NCBI GenBank assembly: GCA_020845575.1
Contig: JADLFL010000024.1
Coordinates: 51,421-115,420 of the forward strand
DNA: 64,000 bases
DNA from: Acidobacteriota bacterium
GTDB lineage: Bacteria > Acidobacteriota > Vicinamibacteria > Vicinamibacterales > Vicinamibacteraceae
Direction of reading: 5' to 3'
This document shows positions 1 through 64,000 of the stretch, piece after piece (the stretch's first letter is position 1; each line of letters begins with the position of its first letter). The notes under the pieces were generated by a model that did no database searches, was not told the DNA's origin, and worked only from the letters and a program-made list of their open reading frames with translations. A program made the position numbers and the translations under genes.

Positions 1-1698
1 ACCCGGCAGCCCGCGCGCTTCGGCAAGCGCGGGAGCCAGTTGACCCACCCACCCCACGTCCACGCGCCCGCCGGCATCCGCCCTGACGACGCGCGCTGCG
101 CGGCCCGGCATGAACGCGGCGTGATCGGCCGGCTCGAGCGTGAGGGGCGTGCGAAGGACGTCGCCGATGCGTGCGACGACGCCGATGACGTCGTACACGT
201 CCACGGGACGGCCACTGCGGCTCCAGTGTTCAGGCGCGGCGGCGCCCGTCCACGCGACTGCCACGCCATGCGTCTCGCCATGCGCGTCGGTGAAGCGCGT
301 GCCGAGTTCGAACAGCCGGATGTCGCGATGTTCGCGCCGGCGATTGTGCGAGAGACTGTCGATCACGCCCGGCAGCACCCAGGGCCGCAGGACGGCGAAG
401 AGCTCCGACAGCGGATTCGCGATGGCGATCGGTGCCGCGTCGAACGGCGCCGCCGCGGCCCGCTCGATGAACGTGAACGTCACGGCCTCCGCGAAGCCGG
501 CGCCCACGAGCATGTCGCGTACGCGCGCGTCGCGCACCAGACGCGGCGCCGTCCGGGCGGGCGGAGCAGCGAGCGGCGGGAACGTCACGGGCAGGCGGTC
601 GTAGCCAGCACACCGCGCGACTTCCTCGATGAGGTCTTCTTCGCGCGTTACGTCCCCGCGCCATCCGGGGATGGTCGCGATCCACGCAGGTCCGTTCGCG
701 TCATCGTCGTGCGCGAGGCCGAAGCCGAGCGACGTCAGGATCGACTCGACTTCCGCAACGGGCACCTCCATGCCGAGCACGCGCGCGATGCGTGGCCATC
801 GCAGGCGCACGGTGCGCAGCGCAAGTGCCGGCGTCCCCGCGACCACGTCGCCGCCACGCACGCGACCGGCGCCGATCTGCGTCAGTACCTCCACGGCGCG
901 GTGCAGGGCACGCAGCGGCATCGAGGGATCGGTACCGCGCTCGAAGCGATACGAGGCCTCGGTCGAGAGCTGGAGCCGGCGTCGGGTGCGGCGCACCTGC
1001 GCAGGCTCGAAGTACGCACTTTCGAGTGCGATGGTTTTCGTTGTCGCGCCGATCTCGGTCGCGTCACCGCCCATCACGCCCGCCACCGCCTGCGCGCCGG
1101 CATCGTCGGCGATCACCAGCATGTCGTCGGCGAGCGTGCGCGCCACGCCGTCGAGCGTGGTCAGGCGTTCGCCCGCGTGCGCGGTGCGCACGGTCAGCTG
1201 ATGTCCGGCGATCGTGTCGTAGTCGAACGCGTGCAGCGGCTGGTTCAGCTCGAGCAGCACGTAGTTGGTGACGTCGACGATGTTGTTGATCGAGCGGACG
1301 CCGGCGAGCGTGAGTCGCTCGACGAGCCAGGTGGGGGAGGGGCCCACCGTGACGTCCATCATCGCCGCGCAATAGAGCGGGCACAGATCCGCGCGTTCGA
1401 CAGACACACGCAGCGCGGCGCCGTCGTTCTGCGCGACGCGTGCCTCGGCAACCGCCGGCACGGGCACGCGCAGCGGCACGCCGTAGCGCACCGCCACTTC
1501 GCGCGCCATGCCGAGCACGCTCAGGCAGTCGGGCCTGTTCGCGGTGATCTCGAAGTCGATCACGGCATCGTCTGGCCGCCCCTCGACGGAATCGACGGCG
1601 GCGACCTCGAACCCGCGCATGGAGAGATCGTTTGCGAGCTGGTCGATGGTGACCGGCACGTCGACGTAGTCACGCAACCACGAGACGAGGATTCTCAC
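1..1698 (-). CDS. pheT: Phenylalanyl-tRNA synthetase beta subunit, 3' end outside window
   Basis: Beta chain of the cytoplasmic alpha2-beta2 enzyme that charges tRNA-Phe. The reverse strand reads from a GTG whose last two bases overlap the pheS TGA stop, giving tight coupling. The N-terminus (MRILVSWLRDYVDV) and the B3/B4-type motifs NNIVDVTNYV and QPLHAFDYD identify it. The usual tRNA_bind (OB-fold) insert after the first 40 residues is absent: GFEV is followed almost at once by FEITANRPDCLSVLG. This is therefore a short form of the family. About 566 codons are visible and the C-terminal part, including the anticodon-binding domain, lies left of the window. Confidence 0.93.
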   Translation of the reverse strand, partial: MRILVSWLRDYVDVPVTIDQLANDLSMRGFEVAAVDSVEGRPDDAVIDFEITANRPDCLSVLGMAREVAVRYGVPLRVPVPAVAEARVAQNDGAALRVSVERADLCPLYCAAMMDVTVGPSPTWLVERLTLAGVRSINNIVDVTNYVLLELNQPLHAFDYDTIAGHQLTVRTAHAGERLTTLDGVARTLADDMLVIADDAGAQAVAGVMGGDATEIGATTKTIALESAYFEPAQVRRTRRRLQLSTEASYRFERGTDPSMPLRALHRAVEVLTQIGAGRVRGGDVVAGTPALALRTVRLRWPRIARVLGMEVPVAEVESILTSLGFGLAHDDDANGPAWIATIPGWRGDVTREEDLIEEVARCAGYDRLPVTFPPLAAPPARTAPRLVRDARVRDMLVGAGFAEAVTFTFIERAAAAPFDAAPIAIANPLSELFAVLRPWVLPGVIDSLSHNRRREHRDIRLFELGTRFTDAHGETHGVAVAWTGAAAPEHWSRSGRPVDVYDVIGVVARIGDVLRTPLTLEPADHAAFMPGRAARVVRADAGGRVDVGWVGQLAPALAEARGLPG

Positions 1699-2819
1699 GA
1701 CGCGAACTGCTCCAGGAAGCGCAGGTCGTTCTCGTAGAACGCCCTGATGTCGTCAACGCGATGGGCGAGCAGCGCGAGACGCTCGATGCCCATGCCGAAC
1801 GCGAAGCCCGTGTAGCGCTCCGGATCGATGCCCACGGCCTCGAACACCGACGGGTGCACCATCCCGCTGCCGCCGATCTCGATCCAGCCCGTGCGCTTGC
1901 ACATCGGACAGCCGGAGCCGAAGCACGACTGACAGCCGACGAAGACTTCCGCGCTCGGCTCCGTGTACGGGAAGAAGCTCGGCTTGAACATGATGGGCGT
2001 CTTCGGATCGAAGAACTCGCGCGCGAACCCGAGCAGCGTGCCCTTGAGGTCGGCCATCGTCACGTGCTCACCGACGACGAGACCCTCGACCTGCTGGAAC
2101 ATCGGCGTGTGCGTGAGATCGAGGCTGTCGCGCCGATACACCCGCCCCGGCGCGATGATGCGCACGGGTGCCCCATGCGCCTCCATGTACCGCACCTGCA
2201 CCGCCGACGTATGCGTCCGCAGCAACGTCGCCGGCCGCGGCTGTCCCCCGGGGTGCCCGTTGCCGGTTGCCGGTTGCCGTCCGCCCGTGCTGTCCGGTTG
2301 CCGGTTGCCGGTTGCCGGTTGCCGGCTGAACGCCCTTTCCAGATACAGCGTGTCCTGCGCATCGCGGGCCGGATGGTCCGCGGGCATGTTCAGCGCCTCG
2401 AAGGTGTGCCAGTCGTCTTCGGTCTCGGGGCCGTCGACGATCTCGTAGCCCATGCGCGTGAAGATGCGCTCGATGCGTTCGCGCATCGCGTTGAGCGGAT
2501 GACGCGAGCCGGCGGGCAGTGGCCGTGCGGCCAGCGTGAGATCGAGGCCCGGCGTCCGCGTGCCGCTGGCCACTGTCTCGCGGCGCGCCTCGAGGCCGGC
2601 TTCCACGGCCTGCTTCAGTTCGTTGGCCAGCCTGCCGATCTCGCGCTTCTGGTCGACGGGCGCCCTGGCGATCTCGCCGTACAAGGCCGTGACGAGCCCG
2701 TGCTTGCGGCTCAGGAAGCGATCGCGAAGGGCCTGAAGGTCGGCAGCCGTCGCCACCGCCGCCAGTGCGGTGTCGAACTCGGCCCGCAGCGCAGCCACGG
2801 AAACGGAGAGATCGGACAT
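1695..2819 (-). CDS. pheS: Phenylalanyl-tRNA synthetase alpha subunit with repeat-derived insert
   Basis: Catalytic chain of PheRS, 374 aa from the ATG at 2819 (MSDLSVSV). An N-terminal coiled coil is followed by the class II core, with LLRTHTSAVQVR, FQQVEGLVVG, PSFFPYTEPSAEV and the C-terminal FGMGIERLALL motifs all present. Between DTLYLE and LLRTHTS, where the family normally has a few residues, this protein has about 35 extra residues (roughly 163-197), containing two copies of RQPATGN. These are encoded by a 7-bp tandem repeat. The frame is preserved and all motifs are intact, so the gene is probably functional. Upstream is a terminator-like hairpin; downstream pheT overlaps. Confidence 0.96.
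   Translation of the reverse strand: MSDLSVSVAALRAEFDTALAAVATAADLQALRDRFLSRKHGLVTALYGEIARAPVDQKREIGRLANELKQAVEAGLEARRETVASGTRTPGLDLTLAARPLPAGSRHPLNAMRERIERIFTRMGYEIVDGPETEDDWHTFEALNMPADHPARDAQDTLYLERAFSRQPATGNRQPDSTGGRQPATGNGHPGGQPRPATLLRTHTSAVQVRYMEAHGAPVRIIAPGRVYRRDSLDLTHTPMFQQVEGLVVGEHVTMADLKGTLLGFAREFFDPKTPIMFKPSFFPYTEPSAEVFVGCQSCFGSGCPMCKRTGWIEIGGSGMVHPSVFEAVGIDPERYTGFAFGMGIERLALLAHRVDDIRAFYENDLRFLEQFAS
2253..2326. repeat. Heptamer tandem repeat (CCGGTTG units) inside pheS
   Basis: Two blocks of about three and four 7-bp units (CCGGTTG on the plus strand) separated by a short linker, fully inside pheS. Three units make 21 bp, which reads as the 7-residue RQPATGN repeat. The same unit occurs at eight other places in the window, mostly between genes. 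Confidence 0.9.
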
Positions 2820-2831
2820 GGGGTCCACACG

Positions 2832-2866
2832 AAAAACGGGGGCGCGCCCGCGAAGGCGGCCCCCGT
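2832..2866 (-). terminator. Hairpin with U-tract between rplT and pheS (terminator or attenuator)
   Basis: On the minus strand an 8-bp perfect stem (ACGGGGGC paired with GCCCCCGT, positions 2859-2866 and 2836-2843), with further inner pairing, is followed directly by TTTTT (2836-2832). It lies in the 71-nt gap between rplT and pheS, so it can end or attenuate the ribosomal-protein transcript before pheST. No Phe-rich leader peptide was seen. Confidence 0.7.
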
Positions 2867-2890
2867 GGAATTTCAGAACGTTTGCAATTG

Positions 2891-3259
2891 CTAAGCGTTC
2901 TGCTGCTTGAGGGCGTCCTTGGCGCGGGTGGTCAGCGCCGCAAACGCCGCGGGCTCGCTCACGGCGAGCGTGGCGAGCATCTTGCGGTCCACCGCCACGC
3001 CTGCACGCGTGAGGCCGGCGATGAACTGCGAGTAGCTGATCCCCTGCTGGCGCGCCGCGGCGTTGATGCGGATGATCCACAGCCGGCGGAAATCGCGCTT
3101 CTTGCGGCGACGGCCGACAAACGCGCTCTTGAGTGCGCGGTCCACCGCCTCCTTGGCAAAGCGGTACAGCTTGCTCTTGTTGGCGTAGTACCCCTTGGCA
3201 AGGGTCAACAACTTTTCGCGCTTCGCACGGCGCACCGTGCCACGCTTCACTCTTGGCAT
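2891..3259 (-). CDS. rplT: 50S ribosomal protein L20
   Basis: Binds 23S rRNA early in large-subunit assembly. 122 aa, the normal length, starting MPRVKRGTVRRAKREK, with the conserved GYYANKSKLYRFAKEAVDRA and RRLWIIRINAAARQQG segments. Strongly basic N-terminal half. It lies in the usual infC-rpmI-rplT order, but 170 nt downstream of rpmI because a palindromic repeat element occupies the gap. In other bacteria L20 or IF3 autoregulates this operon; no L20-binding pseudoknot was identified here. Confidence 0.97.
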   Translation of the reverse strand: MPRVKRGTVRRAKREKLLTLAKGYYANKSKLYRFAKEAVDRALKSAFVGRRRKKRDFRRLWIIRINAAARQQGISYSQFIAGLTRAGVAVDRKMLATLAVSEPAAFAALTTRAKDALKQQNA

Positions 3260-3318
3260 CGTCTTCTCCGCAGCCTCGGGGCGGCGCTCAACCGACTTGA
3301 ATCCCGGACCGCTCTACG

Positions 3319-3431
3319 AATGTCGAATGCTGAATGACAAGCCCGATGTCGCTGTCCGAAGGATGGAAGGCCCATTCCCGGCATCGCGGCATTCCCGGCA
3401 TTCATTCATTCGTCATCCTGCATTCGACATT
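3319..3431. repeat. MITE-like element with 20-bp terminal inverted repeats, GAATG family
   Basis: The 20-bp ends 3319-3338 and 3412-3431 are inverted copies matching at 18 positions; the outer 12 bp (AATGTCGAATGC) are perfect. The interior is rich in GAATG/CATTC units. The element fills the gap between rpmI and rplT, and its edge overlaps the rpmI stop codon (TTA on the plus strand at 3430-3432). It has no coding capacity. Similar GAATG units recur near 20315, 27623, 42641 and 58874. Confidence 0.75.
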
Positions 3432-3627
3432 ACTTGTACGGCAGCATCAACTCCAGCTTGCCCTGATCCTGCGCGGAGACGAGCACCGTGCCACGCAGCG
3501 CGCGCTTGCGCTTGGTGGTCTTGCTCGTCAGGATGTGCCGCTTGAACGCGCTGCCGCGCAGGAATTTGCCAGAGGCGGTCCGCTTGAACCGCTTCGAGGC
3601 GCCCTTGTGGGTCTTGAGTTTCGGCAT
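3430..3627 (-). CDS. rpmI: 50S ribosomal protein L35
   Basis: Small basic large-subunit protein of 65 aa, the family's usual length. It starts [20 protein letters not shown] and keeps the [17 protein letters not shown] segment. Start ATG at 3627. It follows infC after 76 nt containing two short GC hairpins (GGGAC/GTCCC and GCGGGC/GCCCGC). The stop codon sits at the edge of a repeat element, but the C-terminus looks normal. Confidence 0.97.
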
Positions 3628-3703
3628 GATCTGACTCGTCTTCGTTACGTGTTGCCGCGGGCCGCGTGAGCCCGCGTGTCAGGGACCTCGTGTCCCCGAA
3701 CCC

Positions 3704-4381
3704 CTAGTCCGGCTCGAGCTCCGTTGCCGCTGCCTGCGCGGCGGCTGCGAGTTCCTCCGGCGTCATCTCGGTGTCGTCGTCGTCGGCCTCGGGGCGCGGC
3801 TCGCGCTCCGGCTTGGACGGCTTCTCCAGCTTCTTGATCCCCGGACGGCCCGACAGGATGGTGTGCATCGTGTTGCCTTCCATCCGCGGGATGTTCTCGG
3901 CCACGGCGATGTCGTTCAACTCGCCGATCAGCCGCTCCAGGATCCGGCGCCCGATCTCCGGGTGCGCGATCTCGCGCCCGCGGAAGAACACCACCGCCTT
4001 GACCTTGTCGCCTTCGTGCAGGAAGCGCTGGATGTTGCGCTTCTTGAAGTCGTAGTCGTGCAGATCGACCTTCGGGCGGAACTTGACCTCCTTCACCTCG
4101 ATGGTCTTCTGGTGCTTGCGGGCCTGCCGCTGCTTCTTCTGCTCGTTGTACTGGTACTTGCCGTAATCGGTGATACGGCAGACCGGCGGCACGGCCGTAG
4201 CGGCGACTTCGACGAGATCCAGGCCCTTCGACCGGGCCAGGGCCACGGCCTGCGCCGGTGCCATGATGCCTAGCTGCGCCCCTGTCTCGTCGATCACCCG
4301 GACCTCGCGCACGCGAATGCGCTCGTTGATCCGGACCCTGTCGTCCCGTCGGGGACCCCGCATGCGATTGTCGAACGCGAT
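3704..4381 (-). CDS. infC: Translation initiation factor IF-3, probable ATC start
   Basis: IF-3 binds the 30S subunit, blocks early 50S joining and proofreads the start codon. The IF3-N domain (RINERIRVREVRVIDETGAQ) and IF3-C domain (KEVKFRPKVDLHDYDFKKRN) are intact, followed by an acidic, Ala-rich tail of about 40 residues. An ATG lies at 4363, but the only good ribosome-binding site, AAGGAGGT at 4386-4393, is 22 nt from it. The in-frame ATC at 4379-4381 lies 4 nt after that site. ATC is therefore the likely start (225 aa, beginning IAFDNRMRGP), in line with the AUU start and autoregulation known for infC elsewhere. thrS lies upstream with 47 nt to the Shine-Dalgarno site. Confidence 0.95.
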   Translation of the reverse strand: MAFDNRMRGPRRDDRVRINERIRVREVRVIDETGAQLGIMAPAQAVALARSKGLDLVEVAATAVPPVCRITDYGKYQYNEQKKQRQARKHQKTIEVKEVKFRPKVDLHDYDFKKRNIQRFLHEGDKVKAVVFFRGREIAHPEIGRRILERLIGELNDIAVAENIPRMEGNTMHTILSGRPGIKKLEKPSKPEREPRPEADDDDTEMTPEELAAAAQAAATELEPD

Positions 4382-4393
4382 AACGACCTCCTT
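4379..4393 (-). promoter_or_regulatory. Perfect Shine-Dalgarno site deciding a non-canonical infC start
   Basis: On the minus strand AAGGAGGT (4393-4386) is followed by CGTT and then ATC (4381-4379). The spacing suits ATC and is too long for the downstream ATG at 4363. IF-3 discriminates against non-canonical starts, so this arrangement would give negative feedback. Confidence 0.75.
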
Positions 4394-4440
4394 GAACGCG
4401 CCCCGTGCCCCGATCCACGATCGGCGGCGCGAAACGCTTC

Positions 4441-6399
4441 CTACACTCCGACCGGCTGTTCCGCCTGCCTGCCCTTGTTCTCGATCTCGGCCGCCGCGTC
4501 GGCGAGGAACTCGCTCACCGACCGGCTCCCCAGATCGCCGCCCTGCCGGCTCCGTACCGCGACCGCGCCGTCGGCCACTTCCTTGTCGCCGACCACCAGC
4601 ATGTACGGCACCTTCTGCAACTGGGCTTCCCGGATCTTGTACCCGATCTTCTCCTGCCGGTCATCAAGCCCCGCGCGCAGGCCCGCGGCCGTGAGCGTGG
4701 CCCGCACTTGCGCGGCATACGCCGCGTGGCGATCCGCGATGGGCAGCACGACGGCCTGCACCGGCGCCAGCCACAGCGGGAACGCTCCGGCGAAATGCTC
4801 GATCAACAGCGCGATGAACCGCTCGAAACTGCCGAAGATCGCCCTGTGGATCACCACGGGCCGATGCTCGGCGTTGTCGGCCCCCACGTACTTCAGGTCG
4901 AAGCGCTCGGGGAGCTGATAGTCGAGCTGAATCGTGGCGCACTGCCACTTGCGGCCGATCGCGTCGGTGACGTCGAAGTCGACCTTCGGCCCGTAGAACG
5001 CGCCGTCGCCTTCGTTGATCGTGTAGGCAAGCCTCGCCGATTCGAGCGCCTGCTTCAACTGCGCTTCGGCGTGATCCCACGTCTCGCGCTGCCCGAGGTA
5101 TTGGTCCGGCCGCGTCGAGAGCTTCACCTCATAGGTCAGCCCGAGGTCGCCGTACACGCGCTGGACCAAGCCGAGCAGCCGGTGGACTTCCTCGCCGATC
5201 TGCTCCTGCGTCACGAAACAGTGCGCATCGTCCTGCGAGAACTGCCGCACGCGCGTGAGTCCGCCGAGCACGCCCGACGCCTCGTTGCGGTGCAGGGCCG
5301 TCTGCTCGTGCAACCGCAGCGGCAGGTCGCGATAGCTCCGCATCTGGCTGGCGAAGACGAGCATGTGCCCGGGGCAGTTCATCGCCTTGAGGGCCATCTC
5401 CTCGCCCTCGGCGGCCTCGAGCGTGAACATGTTGTCGCGGTAGTGGTACCAGTGCCCCGACGTTTCCCACAGCGCCTTGTTGAAGAGCAGCGGGGTCTTC
5501 ACTTCGTCGTAGCCGGCCGGATACAGCACCGCGCGCATGTACTCGGCAAGGCCGTTGTAGAGCACCGTGCCCTTGTGCAGCCAGAACGCCGCACCCGGCG
5601 CCCACGGATGGAACATGAACAGGCCCGTTTCGCGGCCCACCTTGCGGTGGTCGCGCTTCTTGGCCTCTTCGAGCCGCGCCAGATACGCCTGGAGCTCCTT
5701 GTCGGAGAAGAACGCCGTGCCGTAGATGCGCTGCATCGGCTGGTTCTTCGCGTCGCCCTTCCAGTACGCACTCGACGTCGTCGTCAGCGTGAAGGCCTTG
5801 AGGCGGCCCGTCGACGGCACGTGCGGTCCGCGACAGAAGTCGACGAAGGTTTCTCGGTCCTTGATCGTGTAGACCGACACCTCCGCCTGCCCCTGCGTGT
5901 TCTCCTCGATGAGCTGCACCTTGAGCGGCTCGCCACGATCGGCGAAGAAGCGCAGAGCCTCCTCGCGCGGCCACATCTGTCGCTCGAACACCTCGTCGGC
6001 CTGCGCCAGCCGACGCATTTCGGCCTCGATCTTCTCGAGATCCTCAGGGACGAACGGCCGCTCGACCACGAAGTCGTAGTAGAAGCCGGGCGGCTCGTCG
6101 ATGACCGGCCCGATGCCGCACTGCGTGCCCGGGAACAGCCTGGTGACGGCCGCGGCCAGCAGGTGCGCCGTGCTGTGCCGGTAGACCTTCAGGGCGTCTG
6201 GGCCGTCGGCCGTGAGGATCCGGACCCGTGCGTCGCGCGTCAGCGGGTACGACAGGTCCACGATCTCATCGTCCACCTGTGCGGCAAGGGCCACCTTCGC
6301 GAGGCGCGGAGACACGCCCCCCGCCACGTCCCGAACGGGCGTGTCGACAGGAACGGATCGCGTGGATCCATCCGGAAGCGTGACAACGACGGACATCAT
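4441..6399 (-). CDS. thrS: Threonyl-tRNA synthetase
   Basis: Charges tRNA-Thr; class II synthetase with an editing domain. Domains in order: TGS at residues 1-60 (VVVTLPDGSTRSV); the editing/SAD domain with HSTAHLLAAA near residue 75 and FCRGPHVPSTG; the class II core with the zinc-site motif MNCPGHMLVF, ASGVLGGLTRVRQFSQDDAH and GPKVDFDVTDAIGRKWQ; and the C-terminal anticodon-binding domain. The start is ATG 6399 (or the adjacent ATG 6396). A longer frame exists only from a TTG at 6444 and adds no family sequence. 652 aa is normal. It heads the thrS-infC-rpmI-rplT-pheST cluster. Confidence 0.96.
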   Translation of the reverse strand: MMSVVVTLPDGSTRSVPVDTPVRDVAGGVSPRLAKVALAAQVDDEIVDLSYPLTRDARVRILTADGPDALKVYRHSTAHLLAAAVTRLFPGTQCGIGPVIDEPPGFYYDFVVERPFVPEDLEKIEAEMRRLAQADEVFERQMWPREEALRFFADRGEPLKVQLIEENTQGQAEVSVYTIKDRETFVDFCRGPHVPSTGRLKAFTLTTTSSAYWKGDAKNQPMQRIYGTAFFSDKELQAYLARLEEAKKRDHRKVGRETGLFMFHPWAPGAAFWLHKGTVLYNGLAEYMRAVLYPAGYDEVKTPLLFNKALWETSGHWYHYRDNMFTLEAAEGEEMALKAMNCPGHMLVFASQMRSYRDLPLRLHEQTALHRNEASGVLGGLTRVRQFSQDDAHCFVTQEQIGEEVHRLLGLVQRVYGDLGLTYEVKLSTRPDQYLGQRETWDHAEAQLKQALESARLAYTINEGDGAFYGPKVDFDVTDAIGRKWQCATIQLDYQLPERFDLKYVGADNAEHRPVVIHRAIFGSFERFIALLIEHFAGAFPLWLAPVQAVVLPIADRHAAYAAQVRATLTAAGLRAGLDDRQEKIGYKIREAQLQKVPYMLVVGDKEVADGAVAVRSRQGGDLGSRSVSEFLADAAAEIENKGRQAEQPVGV

Positions 6400-6466
6400 G
6401 CCGCGAACACTGGTCTCCACAGCCGGAGCCGGCTGGGCCTGCAACCGGTGGGCGGATGGCTGAAAT

Positions 6467-6542
6467 TGGTAGGCACGGGCGGAATCGAACCGCCGACCTC
6501 CTGCGTGTCAAGCAGGCGCTCTAACCCCTGAGCTACGCGCCT
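6467..6542 (-). tRNA. tRNA-Val (anticodon GAC), CCA encoded
   Basis: A 76-nt cloverleaf on the minus strand. The 7-bp acceptor stem is AGGCGCG with CGTGCCT (one G-U pair). D-arm GCTCAGGGGTTAGAGC, anticodon stem CCTGC/GCAGG around loop TTGACAC (anticodon GAC), and T-arm GGCGG-TTCGATT-CCGCC. The discriminator A is followed by genomic CCA (6469-6467). Confidence 0.95.
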
Positions 6543-6650
6543 ATAGCCGTTCGCACACGTCCATGTGCGAACGCCCATGGTACAGCGGAGCCGTTGGAAC
6601 ACGCAAGATTTCACGTGTGCGACGACCCGATCTCGTCCATGTGGCGTCTT

Positions 6651-7829
6651 CTATGCCGCGGCCCTGGCAGGAGCCTGGCCCGTGGCCGTTTCGATGGCCT
6701 TGTCGAGGATGGGATCCTCGGTGGGCGGCGGCGCGCCGAACTCGACGTCCGGCTCGGCGACCGGCACGGCCGGCACCAACCCCGTGCCGTGGATGGCCGT
6801 GCCTTTCGGCGTCAGCCAGCGGGCGTGGGTCAGCCAGAGCGCGCTGCCGTCTGGCAGCTTGACCAGTTTCTGCGCCGCGGCCCTGCCGAGCGTCCGCTCG
6901 CCGACGGTCTTCGCCCTGTCGTTGTCCACCAGCGCCGCCGCGAACACCTCGGCCGCTTGCGACGTGCCGTTGGTGGTCAGCAGGGTGACAGGCATCGTGA
7001 TGGCACCGTCGCCGGTCTGCGCCTCGGTCTTCTGCTGCCCCTGCCCGCGGGCTTCGAGGATCGCCAGCGTGCCCGACTTCACGAACAGGCGCGCGGTGTC
7101 CACGCCGAGCGCCGGCTCGCCGTCGGTGGTGTGGCGCAGGTCGATGAGCACCTGCGTGGCACCCTGCTTGGTGACGTCGGTCACCGCCTGCTTCACGCGG
7201 GCCGCCGTCTGCGTGCTGAACGCCGGTACCCGTACCAGCCCCACCCCGGGTGCCACGATGCGGGTGGTGACGGCCGGGTCGAGCGGCGCCGCGCGCGTGA
7301 GGGGAACTTCGTGCACGTCCGTCTGGCTGCCGCGCAGCACGGTGAGCGCCACGCTGGATCCGACAGCCCCCCGCAGCAGGCGCTCGCCTTCGTGGACCGA
7401 CATGTGGCGCGTGGACTTGCCGTCGATCGCCCTGATGTAGTCGCCCGTGTGCAGGCCGGCCTTGGCCGCGGGCGAACCGTCGCGCGCCGCCACCACGCGC
7501 AGGTAGTACTGGCGCGTGAGCGCGATCCCCGTCACGCCGGGTGCAGCGGATGCGGGGGCGTCGAGCAGCTTCACCTGCGCGGCGTCGAGATAGGAGCTGT
7601 CGGGGTCGAGCCCTTCGGCCAGCCCGAGCATCGCGCCGTCGAGCACCGTCTCCGGGTTCGGTTCCTCGACATAGCTGCCGAAGATGAGCGACACGACATC
7701 GTCGAACACGCGCAGGTGCGGGTATGCACCCGGCGCTGAGCGCTGCTGGCCGAGCAGGCCGCCAACGAGAGTGAACACGACCAGCGGTGTCGTGAGCGTC
7801 AGGACGAGAAGTCGCGTGCGCGTGGTCAT
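6651..7829 (-). CDS. S41 (C-terminal processing) peptidase homologue lacking catalytic Ser and Lys
   Basis: A 392-aa membrane-anchored or exported protein. It has an N-terminal hydrophobic segment (about residues 7-27), a PDZ-like region containing AARDGSPAAKAGLHTGDYI, and the S41 fold. In active Ctp/Prc enzymes the motif is GSASASE with the middle Ser as nucleophile, and a Lys 25 residues later in TFGKG. Here the aligned segments are GTSQAAE and TLGRAAA, so the nucleophile position is Gln and the general base is Arg. It is probably a pseudoenzyme that may still bind peptides or partners. ATG 7829 overlaps the stop of the upstream EnvC-like gene (ATGA), so the two are co-translated. Confidence 0.85.
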   Translation of the reverse strand: MTTRTRLLVLTLTTPLVVFTLVGGLLGQQRSAPGAYPHLRVFDDVVSLIFGSYVEEPNPETVLDGAMLGLAEGLDPDSSYLDAAQVKLLDAPASAAPGVTGIALTRQYYLRVVAARDGSPAAKAGLHTGDYIRAIDGKSTRHMSVHEGERLLRGAVGSSVALTVLRGSQTDVHEVPLTRAAPLDPAVTTRIVAPGVGLVRVPAFSTQTAARVKQAVTDVTKQGATQVLIDLRHTTDGEPALGVDTARLFVKSGTLAILEARGQGQQKTEAQTGDGAITMPVTLLTTNGTSQAAEVFAAALVDNDRAKTVGERTLGRAAAQKLVKLPDGSALWLTHARWLTPKGTAIHGTGLVPAVPVAEPDVEFGAPPPTEDPILDKAIETATGQAPARAAA

Positions 7830-9064
7830 CGTGGAGCCGGTGCGAGCCATTGTAGGGGATCGACGGGACGACCGTCGACGCGCACCTCGAGGTACAGCGC
7901 CGACACGCCGTCTGGCGCGTCCCCCACGTCGCCGACGATGACGCCGGCGTCGAGTGTGGCTCCCCGTTGGACGTGTATCGACGACAGGTAGCCGTACAGC
8001 GAGAACGATTGCTGGCCGTGATCGAGGATGACCAGCTGCCCGAACCCGGTGAACGGCCCCGCGAACACGACGGTGCCCGGATGGATCGCACGCACGGGTG
8101 TGCCCGACGGCGAACCGATGGTGACCCCGTTGTTGACGATGCTCGTGCCGAACCGCGGGTCGCGCTGGCGACCGAAGCGTCCGGCGATCGACCCGCCGGC
8201 GAGCGGCCAGGGCAACTGGCGTCGCCGTGTGGTCAACGGGACCTGCTGGACGGGAGTCGGCGCCGCCACCGGCGTGCGACCAGCCATCGATGCGTCGAGC
8301 TTCGCCCGTGCGGCCACGAGTTCGGCGAGCCAGCGCTCGCGCTGGCCTGTTTCCATCTCGAGCGACGAGAGCAATTCCTGCTTGCGCGCATACGCGATCT
8401 GCGCGGCCATCGCGCGGGCGCGGGCTTCGGCCTGGAGCGCGCGCGACTCGTCGCGTCGAGTGGCGAGTTGGCTGCGCGTGTCGGCCAGTGCCTTGGCCGT
8501 ACGCGCGTACGCGTCGAGCCGTCGCCCATCGTCTTTGGCAAGGTAGTTCATGAGGCGCGCCGCGCGTGACACGTCACGTGCGCTCGACGCGTTCCACGCG
8601 ATGCGGGCGTAGCCGACGCGACCAAGGCGCTGCAGCCTGCGCAGCCGCGCGGCCACCGCCGGACGTTCCTCGTCGAGCGTCTGCTGGAGGGTCGCCTCGC
8701 GCGCGACGAGGACCGAGAGTTCGGCTTCGATCTGCGCCAGACTCTGACGGGCTTCCGCCTCCCTCGCGCGCTGGAGGTCGCGTTCGACGTCGAGGCGGCG
8801 CAACTCGTCGAGGACCGATGCCGACTGTTGCTTCAGCCCTTCGGCCTCGCGGGCGAGCGCGGCGATGCGTTCCCGCGTGGCCTGCCTGGCCCTGGCGGCT
8901 TCGGCCGCCTGCACGAGCGCCGACGGTCCCGACGTGCCCTCGGCCGGCGTCGTCGGCGACGGCTGTTGCAGCGACTGCAGTTGTGCGGTCAGCAGCGCCG
9001 CGAGCCAGAACGCACCCACGACGGCAGTATCGGCCGGAACCGGGCGCCGTATTACCCTTGCCAC
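7826..9064 (-). CDS. EnvC-like coiled-coil protein with degenerate LytM (M23) domain
   Basis: A 412-aa exported protein: N-terminal signal-like segment, a long Ala/Arg/Glu-rich coiled coil (about 50-260), and a C-terminal M23/LytM domain. The zinc ligands are lost: the first His/Asp site reads NNGVTI, and the usual HLHFE is ALYLEVR, very like E. coli EnvC (SLYFEIR). EnvC-type proteins activate cell-wall amidases instead of cutting peptidoglycan, so a role in daughter-cell separation is inferred. GTG 9064 puts basic residues before the hydrophobic stretch; a GTG at 9019 is possible. Divergent from ruvX with no intergenic base between the two starts. Confidence 0.85.
   Translation of the reverse strand: MARVIRRPVPADTAVVGAFWLAALLTAQLQSLQQPSPTTPAEGTSGPSALVQAAEAARARQATRERIAALAREAEGLKQQSASVLDELRRLDVERDLQRAREAEARQSLAQIEAELSVLVAREATLQQTLDEERPAVAARLRRLQRLGRVGYARIAWNASSARDVSRAARLMNYLAKDDGRRLDAYARTAKALADTRSQLATRRDESRALQAEARARAMAAQIAYARKQELLSSLEMETGQRERWLAELVAARAKLDASMAGRTPVAAPTPVQQVPLTTRRRQLPWPLAGGSIAGRFGRQRDPRFGTSIVNNGVTIGSPSGTPVRAIHPGTVVFAGPFTGFGQLVILDHGQQSFSLYGYLSSIHVQRGATLDAGVIVGDVGDAPDGVSALYLEVRVDGRPVDPLQWLAPAPR
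9050..9055 (+). promoter_or_regulatory. -10-like box upstream of ruvX (possible leaderless start)
   Basis: TATTAC lies 9 nt before the ruvX GTG with no Shine-Dalgarno site between, suggesting transcription begins at or near the start codon. It lies inside the 5' end of the divergent EnvC-like gene. No clear -35 box. Confidence 0.4.
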
Positions 9065-9505
9065 GTGCGCGTGCTGGCCTTCGACCTCGGTGCCCGGCGG
9101 ACCGGCGTGGCCATCAGCGACGCGTCAGGGACGCTGGCCCGTCCGCTGGAGATCGTGCGCGGCACGTCGCTGAAGGCGCAGTGGGCGTTGCTGCTCGAGG
9201 TCATCGCCCGCGCGCAGTCGGAAGACGATCCGATCGAGGCGATCGTCGTGGGCGTGCCGCGACGCCTCGACGGGTCGGACACCGACTTCACGCCGGCGAC
9301 GCTCGACGTCATCGCCCGCCTGTCGCGCCATCTCACGATTCCCGTGATTCCGTTCGACGAGCGGCTCACCAGCGTTGAGGCCGAAGCGCGGCTCGCGGAA
9401 CGCGAGCGCGACTGGCGACGTCGAAAGGCCGTGCTGGATGCCGCGGCCGCTGCCGTGCTGCTGCAGGACTATCTCGATTCCCGTCAAAGGACCCCCACCG
9501 CGTGA
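9065..9505 (+). CDS. ruvX: Putative pre-16S rRNA nuclease / RuvX (YqgF family)
   Basis: RNase H-fold nuclease family implicated in 5' maturation of 16S rRNA. 146 aa, the usual size, starting at GTG as MRVLAFDLGARRTGVAIS, which carries the first catalytic Asp (FDLG). IVVGVPRRLDGSDTDFT, PFDERLTSVEAE and the C-terminal DAAAAAVLLQDYLD, with the last acidic residue, are all present. The GTGA overlap with mltG implies coupled expression; ruvX-mltG adjacency is common in bacteria. Confidence 0.93.
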   Translation: MRVLAFDLGARRTGVAISDASGTLARPLEIVRGTSLKAQWALLLEVIARAQSEDDPIEAIVVGVPRRLDGSDTDFTPATLDVIARLSRHLTIPVIPFDERLTSVEAEARLAERERDWRRRKAVLDAAAAAVLLQDYLDSRQRTPTA

Positions 9506-10530
9506 AGCGTGCGCTCCTCGTTCTGACATGTCTGTTGCTGCTGGCCGTCGCGGCCGTGGCTGTCGTGGCGTACGTGGTGGTGCGACGCGCGGCCGAGCCC
9601 CACGGCGCGTTCGCCGGTGAGCAGTTCGTGGAGATTCCCTCGGGCGAGAGCACGCGAGGGATCGGCCGTCGGCTCATCGCGGCGGGTGTCATCCGCGACG
9701 ACCTGACGTTCAGGCTCGCCCTGCGCTGGTATGGCGCGGGCCGCTCACTCAAGGCGGGGGAGTACCGGTTCACCGAGCCCGTCACGCCCGCTGCCGTGAT
9801 CGATCGCCTTGCGCGCGGCGACGTCTATCTCGTGCCGCTCACGTTCCCGGAAGGACTCACGGTCGAGGAGATGGCGCAGCTCTTCGGGCAGAGCGGACTC
9901 GGATCGGCCGAGGCGTTCGTCGCGGCCGCCAGGAACCCCGCGCCGATCGCGGCCATCGATCCCGAGGCCGACACGCTCGAAGGGTATCTGTTCCCGGATA
10001 CGTACAGCCTGCCGCGTCAGGTGGATGCGGCGGCTGTCGTCGACCGGATGGTGCGCCGCTTCACGTCGGTGTTCGACCAGGACATGCGCGCACGCGCGAA
10101 GGCCACCGGACTGACGGTGCGGCAGATCATGTCCATCGCGGCGCTGGTGGAGAAGGAGACGGCGCGCGGCGACGAGCGCGGACTGGTGGCGGCGGTGTAC
10201 CGCAACCGCTTCCGCATCGGCATGCCGATGCAGGCCGATCCGACGGTCATCTACGCGCTCAAGCGCGCCGGCCGCTGGAACGGCAACATCCGCAAGGCCG
10301 ACCTCCAGTTCGACTCGCCGTACAACACGTACCGCTATCCGGGCTTGCCTCCAGGCCCGATCGCCTCACCGGGTCGTGCGTCGATCGAAGCCACCATCGC
10401 GCCGGCGGACGTCGACTATCTCTACTTTGTCAGCCGCAACGACGGCTCCCACGAATTCGCCAGCAGCCTCGCCGCCCACAACCGCAACGTCCAGACGTGG
10501 CAGATCGCGTACTTCAGGCGGAAGCGATAG
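9502..10530 (+). CDS. mltG: Endolytic transglycosylase MltG
   Basis: Inner-membrane YceG-family enzyme that cuts nascent peptidoglycan glycan strands. 342 aa. One N-terminal membrane helix (residues 4-28), then a LysM-like region and the YceG domain. The catalytic Glu is in AALVEKETA, near residue 217, and the conserved QADPTVIYAL, SPYNTYRYPGLPPGPI and ASIEATIAP segments follow. GTG start inside the ruvX stop. Confidence 0.95.
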   Translation: MKRALLVLTCLLLLAVAAVAVVAYVVVRRAAEPHGAFAGEQFVEIPSGESTRGIGRRLIAAGVIRDDLTFRLALRWYGAGRSLKAGEYRFTEPVTPAAVIDRLARGDVYLVPLTFPEGLTVEEMAQLFGQSGLGSAEAFVAAARNPAPIAAIDPEADTLEGYLFPDTYSLPRQVDAAAVVDRMVRRFTSVFDQDMRARAKATGLTVRQIMSIAALVEKETARGDERGLVAAVYRNRFRIGMPMQADPTVIYALKRAGRWNGNIRKADLQFDSPYNTYRYPGLPPGPIASPGRASIEATIAPADVDYLYFVSRNDGSHEFASSLAAHNRNVQTWQIAYFRRKR

Positions 10531-10533
10531 GAG

Positions 10534-10604
10534 TGCGGTCGGGCCCGGAGGGCCGACCCTACCTATCGCCGCAGTGGGTAGGCCGGCTCTCCGAACCCGG
10601 CCGT
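10534..10604. repeat. GC-rich palindromic repeats between mltG and nadK
   Basis: The gap between the convergent mltG and nadK genes contains GGTCGGGCCC/GGGCCGACC-type inverted repeats with a TACC edge, then a related GGCCGGCTCTCCGAACC unit. The same families occur at 22796-22872 and 50774-50853. The pair could serve as a bidirectional terminator. Confidence 0.6.
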
Positions 10605-11501
10605 TCACCGTTCGGCCCAACGCAACTTCTGTCTGAGGACCTGGAAATAGGTGTGGGCGGCGGGCTTGAGGAGGCGGAGGGCGTACGGGGCGCGGCCGAT
10701 GGCGACGCTGTCGTCGGGGCCGAGCATGTCGCCAATCTGGCCGTCGAAGGTGACAAACGTCTCTTCGCGTGACGATCGCGCCGTCTCTCCCGCCACCACG
10801 ATCTCCAGCGCGACCGACGCGGGCAGCACCACGGGACGGTTGGTGAGCGTGTGCGGCGCGATGGGCGTGAGCACGAGAGCGTCGACGCCCGGGTGCACGA
10901 TCGGCCCTCCTGCCGACAGGTTGTACGCGGTCGATCCGGTCGGCGACGCGACGATGAGGCCGTCGGCCTTGAAGCGCGCGATCAACTGTCCATCGGCAGA
11001 CGCGACGAGATCGATGATGCGCGACAGCGCGCCCTTGGTGATCACCACGTCGTTGAGTGCGAGGTGCCGCACGCGGGTGCCGTCGGCGCGCCGCACCGTC
11101 GCCTCGAGCATCATGCGCCGCTCTTCGCGTGCCGTGCCGTCGAGCGCCTGCGTGAGCGCCTCGAACGTCTCGGTCATGCGCACTTCGGTGAGGAAGCCGA
11201 GGCTGCCGAAGTTCACCGCCACGACGGGCACGTCGTAGCCGCCCGTGCCGAGACGGCCGGCGGTGCCAAGCAGCGTGCCATCGCCGCCGAGCACCACCAT
11301 CAACTGTTCATCGCGTCCGAGGACGGCCGCGTCACACACCTCACCAGGCAGGGCCTGGCCGGCCAGCGCTGCCGTCGATGCCTCGTAACACGGCGTGACG
11401 CCGCGAGCGACCAGCCACGTGCCGATCTCGCCGAGGAGCGACGACGCCTGGGTCAGGCCGGGTTTGGCGACGATGCCGGCGCGGCGGATGGGGGACGTCA
11501 T
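10605..11501 (-). CDS. nadK: NAD kinase
   Basis: Phosphorylates NAD+ to NADP+ in the cytoplasm. 298 aa from ATG 11501, which overlaps the tlyA stop (ATGA) and has AGGAG 7 nt upstream. Family motifs: VVLGGDGTLLG (near residue 70), VNFGSLGFLTEV, LNDVVITKG, and the NAD-binding SPTGSTAYNLSAGGPIV. The C-terminal beta-sandwich is complete. Last gene of the ymdB-xseAB-ispA-tlyA-nadK run. Confidence 0.96.
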   Translation of the reverse strand: MTSPIRRAGIVAKPGLTQASSLLGEIGTWLVARGVTPCYEASTAALAGQALPGEVCDAAVLGRDEQLMVVLGGDGTLLGTAGRLGTGGYDVPVVAVNFGSLGFLTEVRMTETFEALTQALDGTAREERRMMLEATVRRADGTRVRHLALNDVVITKGALSRIIDLVASADGQLIARFKADGLIVASPTGSTAYNLSAGGPIVHPGVDALVLTPIAPHTLTNRPVVLPASVALEIVVAGETARSSREETFVTFDGQIGDMLGPDDSVAIGRAPYALRLLKPAAHTYFQVLRQKLRWAER

Positions 11502-12259
11502 GCACGACTCCTGAAGTGGACGAGCCACTCGCGATTGCCTTCCATGCCTTCGATCGGCGACGGCACATGCCCGACCGCCGTCAGCCCCAGGTCCTCGGCC
11601 GCACCGATGATCTCGGCGAGCACGCGCTGGCGCACGCCCTCGTCGCGCACCACGCCCTGCCCGACTTCGTCACGCCCGGCCTCGAACTGCGGCTTCACGA
11701 GCGTCACCACGTCGGCACCCGGCCGCAACAGCGGCGGCACGACCGGGAGAATGTACCGCAGGGAGATGAACGAGACGTCGGCCGTCACGATGTCGAACGC
11801 GCGACGGCCCGGCGGCAGCGCGTCGGCCGTGAGGTAGCGCGCGTTGATGCGTTCGAGACACGTGACGCGTGGATCGGACCGCAGCCGCCAGTCCATCTGG
11901 TTGTGCCCGACGTCGATCGCCACCACGTGCGCGGCGCCGCGCCGCAGCAGGACGTCTGTGAATCCGCCCGTCGACGCGCCGATGTCGAGGGCGTCGCGCC
12001 CCTCGCACGCGATGCCGAACGTATCGAGGGCGTGTACCAGCTTGAGCGCGCCACGGCCGACGTACGGATGATCGGCCTGCCGCACCTGGACGTCGGCGTC
12101 CTGGCGCACGAGGTGCCCCGGCTTGGGCGGTGCTGACGTGCCGGGCAGGGAGACGTGTCCGGCGAGGATCAGCGCCCGCGCGCGTTCGCGTGATGGCGCG
12201 ACGCCGCGCTGCACGAGCAGCGCATCGAGGCGCACGCGGGGAAGGCGTGCGTCGGTCAC
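11498..12259 (-). CDS. tlyA: TlyA family rRNA 2'-O-methyltransferase
   Basis: S4 RNA-binding domain at residues 5-60 (RLDALLVQRGVAPSRERARA), then a FtsJ-like SAM methyltransferase domain with motif I GASTGGFTDVLLRRGA. The Lys-Asp-Lys-Glu tetrad is plausible: LKLVHALD, ADVSFISLRYI, VKPQFEAGRD and a Glu near the C-terminus. In mycobacteria TlyA methylates 16S and 23S rRNA. 253 aa from GTG 12259, which overlaps the ispA stop. Many genomes have dxs between ispA and tlyA; it is absent here. Confidence 0.92.
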   Translation of the reverse strand: MTDARLPRVRLDALLVQRGVAPSRERARALILAGHVSLPGTSAPPKPGHLVRQDADVQVRQADHPYVGRGALKLVHALDTFGIACEGRDALDIGASTGGFTDVLLRRGAAHVVAIDVGHNQMDWRLRSDPRVTCLERINARYLTADALPPGRRAFDIVTADVSFISLRYILPVVPPLLRPGADVVTLVKPQFEAGRDEVGQGVVRDEGVRQRVLAEIIGAAEDLGLTAVGHVPSPIEGMEGNREWLVHFRSRA

Positions 12260-13182
12260 TGGCGGCGGGTGAGCGTCCAGTCGAGGATGGCGGGCAGGTG
12301 GCCCGAGAGGTCCGCGCGGGTCAGCGCGGCGTGACCGCGTTCGGCGCATTCGCGCGCACGCTGCCGGCTGCCCTCGACGCCGAAGAGCGCGGGATAGGTG
12401 AGCTTGCCCGAGGCCTCGTCCTTGCCGGCGCTCTTGCCGAGCGATGCCGCATCTCCCTCCACGTCCAGCACATCGTCCACGATCTGGAAGCAGAGCCCGA
12501 GTTCGATGGCGTACGCGTCGACGGCTGCCACCTGATCGGGTGTACCGCCGGCCATGATCGCGCCAGCGCCCGTCGCGGCGCGGATGAGGGCGCCTGTCTT
12601 GCGCGCGTGGATGTCCTGCAGCCGCTGCAGATCGTCATCGAGCCGCTCCTGCCGCGGCGCGCCTTCCCACTGCAGGTCGAGCACCTGTCCGCCCACCATG
12701 CCCCACGCCCCGGCGCCGCGCGCGATGAGCGCGATCGTCTGGAGCTTGCGTGTGGCGATGGCCGGACCGTCGATGGCCGGTTCACGCGCGATGAGTGTGA
12801 ACGCTTCGGTGAGGAGGCCGTCGCCGGAGAGGATCGCGAGCGCGTCGCCGTACACGACGTGCGCCGTCGGACGTCCACGTCGCAGCGTGTCGTTGTCCAT
12901 CGCGGGCAGGTCGTCGTGGACGAGCGAGTAGGTGTGGATCATCTCCAGGGCGCAGGCGGCAGGCAGCGCCAGCGCGCGCGCGTCGGGATGTCCGAGGCCG
13001 ACGGCGTCTGCCGCGGCGAGCGTCAGCACCGGACGCATGCGCTTGCCGCCAGCGAGCAGGCTGTACTGCATCGCCTCGTGCAGGCGCGGTGGACAGTCGG
13101 GCGGGGCCGGCAGCCACGCGAGGAGCGCGCGCGCGACGTCGCGGCGACAGCCCTCGGCGAACTCGTCGAATGGTGTGCTCAT
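12256..13182 (-). CDS. ispA: Polyprenyl (farnesyl/geranyl) diphosphate synthase
   Basis: Condenses isopentenyl diphosphate with allylic diphosphates, giving short-chain prenyl diphosphates for undecaprenyl and quinone synthesis. 308 aa. First Asp-rich motif DDLPAMDNDTLRRG (near residue 91), second FQIVDDVLDVEGD (near 217), plus LLAGGKRMRPVL and GGQVLDLQWEG. The short chain-length type is inferred from length and neighbourhood. ATG 13182 overlaps the xseB stop (ATGA). Confidence 0.93.
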   Translation of the reverse strand: MSTPFDEFAEGCRRDVARALLAWLPAPPDCPPRLHEAMQYSLLAGGKRMRPVLTLAAADAVGLGHPDARALALPAACALEMIHTYSLVHDDLPAMDNDTLRRGRPTAHVVYGDALAILSGDGLLTEAFTLIAREPAIDGPAIATRKLQTIALIARGAGAWGMVGGQVLDLQWEGAPRQERLDDDLQRLQDIHARKTGALIRAATGAGAIMAGGTPDQVAAVDAYAIELGLCFQIVDDVLDVEGDAASLGKSAGKDEASGKLTYPALFGVEGSRQRARECAERGHAALTRADLSGHLPAILDWTLTRRQ

Positions 13183-13433
13183 TCGCCGTCGTTGGTACGC
13201 GATGCGAGGGCCTTGTCGAACGCCGCCGTCTCGTCGCGCAGCGAACCGTTCTGCGTGAGCACGGTGATGCGGCGCTCCGCGTCAGCGAGCCGATCGTGGC
13301 AGAAGCGCGAGAGCGTGACGCCGCGCTCGAACAACGCGAGCGACTGCTCGAGCGGCAGGTCACCCTGTTCGAGCGTACGGACGATGGAGTCGAGCTCGGT
13401 GATGGCCTGCTCGAAATCTGTGGGATCGGTCAT
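13179..13433 (-). CDS. xseB: Exodeoxyribonuclease VII small subunit
   Basis: Small helical subunit of ExoVII, which degrades single-stranded DNA. 84 aa from ATG 13433 (MTDPTDFEQAITELD), with the family core LEQGDLPLEQSLALFERGV. ATGA overlaps on both sides (xseA upstream, ispA downstream). An upstream in-frame start is possible but would overlap xseA further. Confidence 0.93.
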   Translation of the reverse strand: MTDPTDFEQAITELDSIVRTLEQGDLPLEQSLALFERGVTLSRFCHDRLADAERRITVLTQNGSLRDETAAFDKALASRTNDGE

Positions 13434-15142
13434 GGGCGTGGCGGGGAATCGGGACTGGTGGCGGCGACGTCGCATTGCAGCATGCCGTCGCTCACTTGCA
13501 CATGAACGCGATCGCCGGTCGACACGCCAGCCACGCTGCGCACGACGGTCTGGCCCGGTGTGTCCCAGCAGATGGCGTAGCCGCGTGCGAGCGTACGGAG
13601 CGGACTCAGCGCATCGAGCTGACCCGAGAGCGACGACACCCGGCGGTCGCCCGTGTGCAGCGTGCGCGTGAGCGCGGCCAGGCCGCGGCCGATCAGGTGA
13701 TCGACGCGACGGCCAGACTGCGCAACGCGAGCATCGAGGCCCACGCGGGCCAGGCGCTCGCGGCTGGCCTGCAGCCGTGCGTGCGCGGCCGCACGTCGCG
13801 TGGTCATCGCGCTGCGCAGACGATCGTCGATCTGGGTGAGTCGCCTGACGCGCGTCACGAGCTGACGCTGCGGATGCTGCTCGTCGAGCCGCGCGGCAAG
13901 GTCCGCGAGTCGACGCGTGCGGCGCGCGGTGCGCTCACGCCACGCGTGCGCGAGGCGATCGGTGAGCTCCACGCGCAGGCGATCGCGGTGGCGGATCTCG
14001 TCGCGGTAGTGCGCGAAGCCGGGACGGCCTTCGATGCGCAGGAGGCGCGTGCGCTGCCTGTCGAGCCGGCTGCCGAGGAGCAGCGCCATCTGGCGTTGCG
14101 CGCCCGCGAGACGGTCGCGGAAGTCACTGGCCTGGCGCACGACGATCTCGGCGGCCTGTGATGGCGTGGCCGCTCGCACGTCGGCCACGTAGTCGGCCAG
14201 CGTCGTGTCGACTTCATGACCGACCGCGGCAATCACCGGCACGGGTGCCGCCGCGACGGCGCGCGCGACGGTTTCCTCGTTGAACGCCCAGAGGTCCTCG
14301 GTCGATCCACCGCCGCGGCCCACGATGATCACGTCGACGTCGGGTACGCGCGCCACGCGCGCGATCGCCCTCGCGATGTCGACGCTCGCGCCCTCGCCCT
14401 GCACACGGGTCGGCGCGATGACGATGTCGGCGGGCGCGCGGCGGGTGCGCAGCACGCGCAGGATGTCGCGTACGGCAGCGCCGTCGAGCGATGTCACCAC
14501 GCCGATGCGGCGCGGCAGCATCGGCAGAGCTCTCTTGCGTGCCGGGTCGAACAGACCTTCCGCCTGCAGGCGCTTCTTGAGTTGATCGAGCGCGAGCTGA
14601 CGTGCGCCCGCCCCCTTCGGCTCGATGCTGTCGACGATGAGTTGATAGCGGCCGCGGGGGACGTAGACCGAGAGGCGCCCCTTCACGAGCACGTGCAGGC
14701 CGGTGGTCAGCTTGAAGCGCAGGCGCGCGGCGTCCGTCCGCCACAGCACTGCCGACACCTGCGCGCCACCGTCCTTCAGCGTGAAGTAGACGTTGCCCTG
14801 CGATGGGGTGCAGTCGGCGATCTCGCCCTCCACCCAGACGCGTCCGAAGGTGCCTTCGAGCGACTGCCGTACGGCATGCGTGAGCTCGCTGACGGTGTAC
14901 GTGCGCGGCCGGCGCGGCTCCTGTCGCTCGCTCTCGCGCTCGACGAATCCGGTGCCCGGTGCCCGGTGCCCGGTGCCCGATTCACGAGGGCGTTCGGCAG
15001 GTCGCGTGGTCGTTCGTTCGTTTCGGGCACCCACAAGGGGTGCCCCTGCATCTGCCTGACGACCGTCGGGTGCCCCTGCATCCGTCGGACGATTGTCTGG
15101 TGCTGGCTCGTCCTCGAACGGGAGGTCGAAGAGCGAACTCAC
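13430..15142 (-). CDS. xseA: Exodeoxyribonuclease VII large subunit with repeat-built N-terminal extension
   Basis: 570 aa from GTG 15142. The normal XseA begins at YTVSELTHAVRQSLEGTFG (near residue 82), with the OB-fold domain and then the catalytic region: RIGVVTSLDGAAVRDI, VIIVGRGGGSTEDLWAFN, AVGHEVDTTLADYVADVRA. A coiled-coil C-terminal region follows. The first 80 residues are low-complexity and are encoded largely by dispersed repeats: two near-identical DAGAP segments and a GTGHRAP heptapeptide from a CCGGTGC tandem array. The extension is in frame but unlikely to be ancestral. GTGA overlap with the upstream ymdB-like gene. Confidence 0.94.
   Translation of the reverse strand: MSSLFDLPFEDEPAPDNRPTDAGAPDGRQADAGAPLVGARNERTTTRPAERPRESGTGHRAPGTGFVERESERQEPRRPRTYTVSELTHAVRQSLEGTFGRVWVEGEIADCTPSQGNVYFTLKDGGAQVSAVLWRTDAARLRFKLTTGLHVLVKGRLSVYVPRGRYQLIVDSIEPKGAGARQLALDQLKKRLQAEGLFDPARKRALPMLPRRIGVVTSLDGAAVRDILRVLRTRRAPADIVIAPTRVQGEGASVDIARAIARVARVPDVDVIIVGRGGGSTEDLWAFNEETVARAVAAAPVPVIAAVGHEVDTTLADYVADVRAATPSQAAEIVVRQASDFRDRLAGAQRQMALLLGSRLDRQRTRLLRIEGRPGFAHYRDEIRHRDRLRVELTDRLAHAWRERTARRTRRLADLAARLDEQHPQRQLVTRVRRLTQIDDRLRSAMTTRRAAAHARLQASRERLARVGLDARVAQSGRRVDHLIGRGLAALTRTLHTGDRRVSSLSGQLDALSPLRTLARGYAICWDTPGQTVVRSVAGVSTGDRVHVQVSDGMLQCDVAATSPDSPPRP
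14949..14979. repeat. Heptamer tandem repeat (CCGGTGC units) inside xseA
   Basis: Four consecutive CCGGTGC units plus a partial fifth, within codons about 54-65 of xseA. The same unit occurs upstream of the gene at 59082. Confidence 0.9.
15025..15086. repeat. Palindrome and direct repeat inside the 5' end of xseA
   Basis: GGGCACCC (15025-15032) and GGGTGCCC (15038-15045) form a hairpin around a short loop. The segment TGCCCCTGCAT at 15041 recurs at 15071. On the coding strand these give the duplicated DAGAP residues of XseA. Confidence 0.7.
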
Positions 15143-15936
15143 CCCAGGTCCTCGATGTCTGTGGGGGTGAGACTGAGGCGCTCGATGGCTGTCGCGCGCC
15201 CGCTGGCGTCGGCGGTGACGATCACGCCGTGCAGGCGCGGCATGCCGCTCGCCGTATCGAACTTCGACGGCAGGCCCGTGAGGAACCGACTGATGACGGG
15301 ACCGCGTTCGACACCTATCACGCCGTCGTGTGGCCCGGTCATGCCGACATCCGTGCAGTACGCGGTGCCGCCCGGCAGCACCTGCGCGTCTGCCGTCTGC
15401 ACGTGTGTGTGCGTGCCGACCACCGCCGTGGCGAGGCCGTCGAGATGCCAGCCCATCGCCACCTTCTCGGACGTCGCTTCCGCGTGGAAGTCCACGAACA
15501 CGACGTCGGTGTGGGCCTTGAGGCGCTCGACTTCCGCGCGGCCGTTCGTGAACGGATCGTCGATGGCCGTCATGAACACGCGGCCCATCAGGTTCAGCAC
15601 GCCCACGCGCAGGCCCGCCGGTGTGGTGACGACCGTCGACCCGCGTCCAGGCGTACCCGCCGGATAGTTGAACGGACGCAGAAGCCGCGGCTCATCGTCG
15701 ATGAACGCGAGGATTTCGCGCTTGTCCCACACGTGGTTGCCGGACGTGAGGACGGCGATCCCGGCGTCGAAGAGCTCCTTCGAAATCTCCCGCGTGATGC
15801 CGAAACCGCCGGCACTGTTCTCGCCGTTGGCGATCACCACGTCGATGTCGCGCGCCCGCACGAGCGCAGGCACGCCGCGCTTGACGAGATCGCGCCCGAC
15901 CTTGGCGAAGATGTCGCCGATGAACAGGATGCGCAT
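15139..15936 (-). CDS. TIGR00282 family metallophosphoesterase (YmdB-like)
   Basis: Calcineurin-like phosphoesterase family; Bacillus YmdB hydrolyses 2',3'-cyclic nucleotides. 265 aa from ATG 15936. Metal-site motifs are complete and in order: FIGDIFAKVGR, ANGENSAGG, SGNHVWDKRE, DFHAEATSEK, GTHTHVQTAD, and MTGPHDGVIG. First gene of the run with xseA (GTGA overlap). Physiological substrate unknown. Confidence 0.92.
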   Translation of the reverse strand: MRILFIGDIFAKVGRDLVKRGVPALVRARDIDVVIANGENSAGGFGITREISKELFDAGIAVLTSGNHVWDKREILAFIDDEPRLLRPFNYPAGTPGRGSTVVTTPAGLRVGVLNLMGRVFMTAIDDPFTNGRAEVERLKAHTDVVFVDFHAEATSEKVAMGWHLDGLATAVVGTHTHVQTADAQVLPGGTAYCTDVGMTGPHDGVIGVERGPVISRFLTGLPSKFDTASGMPRLHGVIVTADASGRATAIERLSLTPTDIEDLG

Positions 15937-15942
15937 GCGCGC

Positions 15943-16374
15943 CTAGACGACTTTCTCGATCGGGATCACGAATTCGTGCCCGTTGTTGAGCAGCGGAAGC
16001 CGCACTCGCAGTTCCCCTTCGGCCATCGTCGCGCGGGCCTTGCCCAGGTCGAGCGTGGCCGAGATCCGGACCGCGCGGGCGAAGCGTCCGAAGCTGCGCT
16101 CCACCAGGTGGAACGACGTGGTCCGTGCAGAGGGGCCGGCCGCCGGCCATTTGCATCCGGCGATCACCAGCGTGTTGTTCTTGAACAGGACCCTGACATC
16201 GTCGGGCGCCACACCTGCCAGATCCATCACGACCTCGACGGCATCCCCGCGTTCGACGACGTCCATCGGTGGGGCGTACAGCCCGCCTGGCGCGGCATCG
16301 TGCGCGTGCTGCAGGTCCTCGAAGAGACGGCGCACCTCGTCAGCGAGCTCGGCGGCCTCCGGAAACGACAGCAT
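15943..16374 (-). CDS. Hsp20/alpha-crystallin family protein
   Basis: Small heat-shock chaperone-like protein, 142 aa from ATG 16374 (MLSFPEAAELADEVRR). The alpha-crystallin core starts near PPMDVVERGDAVEVVMDLAGV and ends RATMAEGELRVRLPLL. The C-terminal tail ends HEFVIPIEKVV, carrying an I-x-I-type motif. Divergent from a second Hsp20 gene. No strong Shine-Dalgarno site. Confidence 0.88.
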   Translation of the reverse strand: MLSFPEAAELADEVRRLFEDLQHAHDAAPGGLYAPPMDVVERGDAVEVVMDLAGVAPDDVRVLFKNNTLVIAGCKWPAAGPSARTTSFHLVERSFGRFARAVRISATLDLGKARATMAEGELRVRLPLLNNGHEFVIPIEKVV

Positions 16375-16397
16375 CCCGCGATGATCGCACAAAGAGA

Positions 16398-16431
16398 CCG
16401 GCAACCGGCAATGGGCAACCGGCAACCGGCC
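16398..16431. repeat. Heptamer tandem repeat (GGCAACC units) upstream of the minus-strand hsp20
   Basis: About five CCGGCAA-type heptamers with one degenerate unit (CAATGGG), within the 341-bp gap between the divergent hsp20 genes. Confidence 0.85.
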
Positions 16432-16485
16432 AGCCTCCGCGCTGACGCGCTACGGCGCGGCAGGCCACCGGGGGGCAGATGGAGC

Positions 16486-16530
16486 GAACGGGTTTCAACC
16501 CGTTCGTCACGCAAGGGGTTGAAAGCCCCT
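16486..16530. repeat. Paired palindromes of the CGGGTT-AACCCG / AGGGG-CCCCT type
   Basis: GAACGGGTT-TC-AACCCGTTC (16486-16505) is followed by AGGGG-TTGAAAG-CCCCT (16514-16530) and TGACCTCC. The same two-palindrome arrangement, in altered order, occurs at 48054-48128, and a single copy at 46782. Preceded at 16449 by CTACGGCGCGGCAGG, which also appears within the N-terminus of the matrixin gene. Confidence 0.75.
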
Positions 16531-16551
16531 GACCTCCGTTTGAGTTCGTTA

Positions 16552-16576
16552 AATATGATTCAATCGCACTCATATT
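16552..16576. promoter_or_regulatory. AT-rich inverted repeat upstream of the plus-strand hsp20 promoter
   Basis: AATATGA (16552-16558) and TCATATT (16570-16576) form a perfect 7-bp inverted repeat with an 11-nt spacer, ending 7 nt before the -35 box. It stands out in GC-rich DNA and could be an operator or activator site. It does not match CIRCE. Confidence 0.45.
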
Positions 16577-16583
16577 AAATGCT

Positions 16584-16612
16584 TTGATTTCGCTCACTAT
16601 GGCTGCTATGCT
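16584..16612 (+). promoter_or_regulatory. Sigma-70-type promoter for hsp20
   Basis: TTGATT (16584-16589), 17-nt spacer, TATGCT (16607-16612). Predicted start near 16619, giving a leader of about 97 nt before the hsp20 ATG. Confidence 0.65.
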
Positions 16613-16715
16613 GTCTCTCGTGCCGCTTCGCCGGATGGTCGGCGGGGCGGGGAAGACATATGGACATGGGCAACAGGTGGCCTGCAGAGCCGCCTGGGTG
16701 TCGAAGGAGAGAGAC

Positions 16716-17168
16716 ATGAGCATGGTGCGATTCGACCCGTTCAACGAGCTGGCCACGATGCAGGACCGCATCAACCGGATCTTCGGCGACGCGTACACGC
16801 GGCGACTGGACGACGGCGGGCTGACGCAGCGGGGTGAGTGGCTCCCGGTGGTGGACATCTTCGAGAACGCCAACCAGGAGATCGTGCTGAAGGCCGAACT
16901 GCCTGGCATCGCGCGCGAGGACAGCGACGTGCGCGTGGAGAACAACACGCTGACGCTGCGCGGCGAGCGCAAGCGGGAGAGCGAGGTGACGCAGGAGCAG
17001 TACCACCGCGTGGAGCGTTCCTACGGTGCGTTCACCCGTTCGTTCTCGCTGCCGTCGCGCATCGACACCGAAAAGGTGAAGGCGGAGTTCAAGGACGGCG
17101 TGCTGTCGATCACGCTGCCGGTGAAGGCCGAGGCCAAGCCGCGCCAGATCGACGTTGCCGTCAGCTAG
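16716..17168 (+). CDS. Hsp20/alpha-crystallin small heat-shock protein
   Basis: ATP-independent holdase chaperone. 150 aa from ATG 16716, with AAGGAG 6 nt upstream. The alpha-crystallin domain runs from PVVDIFENANQEIVLKAELPG to AEFKDGVLSITLPVKAEAK, including the typical ENNTLTLRGERKRE and ERSYGAFTRSFSLP. The C-terminus ends PRQIDVAVS with an I-x-V motif. Closer to the HSP17/IbpA-type consensus than its divergent neighbour, so the two are paralogues of different age or role. Confidence 0.95.
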   Translation: MSMVRFDPFNELATMQDRINRIFGDAYTRRLDDGGLTQRGEWLPVVDIFENANQEIVLKAELPGIAREDSDVRVENNTLTLRGERKRESEVTQEQYHRVERSYGAFTRSFSLPSRIDTEKVKAEFKDGVLSITLPVKAEAKPRQIDVAVS

Positions 17169-17199
17169 CCAGATTGCAGGAGGGCCGGACTGGTTCAGC

Positions 17200-17216
17200 G
17201 GTTGCCGGTTGCCGGC
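17200..17216. repeat. Heptamer tandem repeat flanked by TTCAG/CTGAA
   Basis: Two and a half GTTGCCG units between hsp20 and the next gene. The array is bordered by TTCAG on the left and CTGAA on the right. The right border GGCTGAAC matches the border of the pheS array. Confidence 0.75.
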
Positions 17217-17268
17217 TGAACCCGTCCGGCCCTGTGTTCGTCAGATTCGCGCAGGGGGAAGATCCGTT

Positions 17269-17592
17269 ATGACGACGCTGTTCGTGATGGGGTGCGCGAT
17301 GGTGGCGATGCTGGTGGTGGCCGGGTTGGCGATGGCCTGGACCGCCGTGCGAGCCGTGCTCTGGCTCGTCTTCCTGCCCCTCATGTTGCTGAAAGGGCTT
17401 CTGGGCATCGTGTTCGGGCTGATCTTCGGCGCGTTCGGGATCGCCGCGGGCCTGATCGCGACGGTGGTCGGCGTGGGCGTGGCGATGGTCGCGGTGCTGG
17501 CGGTCCTCGCGATTCCGCTCCTGCCGTTCCTGCTCGTGGCCGGCTTGGTCTGGCTCGCCTGGAAGGGCACCGCGGCCCTCGCCGCCGCCTGA
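17269..17592 (+). CDS. Small hydrophobic membrane protein
   Basis: 107 aa, almost entirely hydrophobic, with probably three or four transmembrane segments (residues 3-30, 31-55, 58-80, 82-100) and a glycine/alanine/valine-rich composition. ATG at 17269, with a purine-rich stretch (GGGGGAA) upstream. No recognised family. It follows hsp20 on the same strand after 100 nt, so co-induction with stress is possible but unproven. Confidence 0.6.
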   Translation: MTTLFVMGCAMVAMLVVAGLAMAWTAVRAVLWLVFLPLMLLKGLLGIVFGLIFGAFGIAAGLIATVVGVGVAMVAVLAVLAIPLLPFLLVAGLVWLAWKGTAALAAA

Positions 17593-17607
17593 CACCCTGC
17601 TTCACGG

Positions 17608-17629
17608 ACGCCGGCCGTCAGGCCGGCGT
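17608..17629. terminator. Hairpin between convergent genes, overlapping the gatA stop
   Basis: ACGCCGGCC (17608-17616), loop GTCA, GGCCGGCGT (17621-17629): a perfect 9-bp stem. The gatA stop codon lies in the loop. No T-tract, so it would act as a bidirectional roadblock or RNA stabiliser. Confidence 0.5.
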
Positions 17630-19045
17630 CACGAATGCGCCGCGGGCATCCTCATACGCCGCTGCCGCCCGCAGGAGCGCAGACTCGGCAAACGCCGGCG
17701 CCGTGAGGTGCAGGCCCACCGGCAGTCCCTGTCCATCGAGTCCGCACGGCACGCTGATGGCGGGAAGGCCCGACAGGTTGGCGCTGACGGTGAAGACGTC
17801 GGCCAGGTACATCTGCAGCGGGTCTTCCACCTTCTCACCCAGGCGAAACGCCGTTGTCGGTGCCGTGGGCGTGGCCACCACGTCGACGCTCGCGAACGCG
17901 CGTTCGTAGTCGCGCGCGATCAGCGTGCGCACCTGCTGCGCCTTCCTGTAGTACGCGTCGTAGTACCCGGCGCTGAGCACGTACGTGCCGAGCATGATGC
18001 GGCGCACGACCTCGGCGCCGAACCCTTCGCTGCGCGACGCGGCGTACATCGACGCGAGATCGTCGTACTCGCCCGGATCCGCGCGATGTCCATAGCGCAC
18101 GCCATCGAAGCGTGCGAGATTCGCGCTCGCCTCCGCCGTCGCCACGAGGTAGTAGGTCGGGATCGCGTACTCGGCGTGCGGCAACTCGATGTCGTGCAGT
18201 GTGGCACCGCCGGTCACCATCACCTGCAGCGCGGCTTCCACCGAGGCGCGAACGTCGGGATCGACACCCTGCTCGATCAGCGCGCGCGGCACCCCCACGC
18301 GCAGGCCGCGCAGCGACGCACTGGCGGCGGGGACGTCGAACGGTGGGGCATCCACTGTCGTCGCGTCGCGTGGATCAGGTCCCGCGATGGCTGCCAGCAC
18401 ATGGGCGGCCTGCCGCACCGTCTGCGCGATCGGGCCCACCTGATCCAGCGACGACCCGTACGCGATGAGGCCGTATCGCGACACGCGACCGTATGTCGGC
18501 TTGAGACCCACCACGCCGCAGAACGACGCGGGCTGACGGATCGATCCGCCCGTATCCGATCCCAGCGACACGGCGACGGCCCCCGCCGCCACGATGGCCG
18601 CGGACCCGCCGCTCGACCCGCCCGGCGTGCGATCGTGCGCCCACGGATTGCGCACAGGCCCGTACGCGGAGTTCTCGTTCGACGATCCCATCGCGAACTC
18701 GTCGCAATTGGTCTTGGCGACGATGACGGCACCTGCCGCGTCGAGGCGCTCGACGACAGTGGCGTCGTACGGCGCGATGAACCGATCGAGCATGCGCGAC
18801 CCGGCCGTCGTGCGTGTGCCACGCGCGCAGATGTTGTCCTTGATCGCGATGGGCACACCGGCGAGCGGCAGGCGCGCGCGCTCGGCCTCGTCCATGGCGT
18901 CGAGGGCGTCGGCGCGTTCGCGCGCACGCGCGTCGGTCACCGTGAGCACGGCGTTCAGGCTCTCGGCCCTCGCGATGGCCGCGAGCGCCGTTGCGCAGGC
19001 CGCGGATACCGTGGGGCCCGTCACGCGCAAGTCGATGCGGTTCAT
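17618..19045 (-). CDS. gatA: Asp-tRNA(Asn)/Glu-tRNA(Gln) amidotransferase subunit A
   Basis: Amidase-signature glutaminase subunit that supplies ammonia for converting misacylated Glu-tRNA(Gln) or Asp-tRNA(Asn). 475 aa from ATG 19045, overlapping the gatC stop (ATGA). The catalytic Ser-cisSer-Lys triad is visible: Lys in PIAIKDNI (near residue 71), GGSSGGSAA (near 146), and the nucleophile in [12 protein letters not shown] (near 170). A much longer same-frame reading upstream is antisense to other genes and not real. gatB is not in the window. Confidence 0.96.
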
Positions 19046-19341
19046 GCGCCAATCACCCGGGGCACGCGGAAGAGCCCCGCGCGCGTGTCGGCATCGGTGG
19101 CGTTGGCGAGGGCGTCCTGCACACCGAGCGACGATACGGGGGCGTCCGGACGGAGGTCGCGCTCGCCCTCGACGACGTGCGCGGTGAGTGGCACGCCGTC
19201 GGTCGCCACGGCCTGGAGGCGATCCACGTAGTCGAGGATCTGCGTGAGATCGGACGCGAGGCGTGCGCGCGATTCGTCGGTGAGACGCAGGTGTGCCAGC
19301 GCGGCGACGCGGTCGATGTCGTCGGGGTCGAATCGGGCCAT
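19042..19341 (-). CDS. gatC: Asp-tRNA(Asn)/Glu-tRNA(Gln) amidotransferase subunit C
   Basis: Small stabilising subunit of GatCAB. 99 aa, the normal length, with the typical start [31 protein letters not shown] and C-terminal [11 protein letters not shown]. Start ATG 19341. Divergent from the gene at 19385 with a 43-nt gap. Confidence 0.95.
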
Positions 19342-19371
19342 CGGGCGTCATGGTACCGCGGACATTCGACC

Positions 19372-19377
19372 TACAAT
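19372..19377 (+). promoter_or_regulatory. -10-like box for a possibly leaderless transcript
   Basis: TACAAT lies 7 nt before the in-frame GTG at 19385 and overlaps the alternative ATG at 19376. No Shine-Dalgarno site precedes either start. Confidence 0.4.
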
Positions 19378-19384
19378 GACGCCC

Positions 19385-20314
19385 GTGCCGAATCGACGTG
19401 GTCTCCGTTTCGCGGCGTGCGCACTGCCGCTCGCCCTGGCCCTGATGGTGCCAGCCCCTGTCGCCGCGTGGGGGTTCGACGCCCACAAGTTCATAGCCGA
19501 GCGGGTCATCGCGCGCCTGCCGTCTGGCCTGCGCGAGATGTTCGAGCGGCAGCGCACGACGTTCATCGAGCACGCCATCGATCCCGATCTGTGGCGCAAC
19601 GTGGGCTTCGAGGAGGAGCCGTCGCGGCATTTCCTCGACCTCGACGCGTACGGCGCCGCGCCGTTCGACGCGCTTCCGCGCAGCTACGACGAGGCAGTGG
19701 CCAAGTTCGGACCCGAGAAGGTCAACAAGGAAGGCACGCTGCCGTGGCGTGTCGCCGAAGTGCACGGACGTCTGCGGCGCACCTTCGAGCAACTCGCGCG
19801 GCCTGACGCGCCGGGCTACGCGCAGGACAACGCCGTGTTCTTCGCGTCCATCATGGGCCACTACATCGGCGACGCGCACGTGCCGTTCCACGCGATCGTC
19901 AACTACGACGGGCAGGCGACGGGACAGCTCGGCATCCACAGCCGGTTCGAGTCGGAGCTGTTCTCGCGCCTCGCGCCCACGCTCACGGTCAACCCGACGG
20001 CCATCGTGCCCGTCACCAACGCGCGCGACGCCGCGTTCGCCACGCTCATCGCGAGCGCCGCGCTCACCACGACGGTGCTCGAGGCGGATCGTCAGGCGAT
20101 CGGCACAGGCGACCTGTACGACGACGGATACTTCACGCGCTTTGCCGAGGCTGGGGCGGGTCGCGTCCTGGAGCAGCGCATCAACGACGCGATCGCGTCT
20201 GTCGCCGCCCACATCATCGGCGCCTGGGAAGCTGCCGGAAAGCCCGACCTTTCGCAGCCCCGCGGTCCCCGCACCCCGCAGCGCCGCCGCGCGTCGAGAC
20301 CGCCGACTCCCTGA
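19385..20314 (+). CDS. Secreted zinc-dependent phospholipase C / S1-P1 nuclease-like protein
   Basis: About 309 aa. Signal peptide ([17 protein letters not shown]), with mature Trp at the cleavage site followed by [12 protein letters not shown]. An N-terminal Trp and early His as zinc ligands are typical of the phospholipase C/P1 nuclease fold. Other candidate ligands are in [20 protein letters not shown], and the pair [13 protein letters not shown] and [11 protein letters not shown]. Substrate (phospholipid or nucleic acid) cannot be told from sequence. GTG 19385 fits a leaderless start; ATG 19376 is the alternative. The C-terminal tail is basic and Pro-rich. Confidence 0.75.
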
Positions 20315-20342
20315 GAATGCCGCGATGTCGCGATGACGGGAA
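20315..20342. repeat. GAATG-family degenerate repeat after the stop codon
   Basis: GAATGCCGCGATGTCGCGATG and following bases begin immediately after the upstream TGA. They resemble the interior of the element at 3319-3431. Confidence 0.5.
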
Positions 20343-20355
20343 GGCGGAGAGAATC

Positions 20356-20943
20356 ATGTCCATGTCACTACTTCCAGCGCTGCTGCTCCTGACGCTCGGC
20401 ATTGGCGTGCAGTCGTCGCCACTCTCGCTCGACGTGCGTGTGTTCCGTGGTGCCGTCGAGGTCACGCGAGACACGCACGTCACCGTGTTCCCTGCCGGCA
20501 CGCGCACCAACGGGCAGGCCGCGCCGTTGGTGAGCAGCGGCGAACGGCAGGTGTCGCTGGCTGCGGGGCAGTACGACCTGCAACTCGTGCAGCACCACGA
20601 GGGGAAGGTCAGCGGCATCGCATGGACGACGCTGCGGTTGCTCGTCGACTACCCGGGTGAACGCGGACGTCACCTCGAAGTGCTGAACTTCGACAAGACG
20701 TTCGGGGCGCTGCAGATCCGCCGCGCCGGCCCAGCCGCTGCTGGCGCGCCGGCATGGAACGCGCGACTCGTGCGCAAGGACGGTTCGGAAGTCGCGCGCG
20801 GCGTGCCTGGCGAGGCGTATCAGGTGCTCGTCGCGCCGGCAGGCACGTACGACGTCGTGATCGAGCCGTCCGCCGGTGCCGCGCCCGTGCGGCTGACCGA
20901 CGTCGAAGTCCGCGCGAACCTCACCTACGTCAGAACGTACTGA
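20356..20943 (+). CDS. Secreted protein of unknown function
   Basis: 195 aa from ATG 20356, with GGAGAG upstream. N-terminal signal peptide (MSMSLLPALLLLTLGIGVQS). The mature part looks like two beta-rich modules with similar wording: LDVRVFRGAVEV...AAGQYDLQLVQ and WNARLVRKDGSEVARG...APAGTYDVVIEPS. This suggests a tandem beta-sandwich, carboxypeptidase-regulatory-like. No family recognised. No Cys. Gap of 41 nt from the preceding gene, so probably one transcript. Confidence 0.65.
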   Translation: MSMSLLPALLLLTLGIGVQSSPLSLDVRVFRGAVEVTRDTHVTVFPAGTRTNGQAAPLVSSGERQVSLAAGQYDLQLVQHHEGKVSGIAWTTLRLLVDYPGERGRHLEVLNFDKTFGALQIRRAGPAAAGAPAWNARLVRKDGSEVARGVPGEAYQVLVAPAGTYDVVIEPSAGAAPVRLTDVEVRANLTYVRTY

Positions 20944-21011
20944 TTCTTGCGGCCCGTCCTGGCGTGTACCTCGCAGGCCCGGTGCTATCGTAGATTCCGG
21001 TACGTTTCGCG

Positions 21012-21716
21012 ATGTTCGACGTCTATCTCATTCCCATCGGCGACGGTCGGCTCGAGCCATACTGCGAGCCCGCCGACGACCACGACGCCGTCGACGCGCA
21101 GCAGCCGCGCGGCATGTTCCGGCGGCTCGTGGATCGCTTCAAGCAGATGCTGGCCGACGCGGAAGACGAGCGTCGGCGTCGCGCGCGCGGCGAAGCAGCA
21201 CCCGACGCGGCGACATGGCTCGGCCGTCTCCAGCAGCGCACGCTGCGCCGTATCGCGGAGCACATCAACGAACAGCGCCTGCTCTGGCACCTGCGCCGGC
21301 ACAGGCGCGCCACGCTGCACCATCCCGACGATGTCGCTCCGGAGTCGGCGCTGAAAGCGATGCGGACGTCGCTGCGCCGCGACAACGATCGCCACCTCCT
21401 GTGGCTGGTCGTCACGACCGTCCTGTTCGTCGTGTCGGGCGCGCTCGCCCTGGTCCCGGGGCCGAACGTCGTCGCGTACTTCCTCGGCTTCTTCGTCGTG
21501 GCCCGCTACCTCTCGTGGCGCGGTGCCCGGCATGGACTCACGGCCATCGCCTGGACGATGGTGGCCAGTCCGCCGCTGGCGGAACTGCGCGACGCGCTCG
21601 CGCTCTCGCGCGACGTCCGTGGTCCTGCCATCGATGACATCGCCCTGCGGCTCCGCCTCGAGGACCTGCCGCGGTTTGTGGCGCGCATGGTGCCAGACAG
21701 GCTCGCCACGCCCTGA
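21012..21716 (+). CDS. Putative membrane protein, K+-H+ exchange-related-like
   Basis: 234 aa. Charged N-terminal half with a helical region (RRLVDRFKQMLADAEDERRRR). One or two hydrophobic segments near residues 128-165 (LLWLVVTTVLFVVSGALALV, then PGPNVVAYFLGFFVVARYLS) are followed by an Asp/Arg-rich tail. The PGPN-x-V-x-YFL...R-x-x-SWRGA pattern resembles the mitochondrial K+-H+ exchange-related family, but the match is by eye and weak. Starts ATG 21012; lpxD follows. Confidence 0.5.
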   Translation: MFDVYLIPIGDGRLEPYCEPADDHDAVDAQQPRGMFRRLVDRFKQMLADAEDERRRRARGEAAPDAATWLGRLQQRTLRRIAEHINEQRLLWHLRRHRRATLHHPDDVAPESALKAMRTSLRRDNDRHLLWLVVTTVLFVVSGALALVPGPNVVAYFLGFFVVARYLSWRGARHGLTAIAWTMVASPPLAELRDALALSRDVRGPAIDDIALRLRLEDLPRFVARMVPDRLATP

Positions 21717-21754
21717 CGCACGTCTCGCGCGTGGCGGAGAACGCCGCGCCGGAG

Positions 21755-21760
21755 TACACT
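21755..21760 (+). promoter_or_regulatory. -10-like box 9 nt before lpxD
   Basis: TACACT precedes the lpxD GTG (21770) by 9 nt, with no Shine-Dalgarno site. The same hexamer sits just upstream of the genes at 56278 and 59082. Confidence 0.45.
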
Positions 21761-21769
21761 CCGCAGGCC

Positions 21770-22852
21770 GTGACGCTCCGTGAACTGGCCGACCTGCTCG
21801 ACTGTCGCCTCGAGGGCGACGGCGCCCAGACCGTCACCCGCGTGGCCGCGCTCGAGGGCGCGGGCCCCGGCGACGTCTCCTTCTTCTCGAACCCGAAGTA
21901 CGCCAGGGCGCTGGCCGCCACGCGCGCGACGGCGGTGATTGCCAGTGATGACGTGGCCGTGCCCGTCGCGGCGCTGCGCACGACACAGCCGTATGTCGCG
22001 TTCGCGCGCGCGCTGGCGCTCCTGCACCCGCAGCCGGCTCCACCTGTGGGCGTTCACGCCACGGCCGTGGTCGATGCGACAGCGGTGCTCGGCGTCGATG
22101 TATCGGTGGGGCCTTACGCGTGTGTCGGCGCGCGCGCCGTCATCGGTGCCCGGACCGCCGTCCGCGCGCACGTGTTCATCGGCGACGGGGCGGTGATCGG
22201 CGACGACTGTCTCCTGCATCCGCACGTCAGCATCCGTGAGCGGGTCACGCTCGGCCACCGCGTGGTGGTCCAGGATCACGCCGTGATCGGCAGCGACGGG
22301 TTCGGGTTCGCGGCCGACGCGACAGGCGCGATGCTCAAGATCCCGCAGGTGGGGACCGTCGTGGTGGGCGACGATGTGGAGGTCGGCGCGTTGACGGCGA
22401 TCGACCGCCCGCCGATCGGTGCAACGGTGATCGGCGCCGGCACCAAGATCGACAACCTGGTCCAGATCGCGCACGGCGTCGAACTGGGCGAGCGGGTGAT
22501 CCTCGTGTCGCAGGTGGGCATCGCCGGCAGCACGACCGTCGGCGCGGGCACCGTGCTGGCCGGGCAGGTGGGCGTGGCCGGGCACCTCACGATCGGCAGG
22601 GGCGTGCGCGCGACGGCGCAGACGGGCATCCCCAATTCGCTCCCCGACAAGGCGTTCGTCTCCGGATACCCGGCCATCGACAACCGCGACTGGCTCAAGG
22701 CGTCGGCGGTCTTCCGGACCCTCCCGGCGCTGCGCCAGCGCGTGGCCGCGCTCGAACGCCGCCTCGAGGCGCTGCAGTCGTCAGGGGCAGATGAGCCCGA
22801 TCCGGACGGCCGGGCCGGGAGGGGCGACCCTGCCGAACGCGGCGGTGCGTAG
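21770..22852 (+). CDS. lpxD: UDP-3-O-acylglucosamine N-acyltransferase
   Basis: Third acylation step of lipid A synthesis. 360 aa from GTG 21770 (MTLRELADLLDCRLEGDG). The N-terminal uridine-binding domain is followed by a left-handed beta-helix of hexapeptide repeats and the active-site segment GTKIDNLVQIAHGVELGE (His near residue 236). The last 20 or so residues (after RRLEALQSS) are encoded by a palindromic dispersed repeat and are unlike the family. A GTG at 21731 would add 13 residues that are not family-like. lpxB lies 3 kb downstream; lpxA and fabZ are not nearby. Confidence 0.94.
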   Translation: MTLRELADLLDCRLEGDGAQTVTRVAALEGAGPGDVSFFSNPKYARALAATRATAVIASDDVAVPVAALRTTQPYVAFARALALLHPQPAPPVGVHATAVVDATAVLGVDVSVGPYACVGARAVIGARTAVRAHVFIGDGAVIGDDCLLHPHVSIRERVTLGHRVVVQDHAVIGSDGFGFAADATGAMLKIPQVGTVVVGDDVEVGALTAIDRPPIGATVIGAGTKIDNLVQIAHGVELGERVILVSQVGIAGSTTVGAGTVLAGQVGVAGHLTIGRGVRATAQTGIPNSLPDKAFVSGYPAIDNRDWLKASAVFRTLPALRQRVAALERRLEALQSSGADEPDPDGRAGRGDPAERGGA

Positions 22853-22872
22853 GGCCGACCCCGTCGATCGCC
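22796..22872. repeat. Palindromic GGGCCGACCC-type repeat overlapping the lpxD 3' end
   Basis: Contains AGGGGCGACCCTGCCGAACG and TAGGGCCGACCCC-type units, the family also seen at 10534-10604 and 50774-50853. It supplies the last codons of lpxD and the gap to the next gene. Confidence 0.65.
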
Positions 22873-22891
22873 GTCCCGTCGTCCCATTTCG

Positions 22892-22920
22892 TTGGAGCAG
22901 GCCGGGTGCCCTGCCATAAT
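22892..22920 (+). promoter_or_regulatory. Promoter of the M16 peptidase pair
   Basis: TTGGAG (22892-22897), 17-nt spacer, CATAAT (22915-22920). The ATG is only 8 nt downstream at 22929, so the transcript is likely leaderless. Confidence 0.6.
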
Positions 22921-22928
22921 CGGTCTCG

Positions 22929-24305
22929 ATGATCCGCATGCTCGCTCGGCCCGCCGCGGCCGCCGCGCTGGCTGGCTGCATCGTGGCCGTCGGGCTCCAA
23001 CAGCCTGCGTCGGCCACGAGCGTCAGACCGCCGGCGTTCAAGTTCGAGGACTTCACGCTGCCCAACGGCCTCCGCGTGGTGTTGCTCGAGGACCACTCGA
23101 CGCCCATCGTTCACGTGACCCTCTGGGACCACGTGGGTTCGAAGGACGAGAAGCGCGGACGCACCGGCTTCGCGCACCTCTTCGAGCACATGATGTTCAA
23201 GGGCAGCCGCAACGTGGCGCCCGAGGCGCACACGTCCTACATCGCGTCGGTGGGCGGGCAGAGCAATGCCTACACCAACGAGGACACGACGGTGTTCTGG
23301 CAGACGGTGCCCGCGCAGTACCTGCCGCTCACGCTCTGGCTCGAAGCCGACAGGATGGCGTCGCTGCGCGTCGAGGACTCGACGTTCAAGATGGAGCGCG
23401 AGGTCGTCAAGGAAGAGCGGCGCCAGCGTGTGGAGAACCAGCCCTACGGCCGTCTGTCGGAGATCATCTACGACACGGCGTTCACCACGCATCCTTACAA
23501 GCATCCCGTCATCGGCAGCATGCAGGATCTCGAAGCGGCGAGCATCGAGGACGTGCGCGAGTTCCACAGGACGTACTACAGGCCCGACAACGCCACGCTC
23601 GTGATCGTGGGCGATTTCGAGCCGACTGTGGCGCGCTCGCTCGTCGAGCGCGAGTTCTCGAAGGTGCCCAGGCCGACGGGCACCGTGCCGCGCAACATCC
23701 CGCAGGAGCCGAAGCGCACCTCCGAGCTGCGCGTGACCATCGAGGAGGACTGGCCGCTGCCGGCGGTGGTCGTGGCCTATCCGATCACCTACGACGGCAA
23801 TCCCGACTCGTACCCGCTTCACGTCGCCGCCAAGGTGCTGTCGGACGGCGCCAGTTCGCGCATCCATCAGCGCCTCGTGTACAAGGAGCGCCTCGCGCTC
23901 TCGGCGTTCGGGCAGGCGAACCTGATCGAGGATCCGAACCTGTTCTACGCCGTCGCGGTCGTCGCGCCAGGACAGTCGCCGGCCAAGGCGGCCGACGCGT
24001 TGATCGAGGAGATGGATCGCCTGGTAACGGCCCCCATCACCGCACGGGAGTTGCAGCGCGCCAAGAACCAGTTCGCGCGCGATTACGTGATCGGACGACA
24101 GACCGTGCAGGGAAAGGCGTCGATGCTCGCGCACGCGGTCGTGCTGCACAAGGGCGACGTCGGCACGGCCGACGGCGAGTTCGACATCTTCCAGAAGATG
24201 ACGGTCGAGGACGTGCAGCGGGTGGCCCGGACCTATTTCACGCCGCAGACCCTCATGGTGCTGACGGTGATGCCGCGCGGTCAGCGCCCGGTGGGAGACG
24301 AGTGA
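22929..24305 (+). CDS. M16 family zinc metallopeptidase, catalytic subunit
   Basis: Exported insulinase/PqqL-type peptidase, 458 aa. A signal-like N-terminus is followed by the inverted zinc motif H-x-x-E-H in GFAHLFEHMMFKGS (near residue 84), the downstream Glu region, and the second M16 domain (LHVAAKVLSDGASSRIHQRL). Gram-negative bacteria commonly carry such proteases as adjacent active and inactive genes, as here. Co-expressed with the next gene through a TGATG overlap. Confidence 0.92.
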   Translation: MIRMLARPAAAAALAGCIVAVGLQQPASATSVRPPAFKFEDFTLPNGLRVVLLEDHSTPIVHVTLWDHVGSKDEKRGRTGFAHLFEHMMFKGSRNVAPEAHTSYIASVGGQSNAYTNEDTTVFWQTVPAQYLPLTLWLEADRMASLRVEDSTFKMEREVVKEERRQRVENQPYGRLSEIIYDTAFTTHPYKHPVIGSMQDLEAASIEDVREFHRTYYRPDNATLVIVGDFEPTVARSLVEREFSKVPRPTGTVPRNIPQEPKRTSELRVTIEEDWPLPAVVVAYPITYDGNPDSYPLHVAAKVLSDGASSRIHQRLVYKERLALSAFGQANLIEDPNLFYAVAVVAPGQSPAKAADALIEEMDRLVTAPITARELQRAKNQFARDYVIGRQTVQGKASMLAHAVVLHKGDVGTADGEFDIFQKMTVEDVQRVARTYFTPQTLMVLTVMPRGQRPVGDE

Positions 24306-25786
24306 TGCGGTTGCCCGTGCGCGCCACCTTGATGCTCCTCATCGCGGCCCTGGTGGCCGCCTCGTCGCCGCTGTGCGCGCAGGACCGCCCGCCGCGGCCG
24401 CTCGACGCGCCAGACCTCAAGATTCCGCCCTACGAGATCCGGACGCTGCAGAACGGATTGCGCGTCGTGGTGGTCGCCCAGCACGAGCAGCCGGCGGTGA
24501 GCCTGCGGCTGATCGTGAAGGCGGGCGCCGCGCAGGATCCGATGAACAAGCCGGGCCTGGCGGGCATGGTTGGCGCCCTGCTCGATCAGGGGACGGCGAA
24601 GCGATCGTCGGAGGCGATCTCGGATGCCATCGACTACATCGGCGGCGCGCTCGGCACGGGCGCGGCTACCGATCTGTCGTTTGTCAACATCCTCATCCTG
24701 AAGGACAGCTTCGACTTCGGGCTGGACCTGATGTCCGAGGTCGTGCGTACGCCCTCGTTCCCGCAGGACGAGCTCGATCGCGTTCGCGATCAGGCGCTCT
24801 CGGCCATGAGCGTCAACATGCAGGACCCCGACTTCGTGGCAGACGCCGTGATCGGCCGGCTCGTCTACGGCTTCCATCCGTACGGCCTGCCGCGCAACGG
24901 CACGCCGGAGTCGCTGCCCGAGATCACGCGCGACGACCTCGTGACGTTTCACTCCACGTGGTTCGCGCCCAACAACGCCATTCTCGCCGTGGTCGGCGAC
25001 GTGGACGTCGAGGCGGCGTTCGCGGCGGTGACACAGGTGTTCGGGTCCTGGCAACCGCACGACGTCCCTGCGGCGCTCGATGCCGAACTGCCGGAACCGA
25101 CGCGCCGTGTCGTGCTGGTGGATCGGCCCAACGCCGTCCAGACGGAGATCCGCGCCGGACACGTCGCCATCGCCCGCAAGCACCCCGACTTCATGACGCT
25201 GAACCTCGCCACGAAGATCCTCGGCGGCGAGGGTGCCAATCGCCTGCAGAACGTCCTGCGATCGGAGAAGGGCCTCACGTACGGGGCCTCGGCGGACATG
25301 GACGCGTTCAAGCTCGCGGGTTCGATCATCGCCGAGACCGATACGCAGACGTCCACCACCGGCGAAGCGCTGCGCCTGACCATCGGCGAGTTCCAGCGGC
25401 TCGTGCGCGAGCCTGTTGGCGAGCGGGAGCTGATGGGCGCCCAGGCCTATCTCTCCGGCAGCTTCCCGCTCAGCATCGAGACGGCCGACGACATCGCGCT
25501 GCAGGTGCTCAACCTCCTGTTCTTCGACCTCGACGTGAAGGATCTGGAGACGTATCGCGATCGCGTGAACGCCGTCACGAGCGCCGACATCCAGCGCGTG
25601 GCGCAACAGTTCGTCAAGCCGAACCGGCTGTCGATCGTGCTGGTCGGCGACGCATCGCGCGTGCTGCCGCAGCTCGAGGCGGTGGGCGTGGACAACGTCG
25701 AGGTGCTGCCGCTTTCGGAACTCGACCTGACCAGTCCGTCGCTGCGCCGCAAGGGACCCCTGCCGTCGCTGGTGCCAGGCCGCTGA
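24305..25786 (+). CDS. M16 family peptidase, non-catalytic partner
   Basis: 493 aa from the ATG overlapping the previous TGA. Signal peptide ending SSPLCAQ. Two M16 domains by alignment to its neighbour, but the zinc motif is missing: the HxxEH region reads GLAGMVGALLDQGT. The C-terminal domain keeps KGLTYGASADMDAF and SFPLSIETADDIA. It probably forms a clam-shell heterodimer with the upstream active subunit, as known for mitochondrial-processing-peptidase-like pairs. Confidence 0.9.
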   Translation: MRLPVRATLMLLIAALVAASSPLCAQDRPPRPLDAPDLKIPPYEIRTLQNGLRVVVVAQHEQPAVSLRLIVKAGAAQDPMNKPGLAGMVGALLDQGTAKRSSEAISDAIDYIGGALGTGAATDLSFVNILILKDSFDFGLDLMSEVVRTPSFPQDELDRVRDQALSAMSVNMQDPDFVADAVIGRLVYGFHPYGLPRNGTPESLPEITRDDLVTFHSTWFAPNNAILAVVGDVDVEAAFAAVTQVFGSWQPHDVPAALDAELPEPTRRVVLVDRPNAVQTEIRAGHVAIARKHPDFMTLNLATKILGGEGANRLQNVLRSEKGLTYGASADMDAFKLAGSIIAETDTQTSTTGEALRLTIGEFQRLVREPVGERELMGAQAYLSGSFPLSIETADDIALQVLNLLFFDLDVKDLETYRDRVNAVTSADIQRVAQQFVKPNRLSIVLVGDASRVLPQLEAVGVDNVEVLPLSELDLTSPSLRRKGPLPSLVPGR

Positions 25787-25793
25787 GGCGCGC

Positions 25794-26930
25794 ATGTCGC
25801 GCGTGATGATCTCGTGCGGCGAGCCGTCGGGCGACCTGTACGCCGGCGCGCTTGCCTCGGCGCTGCGCCGCCAGGCGCCCGATGTCGAGGTGTTCGGCTT
25901 CGGCGGGCCGCGCCTGGCCGCTGCCGGTGCTGAGTTGCTTGGCTCCTATGAGGGGCTGGCCGTTACGGGTCTGTCCGAAGTGTTGCGCACGCTGCCGCGC
26001 ACGTGGCGGATGTACAAGCACCTCGTCGCGGAAGCCGAGCGTCGTCGCCCCGACGTGTTCGTCGCGATCGACTTCGCGGATTTCAACTTCAGACTGGGTC
26101 AGGCTCTTCACGCACGCGGGATCCCCGTCGTGTACTACATCGGCCCGCAACTCTGGGCGTGGCGCCCCGGGCGCATGAAGGTGATCGAGCGGTTCGCGTC
26201 GCGCGTGCTCGTCATCTTCCCGTTCGAGCGCGAGCTCTACGAACGGGCCGGCGTCCCCGTCACGTTCGTCGGGCACCCGCTCATCGACCTGATCGACGCC
26301 CGGATCTCACGTGAGGATCTCCTTGCGAGTCATGGCTTGTCGGCTGGCGCGCGCACGATCGCGCTGCTTCCAGGCAGCCGTCACAACGAGGTGGTCAGTA
26401 CGCTGCCGACGATGATCGAGGCGTGTCGGCGGCTGCGTGACGACGCGCCGGACTTGCAGTTCGTCGTGGCGCGTGCGCCGGGTCTGGCTGACGCCGACTT
26501 GGCCGTGGCGCAGTCGGCCGGGTTGCCTCTGGCGATCCATCAGGGCGATACCGACGCCGTCCTGGCCGCGAGCGATCTCGTGCTCACGGCGTCGGGGACG
26601 GCCACGGTCCAGACGGCTCTCCACGGCAGGCCGATGGTGATCGTGTACCGGCTGTCGCCGCTGACCTACAGACTCGGCCGGCCGTTCGTGAAGGTCGACA
26701 CGTTCGGCATGGTCAACCTGATCGCGGGGACGCGCATCGTGCCGGAGTTGATCCAGGACGATTTCACCGCCGAGCGTCTCCACGCCGAAGCGCGCCGATT
26801 CCTGACCGACCCCGCGTATGCCGATGAGGTACGCAGGCAGTTGGGGGAGGTCGTGCGGGCTCTTGGCGGTCCTGGTGCGTCGGATCGGGCAGCGGCGGCG
26901 GTACTGGATGTTGCGGGAGCTGAGGTGTAG
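25794..26930 (+). CDS. lpxB: Lipid-A-disaccharide synthase
   Basis: GT19 glycosyltransferase joining UDP-2,3-diacylglucosamine and lipid X. 378 aa from ATG 25794. Motifs: ISCGEPSGDLYAG at the N-terminus, FGFGGPRLAAAGAEL, YYIGPQLWAWRPGRMKVI, FVGHPLIDL, LLPGSRHNEV, and ASGTATVQTALHGRPMVIVYR. Lies 7 nt after the M16 pair, so probably in the same transcript. With lpxD this supports a lipid A-containing outer membrane. Confidence 0.95.
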   Translation: MSRVMISCGEPSGDLYAGALASALRRQAPDVEVFGFGGPRLAAAGAELLGSYEGLAVTGLSEVLRTLPRTWRMYKHLVAEAERRRPDVFVAIDFADFNFRLGQALHARGIPVVYYIGPQLWAWRPGRMKVIERFASRVLVIFPFERELYERAGVPVTFVGHPLIDLIDARISREDLLASHGLSAGARTIALLPGSRHNEVVSTLPTMIEACRRLRDDAPDLQFVVARAPGLADADLAVAQSAGLPLAIHQGDTDAVLAASDLVLTASGTATVQTALHGRPMVIVYRLSPLTYRLGRPFVKVDTFGMVNLIAGTRIVPELIQDDFTAERLHAEARRFLTDPAYADEVRRQLGEVVRALGGPGASDRAAAAVLDVAGAEV

Positions 26931-26985
26931 CCGCCGGATTTCATCCGGCGGACGGAGATCGCTGACTGCCGGACAAAGTCCGGCA
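26931..26985. repeat. Two hairpins downstream of lpxB
   Basis: CCGCCGGAT-TTC-ATCCGGCGG (26931-26951) begins at the lpxB stop. TGCCGGAC-AAA-GTCCGGCA (26967-26985) follows. Both have the shape of dispersed palindromic repeats and could stabilise or end the lpxB mRNA. Confidence 0.65.
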
Positions 26986-27036
26986 GCTCATCTGAGTAGT
27001 GGGGGGCGGCAGCTACACCTTGGAGGAAGTCGAGGC

Positions 27037-27594
27037 GTGACGGTGCACGAACGACGGTCGAGACGAGCATGGATGGGCGTGGTGGTGCTGGCGTGGCTCT
27101 GCGCCGGGCCGACGTCCGACGCGCGAGCCTCCACCGTCGTGCCGCTGGCGCTGAGCGAACTGGTGGGTGCCGCGGATGTCATCGTCGACGGCACGGTCCA
27201 AGACGTGCAGCACGTCGAGGTCAGCGGACGCATCGAGCGAATCGTGCGCGTACGGGTCGCGTCGGCGTGGAAGGGCGAGCCTGACGCGGTCGTGTACGTG
27301 CGCCTGGCGGGTGGGCGCATCGGCCGCACGGAAACACGCGTGCCTGGCGTACCGGATGTCGCCGCGGGAGACAGGGGCGTGTGGTTTCTCGCGTCACATC
27401 CGCGCGGTGGCTACAGCGTGGTCGGACTCCACCAGGGCGCGATGCGCGCGACCATGGGGCCAGACGGCGTCGCGCGCGTACTGGCGCCGTCGACGTCGGC
27501 CGACGCACGAGGCGCCGTGTCGCGGCTTCCGCGCACGATGACCGATCTCGCACGCGACGTCCGCACCCTTGCCGCTGCCGGAGCCGCGCGATGA
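27037..27594 (+). CDS. Secreted protein of unknown function next to a matrixin
   Basis: 185 aa from GTG 27037, preceded by GGAGGA. Basic N-terminus and a hydrophobic stretch (WMGVVVLAWLCAG) form a signal peptide. The mature part is beta-rich, starting STVVPLALSELVGAADVIVDG, with VRVASAWKGEPDAVVYVRLAGG and a FLASHPRGGYSVVG segment. The pattern resembles small exported proteins accompanying matrixin proteases, possibly an inhibitor or chaperone. This is inference from adjacency and the ATGA overlap with the protease gene. Confidence 0.6.
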   Translation: MTVHERRSRRAWMGVVVLAWLCAGPTSDARASTVVPLALSELVGAADVIVDGTVQDVQHVEVSGRIERIVRVRVASAWKGEPDAVVYVRLAGGRIGRTETRVPGVPDVAAGDRGVWFLASHPRGGYSVVGLHQGAMRATMGPDGVARVLAPSTSADARGAVSRLPRTMTDLARDVRTLAAAGAAR

Positions 27595-28673
27595 CGCGAC
27601 CTTCGGCTCGGAGCCTTGTCGGCAGGACATTCCCGGCATCGCAGCCCGCCTTCGCGCCCGCGGCGCTACGGCGCGGCAAGCATGCCCGACATTTCGCGCT
27701 CGTGGCCGTGCTCGCGCTGCTGGCGACGATGCCGACGTCGGCGTATCTGAAGTTCGGCTACGCCATCGACGGGCGGTCCGTCGTGCTCAAGTGGCCCGAT
27801 GGGCAGCCCGTTCGCTACGCGGTGGGATCGCGCGGTGTCGCCGGTGTCTCGGCGACTGACTTCCGCGAGGCCATCGCCCGCGCGTTCCAGACGTGGGAAT
27901 CGGTGCCGACCGCATCGATCCGCTTCCAGCAGGACGGTGTGACCGATCGTGTGCCGTCCGACAACGACGGCGTCACGCTGCTGGCATTCGACAGTCGTCC
28001 CGAACTCGATCGCACGCTCGGTGCCACGAGCTACACGATCGATCTCCTCAGCGGGACGCTGCTCGAAGCCGACGTCTTGTTCAACGCGGCGTTCCCGTGG
28101 TCGGTGGCAGGCAGTGGGCAACCCGGTCGCTACGATCTGGAGTCGATCGCGACGCACGAGATCGGACACCTGCTCGGTCTCGGGCATTCGGCGCTTGGCG
28201 AAACCGAGGTTCTCGGGTCCGGCCGTCGCGTGCTGTCGGCAGGGGCCGTGATGTTCCCGATCGCGTTCTCACCGGGCAACGTCAGCGGGCGTGTGCTCGA
28301 GGCCGACGACATCGCCGGCGTCTCCGACATCTATCCCGACGGCACGTTCCGTCGTGAGACCGGCAGCATCTCCGGCCGCGTGACCAAGGATGGTATCGGC
28401 GTCTTCGGTGCGCACGTCGCGGCGATGCACCTGCGCTCGGGGAAGCTCGTGGGCGGCGTGACGCTGGACGATGCAGGCAACTTCATCCTTGCTGGCCTCG
28501 AGCCCGGCCCAGTCGTGCTGCGGGTGGAGCCGCTTGACGATGGCGACGTGAGGAGCTTCATCGACTCGCCGCGCGTGGACGTGAACTTTCGGGTGGCGTT
28601 CTCCCCGCGTGCGGTGTTCGTGCCCCGCGCGGGCAACATTCCCGACGTCGTGATCACGGTCGTGGCCAAGTGA
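27591..28673 (+). CDS. Matrixin-family secreted zinc metalloprotease
   Basis: 360 aa from ATG 27591 (ATGA overlap upstream). The zinc-binding motif HEIGHLLGLGHS (near residue 195) and a following Met (AVMFPIAF) define a metzincin of the matrixin type. A C-terminal carboxypeptidase-regulatory-like beta domain (SGRVTKDGIGVFGAHVAAMH) follows. Its first 34 residues come before the real signal peptide (HFALVAVLALLATMPTSAYL) and are partly encoded by dispersed repeats, so translation may begin later. It probably degrades extracellular protein. Confidence 0.85.
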   Translation: MTRPSARSLVGRTFPASQPAFAPAALRRGKHARHFALVAVLALLATMPTSAYLKFGYAIDGRSVVLKWPDGQPVRYAVGSRGVAGVSATDFREAIARAFQTWESVPTASIRFQQDGVTDRVPSDNDGVTLLAFDSRPELDRTLGATSYTIDLLSGTLLEADVLFNAAFPWSVAGSGQPGRYDLESIATHEIGHLLGLGHSALGETEVLGSGRRVLSAGAVMFPIAFSPGNVSGRVLEADDIAGVSDIYPDGTFRRETGSISGRVTKDGIGVFGAHVAAMHLRSGKLVGGVTLDDAGNFILAGLEPGPVVLRVEPLDDGDVRSFIDSPRVDVNFRVAFSPRAVFVPRAGNIPDVVITVVAK

Positions 28674-29362
28674 ACGTGCGCGCGGCTGGATGGTGGGTGC
28701 TGGTCGGCGTCGTGCTGTCGGCTGCGCCGGCGTTCGCGCAGCAGACGGCATCGTCGCGACAGGCGGGTGAGCGACGGTTCGAACTGGCGGTGCTCGGCGG
28801 CGTGTTCGGCGGCGCGGATCTCGGTGGCGTGCCGGCGAACATGTCGACCAACGACGTGCCGTCGAGCGGACAGGCGGCGCTCTTCACCACGAAGACGTCG
28901 ATCTCCGATGCGCCAGTCGTGGACGGGCGCGTGGGCGTGCGCATCGCCGGAGGATGGTGGGCCGAGGGTGGATTCTCGTACGCCCGGCCGGACTTCGCCG
29001 TGCGCCTGTCCGCAGATACGGAAGGGGCACCTGACGTGACGGCCACGTCGCGCCTCACGCAGGTGGTGGCGGATGGCGCGCTGCAGCATCGATGGACGGG
29101 CCGGCGTGTGTCGCCGTTCGTGGTGGCCGGCGGCGGCTACCTGCGCCAGCTCGACCAACCCCGCACGACGGCCGAGACCGGCTCCGTGGTGTATGCGGGT
29201 GGCGGCGTGCGTGTGCGGCTGTCGCGTGCGCCTCGCGGATGGACCAGCCGTCTCGCCCTTCGCGGCGACGCGCGCCTCGTCTGGCTCCGCGGCGGAATCC
29301 GCCTCGCCGAAGAGCGCGGTCCCACGTTCGTCGTCGTGGGTGGACTTACGTACGGCTTGTAA
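28670..29362 (+). CDS. Outer-membrane beta-barrel protein
   Basis: 230 aa from GTG 28670, overlapping the matrixin stop (GTGA). Signal peptide ending APAFAQQ. Alternating hydrophobic strands (RFELAVLGGVFGGADLGG, RVGVRIAGGWWAEGGFSYA, VSPFVVAGGGYLRQL, TFVVVGGLTYGL) and a C-terminal Tyr-Gly-Leu fit an eight-stranded porin/OmpW-like barrel. Third gene of a three-gene secretory unit. Cargo unknown. It converges on xylA with one base between stops. Confidence 0.7.
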   Translation: MNVRAAGWWVLVGVVLSAAPAFAQQTASSRQAGERRFELAVLGGVFGGADLGGVPANMSTNDVPSSGQAALFTTKTSISDAPVVDGRVGVRIAGGWWAEGGFSYARPDFAVRLSADTEGAPDVTATSRLTQVVADGALQHRWTGRRVSPFVVAGGGYLRQLDQPRTTAETGSVVYAGGGVRVRLSRAPRGWTSRLALRGDARLVWLRGGIRLAEERGPTFVVVGGLTYGL

Positions 29363-29363
29363 G

Positions 29364-30521
29364 TCAGCGAACTCCCAGCAGGATGTCCGTCGTGAGCTGG
29401 TCGAGGCGCTCGTAGGCGAGGCCTCGCGCGGCGATCGCGTGCCTGTCGAACGTGCGGCCGGCGAGTGCGCGCGCGCCGTCGGCCGTGAACGCCCCGACGC
29501 TGCTGCCGTCGCCGTGCGCGTCGCGCAGGATCGCCTGGATCTCCGCGTCGGCATTCCACTGCGCGGCCTTCTCCTTCAGGATCAGGTACGTGCGCATGCA
29601 CCCGCGCGCGAACGCCTTCACGCCTTCGCGATCCTCGGTGCGATAGGCGTGCGCGTCGAAGTGGCGCGGCCCGTCGTAGCCGACGTCCTCCAGGAACTTC
29701 ACGAGGAAAAACGCCGCGCGCGGATTGGCGGCGCCGAAGCGGTAGTCCTGATCGTAGCGGCCCGGATTCTGGTCGTTCAGGTCGATGTGGAACAGCTTGC
29801 CGGCTTCCCACGCCTGCGCCACGGCGTGCGTCACGTTCAGCCCGGCCATCGTCTCGTGGGCGACCTCGGGATTGACACCCACCATCTCCGGATGCGCGAG
29901 CGTAGGGATGAAGCCGAGATAGTTGCCCGTCGTGGCCATGTAGATGTCGCCGCGCGGTTCGTTCGGCTTGGCTTCGAGCGCGAACCGATAGCCGTAACGC
30001 TGCGACAGGCTGTACGCGCACAGGTAATCGACGGCTTCCCTGAGCCGCTTGACGGCCTCGTCGGGGCGCCGGCACGCGTCGGTCTCGGTGCCTTCGCGTC
30101 CGCCCCACAGGACGAACGTTGTCGCGCCGAGTTCCGCGCCGATGTCCATCGCCGCCATCGTCTTCTGGATGGCGTAGGCGCGCACCTGCGGATCGTTGGC
30201 GGTGAAGGCGCCGTCCTTGAAGATCGGATCGGTGAACAGGCTCACGGTGGCCATCGGGCACACGATGCCGTGCGCCTGCATCGCGGCCTTGAACGCGCGC
30301 ACGATGGCGTCGCGCTCGGTGGGCGTGGTGTCGATGGGCACGAGGTCGTTGTCGTGGAGGTTGACGCCCCACGCACCGACCTCAGCGAGCATCGCGACAG
30401 CCTCGTCCGGAGGCAGCGCCTCCCGCACGGGTTCCCCGAAAGGATCGCGGCCGCGATTGCCGACGGTCCAGAGACCGAACGAGAACTTGTGCGACGGGGC
30501 AGGGCTGTACGGGTCTGGCAC
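29364..30521 (-). CDS. xylA: Xylose isomerase
   Basis: Interconverts D-xylose and D-xylulose. 385 aa, the short class I form typical of actinobacterial enzymes. Catalytic His/Asp in [11 protein letters not shown], metal site 1 in [13 protein letters not shown], metal site 2 in [13 protein letters not shown] and [17 protein letters not shown], and the conserved [11 protein letters not shown] 30521 with GGAGA upstream. Transcribed after xylB and gpx on the minus strand. Confidence 0.95.
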
Positions 30522-30562
30522 GGAACGATCTCCGAAGAAGGGGACTCGCGGGGGAGTGTACG

Positions 30563-31168
30563 TCAGGGCTGCCGTTGCGGCGGCGGCTCGTCGAGTGCGG
30601 CGTCGATCGCGTTGCGCACCGTCTCGTCATCGGGTGCGACGCGACTGGAGAAGTACGCCTTGACCCTGCCGTCGCGGCCGACCACGTACTTGCCGAAGTT
30701 CCAGCTCGGCAAACGGCCGCAGGAGCCAAGGAAGCGATAGACGGATGACTGCGCCGGCCCGTCGCGCGTCACGACCTTGGCAAACAGCGGGAAGCGCACG
30801 TCGTACGTCCCCGAGCAGAACGTGGCGATCTCGTCGGCGGTGCCGGGTTCCTGTGCGCCGAAGTCGTTGCTCGGGAACCCGAGCACGGCGAAGCCGCGAT
30901 CGGCCAGTGTGTCGTGCAGGCGCTGCAAGCCCGCATACTGCGGCGTGAATCCGCATGCGCTGGCGGTGTTGACCACGAGCGTGACGCGACCGTCGAACGT
31001 GGAGAGTGGAACGGGCGACCCGTCGAGCGCGTCCGCCGTGAGGGCGTAGAGCGATCCGTCGGTCTCGCGTAGCGGCGTGAGCGTATTGGTCATGGCAGTC
31101 CGGAGGAACGCAACGGCATCGGCCAGACCGCGAGCGATGCGCCTGACGGGGCGACGCGCGCGATTCAT
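30563..31168 (-). CDS. Glutathione peroxidase family protein (Cys type)
   Basis: Reduces hydroperoxides, in bacteria usually with thioredoxin. 201 aa. Peroxidatic Cys in [15 protein letters not shown]; the other members of the catalytic tetrad are visible as Gln in GAQEPGT and Trp/Asn in [15 protein letters not shown] replaces the usual FPCNQFG, so one common Cys is Ser. ATG 31168 overlaps the xylB stop (ATGA), so it is translated with a sugar kinase, which is unusual company. The first 25 residues are Arg-rich and may not be part of the mature enzyme. Confidence 0.9.
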
Positions 31169-32667
31169 GCGAGCGCGTCCCGCACCTGACGCAGCGCGGG
31201 GTAGAGAGCCTGATAGGCCCGGTACTGACGCGCGAGCACGGCCCGTCCTTCACCCGGCGCAACCTCGCCCGTGACGCGGACCACGCGATCGCACGCCGTG
31301 TCGACGTCGGGCCACACGCCCACGCCGACGCCGGCGAGGATGCCCGCACCGTAGGCCGCGCCTTCCTCGGCCGCAACAGTCTGCACGTCGTGTCCGTACA
31401 CGTCGGCCTGGATCTGCCGCCACAGCGCGGCGCGGGCGCCGCCGCCACCGAGTCGGATGGCCTCGACCGGCACCTGCATCTCCCGAAGGATCGTGAAGCT
31501 GTCCTGCAGGCTGAACGCGACGCCCTCGAGGATGGCGCGAATCACGTGCGCTCGGGTGTGCGACGCGGCAAGGCCGACCAGCGCGGCGCGGGCATGCGCG
31601 TCGAGGTGCGGCGTGCGCTCACCCATCAGGTACGGTGCCCACAGCACGCCGTCGGCGCCGGGCGGCACGGCGAGCGCCTCGTCTGCGAGACGCTCGTAGG
31701 GGTCGCGGTCGTCACTCGGCCCCGATCCGAATCTGTCGCGGAACCAGCGCAGCGACAGCCCGGCGGCCTGCGTGACGCCCATCACATGCCAGCGTCCAGG
31801 CACGGCGTGGCAGAACGTGTGGACGCGGCCCCGCGGATCGAGCGCCGGTCTGTCCGTTGCCGCGAAGACGACGCCGGAGGTGCCGATCGTCGCGCACACG
31901 GCCCCGGGTGTCACGATGCCCATGCCAACCGCACCTGCCGCCTGATCGCCGCCGCCGGCCACGACGGGGATGCCGGGACGGAGGCCGACGGCTGTTGCGC
32001 CGTCTGTCGTGAGCGATCCCGTGATCTGGGGGCCCTCGAACGCCTCCGGCATCATCGTCGCTTCGATGCCCGTGGCGCCGAACATCTCTCGCGACCAGCG
32101 GCGCCGCGCCACGTCGAACAGCAGCGTGCCGGATGCGTCGGCCACGTCTGTGGCGAAGCGTCCCGTGAGGCGATAGCGGATGTAGTCCTTCGGCAGCAGC
32201 ACGTGGCGCACGCGCGCCCACGCGTCGGGCTCGGTACGGCGCACCCACAGCAGCTTGGGCAGCGTGAAACCCGTCAGCGCCGGGTTACTCGTCCATTCGA
32301 TGAGGCGAGCCGCGCCGATGCGCTCGGTCAGCAGCGCGCACTCCTCGTGCGTGCGCTGGTCGCACCAGATCAACGCCGGACGCACCACCGCGCCCGCCCC
32401 GTCGAGCAGCGTCGCGCCGTGCATCTGTCCCGTGAGGCCGATGGCCGCGATGGCCGACGGGTCGAGGCCCGCGGCTTCGAGCGCGCGCGGCACCGCCTGC
32501 CGGCATGCGCGCCACCAGTCGTCGGGATCCTGCTCGGCCCACCCCGTCTGCGGCGCCGCGAACGGCGCGTGATCGGCCGTCGCCGACGCGATCACCGTTC
32601 CGGACTCGTCGAGAATCAGCGCGCGCGTCCCGCCCGTACCCACGTCGATGCCGAGGAGATAGGTCAT
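31165..32667 (-). CDS. xylB: Xylulokinase
   Basis: FGGY-family kinase phosphorylating D-xylulose to xylulose-5-phosphate. 500 aa from ATG 32667 (MTYLLGIDVGTGGTRALIL). The N-terminal ATPase fold has IDVGTGGTR, GLTGQMHGATLLD and PALIWCDQRT. The catalytic Asp lies in VAGGGDQAAGAVG and the C-terminal lobe has IRLGGGGARAALWRQI. TATAGC upstream (32690-32685) may be a -10 box. An upstream in-frame reading adds only repeat-derived residues and was not used. Confidence 0.95.
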   Translation of the reverse strand: MTYLLGIDVGTGGTRALILDESGTVIASATADHAPFAAPQTGWAEQDPDDWWRACRQAVPRALEAAGLDPSAIAAIGLTGQMHGATLLDGAGAVVRPALIWCDQRTHEECALLTERIGAARLIEWTSNPALTGFTLPKLLWVRRTEPDAWARVRHVLLPKDYIRYRLTGRFATDVADASGTLLFDVARRRWSREMFGATGIEATMMPEAFEGPQITGSLTTDGATAVGLRPGIPVVAGGGDQAAGAVGMGIVTPGAVCATIGTSGVVFAATDRPALDPRGRVHTFCHAVPGRWHVMGVTQAAGLSLRWFRDRFGSGPSDDRDPYERLADEALAVPPGADGVLWAPYLMGERTPHLDAHARAALVGLAASHTRAHVIRAILEGVAFSLQDSFTILREMQVPVEAIRLGGGGARAALWRQIQADVYGHDVQTVAAEEGAAYGAGILAGVGVGVWPDVDTACDRVVRVTGEVAPGEGRAVLARQYRAYQALYPALRQVRDALA

Positions 32668-32695
32668 GGCGCCGGGCCGCATGCTATAACCACGG

Positions 32696-32727
32696 CCGGC
32701 AACCGGCAACGGGCAACGGGCAACCGG
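32696..32727. repeat. Heptamer tandem repeat (GGCAACC units) between divergent xylB and esterase genes
   Basis: About four CCGGCAA/CGGGCAA units just upstream of the xylB -10-like box. Confidence 0.8.
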
Positions 32728-32772
32728 ATCGAAGGTCGGCGACCGGCCACTGGCCCGGCCGGAAGGCGACAG

Positions 32773-32796
32773 CTCCATCTCCATCTCCATCTCCAT
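32773..32796. repeat. (CTCCAT)4 hexamer microsatellite
   Basis: Four perfect CTCCAT units in the leader of the plus-strand esterase gene. On the minus strand they read ATGGAG repeats. Confidence 0.85.
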
Positions 32797-32814
32797 CTTC
32801 GCGGAGAGATCACG

Positions 32815-33720
32815 ATGTCATTTCGTTCGTGCGTGTTTCTGTTCACAGTCCTGGGCATGACGTCATCGGCTGCGGCGCAACGTCCACCGACGGGGACCGA
32901 GACCCGGCTGTGGTCGGGTGATGCGCCGTTGGCGACCGGGACCGGGGCCGAGGACACGCCGGCGCTCACCGTGTATCAGCCCGCGCCGGGGACGGCGACG
33001 GGGGCGGCGTTCGTGGTGCTGCCGGGAGGCGGGTATCGCGGACGCGCGGCGCACGAAGGCGAGCCGATCGCGCGCTGGCTCAATTCGATCGGCGTGACGG
33101 CGTTCGTCGCGCGCTATCGCGTGTCGCCCTACCGCCATCCCGCGCCGCTCTCAGACGCGCTGCGGGCGATCAGGTACGTGCGGGCACACGCGACGGACTG
33201 GGGCCTCGACGGTCGCGTCGGCATCCTCGGGTTCTCCGCGGGCGGCCACCTCGCGAGCACTGCCGCCACGCAGTTCACCGACGGTGATGCGAGCGCCACC
33301 GATCCCGTCCAACGCGTGAGCAGCCGTCCCGATCTCGCCATCCTGATCTACCCCGTGATCACCTTTACGGAGGACGCGTACGTCCACAAGGGATCGCGCA
33401 CGAACCTGCTCGGGGAAACCGCCACGCCGGAGCAGATGGCCGCGATGTCGTCCGAGCGCCGCGTCACTTCGCGCACGCCTCCCGTGTTCCTCGTCCACAC
33501 GACAGGCGATACCGGCGTGCCGCCCGAGAACAGCCTCCTGTTCGTCGAGGCAATGCGGAAGGCCGGCGTCGAACTCGAACTGCACCTCTACGAAGGCGGC
33601 CGTCATGGCTTCGGTCTCGGAGAGGTCAAGGATGGCCCCATCGGCACGTGGCCGATTCTTGGCGGGCTGTGGCTGCACAAGCACGGCTTCGCGCGCGAAA
33701 CCACTGTGTCTGTGAAGTAG
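32815..33720 (+). CDS. Secreted alpha/beta hydrolase (esterase, acetylxylan-esterase-like)
   Basis: 301 aa from ATG 32815, with GGAGAG upstream. Signal peptide ending SSAAAQ. Oxyanion region VVLPGGGYRGRA, nucleophile Ser in LGFSAGGHLAS (near residue 143), Asp in HTTGDTGVPPENS and His in GGRHGFGLG. The BD-FAE/DLH-type layout and divergence from xylB-xylA suggest removal of acyl groups from xylan oligomers. Specificity is inference. Confidence 0.85.
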   Translation: MSFRSCVFLFTVLGMTSSAAAQRPPTGTETRLWSGDAPLATGTGAEDTPALTVYQPAPGTATGAAFVVLPGGGYRGRAAHEGEPIARWLNSIGVTAFVARYRVSPYRHPAPLSDALRAIRYVRAHATDWGLDGRVGILGFSAGGHLASTAATQFTDGDASATDPVQRVSSRPDLAILIYPVITFTEDAYVHKGSRTNLLGETATPEQMAAMSSERRVTSRTPPVFLVHTTGDTGVPPENSLLFVEAMRKAGVELELHLYEGGRHGFGLGEVKDGPIGTWPILGGLWLHKHGFARETTVSVK

Positions 33721-33727
33721 CGACATC

Positions 33728-34063
33728 ATGCGCGCACGCCTCTTTCTCGCACTGCTCCTGACGACGCTGCCGGCGATGGCTGCCGCACAGACCGCGCCGC
33801 GGGCCTTCGACGTGGTGGTATACGGCGGCATCGCCGGTGGCGTGGTCACGGCCATCGCCGCCGCGCGCGAGGGCGCCCGCGTGGCGCTGCTCGAACCGCG
33901 CGATCACATCGGCGGGATGGCGTCAGGCATCGGCCAGGCGGCCGGCGTGGCAGCGAAGATGGTCATCGACGCCGGCGTCGCCGTCCAGGCCATCGACACG
34001 GCCGCCCTGTCGGCAAAGCTGAAGCGACAAGGCGCCGTGTTCGACCGTCCGCCCGTCGACTGA
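33728..34063 (+). pseudogene. FAD-dependent oxidoreductase remnant with large internal deletion
   Basis: 111 aa. A signal peptide (LFLALLLTTLPAMAAAQ) is joined to an FAD-binding N-terminus (FDVVVYGGIAGGVVTAIAA and ALLEPRDHIGGMASGIG). It then passes straight into QAAGVAAKMVIDAGVAVQ-IDTAALSAKLKRQG, which resembles the last 40 residues of roughly 550-residue FAD-dependent oxidoreductases of this type. The middle, including the substrate domain, is missing, and the frame is kept across the junction near codon 70. It could still make a small protein but not a working enzyme. Confidence 0.65.
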
Positions 34064-34102
34064 CCGCCTTCATCGATAGCCCACAGTGTCCTGGCGTGCT
34101 GA

Positions 34103-34142
34103 CCGGTGGCCGGTTGCCCACTGCCGGTTGCCGGTTGCCGGT
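34103..34142. repeat. Heptamer tandem repeat (CCGGTTG units) before a Gfo/Idh/MocA gene
   Basis: CCGGTGG, CCGGTTG, CCCACTG, CCGGTTG, CCGGTTG, CCGG in phase. TTGCCG at its right edge followed 18 nt later by TATGCT (34158) could act as a promoter. Confidence 0.85.
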
Positions 34143-34206
34143 GATCGACACCCTGTCATATGCTCGCCGGGACAGTGACGACACAGGAACGAGGCCGCCG
34201 GTGACC

Positions 34207-35226
34207 ATGCGAGTGGGGTTCACCGGGGGCGGCAACATCACCGACACGCACATCAGGGCCGTCACGGGCGTCGAGGGCCTGCAGCCTGTCGGCGTGTGCG
34301 GGCCCAACGCGGCCAAGGTGGGTGCGCTGGCGGCGCGCAACGGCCTGGTCGCGGCCGCGTCGCTGGCCGAGCTGCTCGACGCGACGTCGCTCGATCTGGT
34401 CTGCATCGGGTCGCCGTCTGGCGTGCACGCCGACGAGATCGCACTGGCGGCCTCGCGCGGCTGTCACGTCCTCGCGGAAAAGCCGCTCGATGTCACGCTC
34501 GAGCGCGTGGACACAGCCATCGAGGCCGTCGAGCGCGCCGGCGTGTCGCTCGGCATCTTCTTCCAGGATCGCTGTACGCCCGCGCTGCGCGCCGCGCGCG
34601 ACGGCATCGCGGCGGGCAGGCTCGGACCGATCCTGCTCGTCGACGCGCGGGTGCGCTGGTATCGCGCGCCCGAGTACTACACGACCGCCGCGTGGCGCGG
34701 CACGCCATCGCTCGACGGCGGCGGCGCGCTCATGAACCAGGGGATTCACACGGTCGATCTCCTGCTGTTCCTGCTCGGCGACGTCACCGAGGTCCACGCG
34801 CGCGCCGCGGCGCTCCTGCACGACATCGCCGTCGAAGACACGCTCGTGGCGTCGCTGTCATTCGCCTCAGGGGCGCTCGGTTCCCTCCAGGCGACCACCG
34901 CCGCCTATCCGGGGTATCCGCGGCGTGTGGAAGTGACGGGCACCGAAGGCACGCTGATCATCGAGCACGATCGCATCCTCAGCTGGGACCTGAAGAGCGG
35001 CGCCGAAGCGGGGCCGTCGCTCACGAGTGCAACGAAGAGCGCCTCGACTGCCGTAGTCTCTGATGCGACACCGCATCGGCGCGTGGTCGAGGATTTCCTG
35101 GCGGCGCTGGCCGCGCACCAGCGGCCGGCCTGCGACGGGCGCGAAGGGCGGCGCAGCGTGGCCCTGGCCGAGGCGCTCTACGAATCGGCCCGCACGGGGC
35201 TTGCCACGAAGGTGGCGACAGCCTGA
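34207..35226 (+). CDS. Gfo/Idh/MocA family oxidoreductase
   Basis: 339 aa from ATG 34207 (GTG 34201 also possible). N-terminal Rossmann fold MRVGFTGGGNITDTHIRAV, the family AEKPLDVTLERVD (near residue 95, catalytic Lys), and a C-terminal alpha/beta domain with GGGALMNQGIHTVDLLLFLLG. Cytoplasmic: no signal peptide. It heads the cluster with the sugar dehydrogenase complex, so it probably handles an oxidised sugar such as a 3-keto-glycoside. Exact substrate unknown. Confidence 0.88.
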   Translation: MRVGFTGGGNITDTHIRAVTGVEGLQPVGVCGPNAAKVGALAARNGLVAAASLAELLDATSLDLVCIGSPSGVHADEIALAASRGCHVLAEKPLDVTLERVDTAIEAVERAGVSLGIFFQDRCTPALRAARDGIAAGRLGPILLVDARVRWYRAPEYYTTAAWRGTPSLDGGGALMNQGIHTVDLLLFLLGDVTEVHARAAALLHDIAVEDTLVASLSFASGALGSLQATTAAYPGYPRRVEVTGTEGTLIIEHDRILSWDLKSGAEAGPSLTSATKSASTAVVSDATPHRRVVEDFLAALAAHQRPACDGREGRRSVALAEALYESARTGLATKVATA

Positions 35227-35277
35227 AACCTGGGGCCGCCGGCGGCAGACGCGCCACCGCGGTCCGGAGACGAAGAG

Positions 35278-35916
35278 ATGAGCGACACGTCACACGTCGA
35301 ACCTGCCGGCATCAATCGGCGCACCGCCCTCAAGGCCTTTGGCGCGAGCGTCGGATCCATCGCGCTGCTGCCGTTGATCTCCGAAGAAGGGGCCATGGCG
35401 TACGAGGCGCTGCAGCGCGCCAACGCCGCACCCGCGCTGAAGGCGTTGACCAAGGCGCAATACGCCACCGTCGACGCGATCGCCGAAGCGATCATCCCGA
35501 CCGACGCGCACTCGCCCGGGGCCCGTGCCGCCCGCGTGGCCGACTACATCGACCTGCTGCTCTCGGAGGCCAATCCGCAGGTGCGCGAGCGGTGGGTGGC
35601 TGGCGTCGCCGCGCTCGACGAGGCGTCCGTCGCGAAGTTCAAGGTGCCCTTCGTCAAGCTCAGCGCCACGCAGGCGACGGCGCTGCTCACCGAGATCAGC
35701 GCGAACGAGGCCAAGCCGACCACGCCCGTCGAGCAGTTCTTCCGTACGGCCAAGGACGCCACGGTTCGCGGCTACTACACGTCGGAGATCGGCATCCACA
35801 AGGATCTGCAGTACAAGGGCAACCAGTTCCTGCCCGAGTTCGTGGGCTGCCTCACCGAAGACGGCAAGGACTGCCCGCACTGCGGACAGAAGGCCCCGGT
35901 CAAGGCTGCGGACTGA
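35278..35916 (+). CDS. Gluconate 2-dehydrogenase subunit 3-like (Tat-exported small subunit)
   Basis: 212 aa. The N-terminus has a twin-Arg motif (NRRTALKAFG) and a short hydrophobic stretch (VGSIALLPLI). The body has the family pattern LTKAQYATVDAIAEAIIPTDAHSPGA and the C-terminal YKGNQFLPEFVGC. The end has Cys at GC...DCPHCG. In FAD glucose/gluconate dehydrogenases this subunit carries the Tat signal and brings the catalytic subunit across the membrane. The following GMC gene starts within its stop codon (TGATG), supporting the same complex. Confidence 0.9.
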   Translation: MSDTSHVEPAGINRRTALKAFGASVGSIALLPLISEEGAMAYEALQRANAAPALKALTKAQYATVDAIAEAIIPTDAHSPGARAARVADYIDLLLSEANPQVRERWVAGVAALDEASVAKFKVPFVKLSATQATALLTEISANEAKPTTPVEQFFRTAKDATVRGYYTSEIGIHKDLQYKGNQFLPEFVGCLTEDGKDCPHCGQKAPVKAAD

Positions 35917-37685
35917 TGGACGCCCAGCCCACGCCTCCGATCACACCAGCCTCCGGTCCCTGGGACGTCATCGTCGTCGGGTCGGGTGCGGCCGGAGGCA
36001 TGGCGGCGTTCCAGCTCGCGATGGCGGGCGTGAAGGTGCTCCTGCTCGAGGCCGGGCGCATGCTCGACCCGCAGAAGGACTACAAGACGATGGAGTGGCC
36101 GTACGTCGACATGCGCCGCCATCGTCTGCCTGTCGGCGAGTTCGCGTTGTCGGCCGCCGAATACCGCACGCTCGATCGTCCGTACGGCCTCACGCCGGAG
36201 ATGCAGCGCTACAAGAAGGTGATGGCCTATTCGGGTAATCGCTTCACGCGCGACTGGATTGTCGACGAGAAGGAGAACCCGATCACCGGCACGCCGTACG
36301 CGTGGGTGCGTGCGCGTGTGCTCGGGGGGAAGACGAACCTGTGGGGCCGCGTCTCGCTGCGTTTCTCGGATCTCGATCTCAAGGCGAAGACGCACGACGG
36401 CTTCGGCGAAGACTGGCCGATCGGCTATGCCGATATCGCGCCGTACTACGACAAGGTCGACACGCTGCTCGGGATCTCCGGGACGAAGGAGGGCATTCCG
36501 CACCTGCCGGATGGCATCTTCCAGCGTCCGCTCAAGTTGAACTGCGGTGAGGTGCAGTTGCAGCGCGCGATCGCGAAGATGGGACGCCGCCTCATTCCCG
36601 GCCGTGCGGGTGTCACCACCGATGGCGTGCTGAACAACAAGTATCGCCAGCGGTGCATGGGCCGTGGGCGCTGCGGTCGCGGGTGCGACCTGAACGCGGC
36701 GTTCCACTCACCGGCGTCGCTGATCTTCCCGGCGCGCGACAGCGGCAACCTCACGGTGCGCGCCGACTCGGTCGTGTCCGAGGTGTTGATCGACGACAGC
36801 ACCGGCAAGGCGACGGGCGTGCGCGTGATCGACCAGCGCACGCACGACACGATGGACTTCTCGGCGCGACTGGTGATTCTTGCCGCATCCTGCCTCGAGT
36901 CCACGCGCCTGCTGCTCAACAGCCGATCGGCGAGCCGGCCCGATGGCGCGGCGAATTCCTCGGGCGTTGTCGGCCGCTACTTCTGCGAGCACGTGATGGG
37001 ACCCGGTGCGAGCGGCATCCTGCCGTCGCGCGTGAACACCGCGGCGACCAACGACGATGGACGTCCGCAGAGCACGTACATCGTGCGCTTCCGCAACGTC
37101 ACCGATCGGCACCCCGACTTCATTCGCGGCTACGGGTTCCAGGGCGCGAGCGGCTCGGCCGAGTTCCCCGCGCTGGCGCCGGGGACACCTGGCTTCGGGG
37201 CGTCATTCAAGCAGGCCGTCCGCCGGAGCTATCCCGCCACGATCAACTACACGGGCTTCGGTGAAGTGCTCGCGCGCCGTGAGAACCGCGTCTTCCTCGA
37301 CCCGGAGGTCAGGGACGCGTGGGGCGTGCCGGTCCTGAAGTTCGATTACACCTTCAGCGACAACGAACGGAAGATGGCGGCCGACATGGCGGATACGGCC
37401 GAGGAGATGCTGAAGGCCGCCGGCGCCACGGACATCAGCGTGCGTCGCGACGTGCTCACCGAAGGCTGGTCCATCCACGAGATGGGCACGGCGCGGATGG
37501 GCGCGGATCCCAAGACGTCGGTCACCAACACGTTCGGACAGACACACGACGTGAAGAACCTCTTCGTCGTCGACGGCAGCATCTTCGTCTCGGCCAGTTG
37601 TCAGAATCCCACGTGGATGATCATGGCGCTCTGCTGGCGCGCCATGGACTACGTGAAGGACGAGATGAAGCGCGGCAACCTCTAG
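35916..37685 (+). CDS. GMC-family FAD sugar dehydrogenase, first copy
   Basis: 589 aa. FAD-binding VIVVGSGAAGGMAAFQLA near residue 18, LLLEAGRML, and GGKTNLWGRVSLR. A Cys motif C-x5-C-x3-C at residues 247, 253 and 257 (RCMGRGRCGRGC) has the same spacing as the 3Fe-4S ligands of Burkholderia FAD-GDH. The C-terminal catalytic region has WSIHEMGTARMG and CQNPTWMIMALCWRAMDYV. No signal peptide: export is expected with the upstream Tat subunit. Likely oxidises glycosides and passes electrons to a cytochrome c. Confidence 0.92.
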   Translation: MDAQPTPPITPASGPWDVIVVGSGAAGGMAAFQLAMAGVKVLLLEAGRMLDPQKDYKTMEWPYVDMRRHRLPVGEFALSAAEYRTLDRPYGLTPEMQRYKKVMAYSGNRFTRDWIVDEKENPITGTPYAWVRARVLGGKTNLWGRVSLRFSDLDLKAKTHDGFGEDWPIGYADIAPYYDKVDTLLGISGTKEGIPHLPDGIFQRPLKLNCGEVQLQRAIAKMGRRLIPGRAGVTTDGVLNNKYRQRCMGRGRCGRGCDLNAAFHSPASLIFPARDSGNLTVRADSVVSEVLIDDSTGKATGVRVIDQRTHDTMDFSARLVILAASCLESTRLLLNSRSASRPDGAANSSGVVGRYFCEHVMGPGASGILPSRVNTAATNDDGRPQSTYIVRFRNVTDRHPDFIRGYGFQGASGSAEFPALAPGTPGFGASFKQAVRRSYPATINYTGFGEVLARRENRVFLDPEVRDAWGVPVLKFDYTFSDNERKMAADMADTAEEMLKAAGATDISVRRDVLTEGWSIHEMGTARMGADPKTSVTNTFGQTHDVKNLFVVDGSIFVSASCQNPTWMIMALCWRAMDYVKDEMKRGNL

Positions 37686-37708
37686 CAATCCGACAGACCA
37701 GGACACTC

Positions 37709-39559
37709 ATGCAACGCCAGTCAGCCAACGCCCGCCCACAGCAGCCCGACCTCTCCCTCGACATCGATCTCTCGGCGGTGCTCGCCGAGTCACGCGATCT
37801 GTCGACGAAGATCACGCCGGACGCCGGTCCGTGGGACGTGATCGTCGTCGGATCGGGTGCGGCAGGCGGCATGGCGGCGTTCCAGCTGGCCACGGCGGGC
37901 ATCAAGGTGCTCGTGCTCGAAGCGGGCCGCATGCTCGACTACCAGAAGGAGTACCGCACGATGGAGTGGCCGTATCAGTCACTCCGTCGTCATCGGATGC
38001 CGCCGGACATGCACGGCCTGAACGTTGCGGAATACAACTTCGTCGATCGTCCGTACGGCAACCATCCGCAGTTCGAGAAGTACCGCAAGCTCACGAGCTA
38101 CGCGGGCAACACCTTCACGCGCAACTGGGTGGTCGACGAGAAGGACAACCCGATCACAGGGACGCCGTACGCGTGGGTGCGCGCACGCATCCTCGGCGGG
38201 AAGACGAACTTCTGGGGCCGCGGCGCGCTGCGCTACGGGCCGTACGAGTTCAAGGCCGCCAGCCTCGACGGCTACGACGTGGACTGGCCGATCGGCTACG
38301 AGGACGTCAAGCCGTACTATGACAAGGTCGACGAACTGCTCGGGTGCTCGGGGAGCATCGAAGGCCTCGATCAGGTGCCCGACGGTGTGTTCCAGACGCC
38401 GTCGAAGCTCAATTGCACCGAGACGGTGTTCCGTAACGGCATCGCGAAGCTCGGACGCAAGCTGATTCCAGGCCGGGCCGGCGTGACCACCGACGGTCTG
38501 CTCAACAACAAGTACCGCCTGCGCTGCATGCGCCGCGGGCGGTGCGGGCGCGGCTGCGAGATCAACGCGGCGTTCCACTCGCCGGCCGCCCTCATCGCCC
38601 CCGCACGCGACACGGGCAACATGACGCTGCGCCCGTATTCGGTGGTGCGTGAAGTGCTGCTCGACGAGGCCACGAACAGGGCTCGCGGTGTCCGCGTGAT
38701 CGACGCGCAGACCAAGGAAGTGATGGACTTCACCGCGCGCGTGGTGGTGCTCGGCGCGGGCACGCTCGACAGCACGCGCATCCTGCTCAACTCGAAGACC
38801 GGACGCTATCCGAACGGCCTGGCCAACACGAACGACATCCTCGGACGCTATCTGAGCGAGCACATCATGGGCGTGCGGGGCAGCGGCATCATCCCGCAGC
38901 GCGTCGGCAAGGCGCCCACGATCGACGATGCGCGCGCGGTGGGCCCGTACGTGCCACGCTTCCGCAACATCGGCGACGACAAGCGGAAGGACTTCATCCG
39001 CGGCTATCACTTCCAGGGCGGCGGCGGATCGGGCGAGTATCCGAGCAACGCGCAGGGCACGCCGGGTTTCGGGTCGGCGTTCAAGAGCGCGGTGCGCAAG
39101 TATTATCCGGCGCCCATCTCGTTCGGCGGGTTCGGCGAAGTGCTGCCGCGCCACGAGAATCGCGTGCTGCTCGACGACACGGTGGTCGACGCGTGGGGCA
39201 TCCCCGTCCTGAAGTTCGACTACCGCTTCGGCGACAACGAGATGAAGATGGTGGCCGACATGGCCGACTCGATCGAGGAGATGTTCCGCGCCGCGGGCGC
39301 GGAGGACATCCGCATCGGTCGCGAGCCGCTGCCGACCGGGTGGTCGATCCACGAGATCGGCACGGCGCGCATGGGCACCGACCCGAAGACCTCGTACTCG
39401 GACGCCTGGTGCCGTCCGCACGGCATCGACAACGTGTTCCTCGCCGACGCCGCGCCGTACGTCTCGGGCGGTACGCAGAACACCACGTGGACCATCCTCG
39501 CCATGTGCTGGCGCACGATGGACTACGTGAAGGAACAGATGCGGGCCGGGAATCTGTAA
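37709..39559 (+). CDS. GMC-family FAD sugar dehydrogenase, second copy
   Basis: 616 aa from ATG 37709. Clearly paralogous to the preceding gene (same GPWDVIVVGSGAAGGMAAFQL, GTPYAWVRAR-LGGKTN and LIPGRAGVTTDG-LNNKYR blocks), but with an extra 40-residue N-terminal tail rich in Asp and Ser (DLSLDIDLSAVLAESRD). C-x5-C-x3-C at residues 273, 279 and 283; catalytic WSIHEIGTARMG and TQNTTWTILAMCW. No signal peptide and no second small subunit nearby, so the two copies may share one Tat carrier. Confidence 0.92.
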   Translation: MQRQSANARPQQPDLSLDIDLSAVLAESRDLSTKITPDAGPWDVIVVGSGAAGGMAAFQLATAGIKVLVLEAGRMLDYQKEYRTMEWPYQSLRRHRMPPDMHGLNVAEYNFVDRPYGNHPQFEKYRKLTSYAGNTFTRNWVVDEKDNPITGTPYAWVRARILGGKTNFWGRGALRYGPYEFKAASLDGYDVDWPIGYEDVKPYYDKVDELLGCSGSIEGLDQVPDGVFQTPSKLNCTETVFRNGIAKLGRKLIPGRAGVTTDGLLNNKYRLRCMRRGRCGRGCEINAAFHSPAALIAPARDTGNMTLRPYSVVREVLLDEATNRARGVRVIDAQTKEVMDFTARVVVLGAGTLDSTRILLNSKTGRYPNGLANTNDILGRYLSEHIMGVRGSGIIPQRVGKAPTIDDARAVGPYVPRFRNIGDDKRKDFIRGYHFQGGGGSGEYPSNAQGTPGFGSAFKSAVRKYYPAPISFGGFGEVLPRHENRVLLDDTVVDAWGIPVLKFDYRFGDNEMKMVADMADSIEEMFRAAGAEDIRIGREPLPTGWSIHEIGTARMGTDPKTSYSDAWCRPHGIDNVFLADAAPYVSGGTQNTTWTILAMCWRTMDYVKEQMRAGNL

Positions 39560-39581
39560 GCCACGAGCATCAGGAGTCTTC

Positions 39582-40738
<1,157 letters not shown>

Positions 40739-40742
<4 letters not shown>

Positions 40743-41701
40743 AGCTCGGTGTGTTCACGGCCCTGTTTGCGGGGCTGACGCTGGATCAGGTCATCGAGAA
40801 GGTCACGGCCGCGGGGCTCGACGCCGTGGAGATCGGCACCGGGGCGTATCCCGGCGCGGCGCACATCGACGTCGATGGCCTGCTGGCCAGCAAGGCGAAG
40901 GTGAAGGCCTATCGCCAGAAGCTGAGCGACGCGGGGCTCGTCATCTCGGCGTTGTCGTGCCACGGGAACCCGCTGCATCCCGACAAGGCGTTCGCCAGGT
41001 CGCACGACGAGGTGTTCCGCAAGACGATTCGCCTGGCCGAGGCGCTCGGCGTGGGCGTGGTGAACACGTTCTCGGGCTGCCCGGGCGACAGCGACGCGAG
41101 CAAGGGGCCCAACTGGGTCACGTGCGCGTGGCCGCCCGACTACCTCGCGGTCCTCGACTGGCAGTGGGAAAAGAAGGTCATTCCTTACTGGACGAAGGCG
41201 GCGAAGTTCGCCAGGGACCACGGCGTGCGCGTGGCGCTCGAATCGCATCCCGGTTTCGTGGTCTACAACGTCGAGACCGCGCAGAAGCTGCGCGCGGCCG
41301 TCGGCACGCAGATCGGCGTGAACTTCGATCCGAGCCACCTGTTCTGGCAGGGCGTCGACGTCCCTGCCGCCGTGCGCGCGCTGGGCGACGCGATCTTCCA
41401 CTTCCACGCCAAGGACGTTGCACTCGACCGCGACAACGTCCGCATCAACGGCGTGATCGACGCCAAGTCCTACACCCGCATGACCGAGCGGTCGTGGCTC
41501 TTCCGCACGGTGGGCTGGGGACACGGCGCCATCGACTGGGCGGAGATCATCTCGGCGCTGCGTCTGGTCGGCTACGACCACGTCGTCAGCATCGAACATG
41601 AGGATGCCCTGGCGTCGGTCGACGAAGGCCTGGCCAACGCCGTGCGCTTCCTGCGCCCGCTCATCCTGAAGGAGCAGCCCGCCGAGGCGTGGTGGGTCTA
41701 G
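40739..41701 (+). CDS. Sugar phosphate isomerase/epimerase (TIM barrel)
   Basis: 320 aa from ATG 40739. Xylose-isomerase-like TIM barrel with metal-site segments ALESHPGFVVYN, GVNFDPSHLFWQG, IFHFHAKDVALD and VSIEHEDALAS. No signal peptide. Often paired with Gfo/Idh/MocA genes in glycoside and inositol catabolism; such pairs act on keto-sugars. Last gene of the 34.2-41.7 kb cluster. Confidence 0.9.
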
Positions 41702-41859
41702 CCCGCATCGGTTTCTTGGTTTGACGACTCCGATAAGTCGGATCCGTCGGAAGTGGAGAAACCAATTTTGCGACTCTGATGGCGACGAGTCGCCGCTCGC
41801 TGGCGGCGGGGCCCGAAGGTCTCGCCGCCCGAGCATCTCCATCTTCATGCGCGCCACAT

Positions 41860-41888
41860 TTGACACGCCTGCGTGCGGGTGGTACGGT
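41860..41888 (+). promoter_or_regulatory. Strong sigma-70-type promoter of the fadR-like gene
   Basis: TTGACA (41860-41865), exact consensus, 17-nt spacer, TACGGT (41883-41888). Predicted start near 41895, so a leader of about 34 nt. It sits in the 227-bp gap after the TIM-barrel gene. Confidence 0.75.
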
Positions 41889-41921
41889 CGCTGCCAATCC
41901 AACCCTGCCAGTAAGGTACTG

Positions 41922-41938
41922 AATTGGTATGACCAAAT
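41922..41938. promoter_or_regulatory. FadR/PdhR-type operator over the regulator's own start codon
   Basis: AATTGGTATGACCAAAT contains the perfect inverted repeat TTGGT-ATG-ACCAA, with the ATG being the start codon of the regulator. It matches the TTGGTnnnACCAA operator of FadR-subfamily GntR regulators such as PdhR. It lies about 28-44 nt after the predicted transcription start, a position suited to autorepression. Confidence 0.7.
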
Positions 41939-42717
41939 GCGTCGAAGACCAATCCAAGAAACCGTGTGACATTGCGGCGGCAGAGCTCGTGGTGCGGCAC
42001 GTCAGGGATCGCATCGACCGCGGCGACATCGGCCCGGGCGACAGACTGCCCGCCGAGCGTGAACTGGCGTTGCAGGTCGGGGTGAGCCGCCCGAGCGTCC
42101 GGGCGGGGCTGCGCGCGCTCGCGGCCATGGGCGTGGTGCAGTCGCGCCACGGTGCCGGCACCTTCATTCGGGGCGGCCCGCCGTCGCTCGGCAGCGAGCC
42201 GCTCAGCTTCCTGGCAGCACTCCACCGTTTTTCGCGCGACGAGATGTTCGAGGCGCGGCGCATCCTCGAGGTCGGCGTGGCGGGACTCGCGGCCGAACGT
42301 GCCACGGGCGATCAGCTCGCATCGATCTCGGAAGAGATCACGGAGATGTACGCGTCGATGGACGACCCGCAGGAGTTCCTCCTGCACGACATCCGCTTCC
42401 ATCGCGCCGTGGCCGCGGCTGCCGCCAATCCGATCCTGGCCTCCCTTGTCGAGATGGTGTCGGAATTGTTCTACGAGCAACGCCGCCGTACCGCCAACAG
42501 GGCGAGCGATCTCAAGGAAGCCGCCGAACACCATCGCGCGATCTACAACGCCCTGCGCAGCCACGACGCCGACCGAGCCCGTCAGGCCATGGACGCGCAC
42601 CTGTCAGCCGCGCGTGAGCGGCAGCAGGATGAGGCGGGGAGAATGGCGGGAATTGCCGGAATGTCAGAATTGCAGACCTTCGAGGTCGTCCGCGTCAGAG
42701 CAGCGGCGGGGAAGTGA
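41929..42717 (+). CDS. GntR-family (FadR subfamily, FCD domain) transcriptional regulator
   Basis: 262 aa. Winged-helix domain at residues 15-85 (GDRLPAERELALQVGVSRPSVRAGLRAL), then the all-helical FCD ligand domain with metal residues in LHDIRFHRAV and AAEHHRAIYNAL. A likely sensor of a sugar acid such as mannonate or KDG, given the downstream hexuronate genes. The last 25 residues, after the FCD domain, coincide with a GAATG-family repeat (RMAGIAGMSELQ) and are probably not functional. Confidence 0.92.
   Translation: MTKCVEDQSKKPCDIAAAELVVRHVRDRIDRGDIGPGDRLPAERELALQVGVSRPSVRAGLRALAAMGVVQSRHGAGTFIRGGPPSLGSEPLSFLAALHRFSRDEMFEARRILEVGVAGLAAERATGDQLASISEEITEMYASMDDPQEFLLHDIRFHRAVAAAAANPILASLVEMVSELFYEQRRRTANRASDLKEAAEHHRAIYNALRSHDADRARQAMDAHLSAARERQQDEAGRMAGIAGMSELQTFEVVRVRAAAGK
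42641..42675. repeat. GAATG-family repeat in the 3' end of the fadR-like gene
   Basis: GAATGGCGGGAATTGCCGG followed by AATGTCAGAATTGCAG: degenerate GAATG/GAATT units in the coding region. Just downstream, AATCGTGA-type units repeat at 42723-42745. Confidence 0.55.
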
Positions 42718-42771
42718 TTCTCGAATCGTGAAATCGTGAAATCGTCCTGATATAGGATTGCCACCCTCGAC

Positions 42772-43545
42772 ATGTTCCAAGGATTCGATCTGAGTGGTCG
42801 CGTCGCCGTGGTGATAGGCGGCACGTCGGGTATCGGCAAGGCACTGGCGCACGGGCTCGCTGAAGCGGGAGCCGATGTCGTGGCCACGGGACGACGGCAG
42901 GCATTCGTCGACCAGGTGGCCGGTGAGATCGAGGCGTCGGGGAGGCGCACATCTCGGCTGACGGTCGACGTCGCGGATCGCGCGTCGCTCGTGGCGCTGC
43001 GCGACGGTGTCGCGGCGCAACTCGGGCCGTGCGACATCCTTGTCAACTGCGCCGGCCGCACGAAGCGATCGCCCACTCTCGAGGTGGACGAGGCCGACTG
43101 GTCAGCGATTCTCGAGACCAACCTCACGGGCACGCTGCGCGCCTGTCAGGTGTTCGCGCCGTCGATGATCGAACGCCAGTGGGGGCGCATCATCAACATC
43201 GCCTCGCTCTCGTCGTTCGTGGCGCTCTATGAAGTCGCTGCGTACTCCGCGAGCAAGGCGGCCGTCGCCTCGCTCACCAAGTCGCTCGCTATCGAGTGGG
43301 CGCGGCACGGCGTCACGGTCAATGCCATCGCACCAGGCGTGTTCAGGACGGACCTGAACACCGCGCTCCTCGACGGCACGGCGCGCGGCAGGGAGTTCCT
43401 CACCCGCACGCCGATGCAGCGTTTCGGCAGCATCGCCGAGCTCGCCGGCGCCGCCGTGTTCCTCGCGTCGCCCGCCGCCAGTTTCGTCACCGGCGAAGTC
43501 CTCGTCGTCGACGGCGGGTTCCTTGCCAGCGGCGTGAACCAGTAG
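42772..43545 (+). CDS. SDR family oxidoreductase (KduD-like or fructuronate-reductase-like)
   Basis: 257 aa classical short-chain dehydrogenase. GGTSGIGKALA cofactor loop near residue 17, NCAGR, catalytic Ser in NIASLSS and YSASKAAV (Tyr/Lys), and the C-terminal FVTGEVLVVDGGF. Placed between the FadR regulator and the hexuronate transporter. Likely reactions are reduction of D-fructuronate to D-mannonate, feeding ManD downstream, or the KduD step. Sequence alone cannot separate these. TAGGAT (42753-42758) is a possible -10 box. Confidence 0.85.
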   Translation: MFQGFDLSGRVAVVIGGTSGIGKALAHGLAEAGADVVATGRRQAFVDQVAGEIEASGRRTSRLTVDVADRASLVALRDGVAAQLGPCDILVNCAGRTKRSPTLEVDEADWSAILETNLTGTLRACQVFAPSMIERQWGRIINIASLSSFVALYEVAAYSASKAAVASLTKSLAIEWARHGVTVNAIAPGVFRTDLNTALLDGTARGREFLTRTPMQRFGSIAELAGAAVFLASPAASFVTGEVLVVDGGFLASGVNQ

Positions 43546-43566
43546 CGGTCGTCCACCGGAGAATCC

Positions 43567-45078
43567 ATGGCCCAGGCAGACGCCGCATCCCTCGGAGGCC
43601 CCGCCGGGCCGGCCGCCACAGGCAAACCCACCAACGTGCGCTGGATCGTCTGTGCGTTGCTGTTCTTCGCCGCGACGATCAACTACATCGACCGCAACGT
43701 GCTTGCGGTCCTCAAGCTGCCGCTGACCGAAGAGTTCGGGTGGTCGAACACGGAGTTCGGCTACATCAACTTCTTCTTCCAGGTCGCCTACATGTGCGGC
43801 ATGCTGGCGTCCGGCTGGTTGATCGACAAGATCGGCACGCGACGCGGCCTGGCCATCGCGATCTTCCTGTGGAGCGTGGCGGCCATGCTCCACGCCGAAG
43901 CGCCCATCATCGGTAACGCCGTGCAGGGCGCGTTCGGTGCGCTCGGGCTCACGATGTCGGCGTCGGTGGCAGGCTTCGCGCTCTGCCGCGTGCTGCTCGG
44001 CGTCGGCGAAGCGGCGATCTTCCCCGGGTCCGTGCGCACGATCGCCGAATGGTTCCCGCAGCGCGAGCGTGCCCTCGCGACGGGGCTCTTCAACGCCGGC
44101 ACCAACGTCGGCGCGCTGGCGACGCCCATCATCGTCCCGATCATCGCGATCAGGTATGGCTGGTACTGGGCGTTCGTCGGCACGGGCGCGATCGGTTTCC
44201 TGTGGCTCGTCGTGTGGTGGTGGCAGTACCGGACACCGCGCGAACATCCGCACGTCAACGCCGACGAGCTCGCGCTGATCGAGAGCGATCCGCCGGATGG
44301 GGCGGCGGTGAAGGTCCCCGGACTGGTCCTGGCGGGCATCGTCGCGGCCGTGTGCTTCGTGAGCGGCACGGTGGCCGTCACGTTCTTCGCAGCGCGCCTC
44401 ATGGCCATCGTGCTCTTCGCCACGGGACTCATCACCGCGATCGTGCTCAACCCGCGTCGTCAGGTGTGGGCGTACGCGGTGGGCAAGTTCCTCACCGATC
44501 CGGTGTGGTGGCTCTACCTCACATGGCTACCCGATTTCCTCGTGAAGGCGCATCACGTGGACATCCGCGGGGCGATGCTGCCGCTGGCCACGATCTACCT
44601 CGTGGCCGACGTCGGCAGCGTGCTCGGCGGGTACGTGAGCTCGAAGCTGATGCACCGCGGCTACAGCGTCAACGCCGCGCGCAAGCTGACGATGGGCGTG
44701 TTCGCCGTGAGCGTGACGCCGATCGTGTTCGCGGCGCAGGTCGACAGCCTGTGGATGGCCGTCGCGCTCGTGAGCATCGCCGCCTCGGGACACCAGGCGT
44801 GGAGCGCCAACCTCTACACTCTGGTGAGCGACATGTTCCCGCGGCGCGCCGTGGGCAGCGTGATCGGCTTCGGCGGCATGATGGGGGCCTGCGGGGGTGC
44901 GATCATGCAGATCGCCGTGGGCGTCTGGCTCGACGCATCGAACAACAACTACGTGCCGATCTTCGTCGCGGCCGGCACGCTGTATCTCATTGCGCTGGCC
45001 GTCATCCACCTGCTGGTCCCGAGGATGACGCCGGCCAATCTCGAGACGTCCGCTGTGGCGTCGGGAGGACGGGCATGA
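43567..45078 (+). CDS. MFS hexuronate transporter (ACS family) with extra membrane helices
   Basis: 503 aa, ExuT-like: WIVCALLFFAATINYIDRNVLAVLKLPL, GWLIDKIGTRRGLAIAIFLWS and LCRVLLGVGEAAIFPGSVRTIAEWFPQRERALATG are characteristic. Usual members have 12 helices and about 430 residues. Here an insert in the central loop (residues about 255-300, VPGLVLAGIVAAVCFVSGTV and LMAIVLFATGLITAIVL) adds two hydrophobic segments, giving perhaps 14 helices. ATGA-coupled to the aldolase gene. Confidence 0.9.
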   Translation: MAQADAASLGGPAGPAATGKPTNVRWIVCALLFFAATINYIDRNVLAVLKLPLTEEFGWSNTEFGYINFFFQVAYMCGMLASGWLIDKIGTRRGLAIAIFLWSVAAMLHAEAPIIGNAVQGAFGALGLTMSASVAGFALCRVLLGVGEAAIFPGSVRTIAEWFPQRERALATGLFNAGTNVGALATPIIVPIIAIRYGWYWAFVGTGAIGFLWLVVWWWQYRTPREHPHVNADELALIESDPPDGAAVKVPGLVLAGIVAAVCFVSGTVAVTFFAARLMAIVLFATGLITAIVLNPRRQVWAYAVGKFLTDPVWWLYLTWLPDFLVKAHHVDIRGAMLPLATIYLVADVGSVLGGYVSSKLMHRGYSVNAARKLTMGVFAVSVTPIVFAAQVDSLWMAVALVSIAASGHQAWSANLYTLVSDMFPRRAVGSVIGFGGMMGACGGAIMQIAVGVWLDASNNNYVPIFVAAGTLYLIALAVIHLLVPRMTPANLETSAVASGGRA

Positions 45079-45719
45079 GTCGGACCGATGTGGTCCGTGC
45101 GGTCGAAGCCAGTGGTGTGGTTGCCGTCATCCGTCTCAAGGATGCCGGCAAGCTGCGCTCGGTGGTCGACGCGCTGATTGAAGGTGGCGTCACGGCGATG
45201 GAGGTGACGATGACGGTGCCTGGCGCCGTCGGCCTCATCGAACAGCTCTCGAAGGATCTGCCGGGCGGCTTCCAGTTGGGCGCGGGCACGGTGCTCGATC
45301 CCGAGACCGCGCGACAGGTGATCCTCGCCGGCGCGTCGTACCTCGTGTCGCCCATCCTCGACCTGCGCACGATCGAACTGGCGCACAGGTACGATGTGGC
45401 CGTCATGCCCGGCTGCTACACTCCCACCGAGATCCTCACCGCCTGGCAGGCAGGTGCCGACATCGTCAAGGTCTTCCCGGCCACGACGCTGGGCCCCGGT
45501 TACATCAAGGACGTGAAGGCACCGCTGCCGCAGGTGAAGTTGATGCCGACAGGCGGCGTCACGCTCACCAACGCCGGCGACTGGATCAAGGCCGGCGCCT
45601 GCGCCGTCGGCGTGGGCAGTAACCTGGTCGACGCCAAGGCCCTCGCCGCCAACGATTTCGCCCAGATCGCCGAGAACGCCCGCGCCGTCGTCGCCAGCGT
45701 GAAATCGGCGCGCATCTAA
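45075..45719 (+). CDS. eda: 2-dehydro-3-deoxy-phosphogluconate (KDPG) aldolase
   Basis: Splits KDPG to pyruvate and glyceraldehyde-3-phosphate. 214 aa. Catalytic Glu region GGVTAMEVTMTVPGA, phosphate-site GAGTVLDPETARQ, PGCYTPTEILTAWQAG, Schiff-base Lys in DIVKVFPA (near residue 133) and LMPTGGVTLTNAGDW. Directly followed by the KDG kinase gene, whose product it uses. Confidence 0.94.
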   Translation: MSRTDVVRAVEASGVVAVIRLKDAGKLRSVVDALIEGGVTAMEVTMTVPGAVGLIEQLSKDLPGGFQLGAGTVLDPETARQVILAGASYLVSPILDLRTIELAHRYDVAVMPGCYTPTEILTAWQAGADIVKVFPATTLGPGYIKDVKAPLPQVKLMPTGGVTLTNAGDWIKAGACAVGVGSNLVDAKALAANDFAQIAENARAVVASVKSARI

Positions 45720-45740
45720 TCCCTGAGCCCCTGAGTCGCC

Positions 45741-46766
45741 ATGAAAGTCGTTTCCTTCGGTGAAATCATGCTCCGCCTGAGCCCTCCGGGGTTCGAGCGG
45801 TTCCTCCAGACCCCGCAGTTCGTCGCAACGTTCGGTGGCGGCGAAGCCAACGTGGCCGTCAGCCTTGCCGCGTTCGGCCTCGAGAGCCACTACGTGACGG
45901 CGCTGCCCGACAACGCGATCGGCGAAGCGGCCATCAAGGCGCTCCGCGCCGAAGGCGTTCACACCGGGCACATCGTGCGGAGTGGCGACCGCATCGGCGT
46001 GTACTACGCCGAGACATCGGCGAGCCAGCGCGCGTCGCAGGTCATCTACGATCGCGCGCGGTCCGCTGTCGCCGAGATGACGCCGGGCACCGTCGACTGG
46101 AAGACCGTGTTCGATGGCGCGAAGTGGTTCCACTGCACCGGCATCACGCCGGCGCTCGGCGACAACGGCGCGGCGTGCGCGAAGGAAGCGCTGCAGGCCG
46201 CCAAGGCCGCCGGCGCGACGGTGAGCATGGACCTCAACTTTCGCAAGAAGCTGTGGTCCTCGAAGAAGGCGCAGTCGGTGATGCGGCCGTTGATGGAGTG
46301 GGTGGACGTCGTCATCGCCAACGAAGAAGACATCCAGTCGGTACTCGGCTTCGAGGTGCACGGGACCGACGTGACGACGGGCGAGCTCGACCTCGAGGCG
46401 TACAAGGCGACGGCCGCGGAAGTCGCCGCCACGTTCGACTGTTCGCTCATCGCGATTACGCTGCGCGAGAGCCACTCGGCCAGCGACAACGGCTGGAGCG
46501 CGGTGATCTACGAGAAGGCCACGGGCAGCTTCCAGCGGAGTCAGCACTACGACGTGCGGCTCGTGGATCGGATCGGCGGCGGCGACAGCTTCGCCGGCGG
46601 GCTGATCTACGGCCTCGTCACGGGCCGCTCGCCGATCGACGCGCTGCGGTTCGCCGTTGCCGCCAGCGCGTTGAAGCAGACGATCCCGGGCGATTTCAAC
46701 CGCGTGTCCGTCCACGAGGTCGAGCGCCTCGTGAAAGGCGACGGCAGCGGCCGCGTCCAGCGATAG
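45741..46766 (+). CDS. kdgK: 2-dehydro-3-deoxygluconokinase (PfkB family)
   Basis: Phosphorylates KDG to KDPG. 341 aa from ATG 45741. N-terminal substrate region [19 protein letters not shown] and [20 protein letters not shown]-terminal PfkB signature [17 protein letters not shown] with the catalytic Asp near residue 280. Gap of 21 nt to eda. Confidence 0.94.
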
Positions 46767-46781
46767 GACGCGCGCGGACGA

Positions 46782-46797
46782 AGGGGCTGAAGCCCCT
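46782..46797. repeat. Palindrome AGGGGCT-GA-AGCCCCT
   Basis: A 7-bp perfect stem in the 62-nt gap between kdgK and manD; same family as 16514-16530 and 48054-48066. Confidence 0.7.
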
Positions 46798-46828
46798 GGC
46801 ATGCCGCAAGCCCCGACACTCCACCGTC

Positions 46829-48037
46829 ATGCTGATCTCCGACGCCCGCGTCATCGTCACGTGTCCGGGACGCAACTTCGTCACGTTGAAGGTCATGACC
46901 GAAGACGGCGTGTCCGGGCTTGGCGATGCCACGCTCAACGGACGCGAGCTGGCGGTGGCGAGCTATCTCGCCGATCACGTCGTCCCGCTGCTGATCGGAC
47001 GCGACGCGCGTGCGATCGAGGATACGTGGCAGTACCTGTACAAGGGCGCGTACTGGCGGCGCGGGCCCGTGACGATGAGCGCAATCGCGGCCGTCGACAC
47101 GGCGCTGTGGGACATCAAGGGCAAGGTGGCGAACCTGCCCGTCTATCAGCTGCTCGGCGGTGCCTCGCGCGAGAGCGTGCGGGTGTATGCGCACGCCAAC
47201 GGGCAGGACGTCGAACACGCCGTCAAGGCCGTCGCGCAGCAGCTCGATCTCGGGTACACGGCCATCCGCGTGCAGTCGGGGGTTCCGGGTCTCGACAGCG
47301 CGTACGGCGTGGCGCGTCCCGGGACGCGGTACGAACCAGCGGAGAAGGGCGGCGCACCGGAGCATCGCTGGAGCAGCGAGGCGTACCTGAACTTCCTGCC
47401 GCGCCTCTTCGAACGCATCCGCGCCGAGTTCGGCGACGAGATCGATCTCCTGCACGACGTCCATCACAGGCTCACGCCGATCGAAGCCGCCCGGGCGGGG
47501 AAGCTGCTCGAGCCGTATCACCTGTTCTGGATGGAAGACCCGACGCCCGCCGAGAACCAGGAGGGCTTCCGGGTGATCCGCCAGCACACGACGACGCCGA
47601 TCGCCGTGGGGGAAGTGTTCAACGCCATCTTCGACGCGCAGCACCTGATCCAGGCGCAGCTCATCGACTACATCCGCGCCACTGTCGTCCACGCCGGCGG
47701 ACTGTCGCACCTGCGCAAGATCGCGGCGCTCGCCGAACTGCACCACGTGCGCACCGGGTGCCATGGCGCTACCGACCTGAGTCCCGTGTGCATGGCCGCG
47801 GCGCTGCACTTCGACATCAGCGTCCACAACTTCGGCATCCAGGAACACATGCCGCACGCGCCCGAGACCGATGCGGTGTTCCCGCACGAGTACGTCTATC
47901 AGGATGGCGTGATGCACCCGGGCGACGCGCCAGGCCTTGGCGTCGACATCGACGAGGGCCTCGCGGCGCAGTATCCCTATGACCCCGCGTACCTCCCCAT
48001 CAACAGGCGGATGGACGGGACGGTGCACGACTGGTAG
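46829..48037 (+). CDS. manD: D-mannonate dehydratase, enolase superfamily (ManD/RspA type)
   Basis: Dehydrates D-mannonate to 2-keto-3-deoxygluconate. 402 aa, matching the ManD subgroup. [37 protein letters not shown], catalytic/metal segment [15 protein letters not shown] (Asp/His near 210-212), Glu ligands in [12 protein letters not shown] and AVGEVFNAI, and [15 protein letters not shown]. Some members of this subgroup dehydrate gluconate or are nearly inactive; the neighbouring kdgK and eda favour the mannonate role. Confidence 0.9.
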
Positions 48038-48053
48038 AACGTTCATGGCGCCT

Positions 48054-48128
48054 GGGGTGAAGCCCCTGGCCTCCAGTCCGGTGGCGGCTGCCCGACTGGC
48101 AATGGAGCGCACGGGCTTCAGCCCGTGC
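48054..48128. repeat. Two-palindrome repeat between manD and the next gene
   Basis: GGGGTGAAGCCCC (48054-48066) with a TGGCCTCC tail, then GCACGGGCT-TC-AGCCCGTGC (48109-48128). Same components as at 16486-16530 but in the opposite order. Confidence 0.75.
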
Positions 48129-48167
48129 GACGACGGTGAGCAGTTCCGAAATTCGAAGGAGACCGTG

Positions 48168-49025
48168 ATGACGCGTCGTGAACTTCTTGGGGCAGCGGCC
48201 TTGACGGCGGCCGGAGCGGCGGCGATGCCGGCGGTGGCGGGCGCGCAGCCGCGCAAGGCTCTTGCCGGGCGGCTGAAGCAATCGGTGTGTCGCTGGTGCT
48301 ACAGCAAGATTCCGTTGACGGACTTCTTCAAGGCGTGCGCCGAGATGGGACTGCCGGCGATCGATCTCCTCACCGAAGAGGAGTGGACGATCGCCAGGCG
48401 TGACTTCGGGCTGACATGTTCGACGGGCTTCCCGTCGGTGCGATCGATTCCCGACGGCATCAACAACACGAAGTTCCACGACGGCATCGTCGCGTCGCTG
48501 ACGGAGATGATCCCGAAGGCCGCGAAGGCGGGCGTGCCCAACGTGATCACGTTCTTCGGCAATCGCCGCGGGCAGGATCTCGAAGAGGCGAAGGTGAACA
48601 GCGTGGCGTGCCTGAAGCGCATCGCCCCGATCGCCGAGGCCGAGGGCGTGACGGTGATCGTCGAGCTGCTGAACAGCAAGGTCGATCACAAGGACTATCT
48701 CGGCGACCACACGGCGTACGGCGTCGACGTGTGCAAGCGCGTGGGGTCACCGCGCGTGAAGCTGCTCTACGACATCTACCACATGCAGATCATGGAGGGC
48801 GATGTCATGCGCACGATGGGCGACAACTGGGAGTACATCGCGCACCTGCACACGGGCGGCGTGCCCGGCCGGCACGAACTCGACGACACGCAGGAGCTGC
48901 AGTGGCGCTCGATCGCGAAGTTCGTCGCCGACAAGGGGTACACGGGCTACTTCGCCCACGAGTTCGTCCCGTCGCGCGATCCCCTGACGTCGCTGCGCGA
49001 AGCCGTGACACTGTGCGATGTCTGA
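48168..49025 (+). CDS. Exported TIM-barrel protein, hydroxypyruvate isomerase-like
   Basis: 285 aa from ATG 48168, with AAGGAG upstream. Twin-Arg-like signal MTRRELLGAAALTAAGAAAM. Xylose-isomerase-like barrel: SVCRWCYSKIPLTDFFKACAEMG, NVITFFGNRRGQD, VIVELLNSKVDHKDYL (metal Glu), LLYDIYHMQIMEGD (metal Asp/His), IAHLHTGGVPGRHE. The signal places it outside the cytoplasm, which fits periplasmic keto-sugar processing. Substrate unknown. Confidence 0.85.
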   Translation: MTRRELLGAAALTAAGAAAMPAVAGAQPRKALAGRLKQSVCRWCYSKIPLTDFFKACAEMGLPAIDLLTEEEWTIARRDFGLTCSTGFPSVRSIPDGINNTKFHDGIVASLTEMIPKAAKAGVPNVITFFGNRRGQDLEEAKVNSVACLKRIAPIAEAEGVTVIVELLNSKVDHKDYLGDHTAYGVDVCKRVGSPRVKLLYDIYHMQIMEGDVMRTMGDNWEYIAHLHTGGVPGRHELDDTQELQWRSIAKFVADKGYTGYFAHEFVPSRDPLTSLREAVTLCDV

Positions 49026-49212
49026 CGGGATGGTGTTCCAGGGCCATCGGCCATCGGAACAGCCTGAGCGCGGGAAGTGCGCGCGGGTGGCGCCGGACGG
49101 GGCCGCCCCGCCCGGGTCGACGAGCCTCTCCCGTACCAGTGCTGTTGGCGAGGAGGACGGGTGGGGCTGTCCGGCGACAGGACCCGCGCGCAGAGGCCGC
49201 GTGAGTGCGGCC

Positions 49213-49605
49213 CTACTTCAGTTTCGTATCGAAGCTTCGGACTTTTCGGGCGAGGGCGGCCACTTCGCCCTCGGTGAACTGGCCCTTGAACGGCATCATC
49301 GCGGTGCCGGAGACGCCGTTCGTGATGGTGTTCATCAGCTCCTTGACCGACGAGCCGTGGAGCCACACGCCATCGACGAAGTTCATGTTCGGGATGGGCG
49401 AGTTGCCGTCCAGCGTGTGACAGACGGCGCACTTGGTCTTGAAGATCTCCTCGGCCGATTCGATCTCCGCCGCGGTAGGGACCGGGCCTGCGGCGGCCTT
49501 GGCCGCCGCCTTCTTCTTCGCCTGGGCGAGCGTGATCGTGCTGCCCGCGCCCGCCATCATCACCATCGCCAGGAACCCGGCGCCAATCGTCCGTCCCGTG
49601 ATCAT
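49213..49605 (-). CDS. Monohaem cytochrome c
   Basis: 130 aa from ATG 49605. Signal/anchor (TIGAGFLAMVMMAGAGSTITLA), a Lys/Ala-rich linker, then a haem-binding CAVCH (near residue 59) and axial Met in GTAMMPFKGQFTEGE. Periplasmic electron carrier. It follows DUF6807 and Gfo/Idh/MocA genes on the minus strand and is a candidate acceptor for the GMC dehydrogenases at 35.9-39.6 kb. That link is inference. Confidence 0.9.
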   Translation of the reverse strand: MITGRTIGAGFLAMVMMAGAGSTITLAQAKKKAAAKAAAGPVPTAAEIESAEEIFKTKCAVCHTLDGNSPIPNMNFVDGVWLHGSSVKELMNTITNGVSGTAMMPFKGQFTEGEVAALARKVRSFDTKLK

Positions 49606-49687
49606 CGTCGGTACATCCTCGTTCGCGACTTGCGTGTCGGGGCCACAGGGTACAGGCGGCTGATGGCTCCGGACAAGCCCGGTGACA

Positions 49688-49717
49688 GCAGGGACGGCCC
49701 GCGTGAGCCGTCCCTGC
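49688..49717 (-). terminator. Strong hairpin downstream of the DUF6807 gene
   Basis: GCAGGGACGGC (49688-49698), 8-nt loop, GCCGTCCCTGC (49707-49717): a perfect 11-bp stem between the DUF6807 stop and the cytochrome c gene. No T-tract, so it may be a dispersed palindrome acting as a partial terminator. Confidence 0.5.
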
Positions 49718-49728
49718 CAGATTGACGA

Positions 49729-50865
49729 TCAGGAGCCCTGGCTGGCCGCCTTCGCCCACGCGCTGGCGTAGCCGTTCATGTCCGCGGCGGACGGCGTGCC
49801 GTCCACGAGCAGGATGCGATAGCGGAACGTGGCGGGCGTGCCTTCGGCGATGGAGAAGTTCAGCGTGTCCTTCCCATCGCTGAGCGCCGCCTGGCCGAGC
49901 GGGTTGGCGGCAAACAGGCCGTAGCCGCGCGCGTGCCAGTAGGTGGGGTAGCCCGGGTTGCCGGGCGCGTCGAGGATGGCCACCGTCACCGGCTTGCCGT
50001 CGACGGTCCCCGCGAGCGCCGTCCACGTGCCGCGCGTGCCCCACACGTCCTTGCCGACCTTGCCTTCGCTCGTGAGGTACTTCCCCGTGACGCCCGTGGT
50101 GTCCATGTTGGCCATCCGCGTCACGCGGCCGGCGGCGTCCTTGAACTCACCGCCCTTTTCGGCCGGATCCTCGAGCGCGCGGATCACGCGCAGGCCGAGC
50201 ATCCCTTCCTTGTTGTCGGGTAGCCTCACGGTGCCCCCGCCGGCGGGGACCGCAAGCGTCGTCACGCGATCGATGGCGCGCACGCCGTTGGGCAACGCCC
50301 TGAACGTGTATGTCGTCGACTCCTGCAGGCGGGTCTTGCCGTCGCCGGACACCCAGTCGGCCGTCACCTTCAGCACGGCGTGGTCGCCCTTGCTCTCGGC
50401 GGAGACGATCGCGCGGTGCTCGACCGATCCCATCTTCGCCTTCTGGTCCGGTTTGATCGCGTCGGAGTTGTTCCAGAAGTCGAAGCCGTCCACGTCGCCG
50501 TAGTTGAGCCACAGGCCGACGTGGTGCGGATGGTCCTGCCGCTCGTTGGCCAGCGGCGGGAACCCGCGCGTGATCACGGTACCCGCGCCGGTGCGGATCG
50601 GATAGAGCACGGGCTTCTCGAGCGAGTCGGGCCACGCGTACGACGTGAACGGCTTGCCGTCCACGGTGACCTCCACCACCTTGTCCGCCGGCTTGCTGGT
50701 GATCGCCACCTTCGGTGCCTGCGCCGTCACGACAAGCCCCCCGAGCACGCACGCGAGCGTGACGGCGAGTGGGGCCGGGCTCGGAGAGCCGGCCCTACCA
50801 GGAGAACCGATCGCCGCGCGCGACCGTAGGGGCGACGCATGCGTCGCCCCTACACGGCTGGTCAC
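49729..50865 (-). CDS. DUF6807 (PmoA-like) secreted protein
   Basis: 378 aa from GTG 50865. The body is beta-rich with KPVLYPIRTGAGTVITRGFP, RQDHPHHVGLWLNYGDVDGFDFW, LRVIRALEDPAEKGGEF and LDAPGNPGYPTYWHARGYGLFAANP, as in exported proteins often next to Gfo/Idh/MocA genes. Biochemical role not established; the PmoA label is historical. The 35 residues before the signal-like LAVTLACVLGGLVVTAQA are encoded by two palindromic repeats (VGATHASPLRS and SPGRAGSPSP), so the true start may lie later or the extension is tolerated. Confidence 0.8.
   Translation of the reverse strand: MTSRVGATHASPLRSRAAIGSPGRAGSPSPAPLAVTLACVLGGLVVTAQAPKVAITSKPADKVVEVTVDGKPFTSYAWPDSLEKPVLYPIRTGAGTVITRGFPPLANERQDHPHHVGLWLNYGDVDGFDFWNNSDAIKPDQKAKMGSVEHRAIVSAESKGDHAVLKVTADWVSGDGKTRLQESTTYTFRALPNGVRAIDRVTTLAVPAGGGTVRLPDNKEGMLGLRVIRALEDPAEKGGEFKDAAGRVTRMANMDTTGVTGKYLTSEGKVGKDVWGTRGTWTALAGTVDGKPVTVAILDAPGNPGYPTYWHARGYGLFAANPLGQAALSDGKDTLNFSIAEGTPATFRYRILLVDGTPSAADMNGYASAWAKAASQGS
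50774..50853. repeat. Two palindromic repeats in the 5' end of the DUF6807 gene
   Basis: A perfect 28-bp palindrome at 50826-50853 (arms GTAGGGGCGACGCA) and a GGCCGGGCTC/GAGCCGGCC palindrome at 50774-50796, with an AGGAGAACCGATCGCC spacer. Related palindromes lie at 56189-56212 and near 58974. Confidence 0.8.
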
Positions 50866-50890
50866 CTGCGTTGGAGTTGCTGAATTCCTG

Positions 50891-52240
50891 CTAACGTCGT
50901 GCTGCACTTGGTACTCCCTCACCACCGACGACCACGTCCTGCGTGGCGTCGTTGAACGTGACGCGTTGACCCGTCTGGATGGCGGCAATCGTCATGCACA
51001 GGGCCACCGAGTGACTGTAGCCGGCCTCGACGCTCGCGTTCGGCGCCTTGCGGCTGCGCACGCATTCCATCCAGTTGCGCATGTTGGCCGACGTCGCGTC
51101 GTCTGCGCCGGTGTCGGCTCCCGTCTGCTGCGACGCTGCTTCGGCAATCGTCATCGACGGCAGCATGTTGGCTTTCATGCCCATCGACCTGGCGTAGTTC
51201 TCGCGCAGGCCGCCGGTGTCGGACACGGTGTTCTTGTCGAGATCGAGCATGCCGCCGTTGGAGTAGTAGTACTCCTTCACGTCGCCCGCGGCGTTGGTCA
51301 TGCGCGAGCTGTAGATCACCTGGAAGCCCTTGCCCGGATCGTCCAGCGGACCGTAGTCGAAGACGGCCGTGAAGGTGTCCCAGTTGCGGCGGCCGTCCTT
51401 CCACAGATAGATGCCGCCGTTGGCCACCACGCTGCGCGGCCGCGGACAGCCGGTGAACCAGTGCACCGTGTCGATCTGGTGGACGAGCCATTGGTCAGGG
51501 ATCCCTGACGAATAGGGCCAGAACAGTCTGAACTCGAGATACTTGCGCGGGTCGAAGGCTTCCTTCGGCCGGTTGAGCAGGTAGCGGTTCCAGTCGGTGT
51601 CCTCTTCCCGCAGCGTGCCGACGACGGAGGGGCGCCGCCAGCGTCCGGGCTGGTTGACGTTCCACGTCATCTCGACGGCCACGATGTCGCCGAACTTGCC
51701 CGACTTCAGGTACTCGTACGCCTGCTGGTAGTTCTTCGCGCTGCGGCGCTGCGTGCCGATCTGCACGATCTTGCCCGTGTCCTTCACCGCCGCGCGCAGC
51801 GCGCGCGCGTCGTCCATGGTGTTGGCCATCGGCTTCTCGACGTAGGCGTCGCGCCCGGCGCGTACGGCCTCCACGCCATGAAGGGCGTGCTGGAAGTCAG
51901 CCGTGGCGACGAGCACGGCATCCACGTCGTTGCGGGCATAAAGCTCGTCGTTGTTGCGACAGACGATGGGCGACGACTGTCCGAGTTTCTGGAGCGCTGC
52001 TGCACCGGCCTGGCGCCGGAGGCTCCAGATGTCGGACACGGCGACGATCTCGAAGTTCAACTCCGCGGCGTGCTTCTGGTGGGCGGGGATGAGGCTTCCT
52101 CGACACCTGTCGGAGAAGCCGACGATACCGACGCGGACGCGGTCGTTGGCACCGACGATGCGGGCATAGCTGCGCGCCGGCAGGCTGGCAGCCGCGGCAG
52201 TCGCACCGGCCGCCTGGAGGAATTGTCGACGATCTGGCAT
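50891..52240 (-). CDS. Tat-exported Gfo/Idh/MocA family oxidoreductase
   Basis: 449 aa from ATG 52240, with a strong GGAGG upstream. Tat-like signal DRRQFLQAAGATAAAASLPA. VRVGIVGFSDRCRGSLIPA nucleotide fold, ATADFQHALHGVEAV, VEKPMANTMDDAR (Lys near residue 145), GTQRRSAKNYQQAYEYL, and WLVHQIDTVHWFTG. Exported members keep NAD(P) tightly bound, as in glucose-fructose oxidoreductase. It heads a minus-strand unit with DUF6807 and the cytochrome c. Confidence 0.9.
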   Translation of the reverse strand: MPDRRQFLQAAGATAAAASLPARSYARIVGANDRVRVGIVGFSDRCRGSLIPAHQKHAAELNFEIVAVSDIWSLRRQAGAAALQKLGQSSPIVCRNNDELYARNDVDAVLVATADFQHALHGVEAVRAGRDAYVEKPMANTMDDARALRAAVKDTGKIVQIGTQRRSAKNYQQAYEYLKSGKFGDIVAVEMTWNVNQPGRWRRPSVVGTLREEDTDWNRYLLNRPKEAFDPRKYLEFRLFWPYSSGIPDQWLVHQIDTVHWFTGCPRPRSVVANGGIYLWKDGRRNWDTFTAVFDYGPLDDPGKGFQVIYSSRMTNAAGDVKEYYYSNGGMLDLDKNTVSDTGGLRENYARSMGMKANMLPSMTIAEAASQQTGADTGADDATSANMRNWMECVRSRKAPNASVEAGYSHSVALCMTIAAIQTGQRVTFNDATQDVVVGGEGVPSAARR

Positions 52241-52706
52241 TGATACCTCCGGGGAGGGCGCACGAGAGGTCGAACCACTTCGCGCGTACGGGGTCGTGAG
52301 TCGTGCGTCGCAGAAGTACTACAGACCACGGGGCAGTGCAAGGGCGATGCAGTGGGTGTCCACGTGTACTTGACGGACCTTCGAGCGTGTGCTACATCTT
52401 GCTGGTTTCTAACGACGCAAGGGCTCGCATACATGCCGTTTGACGGCGGTTCGTGGGCGGTCATTCATGTGCGTGTGACTTCATGCGTCGATGAGGTGGC
52501 GCGTTCGCGGGTCGAAGTGGTGAGACAACTCGTCACGCGGTTGTGATGCGAATGCGTAACTCTTTCCTGTGGCGCCCGGTGAGCGTCGCAGGCGCGGTCG
52601 TCCTCTCCGGCCTGCGCCACTTCGGTGCAGGGGCGACTGTCTGTTGTGCCGGTTGGACTGGTGTCGGAGCGCGGGTTCCGGCACGGATCGAGGAAGGATG
52701 ATCGAC
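52241..52706 (+). other. Intergenic leader region of the TonB receptor
   Basis: 466 nt between divergent genes. It holds the promoter at 52370-52398, leaving a leader of about 300 nt before the receptor ATG. Scattered AT-rich spots and several possible stems (for example GACGGCGGTTCG near 52441), but no recognised riboswitch or small RNA and no convincing small gene. Confidence 0.5.
52370..52398 (+). promoter_or_regulatory. Promoter of the TonB-dependent receptor gene
   Basis: TTGACG (52370-52375), 17-nt spacer, TACATC (52393-52398). A long untranslated leader follows. Confidence 0.55.
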
Positions 52707-55700
52707 ATGGGGAAGCTCCACGTGAGGAGGAGCCTGCAATGCCTGACGGCGTGCGCGGTGCTGCTGCTCGCCGGAACGCCGGCGTTCGCGCAGTTCGAGC
52801 GCAGCCGCGTGGCCGGTACCGTCAGGGACCAACAAGGCGGCGTGATGCCGGGCGTGACCGTGACGGCCACCAACCTGGGCACCAACCGCGCGGATACCAC
52901 CATCACCGACGACGCGGGCTTCTATGTGCTGGCGACGCTGATGCCGGGACAGTACTCGGTCAGCGCGGAGCTTCAGGGCTTCAAGAAGGCGGTCCGTCCG
53001 ACGGTGCAACTCGACGCCGCCGGTTCGATTTCGCTGGACTTCACGCTCGAGACCGGTGAGCTCTCCGAGGAAGTCACCGTCACCGCCGAAGGCCAGCTGC
53101 TCCAGACGGACGTGGCACTCCGCAAGACCGTCGAAGCCAAGGACATCGAGCAGCTCTCCTTCAACGGTCGCAACCCGATCGGCGTGGCGGGCCTCAAGGC
53201 CGGCGTCAGCGGCGGGTCCTTCAACAACTACGGCACGTTCAGCCTGTCCAATGGCGGTTGGAACATCAACGGCAGCCGGGGCGACGAGAACAACATCACC
53301 GTCGACGGCGCGACGGCCGTGCGCACCCGTTCCAACGGCGCCATCGTCGGCGTGCAGAACGTGGACACCGTGCAGGAGGTGCAGGTCCTCACCGGCAACT
53401 ACATGCCCGAGTACGGGCGCGCGAGCGGCGGGCAGGTGCGCATCATCACCAAGAGCGGCAGCAACCGCTTCTCGGGCAGCGCCGGCTACTACTACCGCGA
53501 CGACAAGCTCCAGGCCAACACCTGGGGACGCAACCGCAGCACCAACGCGGCCGAGAACAGCGGGCCGGCGGCCTTCGACTTCAAGCAGTACGGCTACTCC
53601 TTTGGCGGTCCGTTGCTGAAGAACCGGTTGTTCTTCTTCGGCGCACAGGAATGGGCCAAGCAGGACGCGACGGCCACCGCGATCATCACGGTGCCCACGG
53701 CGGCGATGCGCCGCGGCGATTTCAGCGAGTTGTTGAACCCCGGCAACGGGTTCTTCAGCGGCGCGCGCGTGATCAACGATCCCCTCACGGGACAGCCGTT
53801 CCCGGGCAACATCATTCCGGCCGATCGCCTGTCGCCCAACGGGATCGCGCTGATGAACCTGTACCCGGATCCGACACCCGGCTTCCGCCAGGGCTCGGCC
53901 AACGCGATCATCACCAGCGACAATCCGCAGCAGCAGCGCAAGGACAACATCCGTTTCGACTGGCGTCCCTCGTCGAACCACCAGCTCTCGTACCGCTTCT
54001 CGAAGAGCAGCTACACGGCGATCGATGCGTTCCGCGGCAACTTGCCCTACGCGCGGACCGACTGGGATCGCCCCAACTTCACCACGACGGCGAGTTGGAC
54101 GAGCACGTGGCGGTCCAATATCGTCAATGAACTGACCTTCACGGCCGGCCGTGACGACGTGTTCATCAACGTGTACACCGAGAGCGGCCTGTATCAGCGC
54201 AGCCGCACCGGGGTGAACTATCCGTACATCTTCGCGGAGAAGGAGATCGTCGACAAGATTCCGACGGTCACCGGTACGGGCTTCCAGGACATCGATGGCG
54301 GGCCGTATCCGGCGTCCTCATCAGGGCCGATCAAGACGGTGACCAACACGACCACATGGGTCAAGGGACGCCACACGTTCAAGGCCGGTGTCGCGTTCGA
54401 GTACTCGGGCGAAGACGACTTCGACCAGATCAACGTCTCCGCGATTCCGGGGAGCACGAACAACCAGAACGGCCGCTTCGAGTTCTCCGACACGCGCGCC
54501 GGCGGCACGGGCACGGCGATGGCGAACCTGGCGATGGGGCGGTTCACCAACTACGCCGAACTCGGCCAGCGCAACTTCACGAAGTGGCGCGCGCTCGCGA
54601 CCGACGTCTTCGTGCAGGACTCATGGCGTCCCAGCGCCAAGCTGACCGTCGAAGGTGGCGTGCGCTACGTCTACTGGCCGCCCTGGCACTCCACGACCAA
54701 CAACATCGGCACGTTCAGTGAAGCCGCGTACAACCCGGCCAACGCGCCGACGGTCAACCCGGCCAACGGGCGTCTGTCCGGCGGCGTGCGCTACAACGGC
54801 GTCATCCTTCCCGGTGACGGCTTCACGGGCGACGCCGCCTCCTCGGTGGTCGCCAGCGACCCGGCGGTGCTGGCGCTGTTCGGCGGTCACCCGCGCGGCC
54901 TGTCGCAGACGCACAAGAACGTCTTCGAACCGCGCCTGGGCGTCAGCTACCAGTGGAACGAGAAGACGGTGCTGCGTGGCGCGGCGGGTGTCTTCCACAA
55001 TCGCCTGCCGCTCAACGACTCGACCCTGCTCGGCGGCAACCCGCCGTTCCAGCCGCAGGCCACCGTGTCCAACGGCAGCGTGGACAACCCCGGTGGCGTC
55101 GGCGTGAACCCCGGCGACCTGCCGATCGGCATCACGGCGCAGGATCTCGTGTTCAAGTCGCCGACGTCGTACCTCTGGTCGACGGGCGTGCAGCGCGAAG
55201 TGCCGTTCGGCTTCATCGTGGACGTCACCTACGTCGGCCGGCGCGGTCTCTACCTGCAACGTGAGCGCAACATCAACCAGTTGCCGCTCGGGACGCTGAA
55301 CAACCCGGCCAACGCGGGCGTCAACATCGCGGCGCTGCGGCCGTATCGCGGCTACGGCCTCATCCGTCTGTCGGAGAACGCCGGGTCGTCGACGTACAAC
55401 AGCCTGCAGATCTCGGCCGACCGTCGGTACACCAACGGTCTCAAGGTGGGTGCGGCGTACACGCTGGGCAAGTCGACCGACAATGGCTCCGACAAGCGGA
55501 ACGTACTCTGGAACACGTACGACGACACGCTCTACTTCGGGCCGTCGAACTTCGACAGACGCCACGTGTTCAACTTCTATTACATCTACGACCTGCCGTT
55601 CTTCCGGGACCAGAGCACGCTCGTGGGCAACCTGCTCGGTGGCTGGCAGATCTCGGGCGCGACGTTCATGCGCTCGGGCACGCCGTTCACCGTGGGTCAG

Positions 55701-56099
55701 ACGTCGCAGGACATCGCCGGCATCGGCGACGTCAGCGTCGGCCAGCCGTGGAGCCAGACCGGGAACGCGAGCATCAACCACCAGCTCTACGACGGCACGC
55801 CCGGATCGGTGTCGCTCGACAGGAGCGTGTTCGTACGTCCGGCCAACTCCACGTTCGGCAACTCGCCGCGCAACGCCTACTACAACGCGGGCGAGATGCA
55901 GTGGGACCTGGCGCTGTTCAAGAACTTCAACCTGGGCGGCATCCGCCGCCTCCAGGTCCGCGCCGAGGCGTTCAACTTCCTCAATCACCCGAACCTCGGT
56001 GGCATCAACAGTAACCCCCTCAGCGGCGACTTCGGCCGTATCACGTCCAAGGACGGCAACCGTCGCGACATCCAGTTGAGCGTGCGGTTCCAGTTCTAG
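52707..56099 (+). CDS. TonB-dependent receptor with carboxypeptidase-regulatory-like domain (Oar type)
   Basis: 1130 aa outer-membrane transporter, probably for oligosaccharides or other large solutes. Signal peptide ending GTPAFAQ, then a CarboxypepD_reg-like domain (VAGTVRDQQGGVMPGVTVTA to FTLETGELSEEVTVTAEG, residues 35-130). A plug domain (DIEQLSFNGRNPIG, GSRGDENNITVDGATA, GRASGGQVRIITKSGSN) follows, then a large barrel ending SVRFQF. This architecture is very abundant in Acidobacteriota. ATG 52707 has AAGGA 9 nt upstream. A strong terminator follows. Confidence 0.94.
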   Translation: MGKLHVRRSLQCLTACAVLLLAGTPAFAQFERSRVAGTVRDQQGGVMPGVTVTATNLGTNRADTTITDDAGFYVLATLMPGQYSVSAELQGFKKAVRPTVQLDAAGSISLDFTLETGELSEEVTVTAEGQLLQTDVALRKTVEAKDIEQLSFNGRNPIGVAGLKAGVSGGSFNNYGTFSLSNGGWNINGSRGDENNITVDGATAVRTRSNGAIVGVQNVDTVQEVQVLTGNYMPEYGRASGGQVRIITKSGSNRFSGSAGYYYRDDKLQANTWGRNRSTNAAENSGPAAFDFKQYGYSFGGPLLKNRLFFFGAQEWAKQDATATAIITVPTAAMRRGDFSELLNPGNGFFSGARVINDPLTGQPFPGNIIPADRLSPNGIALMNLYPDPTPGFRQGSANAIITSDNPQQQRKDNIRFDWRPSSNHQLSYRFSKSSYTAIDAFRGNLPYARTDWDRPNFTTTASWTSTWRSNIVNELTFTAGRDDVFINVYTESGLYQRSRTGVNYPYIFAEKEIVDKIPTVTGTGFQDIDGGPYPASSSGPIKTVTNTTTWVKGRHTFKAGVAFEYSGEDDFDQINVSAIPGSTNNQNGRFEFSDTRAGGTGTAMANLAMGRFTNYAELGQRNFTKWRALATDVFVQDSWRPSAKLTVEGGVRYVYWPPWHSTTNNIGTFSEAAYNPANAPTVNPANGRLSGGVRYNGVILPGDGFTGDAASSVVASDPAVLALFGGHPRGLSQTHKNVFEPRLGVSYQWNEKTVLRGAAGVFHNRLPLNDSTLLGGNPPFQPQATVSNGSVDNPGGVGVNPGDLPIGITAQDLVFKSPTSYLWSTGVQREVPFGFIVDVTYVGRRGLYLQRERNINQLPLGTLNNPANAGVNIAALRPYRGYGLIRLSENAGSSTYNSLQISADRRYTNGLKVGAAYTLGKSTDNGSDKRNVLWNTYDDTLYFGPSNFDRRHVFNFYYIYDLPFFRDQSTLVGNLLGGWQISGATFMRSGTPFTVGQTSQDIAGIGDVSVGQPWSQTGNASINHQLYDGTPGSVSLDRSVFVRPANSTFGNSPRNAYYNAGEMQWDLALFKNFNLGGIRRLQVRAEAFNFLNHPNLGGINSNPLSGDFGRITSKDGNRRDIQLSVRFQF

Positions 56100-56106
56100 A
56101 AGCAAA

Positions 56107-56137
56107 AGAGGCCGGGCCTTCGGGCCCGGTCTCTTCT
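56107..56137 (+). terminator. Rho-independent terminator of the TonB receptor gene
   Basis: AGAGGCCGGGCC (56107-56118), UUCG tetraloop, GGCCCGGTCTCT (56123-56134), then TCT. A 12-bp stem with one G-U pair, starting 8 nt after the stop, preceded by AAAA and followed by a short pyrimidine run. Confidence 0.85.
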
Positions 56138-56171
56138 CCGGCAACCGGCAACCCGGCAACGGGCAACCGGC
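56138..56171. repeat. Heptamer tandem repeat (CCGGCAA units) after the terminator
   Basis: Four to five units, one with an extra C (ACCCGGCAA), directly abutting the terminator. Confidence 0.85.
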
Positions 56172-56188
56172 TCACTCACATGGGGACA

Positions 56189-56212
56189 AGGGGCCGGGCT
56201 TGCCCGGCCCCT
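56189..56212. repeat. Palindrome AGGGGCCGGGC-TT-GCCCGGCCCCT
   Basis: Perfect 11-bp arms with a 2-nt loop followed by ACG; same class as the palindromes in the DUF6807 gene and near 58974. Confidence 0.8.
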
Positions 56213-56233
56213 ACGAAGAACAGGGTCGACATA

Positions 56234-56259
56234 CCGGTTGCCGGTTGCCGGTTGCCGGT
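56234..56259. repeat. Heptamer tandem repeat (CCGGTTG units) upstream of the SUOX-like gene
   Basis: Three CCGGTTG units and a partial fourth, inverted relative to the array at 56138. It ends 6 nt before a TACACT -10 box. Confidence 0.9.
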
Positions 56260-56265
56260 CCTGTG

Positions 56266-56271
56266 TACACT
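56266..56271 (+). promoter_or_regulatory. -10-like box before the SUOX-like gene and modABC
   Basis: TACACT, 6 nt before ATG 56278. No Shine-Dalgarno site; a leaderless start is likely. The upstream heptamer repeat may contribute a TTGCCG -35-like element. Confidence 0.45.
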
Positions 56272-56277
56272 TTCCGG

Positions 56278-56778
56278 ATGAATCGCGTCCGGTCCTTCCT
56301 CCTCGCGGCGGCGTGTCTTGCCGTCCCCGCGCTCGGGGCGGCGCAGCCCGCCGGCACCTCGTTGGCCATCACCGGCGCCGTGCGGACGCCGCTCACGATC
56401 GACGCGCGACAGTTGGCGACGTATCCGCGTCAGACCGTCGAGGTCACGAGCCAGGAACGAACCGTCAGGTATGAAGGCGTGCTCGTGGGTACGCTGCTCG
56501 AGCGCGCCGGCGCGACTGTCGGCCCCGACCTGCGCGGTGCCGCGCTCGCTACCTACGTCGTCGCCACAGGGGCCGACGGCTATCGCGTCGTCTTCGCGAT
56601 CGCGGAACTCGATCCTGCGATGTCGGCGGCCGACGTGCTGGTGGCCGACACGGCCGACGGCAAGCCGCTCACCGAAGCACAGGGTCCCTTCCGCCTCGTC
56701 ACGCCGAAGGATCGCCGCGGCGCTCGCGGCGTCAGGCAGTTGCAGCGCCTCGACGTCGTACGCCTTCCGAGCCCGTGA
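56278..56778 (+). CDS. Exported molybdopterin-oxidoreductase-domain (SUOX fold)-like protein
   Basis: 166 aa. Signal peptide ending ALGAAQ. The mature part resembles the oxidoreductase molybdopterin-binding domain: LAITGAVRTPLTIDARQLATYP, the substrate/cofactor-loop-like RYEGVLVGTLLERAGA, YRVVFAIAELDPAM, and PFRLVTPKDRRGARGVRQLQRLDVV. No Cys remains to ligate molybdenum, so it may be a non-catalytic or molybdate-binding version. GTGA overlap with modA supports a molybdenum link. Confidence 0.75.
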   Translation: MNRVRSFLLAAACLAVPALGAAQPAGTSLAITGAVRTPLTIDARQLATYPRQTVEVTSQERTVRYEGVLVGTLLERAGATVGPDLRGAALATYVVATGADGYRVVFAIAELDPAMSAADVLVADTADGKPLTEAQGPFRLVTPKDRRGARGVRQLQRLDVVRLPSP

Positions 56779-57584
56779 ACGTTTCTCATTCCAGGCGATT
56801 GGAAACCTCAAGGCGGCTTTCCTTCGGCCTCCGTCTGCTTGTCGCGTTGGCGTGCATGTGCGCGGCGTGGCCAGCGGCGGCGCAGGGGCCTCGCGTGGCG
56901 GCGGCGGCTGACCTGAGCGTGGCGCTCGAAGACGTTGCAGGACAGTTCACCAGAGATACAGGCGAATCGGTCACGCTCGTGTTCGGCGCGTCGGGTACGC
57001 TGACGCGGCAGATTCGCGACGGGGCGCCGTTCGAGCTGTTCCTCTCGGCCGACGAGGCGTTGGTCGCTGACCTTGCCAACCGCGGCCTCACGCGCGACGA
57101 GGGTGTGCTGTACGCGGTGGGACGACTTGCGCTGTTTGCTCCGAACGGCTCACCGCTGCGTCCCGACGAGGGACTCGACGGACTTGCGCGCCTGCTCGCC
57201 AACGGCGGTGTCACACGCTTTGCCATTGCCAACCCCGCACATGCGCCGTACGGCCGCGCCGCGGAAGCGGCACTCCGGGCACGACGACTCTGGGACGCCA
57301 TCCAGCCGCGCCTCGTCCTTGGCGAGAACGTGGCGCAGGCCGCGCAGTTCGCGGCGACCGGCGACGCCGTGGGCGGCCTCATCGCGCACGCGATCGCCCT
57401 GGCGCCCGGAGTGCGTGCCCGCGGCACGTCCGCGCTGATCCCCGCCGATCTCCATCCGCCACTGCGTCAGCGCATGGTGCTCATGAAGAAGGCAGGACCG
57501 ACCGCAGGGCGCTTCTACGCCTATCTCCAGTCGCCGGCGGCGCGCCGCATCTTCGAGCGCTACGGCTTCACGCTCCCTGACTGA
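56775..57584 (+). CDS. modA: Molybdate ABC transporter substrate-binding protein
   Basis: Periplasmic molybdate (or tungstate) binder. 269 aa from GTG 56775. Signal (LLVALACMCAAWPAAAQ), then VAAAADLSVALEDVAGQFTRDTG, LVFGASGTLTRQIRDGAPFELFLSADE, and FAIANPAHAPYGRAAE, the standard ModA oxyanion-site pattern. Followed after 10 nt by modB. Confidence 0.93.
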   Translation: MNVSHSRRLETSRRLSFGLRLLVALACMCAAWPAAAQGPRVAAAADLSVALEDVAGQFTRDTGESVTLVFGASGTLTRQIRDGAPFELFLSADEALVADLANRGLTRDEGVLYAVGRLALFAPNGSPLRPDEGLDGLARLLANGGVTRFAIANPAHAPYGRAAEAALRARRLWDAIQPRLVLGENVAQAAQFAATGDAVGGLIAHAIALAPGVRARGTSALIPADLHPPLRQRMVLMKKAGPTAGRFYAYLQSPAARRIFERYGFTLPD

Positions 57585-57594
57585 CGCGGCAGCG

Positions 57595-58260
57595 ATGGAC
57601 TGGCTTGCGCTTCGCGTCTCGTTGTCGCTCGGTGCGTGGACCGTCGCGCTCCTGCTGCCCCTCGGCGCATGGCTCGGGCATCGTCTGGCCACGCGGCCGA
57701 TGCGCGGCAAGGCCTTGGTCGAAGCGCTCGTCGCCGTGCCGCTGCTGCTGCCGCCCACGGTGCTCGGCTACTACCTGCTCCAGGCCTTCAGCGTGCGATC
57801 GCCGCTCGGCGCCGCGTTCGAGCGCCTCGTGGGCCACGCGCTCGCGTTCTCGTTCGAAGGGCTCGTGCTCGCCTCGGTGATCGCCAACATCCCCTTTGTC
57901 GTCCAGCCGGCGCAGCGCGCCTTCGAGGCCATCCCGCTCAACGTCAGGGAAGTGGCCGCGTGTTGCGGCCTTTCGCCGTGGCAGCGCTTCCTCCGCGTGG
58001 AGATGCCGCTCGCGTGGCCCGGTCTCCTCACCGCCGCGATCCTGGCCTTCGCGCACACGCTCGGCGAATTCGGCGTCGTGCTCATGGTGGGCGGCAGCCT
58101 GCCGGGCGAGACGCGCACGCTCAGCATCGCCATCTACGATCGCCTCCAGGCCTTCGACGACACCGGCGCGGGCATCATGGCCGCGACGCTCCTCGCGCTC
58201 GTCATCGTGACGCTGGCGGTGACGTATCTCCTCGGCCGGCGGGTGGCCCGTCGTGGGTGA
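57595..58260 (+). CDS. modB: Molybdate ABC transporter permease
   Basis: 221 aa inner-membrane permease with about five or six helices. EALVAVPLLLPPTVLGYYLL, IANIPFVVQPAQRAFEAIP, the coupling-helix EAA-type loop EVAACCGLSPWQRFLRVEMPLAWPG, and FAHTLGEFGVVLMVGGSLPGETRT are typical of ModB. Overlaps modC by 8 nt. Confidence 0.94.
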   Translation: MDWLALRVSLSLGAWTVALLLPLGAWLGHRLATRPMRGKALVEALVAVPLLLPPTVLGYYLLQAFSVRSPLGAAFERLVGHALAFSFEGLVLASVIANIPFVVQPAQRAFEAIPLNVREVAACCGLSPWQRFLRVEMPLAWPGLLTAAILAFAHTLGEFGVVLMVGGSLPGETRTLSIAIYDRLQAFDDTGAGIMAATLLALVIVTLAVTYLLGRRVARRG

Positions 58261-58900
58261 TCGCGCGCTCACCGTCGCGCTCCGGCAACGCAGCCCGATC
58301 CCGCTCGACGTCGCCTTCGGCGTGGAGCCGGGCGAGGTGCTGGCGTTGTTCGGCCCGTCGGGCAGCGGCAAGACGACGGTCCTGCGGTCGATCGCCGGGT
58401 TGTACACACCGGCATCGACGCTCGTGCGTTACGGAACCGACGTGTGGTCGGACACGACGGCTGGCGTCCATGTGCCAGTCCACCTCCGCCGGCTCGGCTT
58501 CGTGCCGCAGGACGCGGCCCTGTTTCCGCACCTCGGCGTCGTCGACAACGTGACGATCGCGCTTCTGCACCTGCCGCGCGCGGAGCGCCGCGCCCGTGCG
58601 ATCGACGTGCTGGAGCAGGTACACCTGTCGCACAGGCTGGGTCGCCGGCCTGCCGATCTGTCTGGCGGCGAGCGCCAGCGCCTCGCCCTGGCTCGCGCCC
58701 TGGCGCGCAACCCGCAGGTGCTGCTGCTCGACGAACCCTTTGCCGCCCTCGACCGTCGTCTTCGTCTGGCTCTCCACGCCGAACTGGCCGAGGTGCGCCG
58801 CACCCTCGACGTCCCGATCGTCCTGGTCACGCACGACCAGGACGACGTGACCCGCATGGCCGACAGGGTGGTGGAATGCCGAATGACGAATGACGAATGA
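58253..58900 (+). CDS. modC: Molybdate ABC transporter ATP-binding protein lacking the C-terminal TOBE domain
   Basis: 215 aa from GTG 58253. Walker A GPSGSGKTT (near residue 35), Q-loop FVPQDAALFPH, signature LSGGERQRLALARAL, Walker B VLLLDEPFAALD, and switch His in VLVTHDQDD. Ordinary ModC has about 350 residues with a molybdate-sensing TOBE domain. Here the protein stops right after the nucleotide-binding domain, and its last codons (ECRMTNDE) are the GAATGAC heptamer repeat. The array seems to have replaced or cut off the C-terminus; transport could still work without allosteric control. Confidence 0.9.
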   Translation: MGDRALTVALRQRSPIPLDVAFGVEPGEVLALFGPSGSGKTTVLRSIAGLYTPASTLVRYGTDVWSDTTAGVHVPVHLRRLGFVPQDAALFPHLGVVDNVTIALLHLPRAERRARAIDVLEQVHLSHRLGRRPADLSGGERQRLALARALARNPQVLLLDEPFAALDRRLRLALHAELAEVRRTLDVPIVLVTHDQDDVTRMADRVVECRMTNDE

Positions 58901-58908
58901 CGAATGAC
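58874..58908. repeat. Heptamer tandem repeat (GAATGAC)4 plus GAATGCC at the modC 3' end
   Basis: Five adjacent 7-bp units: GAATGCC, then four perfect GAATGAC. The modC stop codon lies inside the array (58898-58900). Confidence 0.95.
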
Positions 58909-58973
58909 GGGGCTCGGCCTTCGGTTCCTCGAACGCCGGGCAACGCGTGGGCGGCTCGTCCAACCCCACCTCG

Positions 58974-59055
58974 TAGGGGCGACCCTTGTGGTCGCCCGGC
59001 CCGTCGCCGTCTGTCCGGTGCCCGGCCGTCCGGCGCCCGGTGCCCGGTGCCCGGA
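58974..59055. repeat. Palindrome and CCGGTGC heptamer cluster before the SUMF1-like gene
   Basis: A GGGGCGACC/GGTCGCCC-type palindrome near 58975-58997 is followed by CCGGTGC-type heptamers at 59014-59055. With the modC array at 58874 this makes a 180-bp stretch built mostly of repeats. Confidence 0.75.
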
Positions 59056-59065
59056 TGTTTTGCAG

Positions 59066-59071
59066 TACACT
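59066..59071 (+). promoter_or_regulatory. -10-like box before the SUMF1-like gene
   Basis: TACACT, 10 nt before GTG 59082; the same hexamer and layout as lpxD and the SUOX-like gene. Confidence 0.4.
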
Positions 59072-59081
59072 CCGCGATGTC

Positions 59082-60089
59082 GTGCGACCTCATCGTCCGC
59101 TCATGCCGTGCTCTCGGGCACTGACGGCCGTCGCGCTGTGTTCGATCGGCGCCGCCGTGGCGATCTCGCAGCCGGCGCTGAAGACGGAGCCGCCATCGGT
59201 CTACACCGAGACGATCCCAGGGACGAAGGTGACGTTCGCGATGGTGGCGGTGCCCGGCGGCACGTTCATGCTCGGCAGTCCCGCGAGCGAACCCGGTCGC
59301 GACGCCGACGAGGGCCCCCAGGTCGAAGTGACCATCAAACCCTTCTGGATCGGCAGGACCGAGGTCACCTGGGACGAGTACGACCAGTTCGCGTTCGTCG
59401 GCAACACCGGCGCGCGCACGGGTGACGGCGGTGCGGCGGCAGACAGCGATGCCGTGAGCAAGCCGTCGCGTGCGTACGGCGACGAGGCCAAGGGCTACGG
59501 CAAGGGGAAGATGCCGGCGCTCGCGATGACGCAGCACGCGGCGATGGAGTACTGCCGCTGGCTCTCGCAGGTCACCGGCAAGGCGTATCGCCTGCCGACC
59601 GAAGCGGAGTGGGAGTACGCGGCGCGTGCCGGCGACACGGGCGCGGCACCGGCCACGCTCGACGATCAGGCCTGGCACATGGGCAACTCCAACGAGGCGC
59701 CGCACCTGGTCGCGTCGAAGACACCCAACGCCTTCGGCCTGTACGACATGCTCGGCAACGTCGCCGAGTGGACGTTCGACATGTATGCCGACGCGCGCTA
59801 CGCCGAGTGGGCGCCGAAGGCCACGCAACCTGTCGCACTGCCGACAGACAAGCGCTATCCGCACGCCACGCGCGGCGGATCGTTCATCGAACCTGCCGCC
59901 AGGTTGCGCTACGCCAACCGCCAGTCGTCGCACGAGGACTGGAGCCAGCGCGATCCGCAGGTCCCGCAAAGCATCTACTGGCACACGGACGCCGACCACG
60001 TCGGCTTCCGCGTGGCCCGTGCCGTCGACGAACAACAGAACCTGAGAGGGTTCAAGAGCGCGGTGATCAAGGACAGTCCTGATCGCTGA
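59082..60089 (+). CDS. Exported SUMF1 / formylglycine-generating-enzyme-like protein
   Basis: About 335 aa; GTG 59082 fits the upstream -10 box, ATG 59103 is the alternative. Signal peptide (ALTAVALCSIGAAVA). FGE-sulfatase domain: VAVPGGTFMLGSPASEPGRDADEGP, FWIGRTEVTWDEYDQF, AMEYCRWLSQVTGKAYRLPTEAEWEYAARAG, GLYDMLGNVAEWTFDMY, HATRGGSFIEPA, HVGFRVARAV. True FGE has Cys residues near the GFR segment; here it reads GFRVAR, so sulfatase activation is unlikely. Such proteins often accompany carbohydrate genes. Confidence 0.88.
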   Translation: MRPHRPLMPCSRALTAVALCSIGAAVAISQPALKTEPPSVYTETIPGTKVTFAMVAVPGGTFMLGSPASEPGRDADEGPQVEVTIKPFWIGRTEVTWDEYDQFAFVGNTGARTGDGGAAADSDAVSKPSRAYGDEAKGYGKGKMPALAMTQHAAMEYCRWLSQVTGKAYRLPTEAEWEYAARAGDTGAAPATLDDQAWHMGNSNEAPHLVASKTPNAFGLYDMLGNVAEWTFDMYADARYAEWAPKATQPVALPTDKRYPHATRGGSFIEPAARLRYANRQSSHEDWSQRDPQVPQSIYWHTDADHVGFRVARAVDEQQNLRGFKSAVIKDSPDR

Positions 60090-60130
60090 CGTCTGAGCCA
60101 CACGCCACCACCGTCAGCCACGAGGTTCCC

Positions 60131-61411
60131 ATGTCAGACCAGACCCCATCCTCTCGACGCGATTTCCTGAAGACGACGACGGCGGCTGCCGTGGGGAGCG
60201 GACTTGTCGGATGGCAGGCGATCCCGGGCGCGCATGCGCAGGGCAGCGACGAGATCCGCATCGGCCTCATCGGTGCCGGCGGGCGCGGCAGCGGCGCGGT
60301 TGCCGACGTGTTCAAGGGGCACGAGCAAGGCGGCGTGCGCCTGGTCGCCGTGGCCGACATGTTCGCTGATCGCCTGGAGCAGAGCCTCAAGCGTCTCGCG
60401 ACGGCGCACGGCGACAAGGTGTCGGTGAAGCCGGAGCACCAGTTCACGGGCTTCGACGGCTACCAGAAGGTGGTGGCGCTGCCCGAGGTCAACTACATCA
60501 TCCTCGCGTCGCCTCCGGGCTTCAGGCCCACGCACCTCGAAGCCGCCATCAAGGCAGGGAAGCACACCTTCACGGAGAAGCCGGTGGCCGTCGACGCGCC
60601 GGGGATCCGCAAGGTGATGGCGCTTGCGAAGGAGGCCGAAGCCAGGGGCCTCAACATCGTTGCCGGGACGCAGCGGCGGCATCAACACGGCTACGTGGAG
60701 ACGATGAAGCGCGTGCACGACGGCGCCATCGGCGACATCGTGTCGGCGCGCGCGTACTGGAACCAGGGCTTCCTCTGGAAGCGCGATCGGCAGCCCGCGT
60801 GGACCGACATGGAGTGGCAGCTCCGTAACTGGCTCTACTTCACCTGGCTCTCCGGCGATCACATCGTGGAGCAACACATCCACAACATCGACGTGATCAA
60901 CTGGGCCAAGCGCGGACACCCGGTCAAGGCGACGGGGATGGGCGGACGGCAGGTGCGTACCGACAAGGCGTACGGGCACATCTTCGACCACTTCGCGATC
61001 GACTACGAGTACGCCGACGGGTCGCACATGATGAGCATGTGCCGGCAGATCGACAACTGTGCCAACAGCGTGTCCGAAGCGCTCGTCGGCACGAAGGGGC
61101 AGTGCCAGGCCGACAAGTACGAGATCAGCGGCGCGTCCGCGTGGCGGGGCGGGAAGGATCCGATCAGTCCCTACGTACAGGAGCACATCGACCTCATCCG
61201 GATCATCCGCGCCGGCCAGCGCATCAACGAACTGCAGACGGTGGCCGAGTCCACGCTCACGGCGATCATGGGTCGCATGTCTGCGTATTCGGGCAAGGCC
61301 ATCACGTGGGACGAGGCGCTGGCATCCGACGAGGCCATCGTCCCGACGACGCTGCAACTCGGCCCGATTGCCACGCCGCCCGTCCCGATGCCGGGCCAGG
61401 GCACCAACTGA
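60131..61411 (+). CDS. Tat-exported Gfo/Idh/MocA family oxidoreductase
   Basis: 426 aa from ATG 60131. Tat signal SSRRDFLKTTTAAAVGSGLVG ending AHAQ. IRIGLIGAGGRGSGAVADVF, ASPPGFRPTHLEAAIKAGKHTFTEKPVAVDAPG (Lys near residue 156), GTQRRHQHGYVETMKRV, and the C-terminal WLSGDHIVEQHIHNIDVINW. Close in type to the exported enzymes next to DUF1080 genes. Followed 16 nt later by a DUF1080 gene, so the two probably act in sequence on a glycoside outside the cytoplasm. Confidence 0.92.
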   Translation: MSDQTPSSRRDFLKTTTAAAVGSGLVGWQAIPGAHAQGSDEIRIGLIGAGGRGSGAVADVFKGHEQGGVRLVAVADMFADRLEQSLKRLATAHGDKVSVKPEHQFTGFDGYQKVVALPEVNYIILASPPGFRPTHLEAAIKAGKHTFTEKPVAVDAPGIRKVMALAKEAEARGLNIVAGTQRRHQHGYVETMKRVHDGAIGDIVSARAYWNQGFLWKRDRQPAWTDMEWQLRNWLYFTWLSGDHIVEQHIHNIDVINWAKRGHPVKATGMGGRQVRTDKAYGHIFDHFAIDYEYADGSHMMSMCRQIDNCANSVSEALVGTKGQCQADKYEISGASAWRGGKDPISPYVQEHIDLIRIIRAGQRINELQTVAESTLTAIMGRMSAYSGKAITWDEALASDEAIVPTTLQLGPIATPPVPMPGQGTN

Positions 61412-61427
61412 CAAGGAGTTCATGCGT

Positions 61428-62099
61428 ATGAAGCGGATGGCAAGCATGGCGCTCGCCGCGCTGGTGGCGACGGCCACCCCGGCGTTTGCACAAACGGGCG
61501 CGGGGTGGACCAGCCTGTTCGACGGCAAGAGTTTCGAGGGATGGCGATCGTTCAAGAGCGAGACGCCGCCTGACGGCTGGACCGCGGCCGACGGCGTGCT
61601 CTCGCGCACCGGCAAGGGCGGCGACATCATGACCGTGCGCGAGTTCGGCAGCTTCGAGCTCGAGCTCGAGTACAAGATCGCCCCCGGCGGCAACAGCGGA
61701 ATCATGTACCGCGTGATCACCGAGGGGAACGCGCCGTACTGGAGCGGACCCGAATACCAGATCCTCGACAACGAGCGGCACCCCGACGCGAAGAACGGTC
61801 CGGACCGCCTCGCCGGCGCCAACTACGATCTCATCGCGCCGTCGGCAGCGGTGAGCAAGCCGGCCGGCGAGTGGAACAGCGTGCGCATCGCCATCCACGG
61901 CAACCACGTGGAGCACTGGCTGAACGGTACGAAGGTCGTGGAATACGTGCTCGGCAGCCCGGAGTGGACGGCGCTCGTGGCCGACAGCAAGTTCAAGGCG
62001 TGGCCGATCTACGGCAAGGCGTCGCGCGGGCACATCGTGCTGCAGGATCACGGTGACCTGGTGGAGTTCCGCAACATCCGCATCAAGGACCTGAACTGA
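61428..62099 (+). CDS. DUF1080 protein (3-keto-disaccharide hydrolase family)
   Basis: 223 aa from ATG 61428, 9 nt after AAGGAG (an ATG at 61422 is too close). Signal peptide ending TPAFAQ. Concanavalin-like fold: LFDGKSFEGWRSFKSETPPDGW, GGDIMTVREFGSFELELEYKIAPGGNSGIMYRV, GPEYQILDNERHPDAKNG, WNSVRIAIHGNHVEHWLNG. Characterised members cleave 3-keto-glycosides. Context with Gfo/Idh/MocA and GMC dehydrogenases supports that role. TGATG overlap with the transporter gene. Confidence 0.9.
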   Translation: MKRMASMALAALVATATPAFAQTGAGWTSLFDGKSFEGWRSFKSETPPDGWTAADGVLSRTGKGGDIMTVREFGSFELELEYKIAPGGNSGIMYRVITEGNAPYWSGPEYQILDNERHPDAKNGPDRLAGANYDLIAPSAAVSKPAGEWNSVRIAIHGNHVEHWLNGTKVVEYVLGSPEWTALVADSKFKAWPIYGKASRGHIVLQDHGDLVEFRNIRIKDLN

Positions 62100-63295
62100 T
62101 GTCGTCTGCCGTCCGTATCAAGCTCTCCATCCTGATGTTCCTCCAGTACTTCATCTGGGGGACGTGGTACGTGACGATGGGGCCGTACCTGAACGAGACG
62201 TTGAAGTTCAACGGCTCGCAGATCGGCCTCGCGTACGGCGCCACGGCGCTGGCCGCCATCGTCTCGCCGTTCTTCGTCGGCATGATCGCCGACAGGTTCT
62301 TCGCCACCGAGAAGATCATGGCGGTGCTGCACCTGGCGGGCGCCGTGCTGCTGTTCTTCGTCTCGACGGTCGGGGATTTCGGATCGTTCTATCCGGTCCT
62401 GCTCATCTACACGCTGTGCTACATGCCGACGCTGGCGCTGGCCAACTCGCTGTCGTTCAGGCAGATGACCGACCCCGGCACGCAGTTCCCGAGCGTGCGC
62501 GTGCTCGGGACGATCGGCTGGATCATCGCCGGCTACGCGATCACGCTGCTCGGATTCGGGAAGAGCTCGGGCATGTTCCTCACCGCCGCCGTGTCGTCGG
62601 CGGTGCTCGGCGTCTACAGCCTGGCGCTACCGCACACGCCGCCCACCAGCACCGGTGGCAGCGTGACGATGCGTGACATTCTCGGGCTCGACGCGCTGGC
62701 GCTGCTGAAGGAGCGGTCGTTTGCGATTTTCGTGATCGGTTCGTTCCTGATCTGCATCCCGTTACAGTTCTATTACGGGTTGGCGGGCACGTTCCTCAGC
62801 GAGATCGGCGTGGCCAACGTCGAGTCGATCATGCCGTTCGGGCAGTGGTCCGAACTGGGCTTCATGCTGCTCATGCCCGTCCTCTTCGCGCGCCTCGGCG
62901 TGAAGTGGATGCTCATCGTGGGCATGATCGCGTGGACGCTGCGCTACACCCTGTTCGCGCTCGGTGATGCCGGCCCCGGTTTCTGGATGCTGTTCCTCGG
63001 CATCCTGCTGCACGGCATCTGCTACGACTTCTTCTTCGTCACGGGCCAGATCTACGTGGACAAGAAGGCGCCGGCGCACCTGCGCGGCGCGGCGCAGGGT
63101 TTCATCGCGTTCGTGACGCTCGGCCTCGGCATGTTCATCGGCTCGCTCGTGTTCGGCCCGGTGCTCGATGCCAACGTCGTGGCGGGCGGGCACGACTGGA
63201 AGAGCGTGTGGATGGTGCCGGCGGGCTTCGCGCTCGTCGTGCTCGTGCTCTTCGCCGTACTCTTCAACGATCGCGCATCAGCCGAATCGAAGTAA
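62099..63295 (+). CDS. MFS transporter, nucleoside:H+ symporter (NHS) family
   Basis: 398 aa, 12 predicted helices. Characteristic N-terminus LSILMFLQYFIWGTWYVTMGPYL, then IVSPFFVGMIADRFFATEKIMA, SFRQMTDPGTQFPSVRVLGTIGWI, FYYGLAGTFLSEIGV, and YDFFFVTGQIYVDKKAPAHLRGAAQGF. In Bacteroidota and Planctomycetota such genes sit with DUF1080 and Gfo/Idh/MocA genes and probably import the sugars released. Inner membrane. Confidence 0.92.
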   Translation: MSSAVRIKLSILMFLQYFIWGTWYVTMGPYLNETLKFNGSQIGLAYGATALAAIVSPFFVGMIADRFFATEKIMAVLHLAGAVLLFFVSTVGDFGSFYPVLLIYTLCYMPTLALANSLSFRQMTDPGTQFPSVRVLGTIGWIIAGYAITLLGFGKSSGMFLTAAVSSAVLGVYSLALPHTPPTSTGGSVTMRDILGLDALALLKERSFAIFVIGSFLICIPLQFYYGLAGTFLSEIGVANVESIMPFGQWSELGFMLLMPVLFARLGVKWMLIVGMIAWTLRYTLFALGDAGPGFWMLFLGILLHGICYDFFFVTGQIYVDKKAPAHLRGAAQGFIAFVTLGLGMFIGSLVFGPVLDANVVAGGHDWKSVWMVPAGFALVVLVLFAVLFNDRASAESK

Positions 63296-63354
63296 CACCG
63301 CACCACAGCGTGACGCGTGCCGCCGGTACGCGTCACGCGAGTCCTTCCTCTCCC

Positions 63355-64000
63355 ATGTCCCTCAGGACCGTCCACCTCACGCGGTACGTCACGCCGCTGC
63401 GCGAGGGCGGCTCGCTGCCCGCCATCGTCGAGGCAGACGATGACGGGCTCTACGTCCTGAAGTTCCGCGGCGCGGGGCAGGGCGCCCGGGCGCTCGTCGC
63501 CGAAGTCGTGGCCGGCGAGCTCGCCCGCGCCATCGGCCTGCCCGTGCCCGAGATCGTGCTCGTCGAACTCGACGCCGACCTCGCGCGCACCGAGCCGGAT
63601 CCGGAAATCCAGGAGCTGATTCGCGCGAGCGCGGGGCTCAACCTCGCGCTCGACTACCTGCCGGGATCGGTGACCTTCGATCCGGTGGCCGAGCGTGTCG
63701 ACGCGGTGCTGGCCTCGCGCATCGTCTGGTTCGACGCGTTGACGAGCAACGTCGATCGCACTGCGCGCAATGCCAATCTGCTGATGTGGCACCGGCGGCT
63801 CTGGCTCATCGACCACGGCGCCTGCCTGTACTTCCATCACGGTACGTCGCCGGCCGATTTCCTGGCGCGCGCCGACGATCCGTTCGCGCGCATCGCCGAA
63901 CATGTGCTGCTCCCGTTCGCCAGGGAGATCGCCGAGGCCGACGCGGTACTCGCGTCGTCGATCGGCGAGGCGATGGTGGCGCAGGTGATGGACCTGGTGC
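63355..64000 (+). CDS. HipA-like kinase family protein, 3' end outside window
   Basis: Starts ATG 63355 (MSLRTVHLTRYVTPLREGG) and is open to the window end (215 codons). Recognisable pieces: glycine-rich loop and lysine in YVLKFRGAGQGARALVAEV, LARAIGLPVPEIVLVELD, the kinase-type catalytic region FDALTSNVDRTARNANLLMW, and metal-site WLIDHGACLYFHH. This fits the standalone HipA-like family, which lacks a partner antitoxin gene. Function not known. Confidence 0.75.
   Translation, partial: MSLRTVHLTRYVTPLREGGSLPAIVEADDDGLYVLKFRGAGQGARALVAEVVAGELARAIGLPVPEIVLVELDADLARTEPDPEIQELIRASAGLNLALDYLPGSVTFDPVAERVDAVLASRIVWFDALTSNVDRTARNANLLMWHRRLWLIDHGACLYFHHGTSPADFLARADDPFARIAEHVLLPFAREIAEADAVLASSIGEAMVAQVMDLV

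What the first reader, a model, noticed from the sequence alone, without database searches (positions are those of the whole stretch)
2253..2326. Repeat array tolerated inside the essential pheS gene
PheS carries about 35 extra residues, including two RQPATGN heptapeptides, between DTLYLE and LLRTHTS. The residues come directly from the heptamer repeat. Gain or loss of one 7-bp unit would shift the frame of an essential enzyme, so only changes by three units are viable. It is a clean example of repeat DNA becoming a protein insert.
Basis: partly seen in the sequence, partly recalled or inferred. Interest (0 to 1): 0.72.

Follow-up and report, generated by a model that had tools for sequence, protein, structure and literature searches.

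The report
Roaming heptamer repeat inside PheS loop
In this relative of the bacterium Luteitalea, the extra stretch in the enzyme PheS is made of two copies of a 32-letter repeat, itself built from a seven-letter word and scattered through the genome; it was likely copied into a loop that is predicted to be floppy, and a sister genus has a different seven-letter repeat of its own in the same loop.

Summary
In detail: PheS (window 1698-2819, minus strand) has a heptamer-derived loop (residues 161-198, two RQPATGN peptides). The explanation changes. (1) The array is two direct copies of a dispersed ~32-bp element, CCGG(CAACCGG)4, joined by a 13-nt linker. Of 55 sampled copies 32 stand alone by a strict test. 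The element-linker-element block recurs 12.4 kb away. (2) The site is a length-variable loop (8-57 residues in 120 homologues), non-repetitive and 24 residues long in all four same-genus relatives, so the net gain is about 14 residues, not 35. (3) The element also sits in UvrC and an Omp85 protein of this genome. A sister genus (G005) has a different heptamer, GAGGTTC, in the same PheS loop while its congener has none; UvrC loops show 7-bp periodicity in 13 of 21 species, with different units. Between genes, copies sit at gene edges and point into the spacer, as reported for Xanthomonas and Nostoc heptamers. I call it a new variant of that known kind. No mover was found: Y1 transposase is absent from this genome and RVT_1 from the densest one. 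In G006 and G001 the UvrC-loop unit was not found elsewhere in 200 kb, which weakens the wider turnover idea.

The parts
1698..2819 (-). pheS, phenylalanine--tRNA ligase subunit alpha, 374 aa (start codon as chosen here)
   Evidence: TIGR00468 316.3 bits against a cut-off of 237.45; PF01409 and PF02912; frame ends with a stop at 1695-1697
2226..2339 (-). Variable loop of PheS, residues 161-198 (38 aa), between DTLYL and LLRTHT
   Evidence: 24 aa in all four same-genus relatives; 8-57 aa in 120 listed homologues; no secondary structure and low pLDDT in the model
2294..2325 (-). Element copy 1: perfect 32-bp CCGG(CAACCGG)4
   Evidence: G000:C24:53714-53745, no mismatch to the 32-bp template
2281..2293 (-). 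13-nt linker between the two element copies; shared with the block about 12.4 kb upstream on the contig
   Evidence: an 18-mer covering 11 nt of it plus one unit matches exactly at only two places in the genome
2249..2280 (-). Element copy 2: degenerate 32-bp copy (4 mismatches)
   Evidence: G000:C24:53669-53700
14949..14979 (+). Related heptamer array, unit CCGGTGC, intergenic
16397..16430 (+). CCGGCAA element, intergenic
17199..17215 (-). Short CCGGCAA array (17 bp), intergenic
32696..32727 (+). CCGGCAA element, intergenic
34109..34142 (-). CCGGCAA element, overlapping a predicted gene edge by a few bases
56138..56171 (+). Left arm of an inverted CCGGCAA pair in an intergenic spacer
56234..56259 (-). 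Right arm of the same inverted pair
59015..59054 (+). CCGGTGC heptamer array, intergenic

Best explanation
The PheS insert consists of two copies of a 32-bp heptamer-built repeat element that is scattered through this genome, and it was likely copied as a block into a length-variable loop that is predicted to be disordered. Shown: the two blocks and linker, the dispersed element, the same block 12.4 kb away, copies in UvrC and an Omp85 protein, the non-repetitive loop in same-genus relatives, and a different heptamer in the same loop of a sister genus. Inferred: the copying step (ectopic recombination or template switching between repeats, or an unidentified factor), later slippage by whole units, and selection that kept only in-frame outcomes in a loop that matters little for catalysis. 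Because 7 is coprime to 3, an array of this unit is translated into the same cyclic heptapeptide (RQPATGN) in all three frames of its strand, without stops, so a copy landing in a tolerant loop costs little provided the total length keeps the frame.
For: Element: of 55 fuzzy 32-bp copies in about 855 kb of G000 (80 kb of it chosen for hits), 42 have no further CAA directly on either side and 32 stand alone by a stricter test, 27 of 42 in the unchosen contigs; variants recur at positions 22, 15, 0, 14 and 8. Shared block: an 18-mer across linker and unit is exact at only 2 places in the genome; with up to 2 mismatches 5 places and 1 reversed-control hit (alignment). Lineage specificity: 166 hits in G000 against 0, 0, 0 and 3 in congeners. 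Site history: 24 aa and no lag-7 signal at p<=0.01 in G001-G004, the closest being G004 at p=0.022. Second hit: G005 has five GAGGTTC units in the same loop; (GAGGTTC)3 has 29 hits in G005 and 0 in G000-G004; its congener G006 has 13 aa and no array there. Other proteins of G000: UvrC with two direct and one inverted copy, Omp85 with three; the Omp85 loop is 63 aa against 9 aa in G001, G002 and G004, the only other loci of 8 that my pattern could read. UvrC loops: lag-7 at p<=0.01 in 13 of 21 species, 0-1 at other lags.
Against: No enzyme or copying event is shown, and the direction of copying between the two blocks is open. Slippage clearly also acts: 23 of 55 copies are continued on one or both sides, and arrays reach 101 bp. 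Only 3 of 30 PheS loops show lag-7 at p<=0.01. The structure model is weak (pTM 0.58, mean pLDDT 76), and low confidence also covers conserved neighbours (model residues 131-145, 148-161, 228-238), so disorder of the insert is not specific evidence.
Confidence: 0.68

Rival explanations
1. In-place microsatellite: the ancestral loop codons, which in congeners hold an ACCGGCGA-like stretch, mutated into a heptamer seed that grew by polymerase slippage.
For: Congeners have such a stretch at this place. In a study cited there, heptamers were the most abundant class of 5-11-nt repeats in most genomes, and slippage over a 7-nt polymerase contact was proposed (passages of PMC4679880 and PMC4692102).
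Against: Two 32-bp blocks with a 13-nt non-heptamer linker that recurs at one other place in the genome; the same unit in 68 arrays of the sampled 855 kb and in UvrC and Omp85 of the same genome, but not in congeners.
Confidence: 0.2
2. The loop repeat is functional, for example a G-quadruplex or hairpin in the pheS mRNA that controls expression or translation speed, and was selected.
For: Related G-rich heptamers of Xanthomonas and Nostoc form quadruplexes in vitro (PMC4692102, abstract and Discussion).
Against: CCGGCAA has only two-G runs; the RNA fold of the insert is not unusual (z -1.55, 16 of 200 shuffles as good); no Rfam match at 1500-4500; congeners lack it; arrays are rare inside genes (8 of 67 in G000 at 91% coding, 6 of 59 in G002; but 8 of 21 in G006).
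Confidence: 0.06
3. The array is an assembly artefact of repeat collapse or chimera.
For: The genome is a 78-contig draft, repeats mislead assemblers, and no reads were available.
Against: The frame is intact over 374 aa; the protein's cluster includes at least one other, longer contig, though I could not see its array; UvrC and Omp85 of the same assembly carry the element in intact frames too.
Confidence: 0.04
4. The elements are moved by a dedicated enzyme of a known kind: a REP-type Y1 transposase, or reverse transcription from an RNA template.
For: Small palindromic repeats in other bacteria are moved by Y1-type transposases (recalled); inverted pairs with fixed polarity would fit mobile ends. 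RVT_1 is present in G000 (2 matches) and G006 (1).
Against: Y1_Tnp (PF01797) has no match in G000, the genome with most CCGGCAA copies. RVT_1 (PF00078) has no match in the single-contig genome G002, which has the densest arrays, and G043 has seven matches but few arrays. Array density is known for only six genomes, and G000 is 95.8% complete.
Confidence: 0.08

Closest known systems
G-rich heptameric repeats (GGGAATC, GGGGA(C/T)T) of Xanthomonas and Nostoc, Rehm et al. 2015, PMC4692102 (abstract, passages and Discussion read)
   Same: Seven-base unit; preferred length of four units; dispersed, mostly intergenic; convergent inverted pairs (70 and 75 cases in two xanthomonads, few in Nostoc); located just downstream of stops on the sense strand or just upstream of starts on the antisense strand, the same rule as found here.
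   Different: Unit here is CCGGCAA without three-G runs; phylum is Acidobacteriota; units differ from species to species; copies lie in loops of conserved proteins, at the same loop with different units in different lineages. That paper reports an intragenic share (7-11% in xanthomonads, more in Nostoc); its main text does not contain the words uvrC or 'amino acid'.
TAACTGA repeats of marine Beggiatoaceae, MacGregor 2015, PMC4679880 (abstract start and passages read)
   Same: Dispersed heptamer arrays of two to six copies, mostly intergenic, some overlapping protein ends; mobility considered; one set lies upstream of pheS.
   Different: That unit has stops in the forward orientation, so it cannot sit inside proteins in that direction; CCGGCAA is stop-free on both strands. 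The pheS case there is upstream, not in the protein.
Tandem repeats of archaeal Borg elements that create disordered protein regions, PMC9879509 (abstract and outline only)
   Same: Repeat DNA in open frames translated into predicted disordered regions; one conserved hotspot is listed as a section title.
   Different: Extrachromosomal archaeal elements; the repeats described there are not a dispersed heptamer family, as far as the abstract shows.
Rickettsia palindromic elements (search listings only; details recalled)
   Same: A dispersed repeat found inside protein-coding genes and translated.
   Different: Those elements are longer palindromes (recalled); here it is a 32-bp heptad block.
REP sequences moved by RAYT (Y1) transposases (recalled)
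   Same: Short, extragenic, often paired in inverted orientation.
   Different: No Y1_Tnp match in G000; the single element is a direct heptad repeat.

Membership tests
G-rich heptameric repeats of the Xanthomonas/Nostoc type | Dispersed tandem heptamers, mostly intergenic | tested here: met
   59 of 67 lag-7 arrays intergenic in a 91%-coding sample of G000; period 7 at 7.9 arrays per 100 kb against 0.3 in shuffles; none in 200 kb of E. coli K-12
G-rich heptameric repeats of the Xanthomonas/Nostoc type | Preferred length of about four units | tested here: met
   32 of 55 CCGGCAA copies stand alone at about 32 bp by the strict test, 42 by a crude one (only copies resembling the 32-bp template were counted); without a template, array lengths cluster at 23-33 in G000 and 28-33 in G002
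G-rich heptameric repeats of the Xanthomonas/Nostoc type | Convergent inverted pairs and placement at gene edges with fixed polarity | tested here: met
   CCGGCAA near pairs in G000: 12 convergent, 0 divergent, 4 direct; three units in G002: 3, 0, 3; side rule 44 of 55 and 34 of 41; any-unit test 42 of 59, 39 of 53, 10 of 13, 5 of 7 in G000, G002, G006, G005, the last two not significant
G-rich heptameric repeats of the Xanthomonas/Nostoc type | Unit GGGNATC / GGGGAYT with three-G runs that form quadruplexes | tested here: not met
   CCGGCAA has two-G runs only. Several UvrC-loop units of relatives (CGGGAGT, CGGGAAT, TGGGGAC) do have them. Hence filed as a variant, not a member
REP / RAYT system | Y1 transposase encoded in the genome | tested here: not met
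   0 PF01797 matches in G000; 4, 2, 0, 2 in G001-G004
Template-copied repeats (RVT_1 reverse transcriptase) | Reverse transcriptase present wherever arrays are dense | tested here: not met
   No RVT_1 match in single-contig genome G002 with 12.0 arrays per 100 kb; reverse transcriptases outside PF00078 not tested
MITE | Terminal inverted repeats, conserved interior, target-site duplication | tested here: inconclusive
   Inverted arms exist but interiors differ between the pairs read; target duplications were not tested
Bacterial PheS (TIGR00468) | Score over the curated cut-off | tested here: met
   316.3 against 237.45 bits

The most novel reading that the evidence does not exclude
Each lineage of this order runs its own heptad element, and the whole set turns over: intergenic edges and a few tolerant protein loops (UvrC above all, also PheS) are emptied and refilled with whichever unit is current. 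That would make these elements a bacterial counterpart of satellite or telomere-like repeats, written outward from gene ends with fixed strand polarity by a copying activity that is neither a Y1 transposase nor an RVT_1 reverse transcriptase, with translated loops of conserved enzymes serving as a fossil record of past units.
Probability: 0.17. Interest if true: 0.82.

Novelty: new variant of a known kind. Interest (0 to 1): 0.56.

Why it matters
It shows a dispersed bacterial DNA repeat written into conserved proteins, and the same PheS loop holding different repeats in two genera of one family. That gives a natural experiment on how proteins accept inserts, and it makes an open question testable: how short heptamer elements spread through a genome and why they keep a fixed orientation to genes. 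If it holds up, the UvrC and PheS loops could be read across many genomes as a record of which repeat was active when.

Tried and rejected
Simple chance: rejected by the reversed-pattern control and shuffles. REP/RAYT and RVT_1 as movers: not supported. RNA fold and Rfam gave nothing. 'Six-frame open' as a special property of the unit: dropped, since 70% of heptamers with four or five G/C are stop-free on both strands. A protein-level heptad test was uninformative for PheS (lag 7 in 3 of 107 loops, but lag 8 also in 3; it missed the query itself) and moderate for UvrC (lag 7 in 19 of 105, other lags 0-5; 8 of 120 loops not found; it missed G000's own UvrC). The PheS loops of G027 and G014 hold other dispersed repeats, not heptamers (22 hits of a 21-mer with up to 2 mismatches, and 3 exact copies of a 22-mer, the loop's own copy counted each time); I picked those two by eye out of 30. 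P0024 looks heptamer-derived, but its DNA was not seen. Telomere-like addition at broken ends is kept only in the novel case. In genome contigs I inspected the loops of only the two best of 80 loci; neither has the array.

Against the turnover idea: the unit of the UvrC loop was not found in two or more exact copies in 200 kb of G006 (CGGGAAT) or of G001 (CGGGAGT), while it was in G000 and G002, and the PheS unit of G005 was in G005. Periods 12 and 15 are also frequent by TRF (4.6 and 7.9 per 100 kb in G000), as expected near codon periodicity but not examined, and in G005 lag-8 arrays outnumber lag-7 (19 to 8).

Limits: gene boundaries come from a home-made codon-usage caller, so starts may be off. 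(first count) included 80 kb, 4 of 40 G000 stretches, chosen because they held hits; searches did not. The UvrC test covered 21 of 23 loci (G009 and G021 missed by the pattern; the G023 match was not UvrC-like). Ten paper searches, of which only named UvrC and PheS, listed no report of heptamer arrays inside PheS or UvrC; I looked at listings, and at passages of two papers and the outline of one.

Full report
What is there. The window's minus strand encodes PheS (1698-2819; TIGR00468 316.3 bits) beside rplT, infC and thrS. Between DTLYL and LLRTHT it carries 38 residues, residues 161-198, DNA 2226-2339. TRF sees 9.9 heptamers at 2254-2325. Read against a 32-bp template, CCGG(CAACCGG)4, the stretch resolves into a perfect copy (2294-2325), a 13-nt linker (2281-2293) and a degenerate copy (2249-2280).

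Is it special to this genome? (CCGGTTG)3 gives 166 overlapping hits in the 4.57-Mb assembly and none for the reversed pattern. Of 162 genomes of the order 5 have any; same-genus G001, G002, G003 and G004 have 0, 0, 0 and 3; the reversed pattern hits in two other genomes, G095 (5) and G045 (1). By TRF, period-7 arrays number 7.9 per 100 kb in G000, 12.0 in G002, 7.0 in G006, 3.0 in G005, 0.5 in G001 and 0.5 in G043, against 0-0.3 in shuffles; periods 6 and 8 are at 0-2.0, while periods 12 and 15 are also common. In 200 kb of E. coli K-12 there is none. The commonest units differ: AACCGGC (31 of 61) in G000, ACTCCCG (11 of 48) in G002, AGGGGCG (5 of 14) in G006.

An element with rules. In about 855 kb of G000 (80 kb of it picked for hits) I found 55 fuzzy 32-bp copies. 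By a crude test 42 are not continued by CAA on either side; by a stricter one 32 stand alone, 14 are continued on one side and 9 on both; in the unchosen contigs 27 of 42 stand alone. Variants in the 32 recur at positions 22, 15, 0, 14 and 8. That points to copies of one element more than to independent slippage, though arrays of up to 101 bp show that slippage acts too. Copies sit at the edges of intergenic regions and point into the spacer: 44 of 55 follow the rule in G000 and 34 of 41 in G002 (p 9e-6 and 3e-5). Neighbouring CCGGCAA copies within 250 bp are convergent 12 times, direct 4 times, divergent never. An any-unit version on unchosen sequence gives 42 of 59, 39 of 53, 10 of 13 and 5 of 7 in G000, G002, G006 and G005; the last two are not significant.

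The loop before the repeat. All four same-genus relatives have 24 residues here, with sequence like EQPFVQGTRATGEPGAGVTLRPAT and no lag-7 signal at p<=0.01, the nearest being G004 at 0.022. In the 120 listed homologues the loop ranges from 8 to 57 residues. The AlphaFold model puts the insert between two strands without secondary structure and with pLDDT under 50 over most of it, but the model is weak (pTM 0.58) and conserved neighbours at 131-145, 148-161 and 228-238 are also under 50 (model numbering is one less than the 374-aa numbering). The 50 listed Foldseek matches are phenylalanyl-tRNA synthetases. So the site is a length-variable loop with or without the repeat.

Where the insert came from. 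An 18-mer covering most of the linker and one unit matches exactly at two places: pheS and G000:C24:41302. With up to two mismatches there are three more places, of which only one (C20) lies beside heptamers, and one reversed-control hit. At C24:41.3 kb the element-linker-element block recurs with different numbers of heptamers, in a spacer whose right end my gene caller overlaps with a predicted gene start. A block shared with its non-heptamer linker is hard to get by slippage alone. The direction and the way of copying are inferred.

It happened more than once. In G005, a different genus of the same family, the PheS loop carries five GAGGTTC units. (GAGGTTC)3 has 29 hits in G005 and none in G000-G004; (CCGGTTG)3 has none in G005. 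G006, the congener of G005, has a 13-residue loop without an array. Two gains of two different units at one loop are the simplest reading. Across 30 PheS loops only 3 show lag-7 at p<=0.01 (G000, G005, G018). Two further loops, chosen by eye, hold other dispersed repeats of their own genomes (G027, G014).

Other proteins. In G000 the element is also in UvrC (two direct copies and one inverted) and in an Omp85/BamA-like protein (three copies). The Omp85 loop has 63 residues against 9 in G001, G002 and G004; four of the eight loci were not readable with my pattern. The UvrC loop after YRKF shows 7-bp periodicity at p<=0.01 in 13 of 21 species with readable loops, against 0 or 1 for any other lag from 4 to 13. 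The units differ (CGGGAGT, CCGGGAA, CAGGGAT, CGGGCTT, CGGGAAT and others), and the inverted arm is plain in G000 and G002 and visible by eye in G010, G017 and G022. In G002 the loop unit is also that genome's commonest heptamer. Against this, CGGGAAT was not found in 200 kb of G006, nor CGGGAGT in 200 kb of G001.

Why a heptamer can live in a protein. Seven is coprime to three, so an array reads as the same cyclic heptapeptide in all three frames of a strand; CCGGCAA gives RQPATGN, seen in PheS, UvrC and Omp85. It has no stops on either strand, but neither do 70% of heptamers of similar G+C, so this is permissive, not distinctive. Arrays are rare inside genes in G000 (8 of 67 at 91% coding) and G002 (6 of 59), less so in G006 (8 of 21).

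What is known. Rehm et al. (PMC4692102; abstract, passages and Discussion read) describe GGGAATC-type heptamers in Xanthomonas and Nostoc with the same preference for four units, the same edge polarity and, in Xanthomonas, the same convergent pairs. This is clearly the nearest kind. CCGGCAA lacks three-G runs, so the quadruplex feature is not met, and I file it as a variant. MacGregor (PMC4679880; passages) describes TAACTGA heptamers whose forward stops keep them out of proteins, one set lying upstream of pheS. Borg elements have tandem repeats that make disordered protein regions (PMC9879509; abstract and outline).

What is unexplained. I found no mover. Y1_Tnp has no match in G000; RVT_1 has none in G002. 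The polarity rule, the near-fixed length and the change of unit between species remain without a mechanism.

Noticed in passing
L098:15764-17719 (G000:C67:95764-97719) and the UvrC loci L216-L238: The UvrC loop after YRKF carries 7-bp periodic DNA in 13 of 21 species with different units, some with an inverted partner arm. It is a stronger case than PheS.
   Followed up: partly
L097:7847-10960 (G000:C72:47847-50960): A BamA/Omp85-like protein has three direct copies of the 32-bp element, giving a 63-residue loop against 9 residues in G001, G002 and G004.
   Followed up: partly
L076:9608-12982 (G000:C12): An AddA-like helicase gene carries an in-frame array of the related unit CCGGGCA.
   Followed up: no
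window 3300-3435 and 58874-58909: A second heptamer type, GAATGAC and related CATTC words, fills some stretches, including one just upstream of rplT; the unit contains a stop codon.
   Followed up: no
G000 stretches L061-L100 and the window: Several other dispersed palindromic repeats are common, for example around GGCCGGCTCTCCGAGCCCGGCC and GGGGCGACGCATGCGTCGCCCC.
   Followed up: no
G027:C281:4676-4696, G002, G005, G000: CCCTTCGACTTCGCTCAGGGC is a dispersed repeat (22 hits in G027, 33 in G002, 11 in G005, 4 in G000, 0 in G014, up to 2 mismatches) and one copy lies inside the PheS loop of G027.
   Followed up: partly
   Followed up: no
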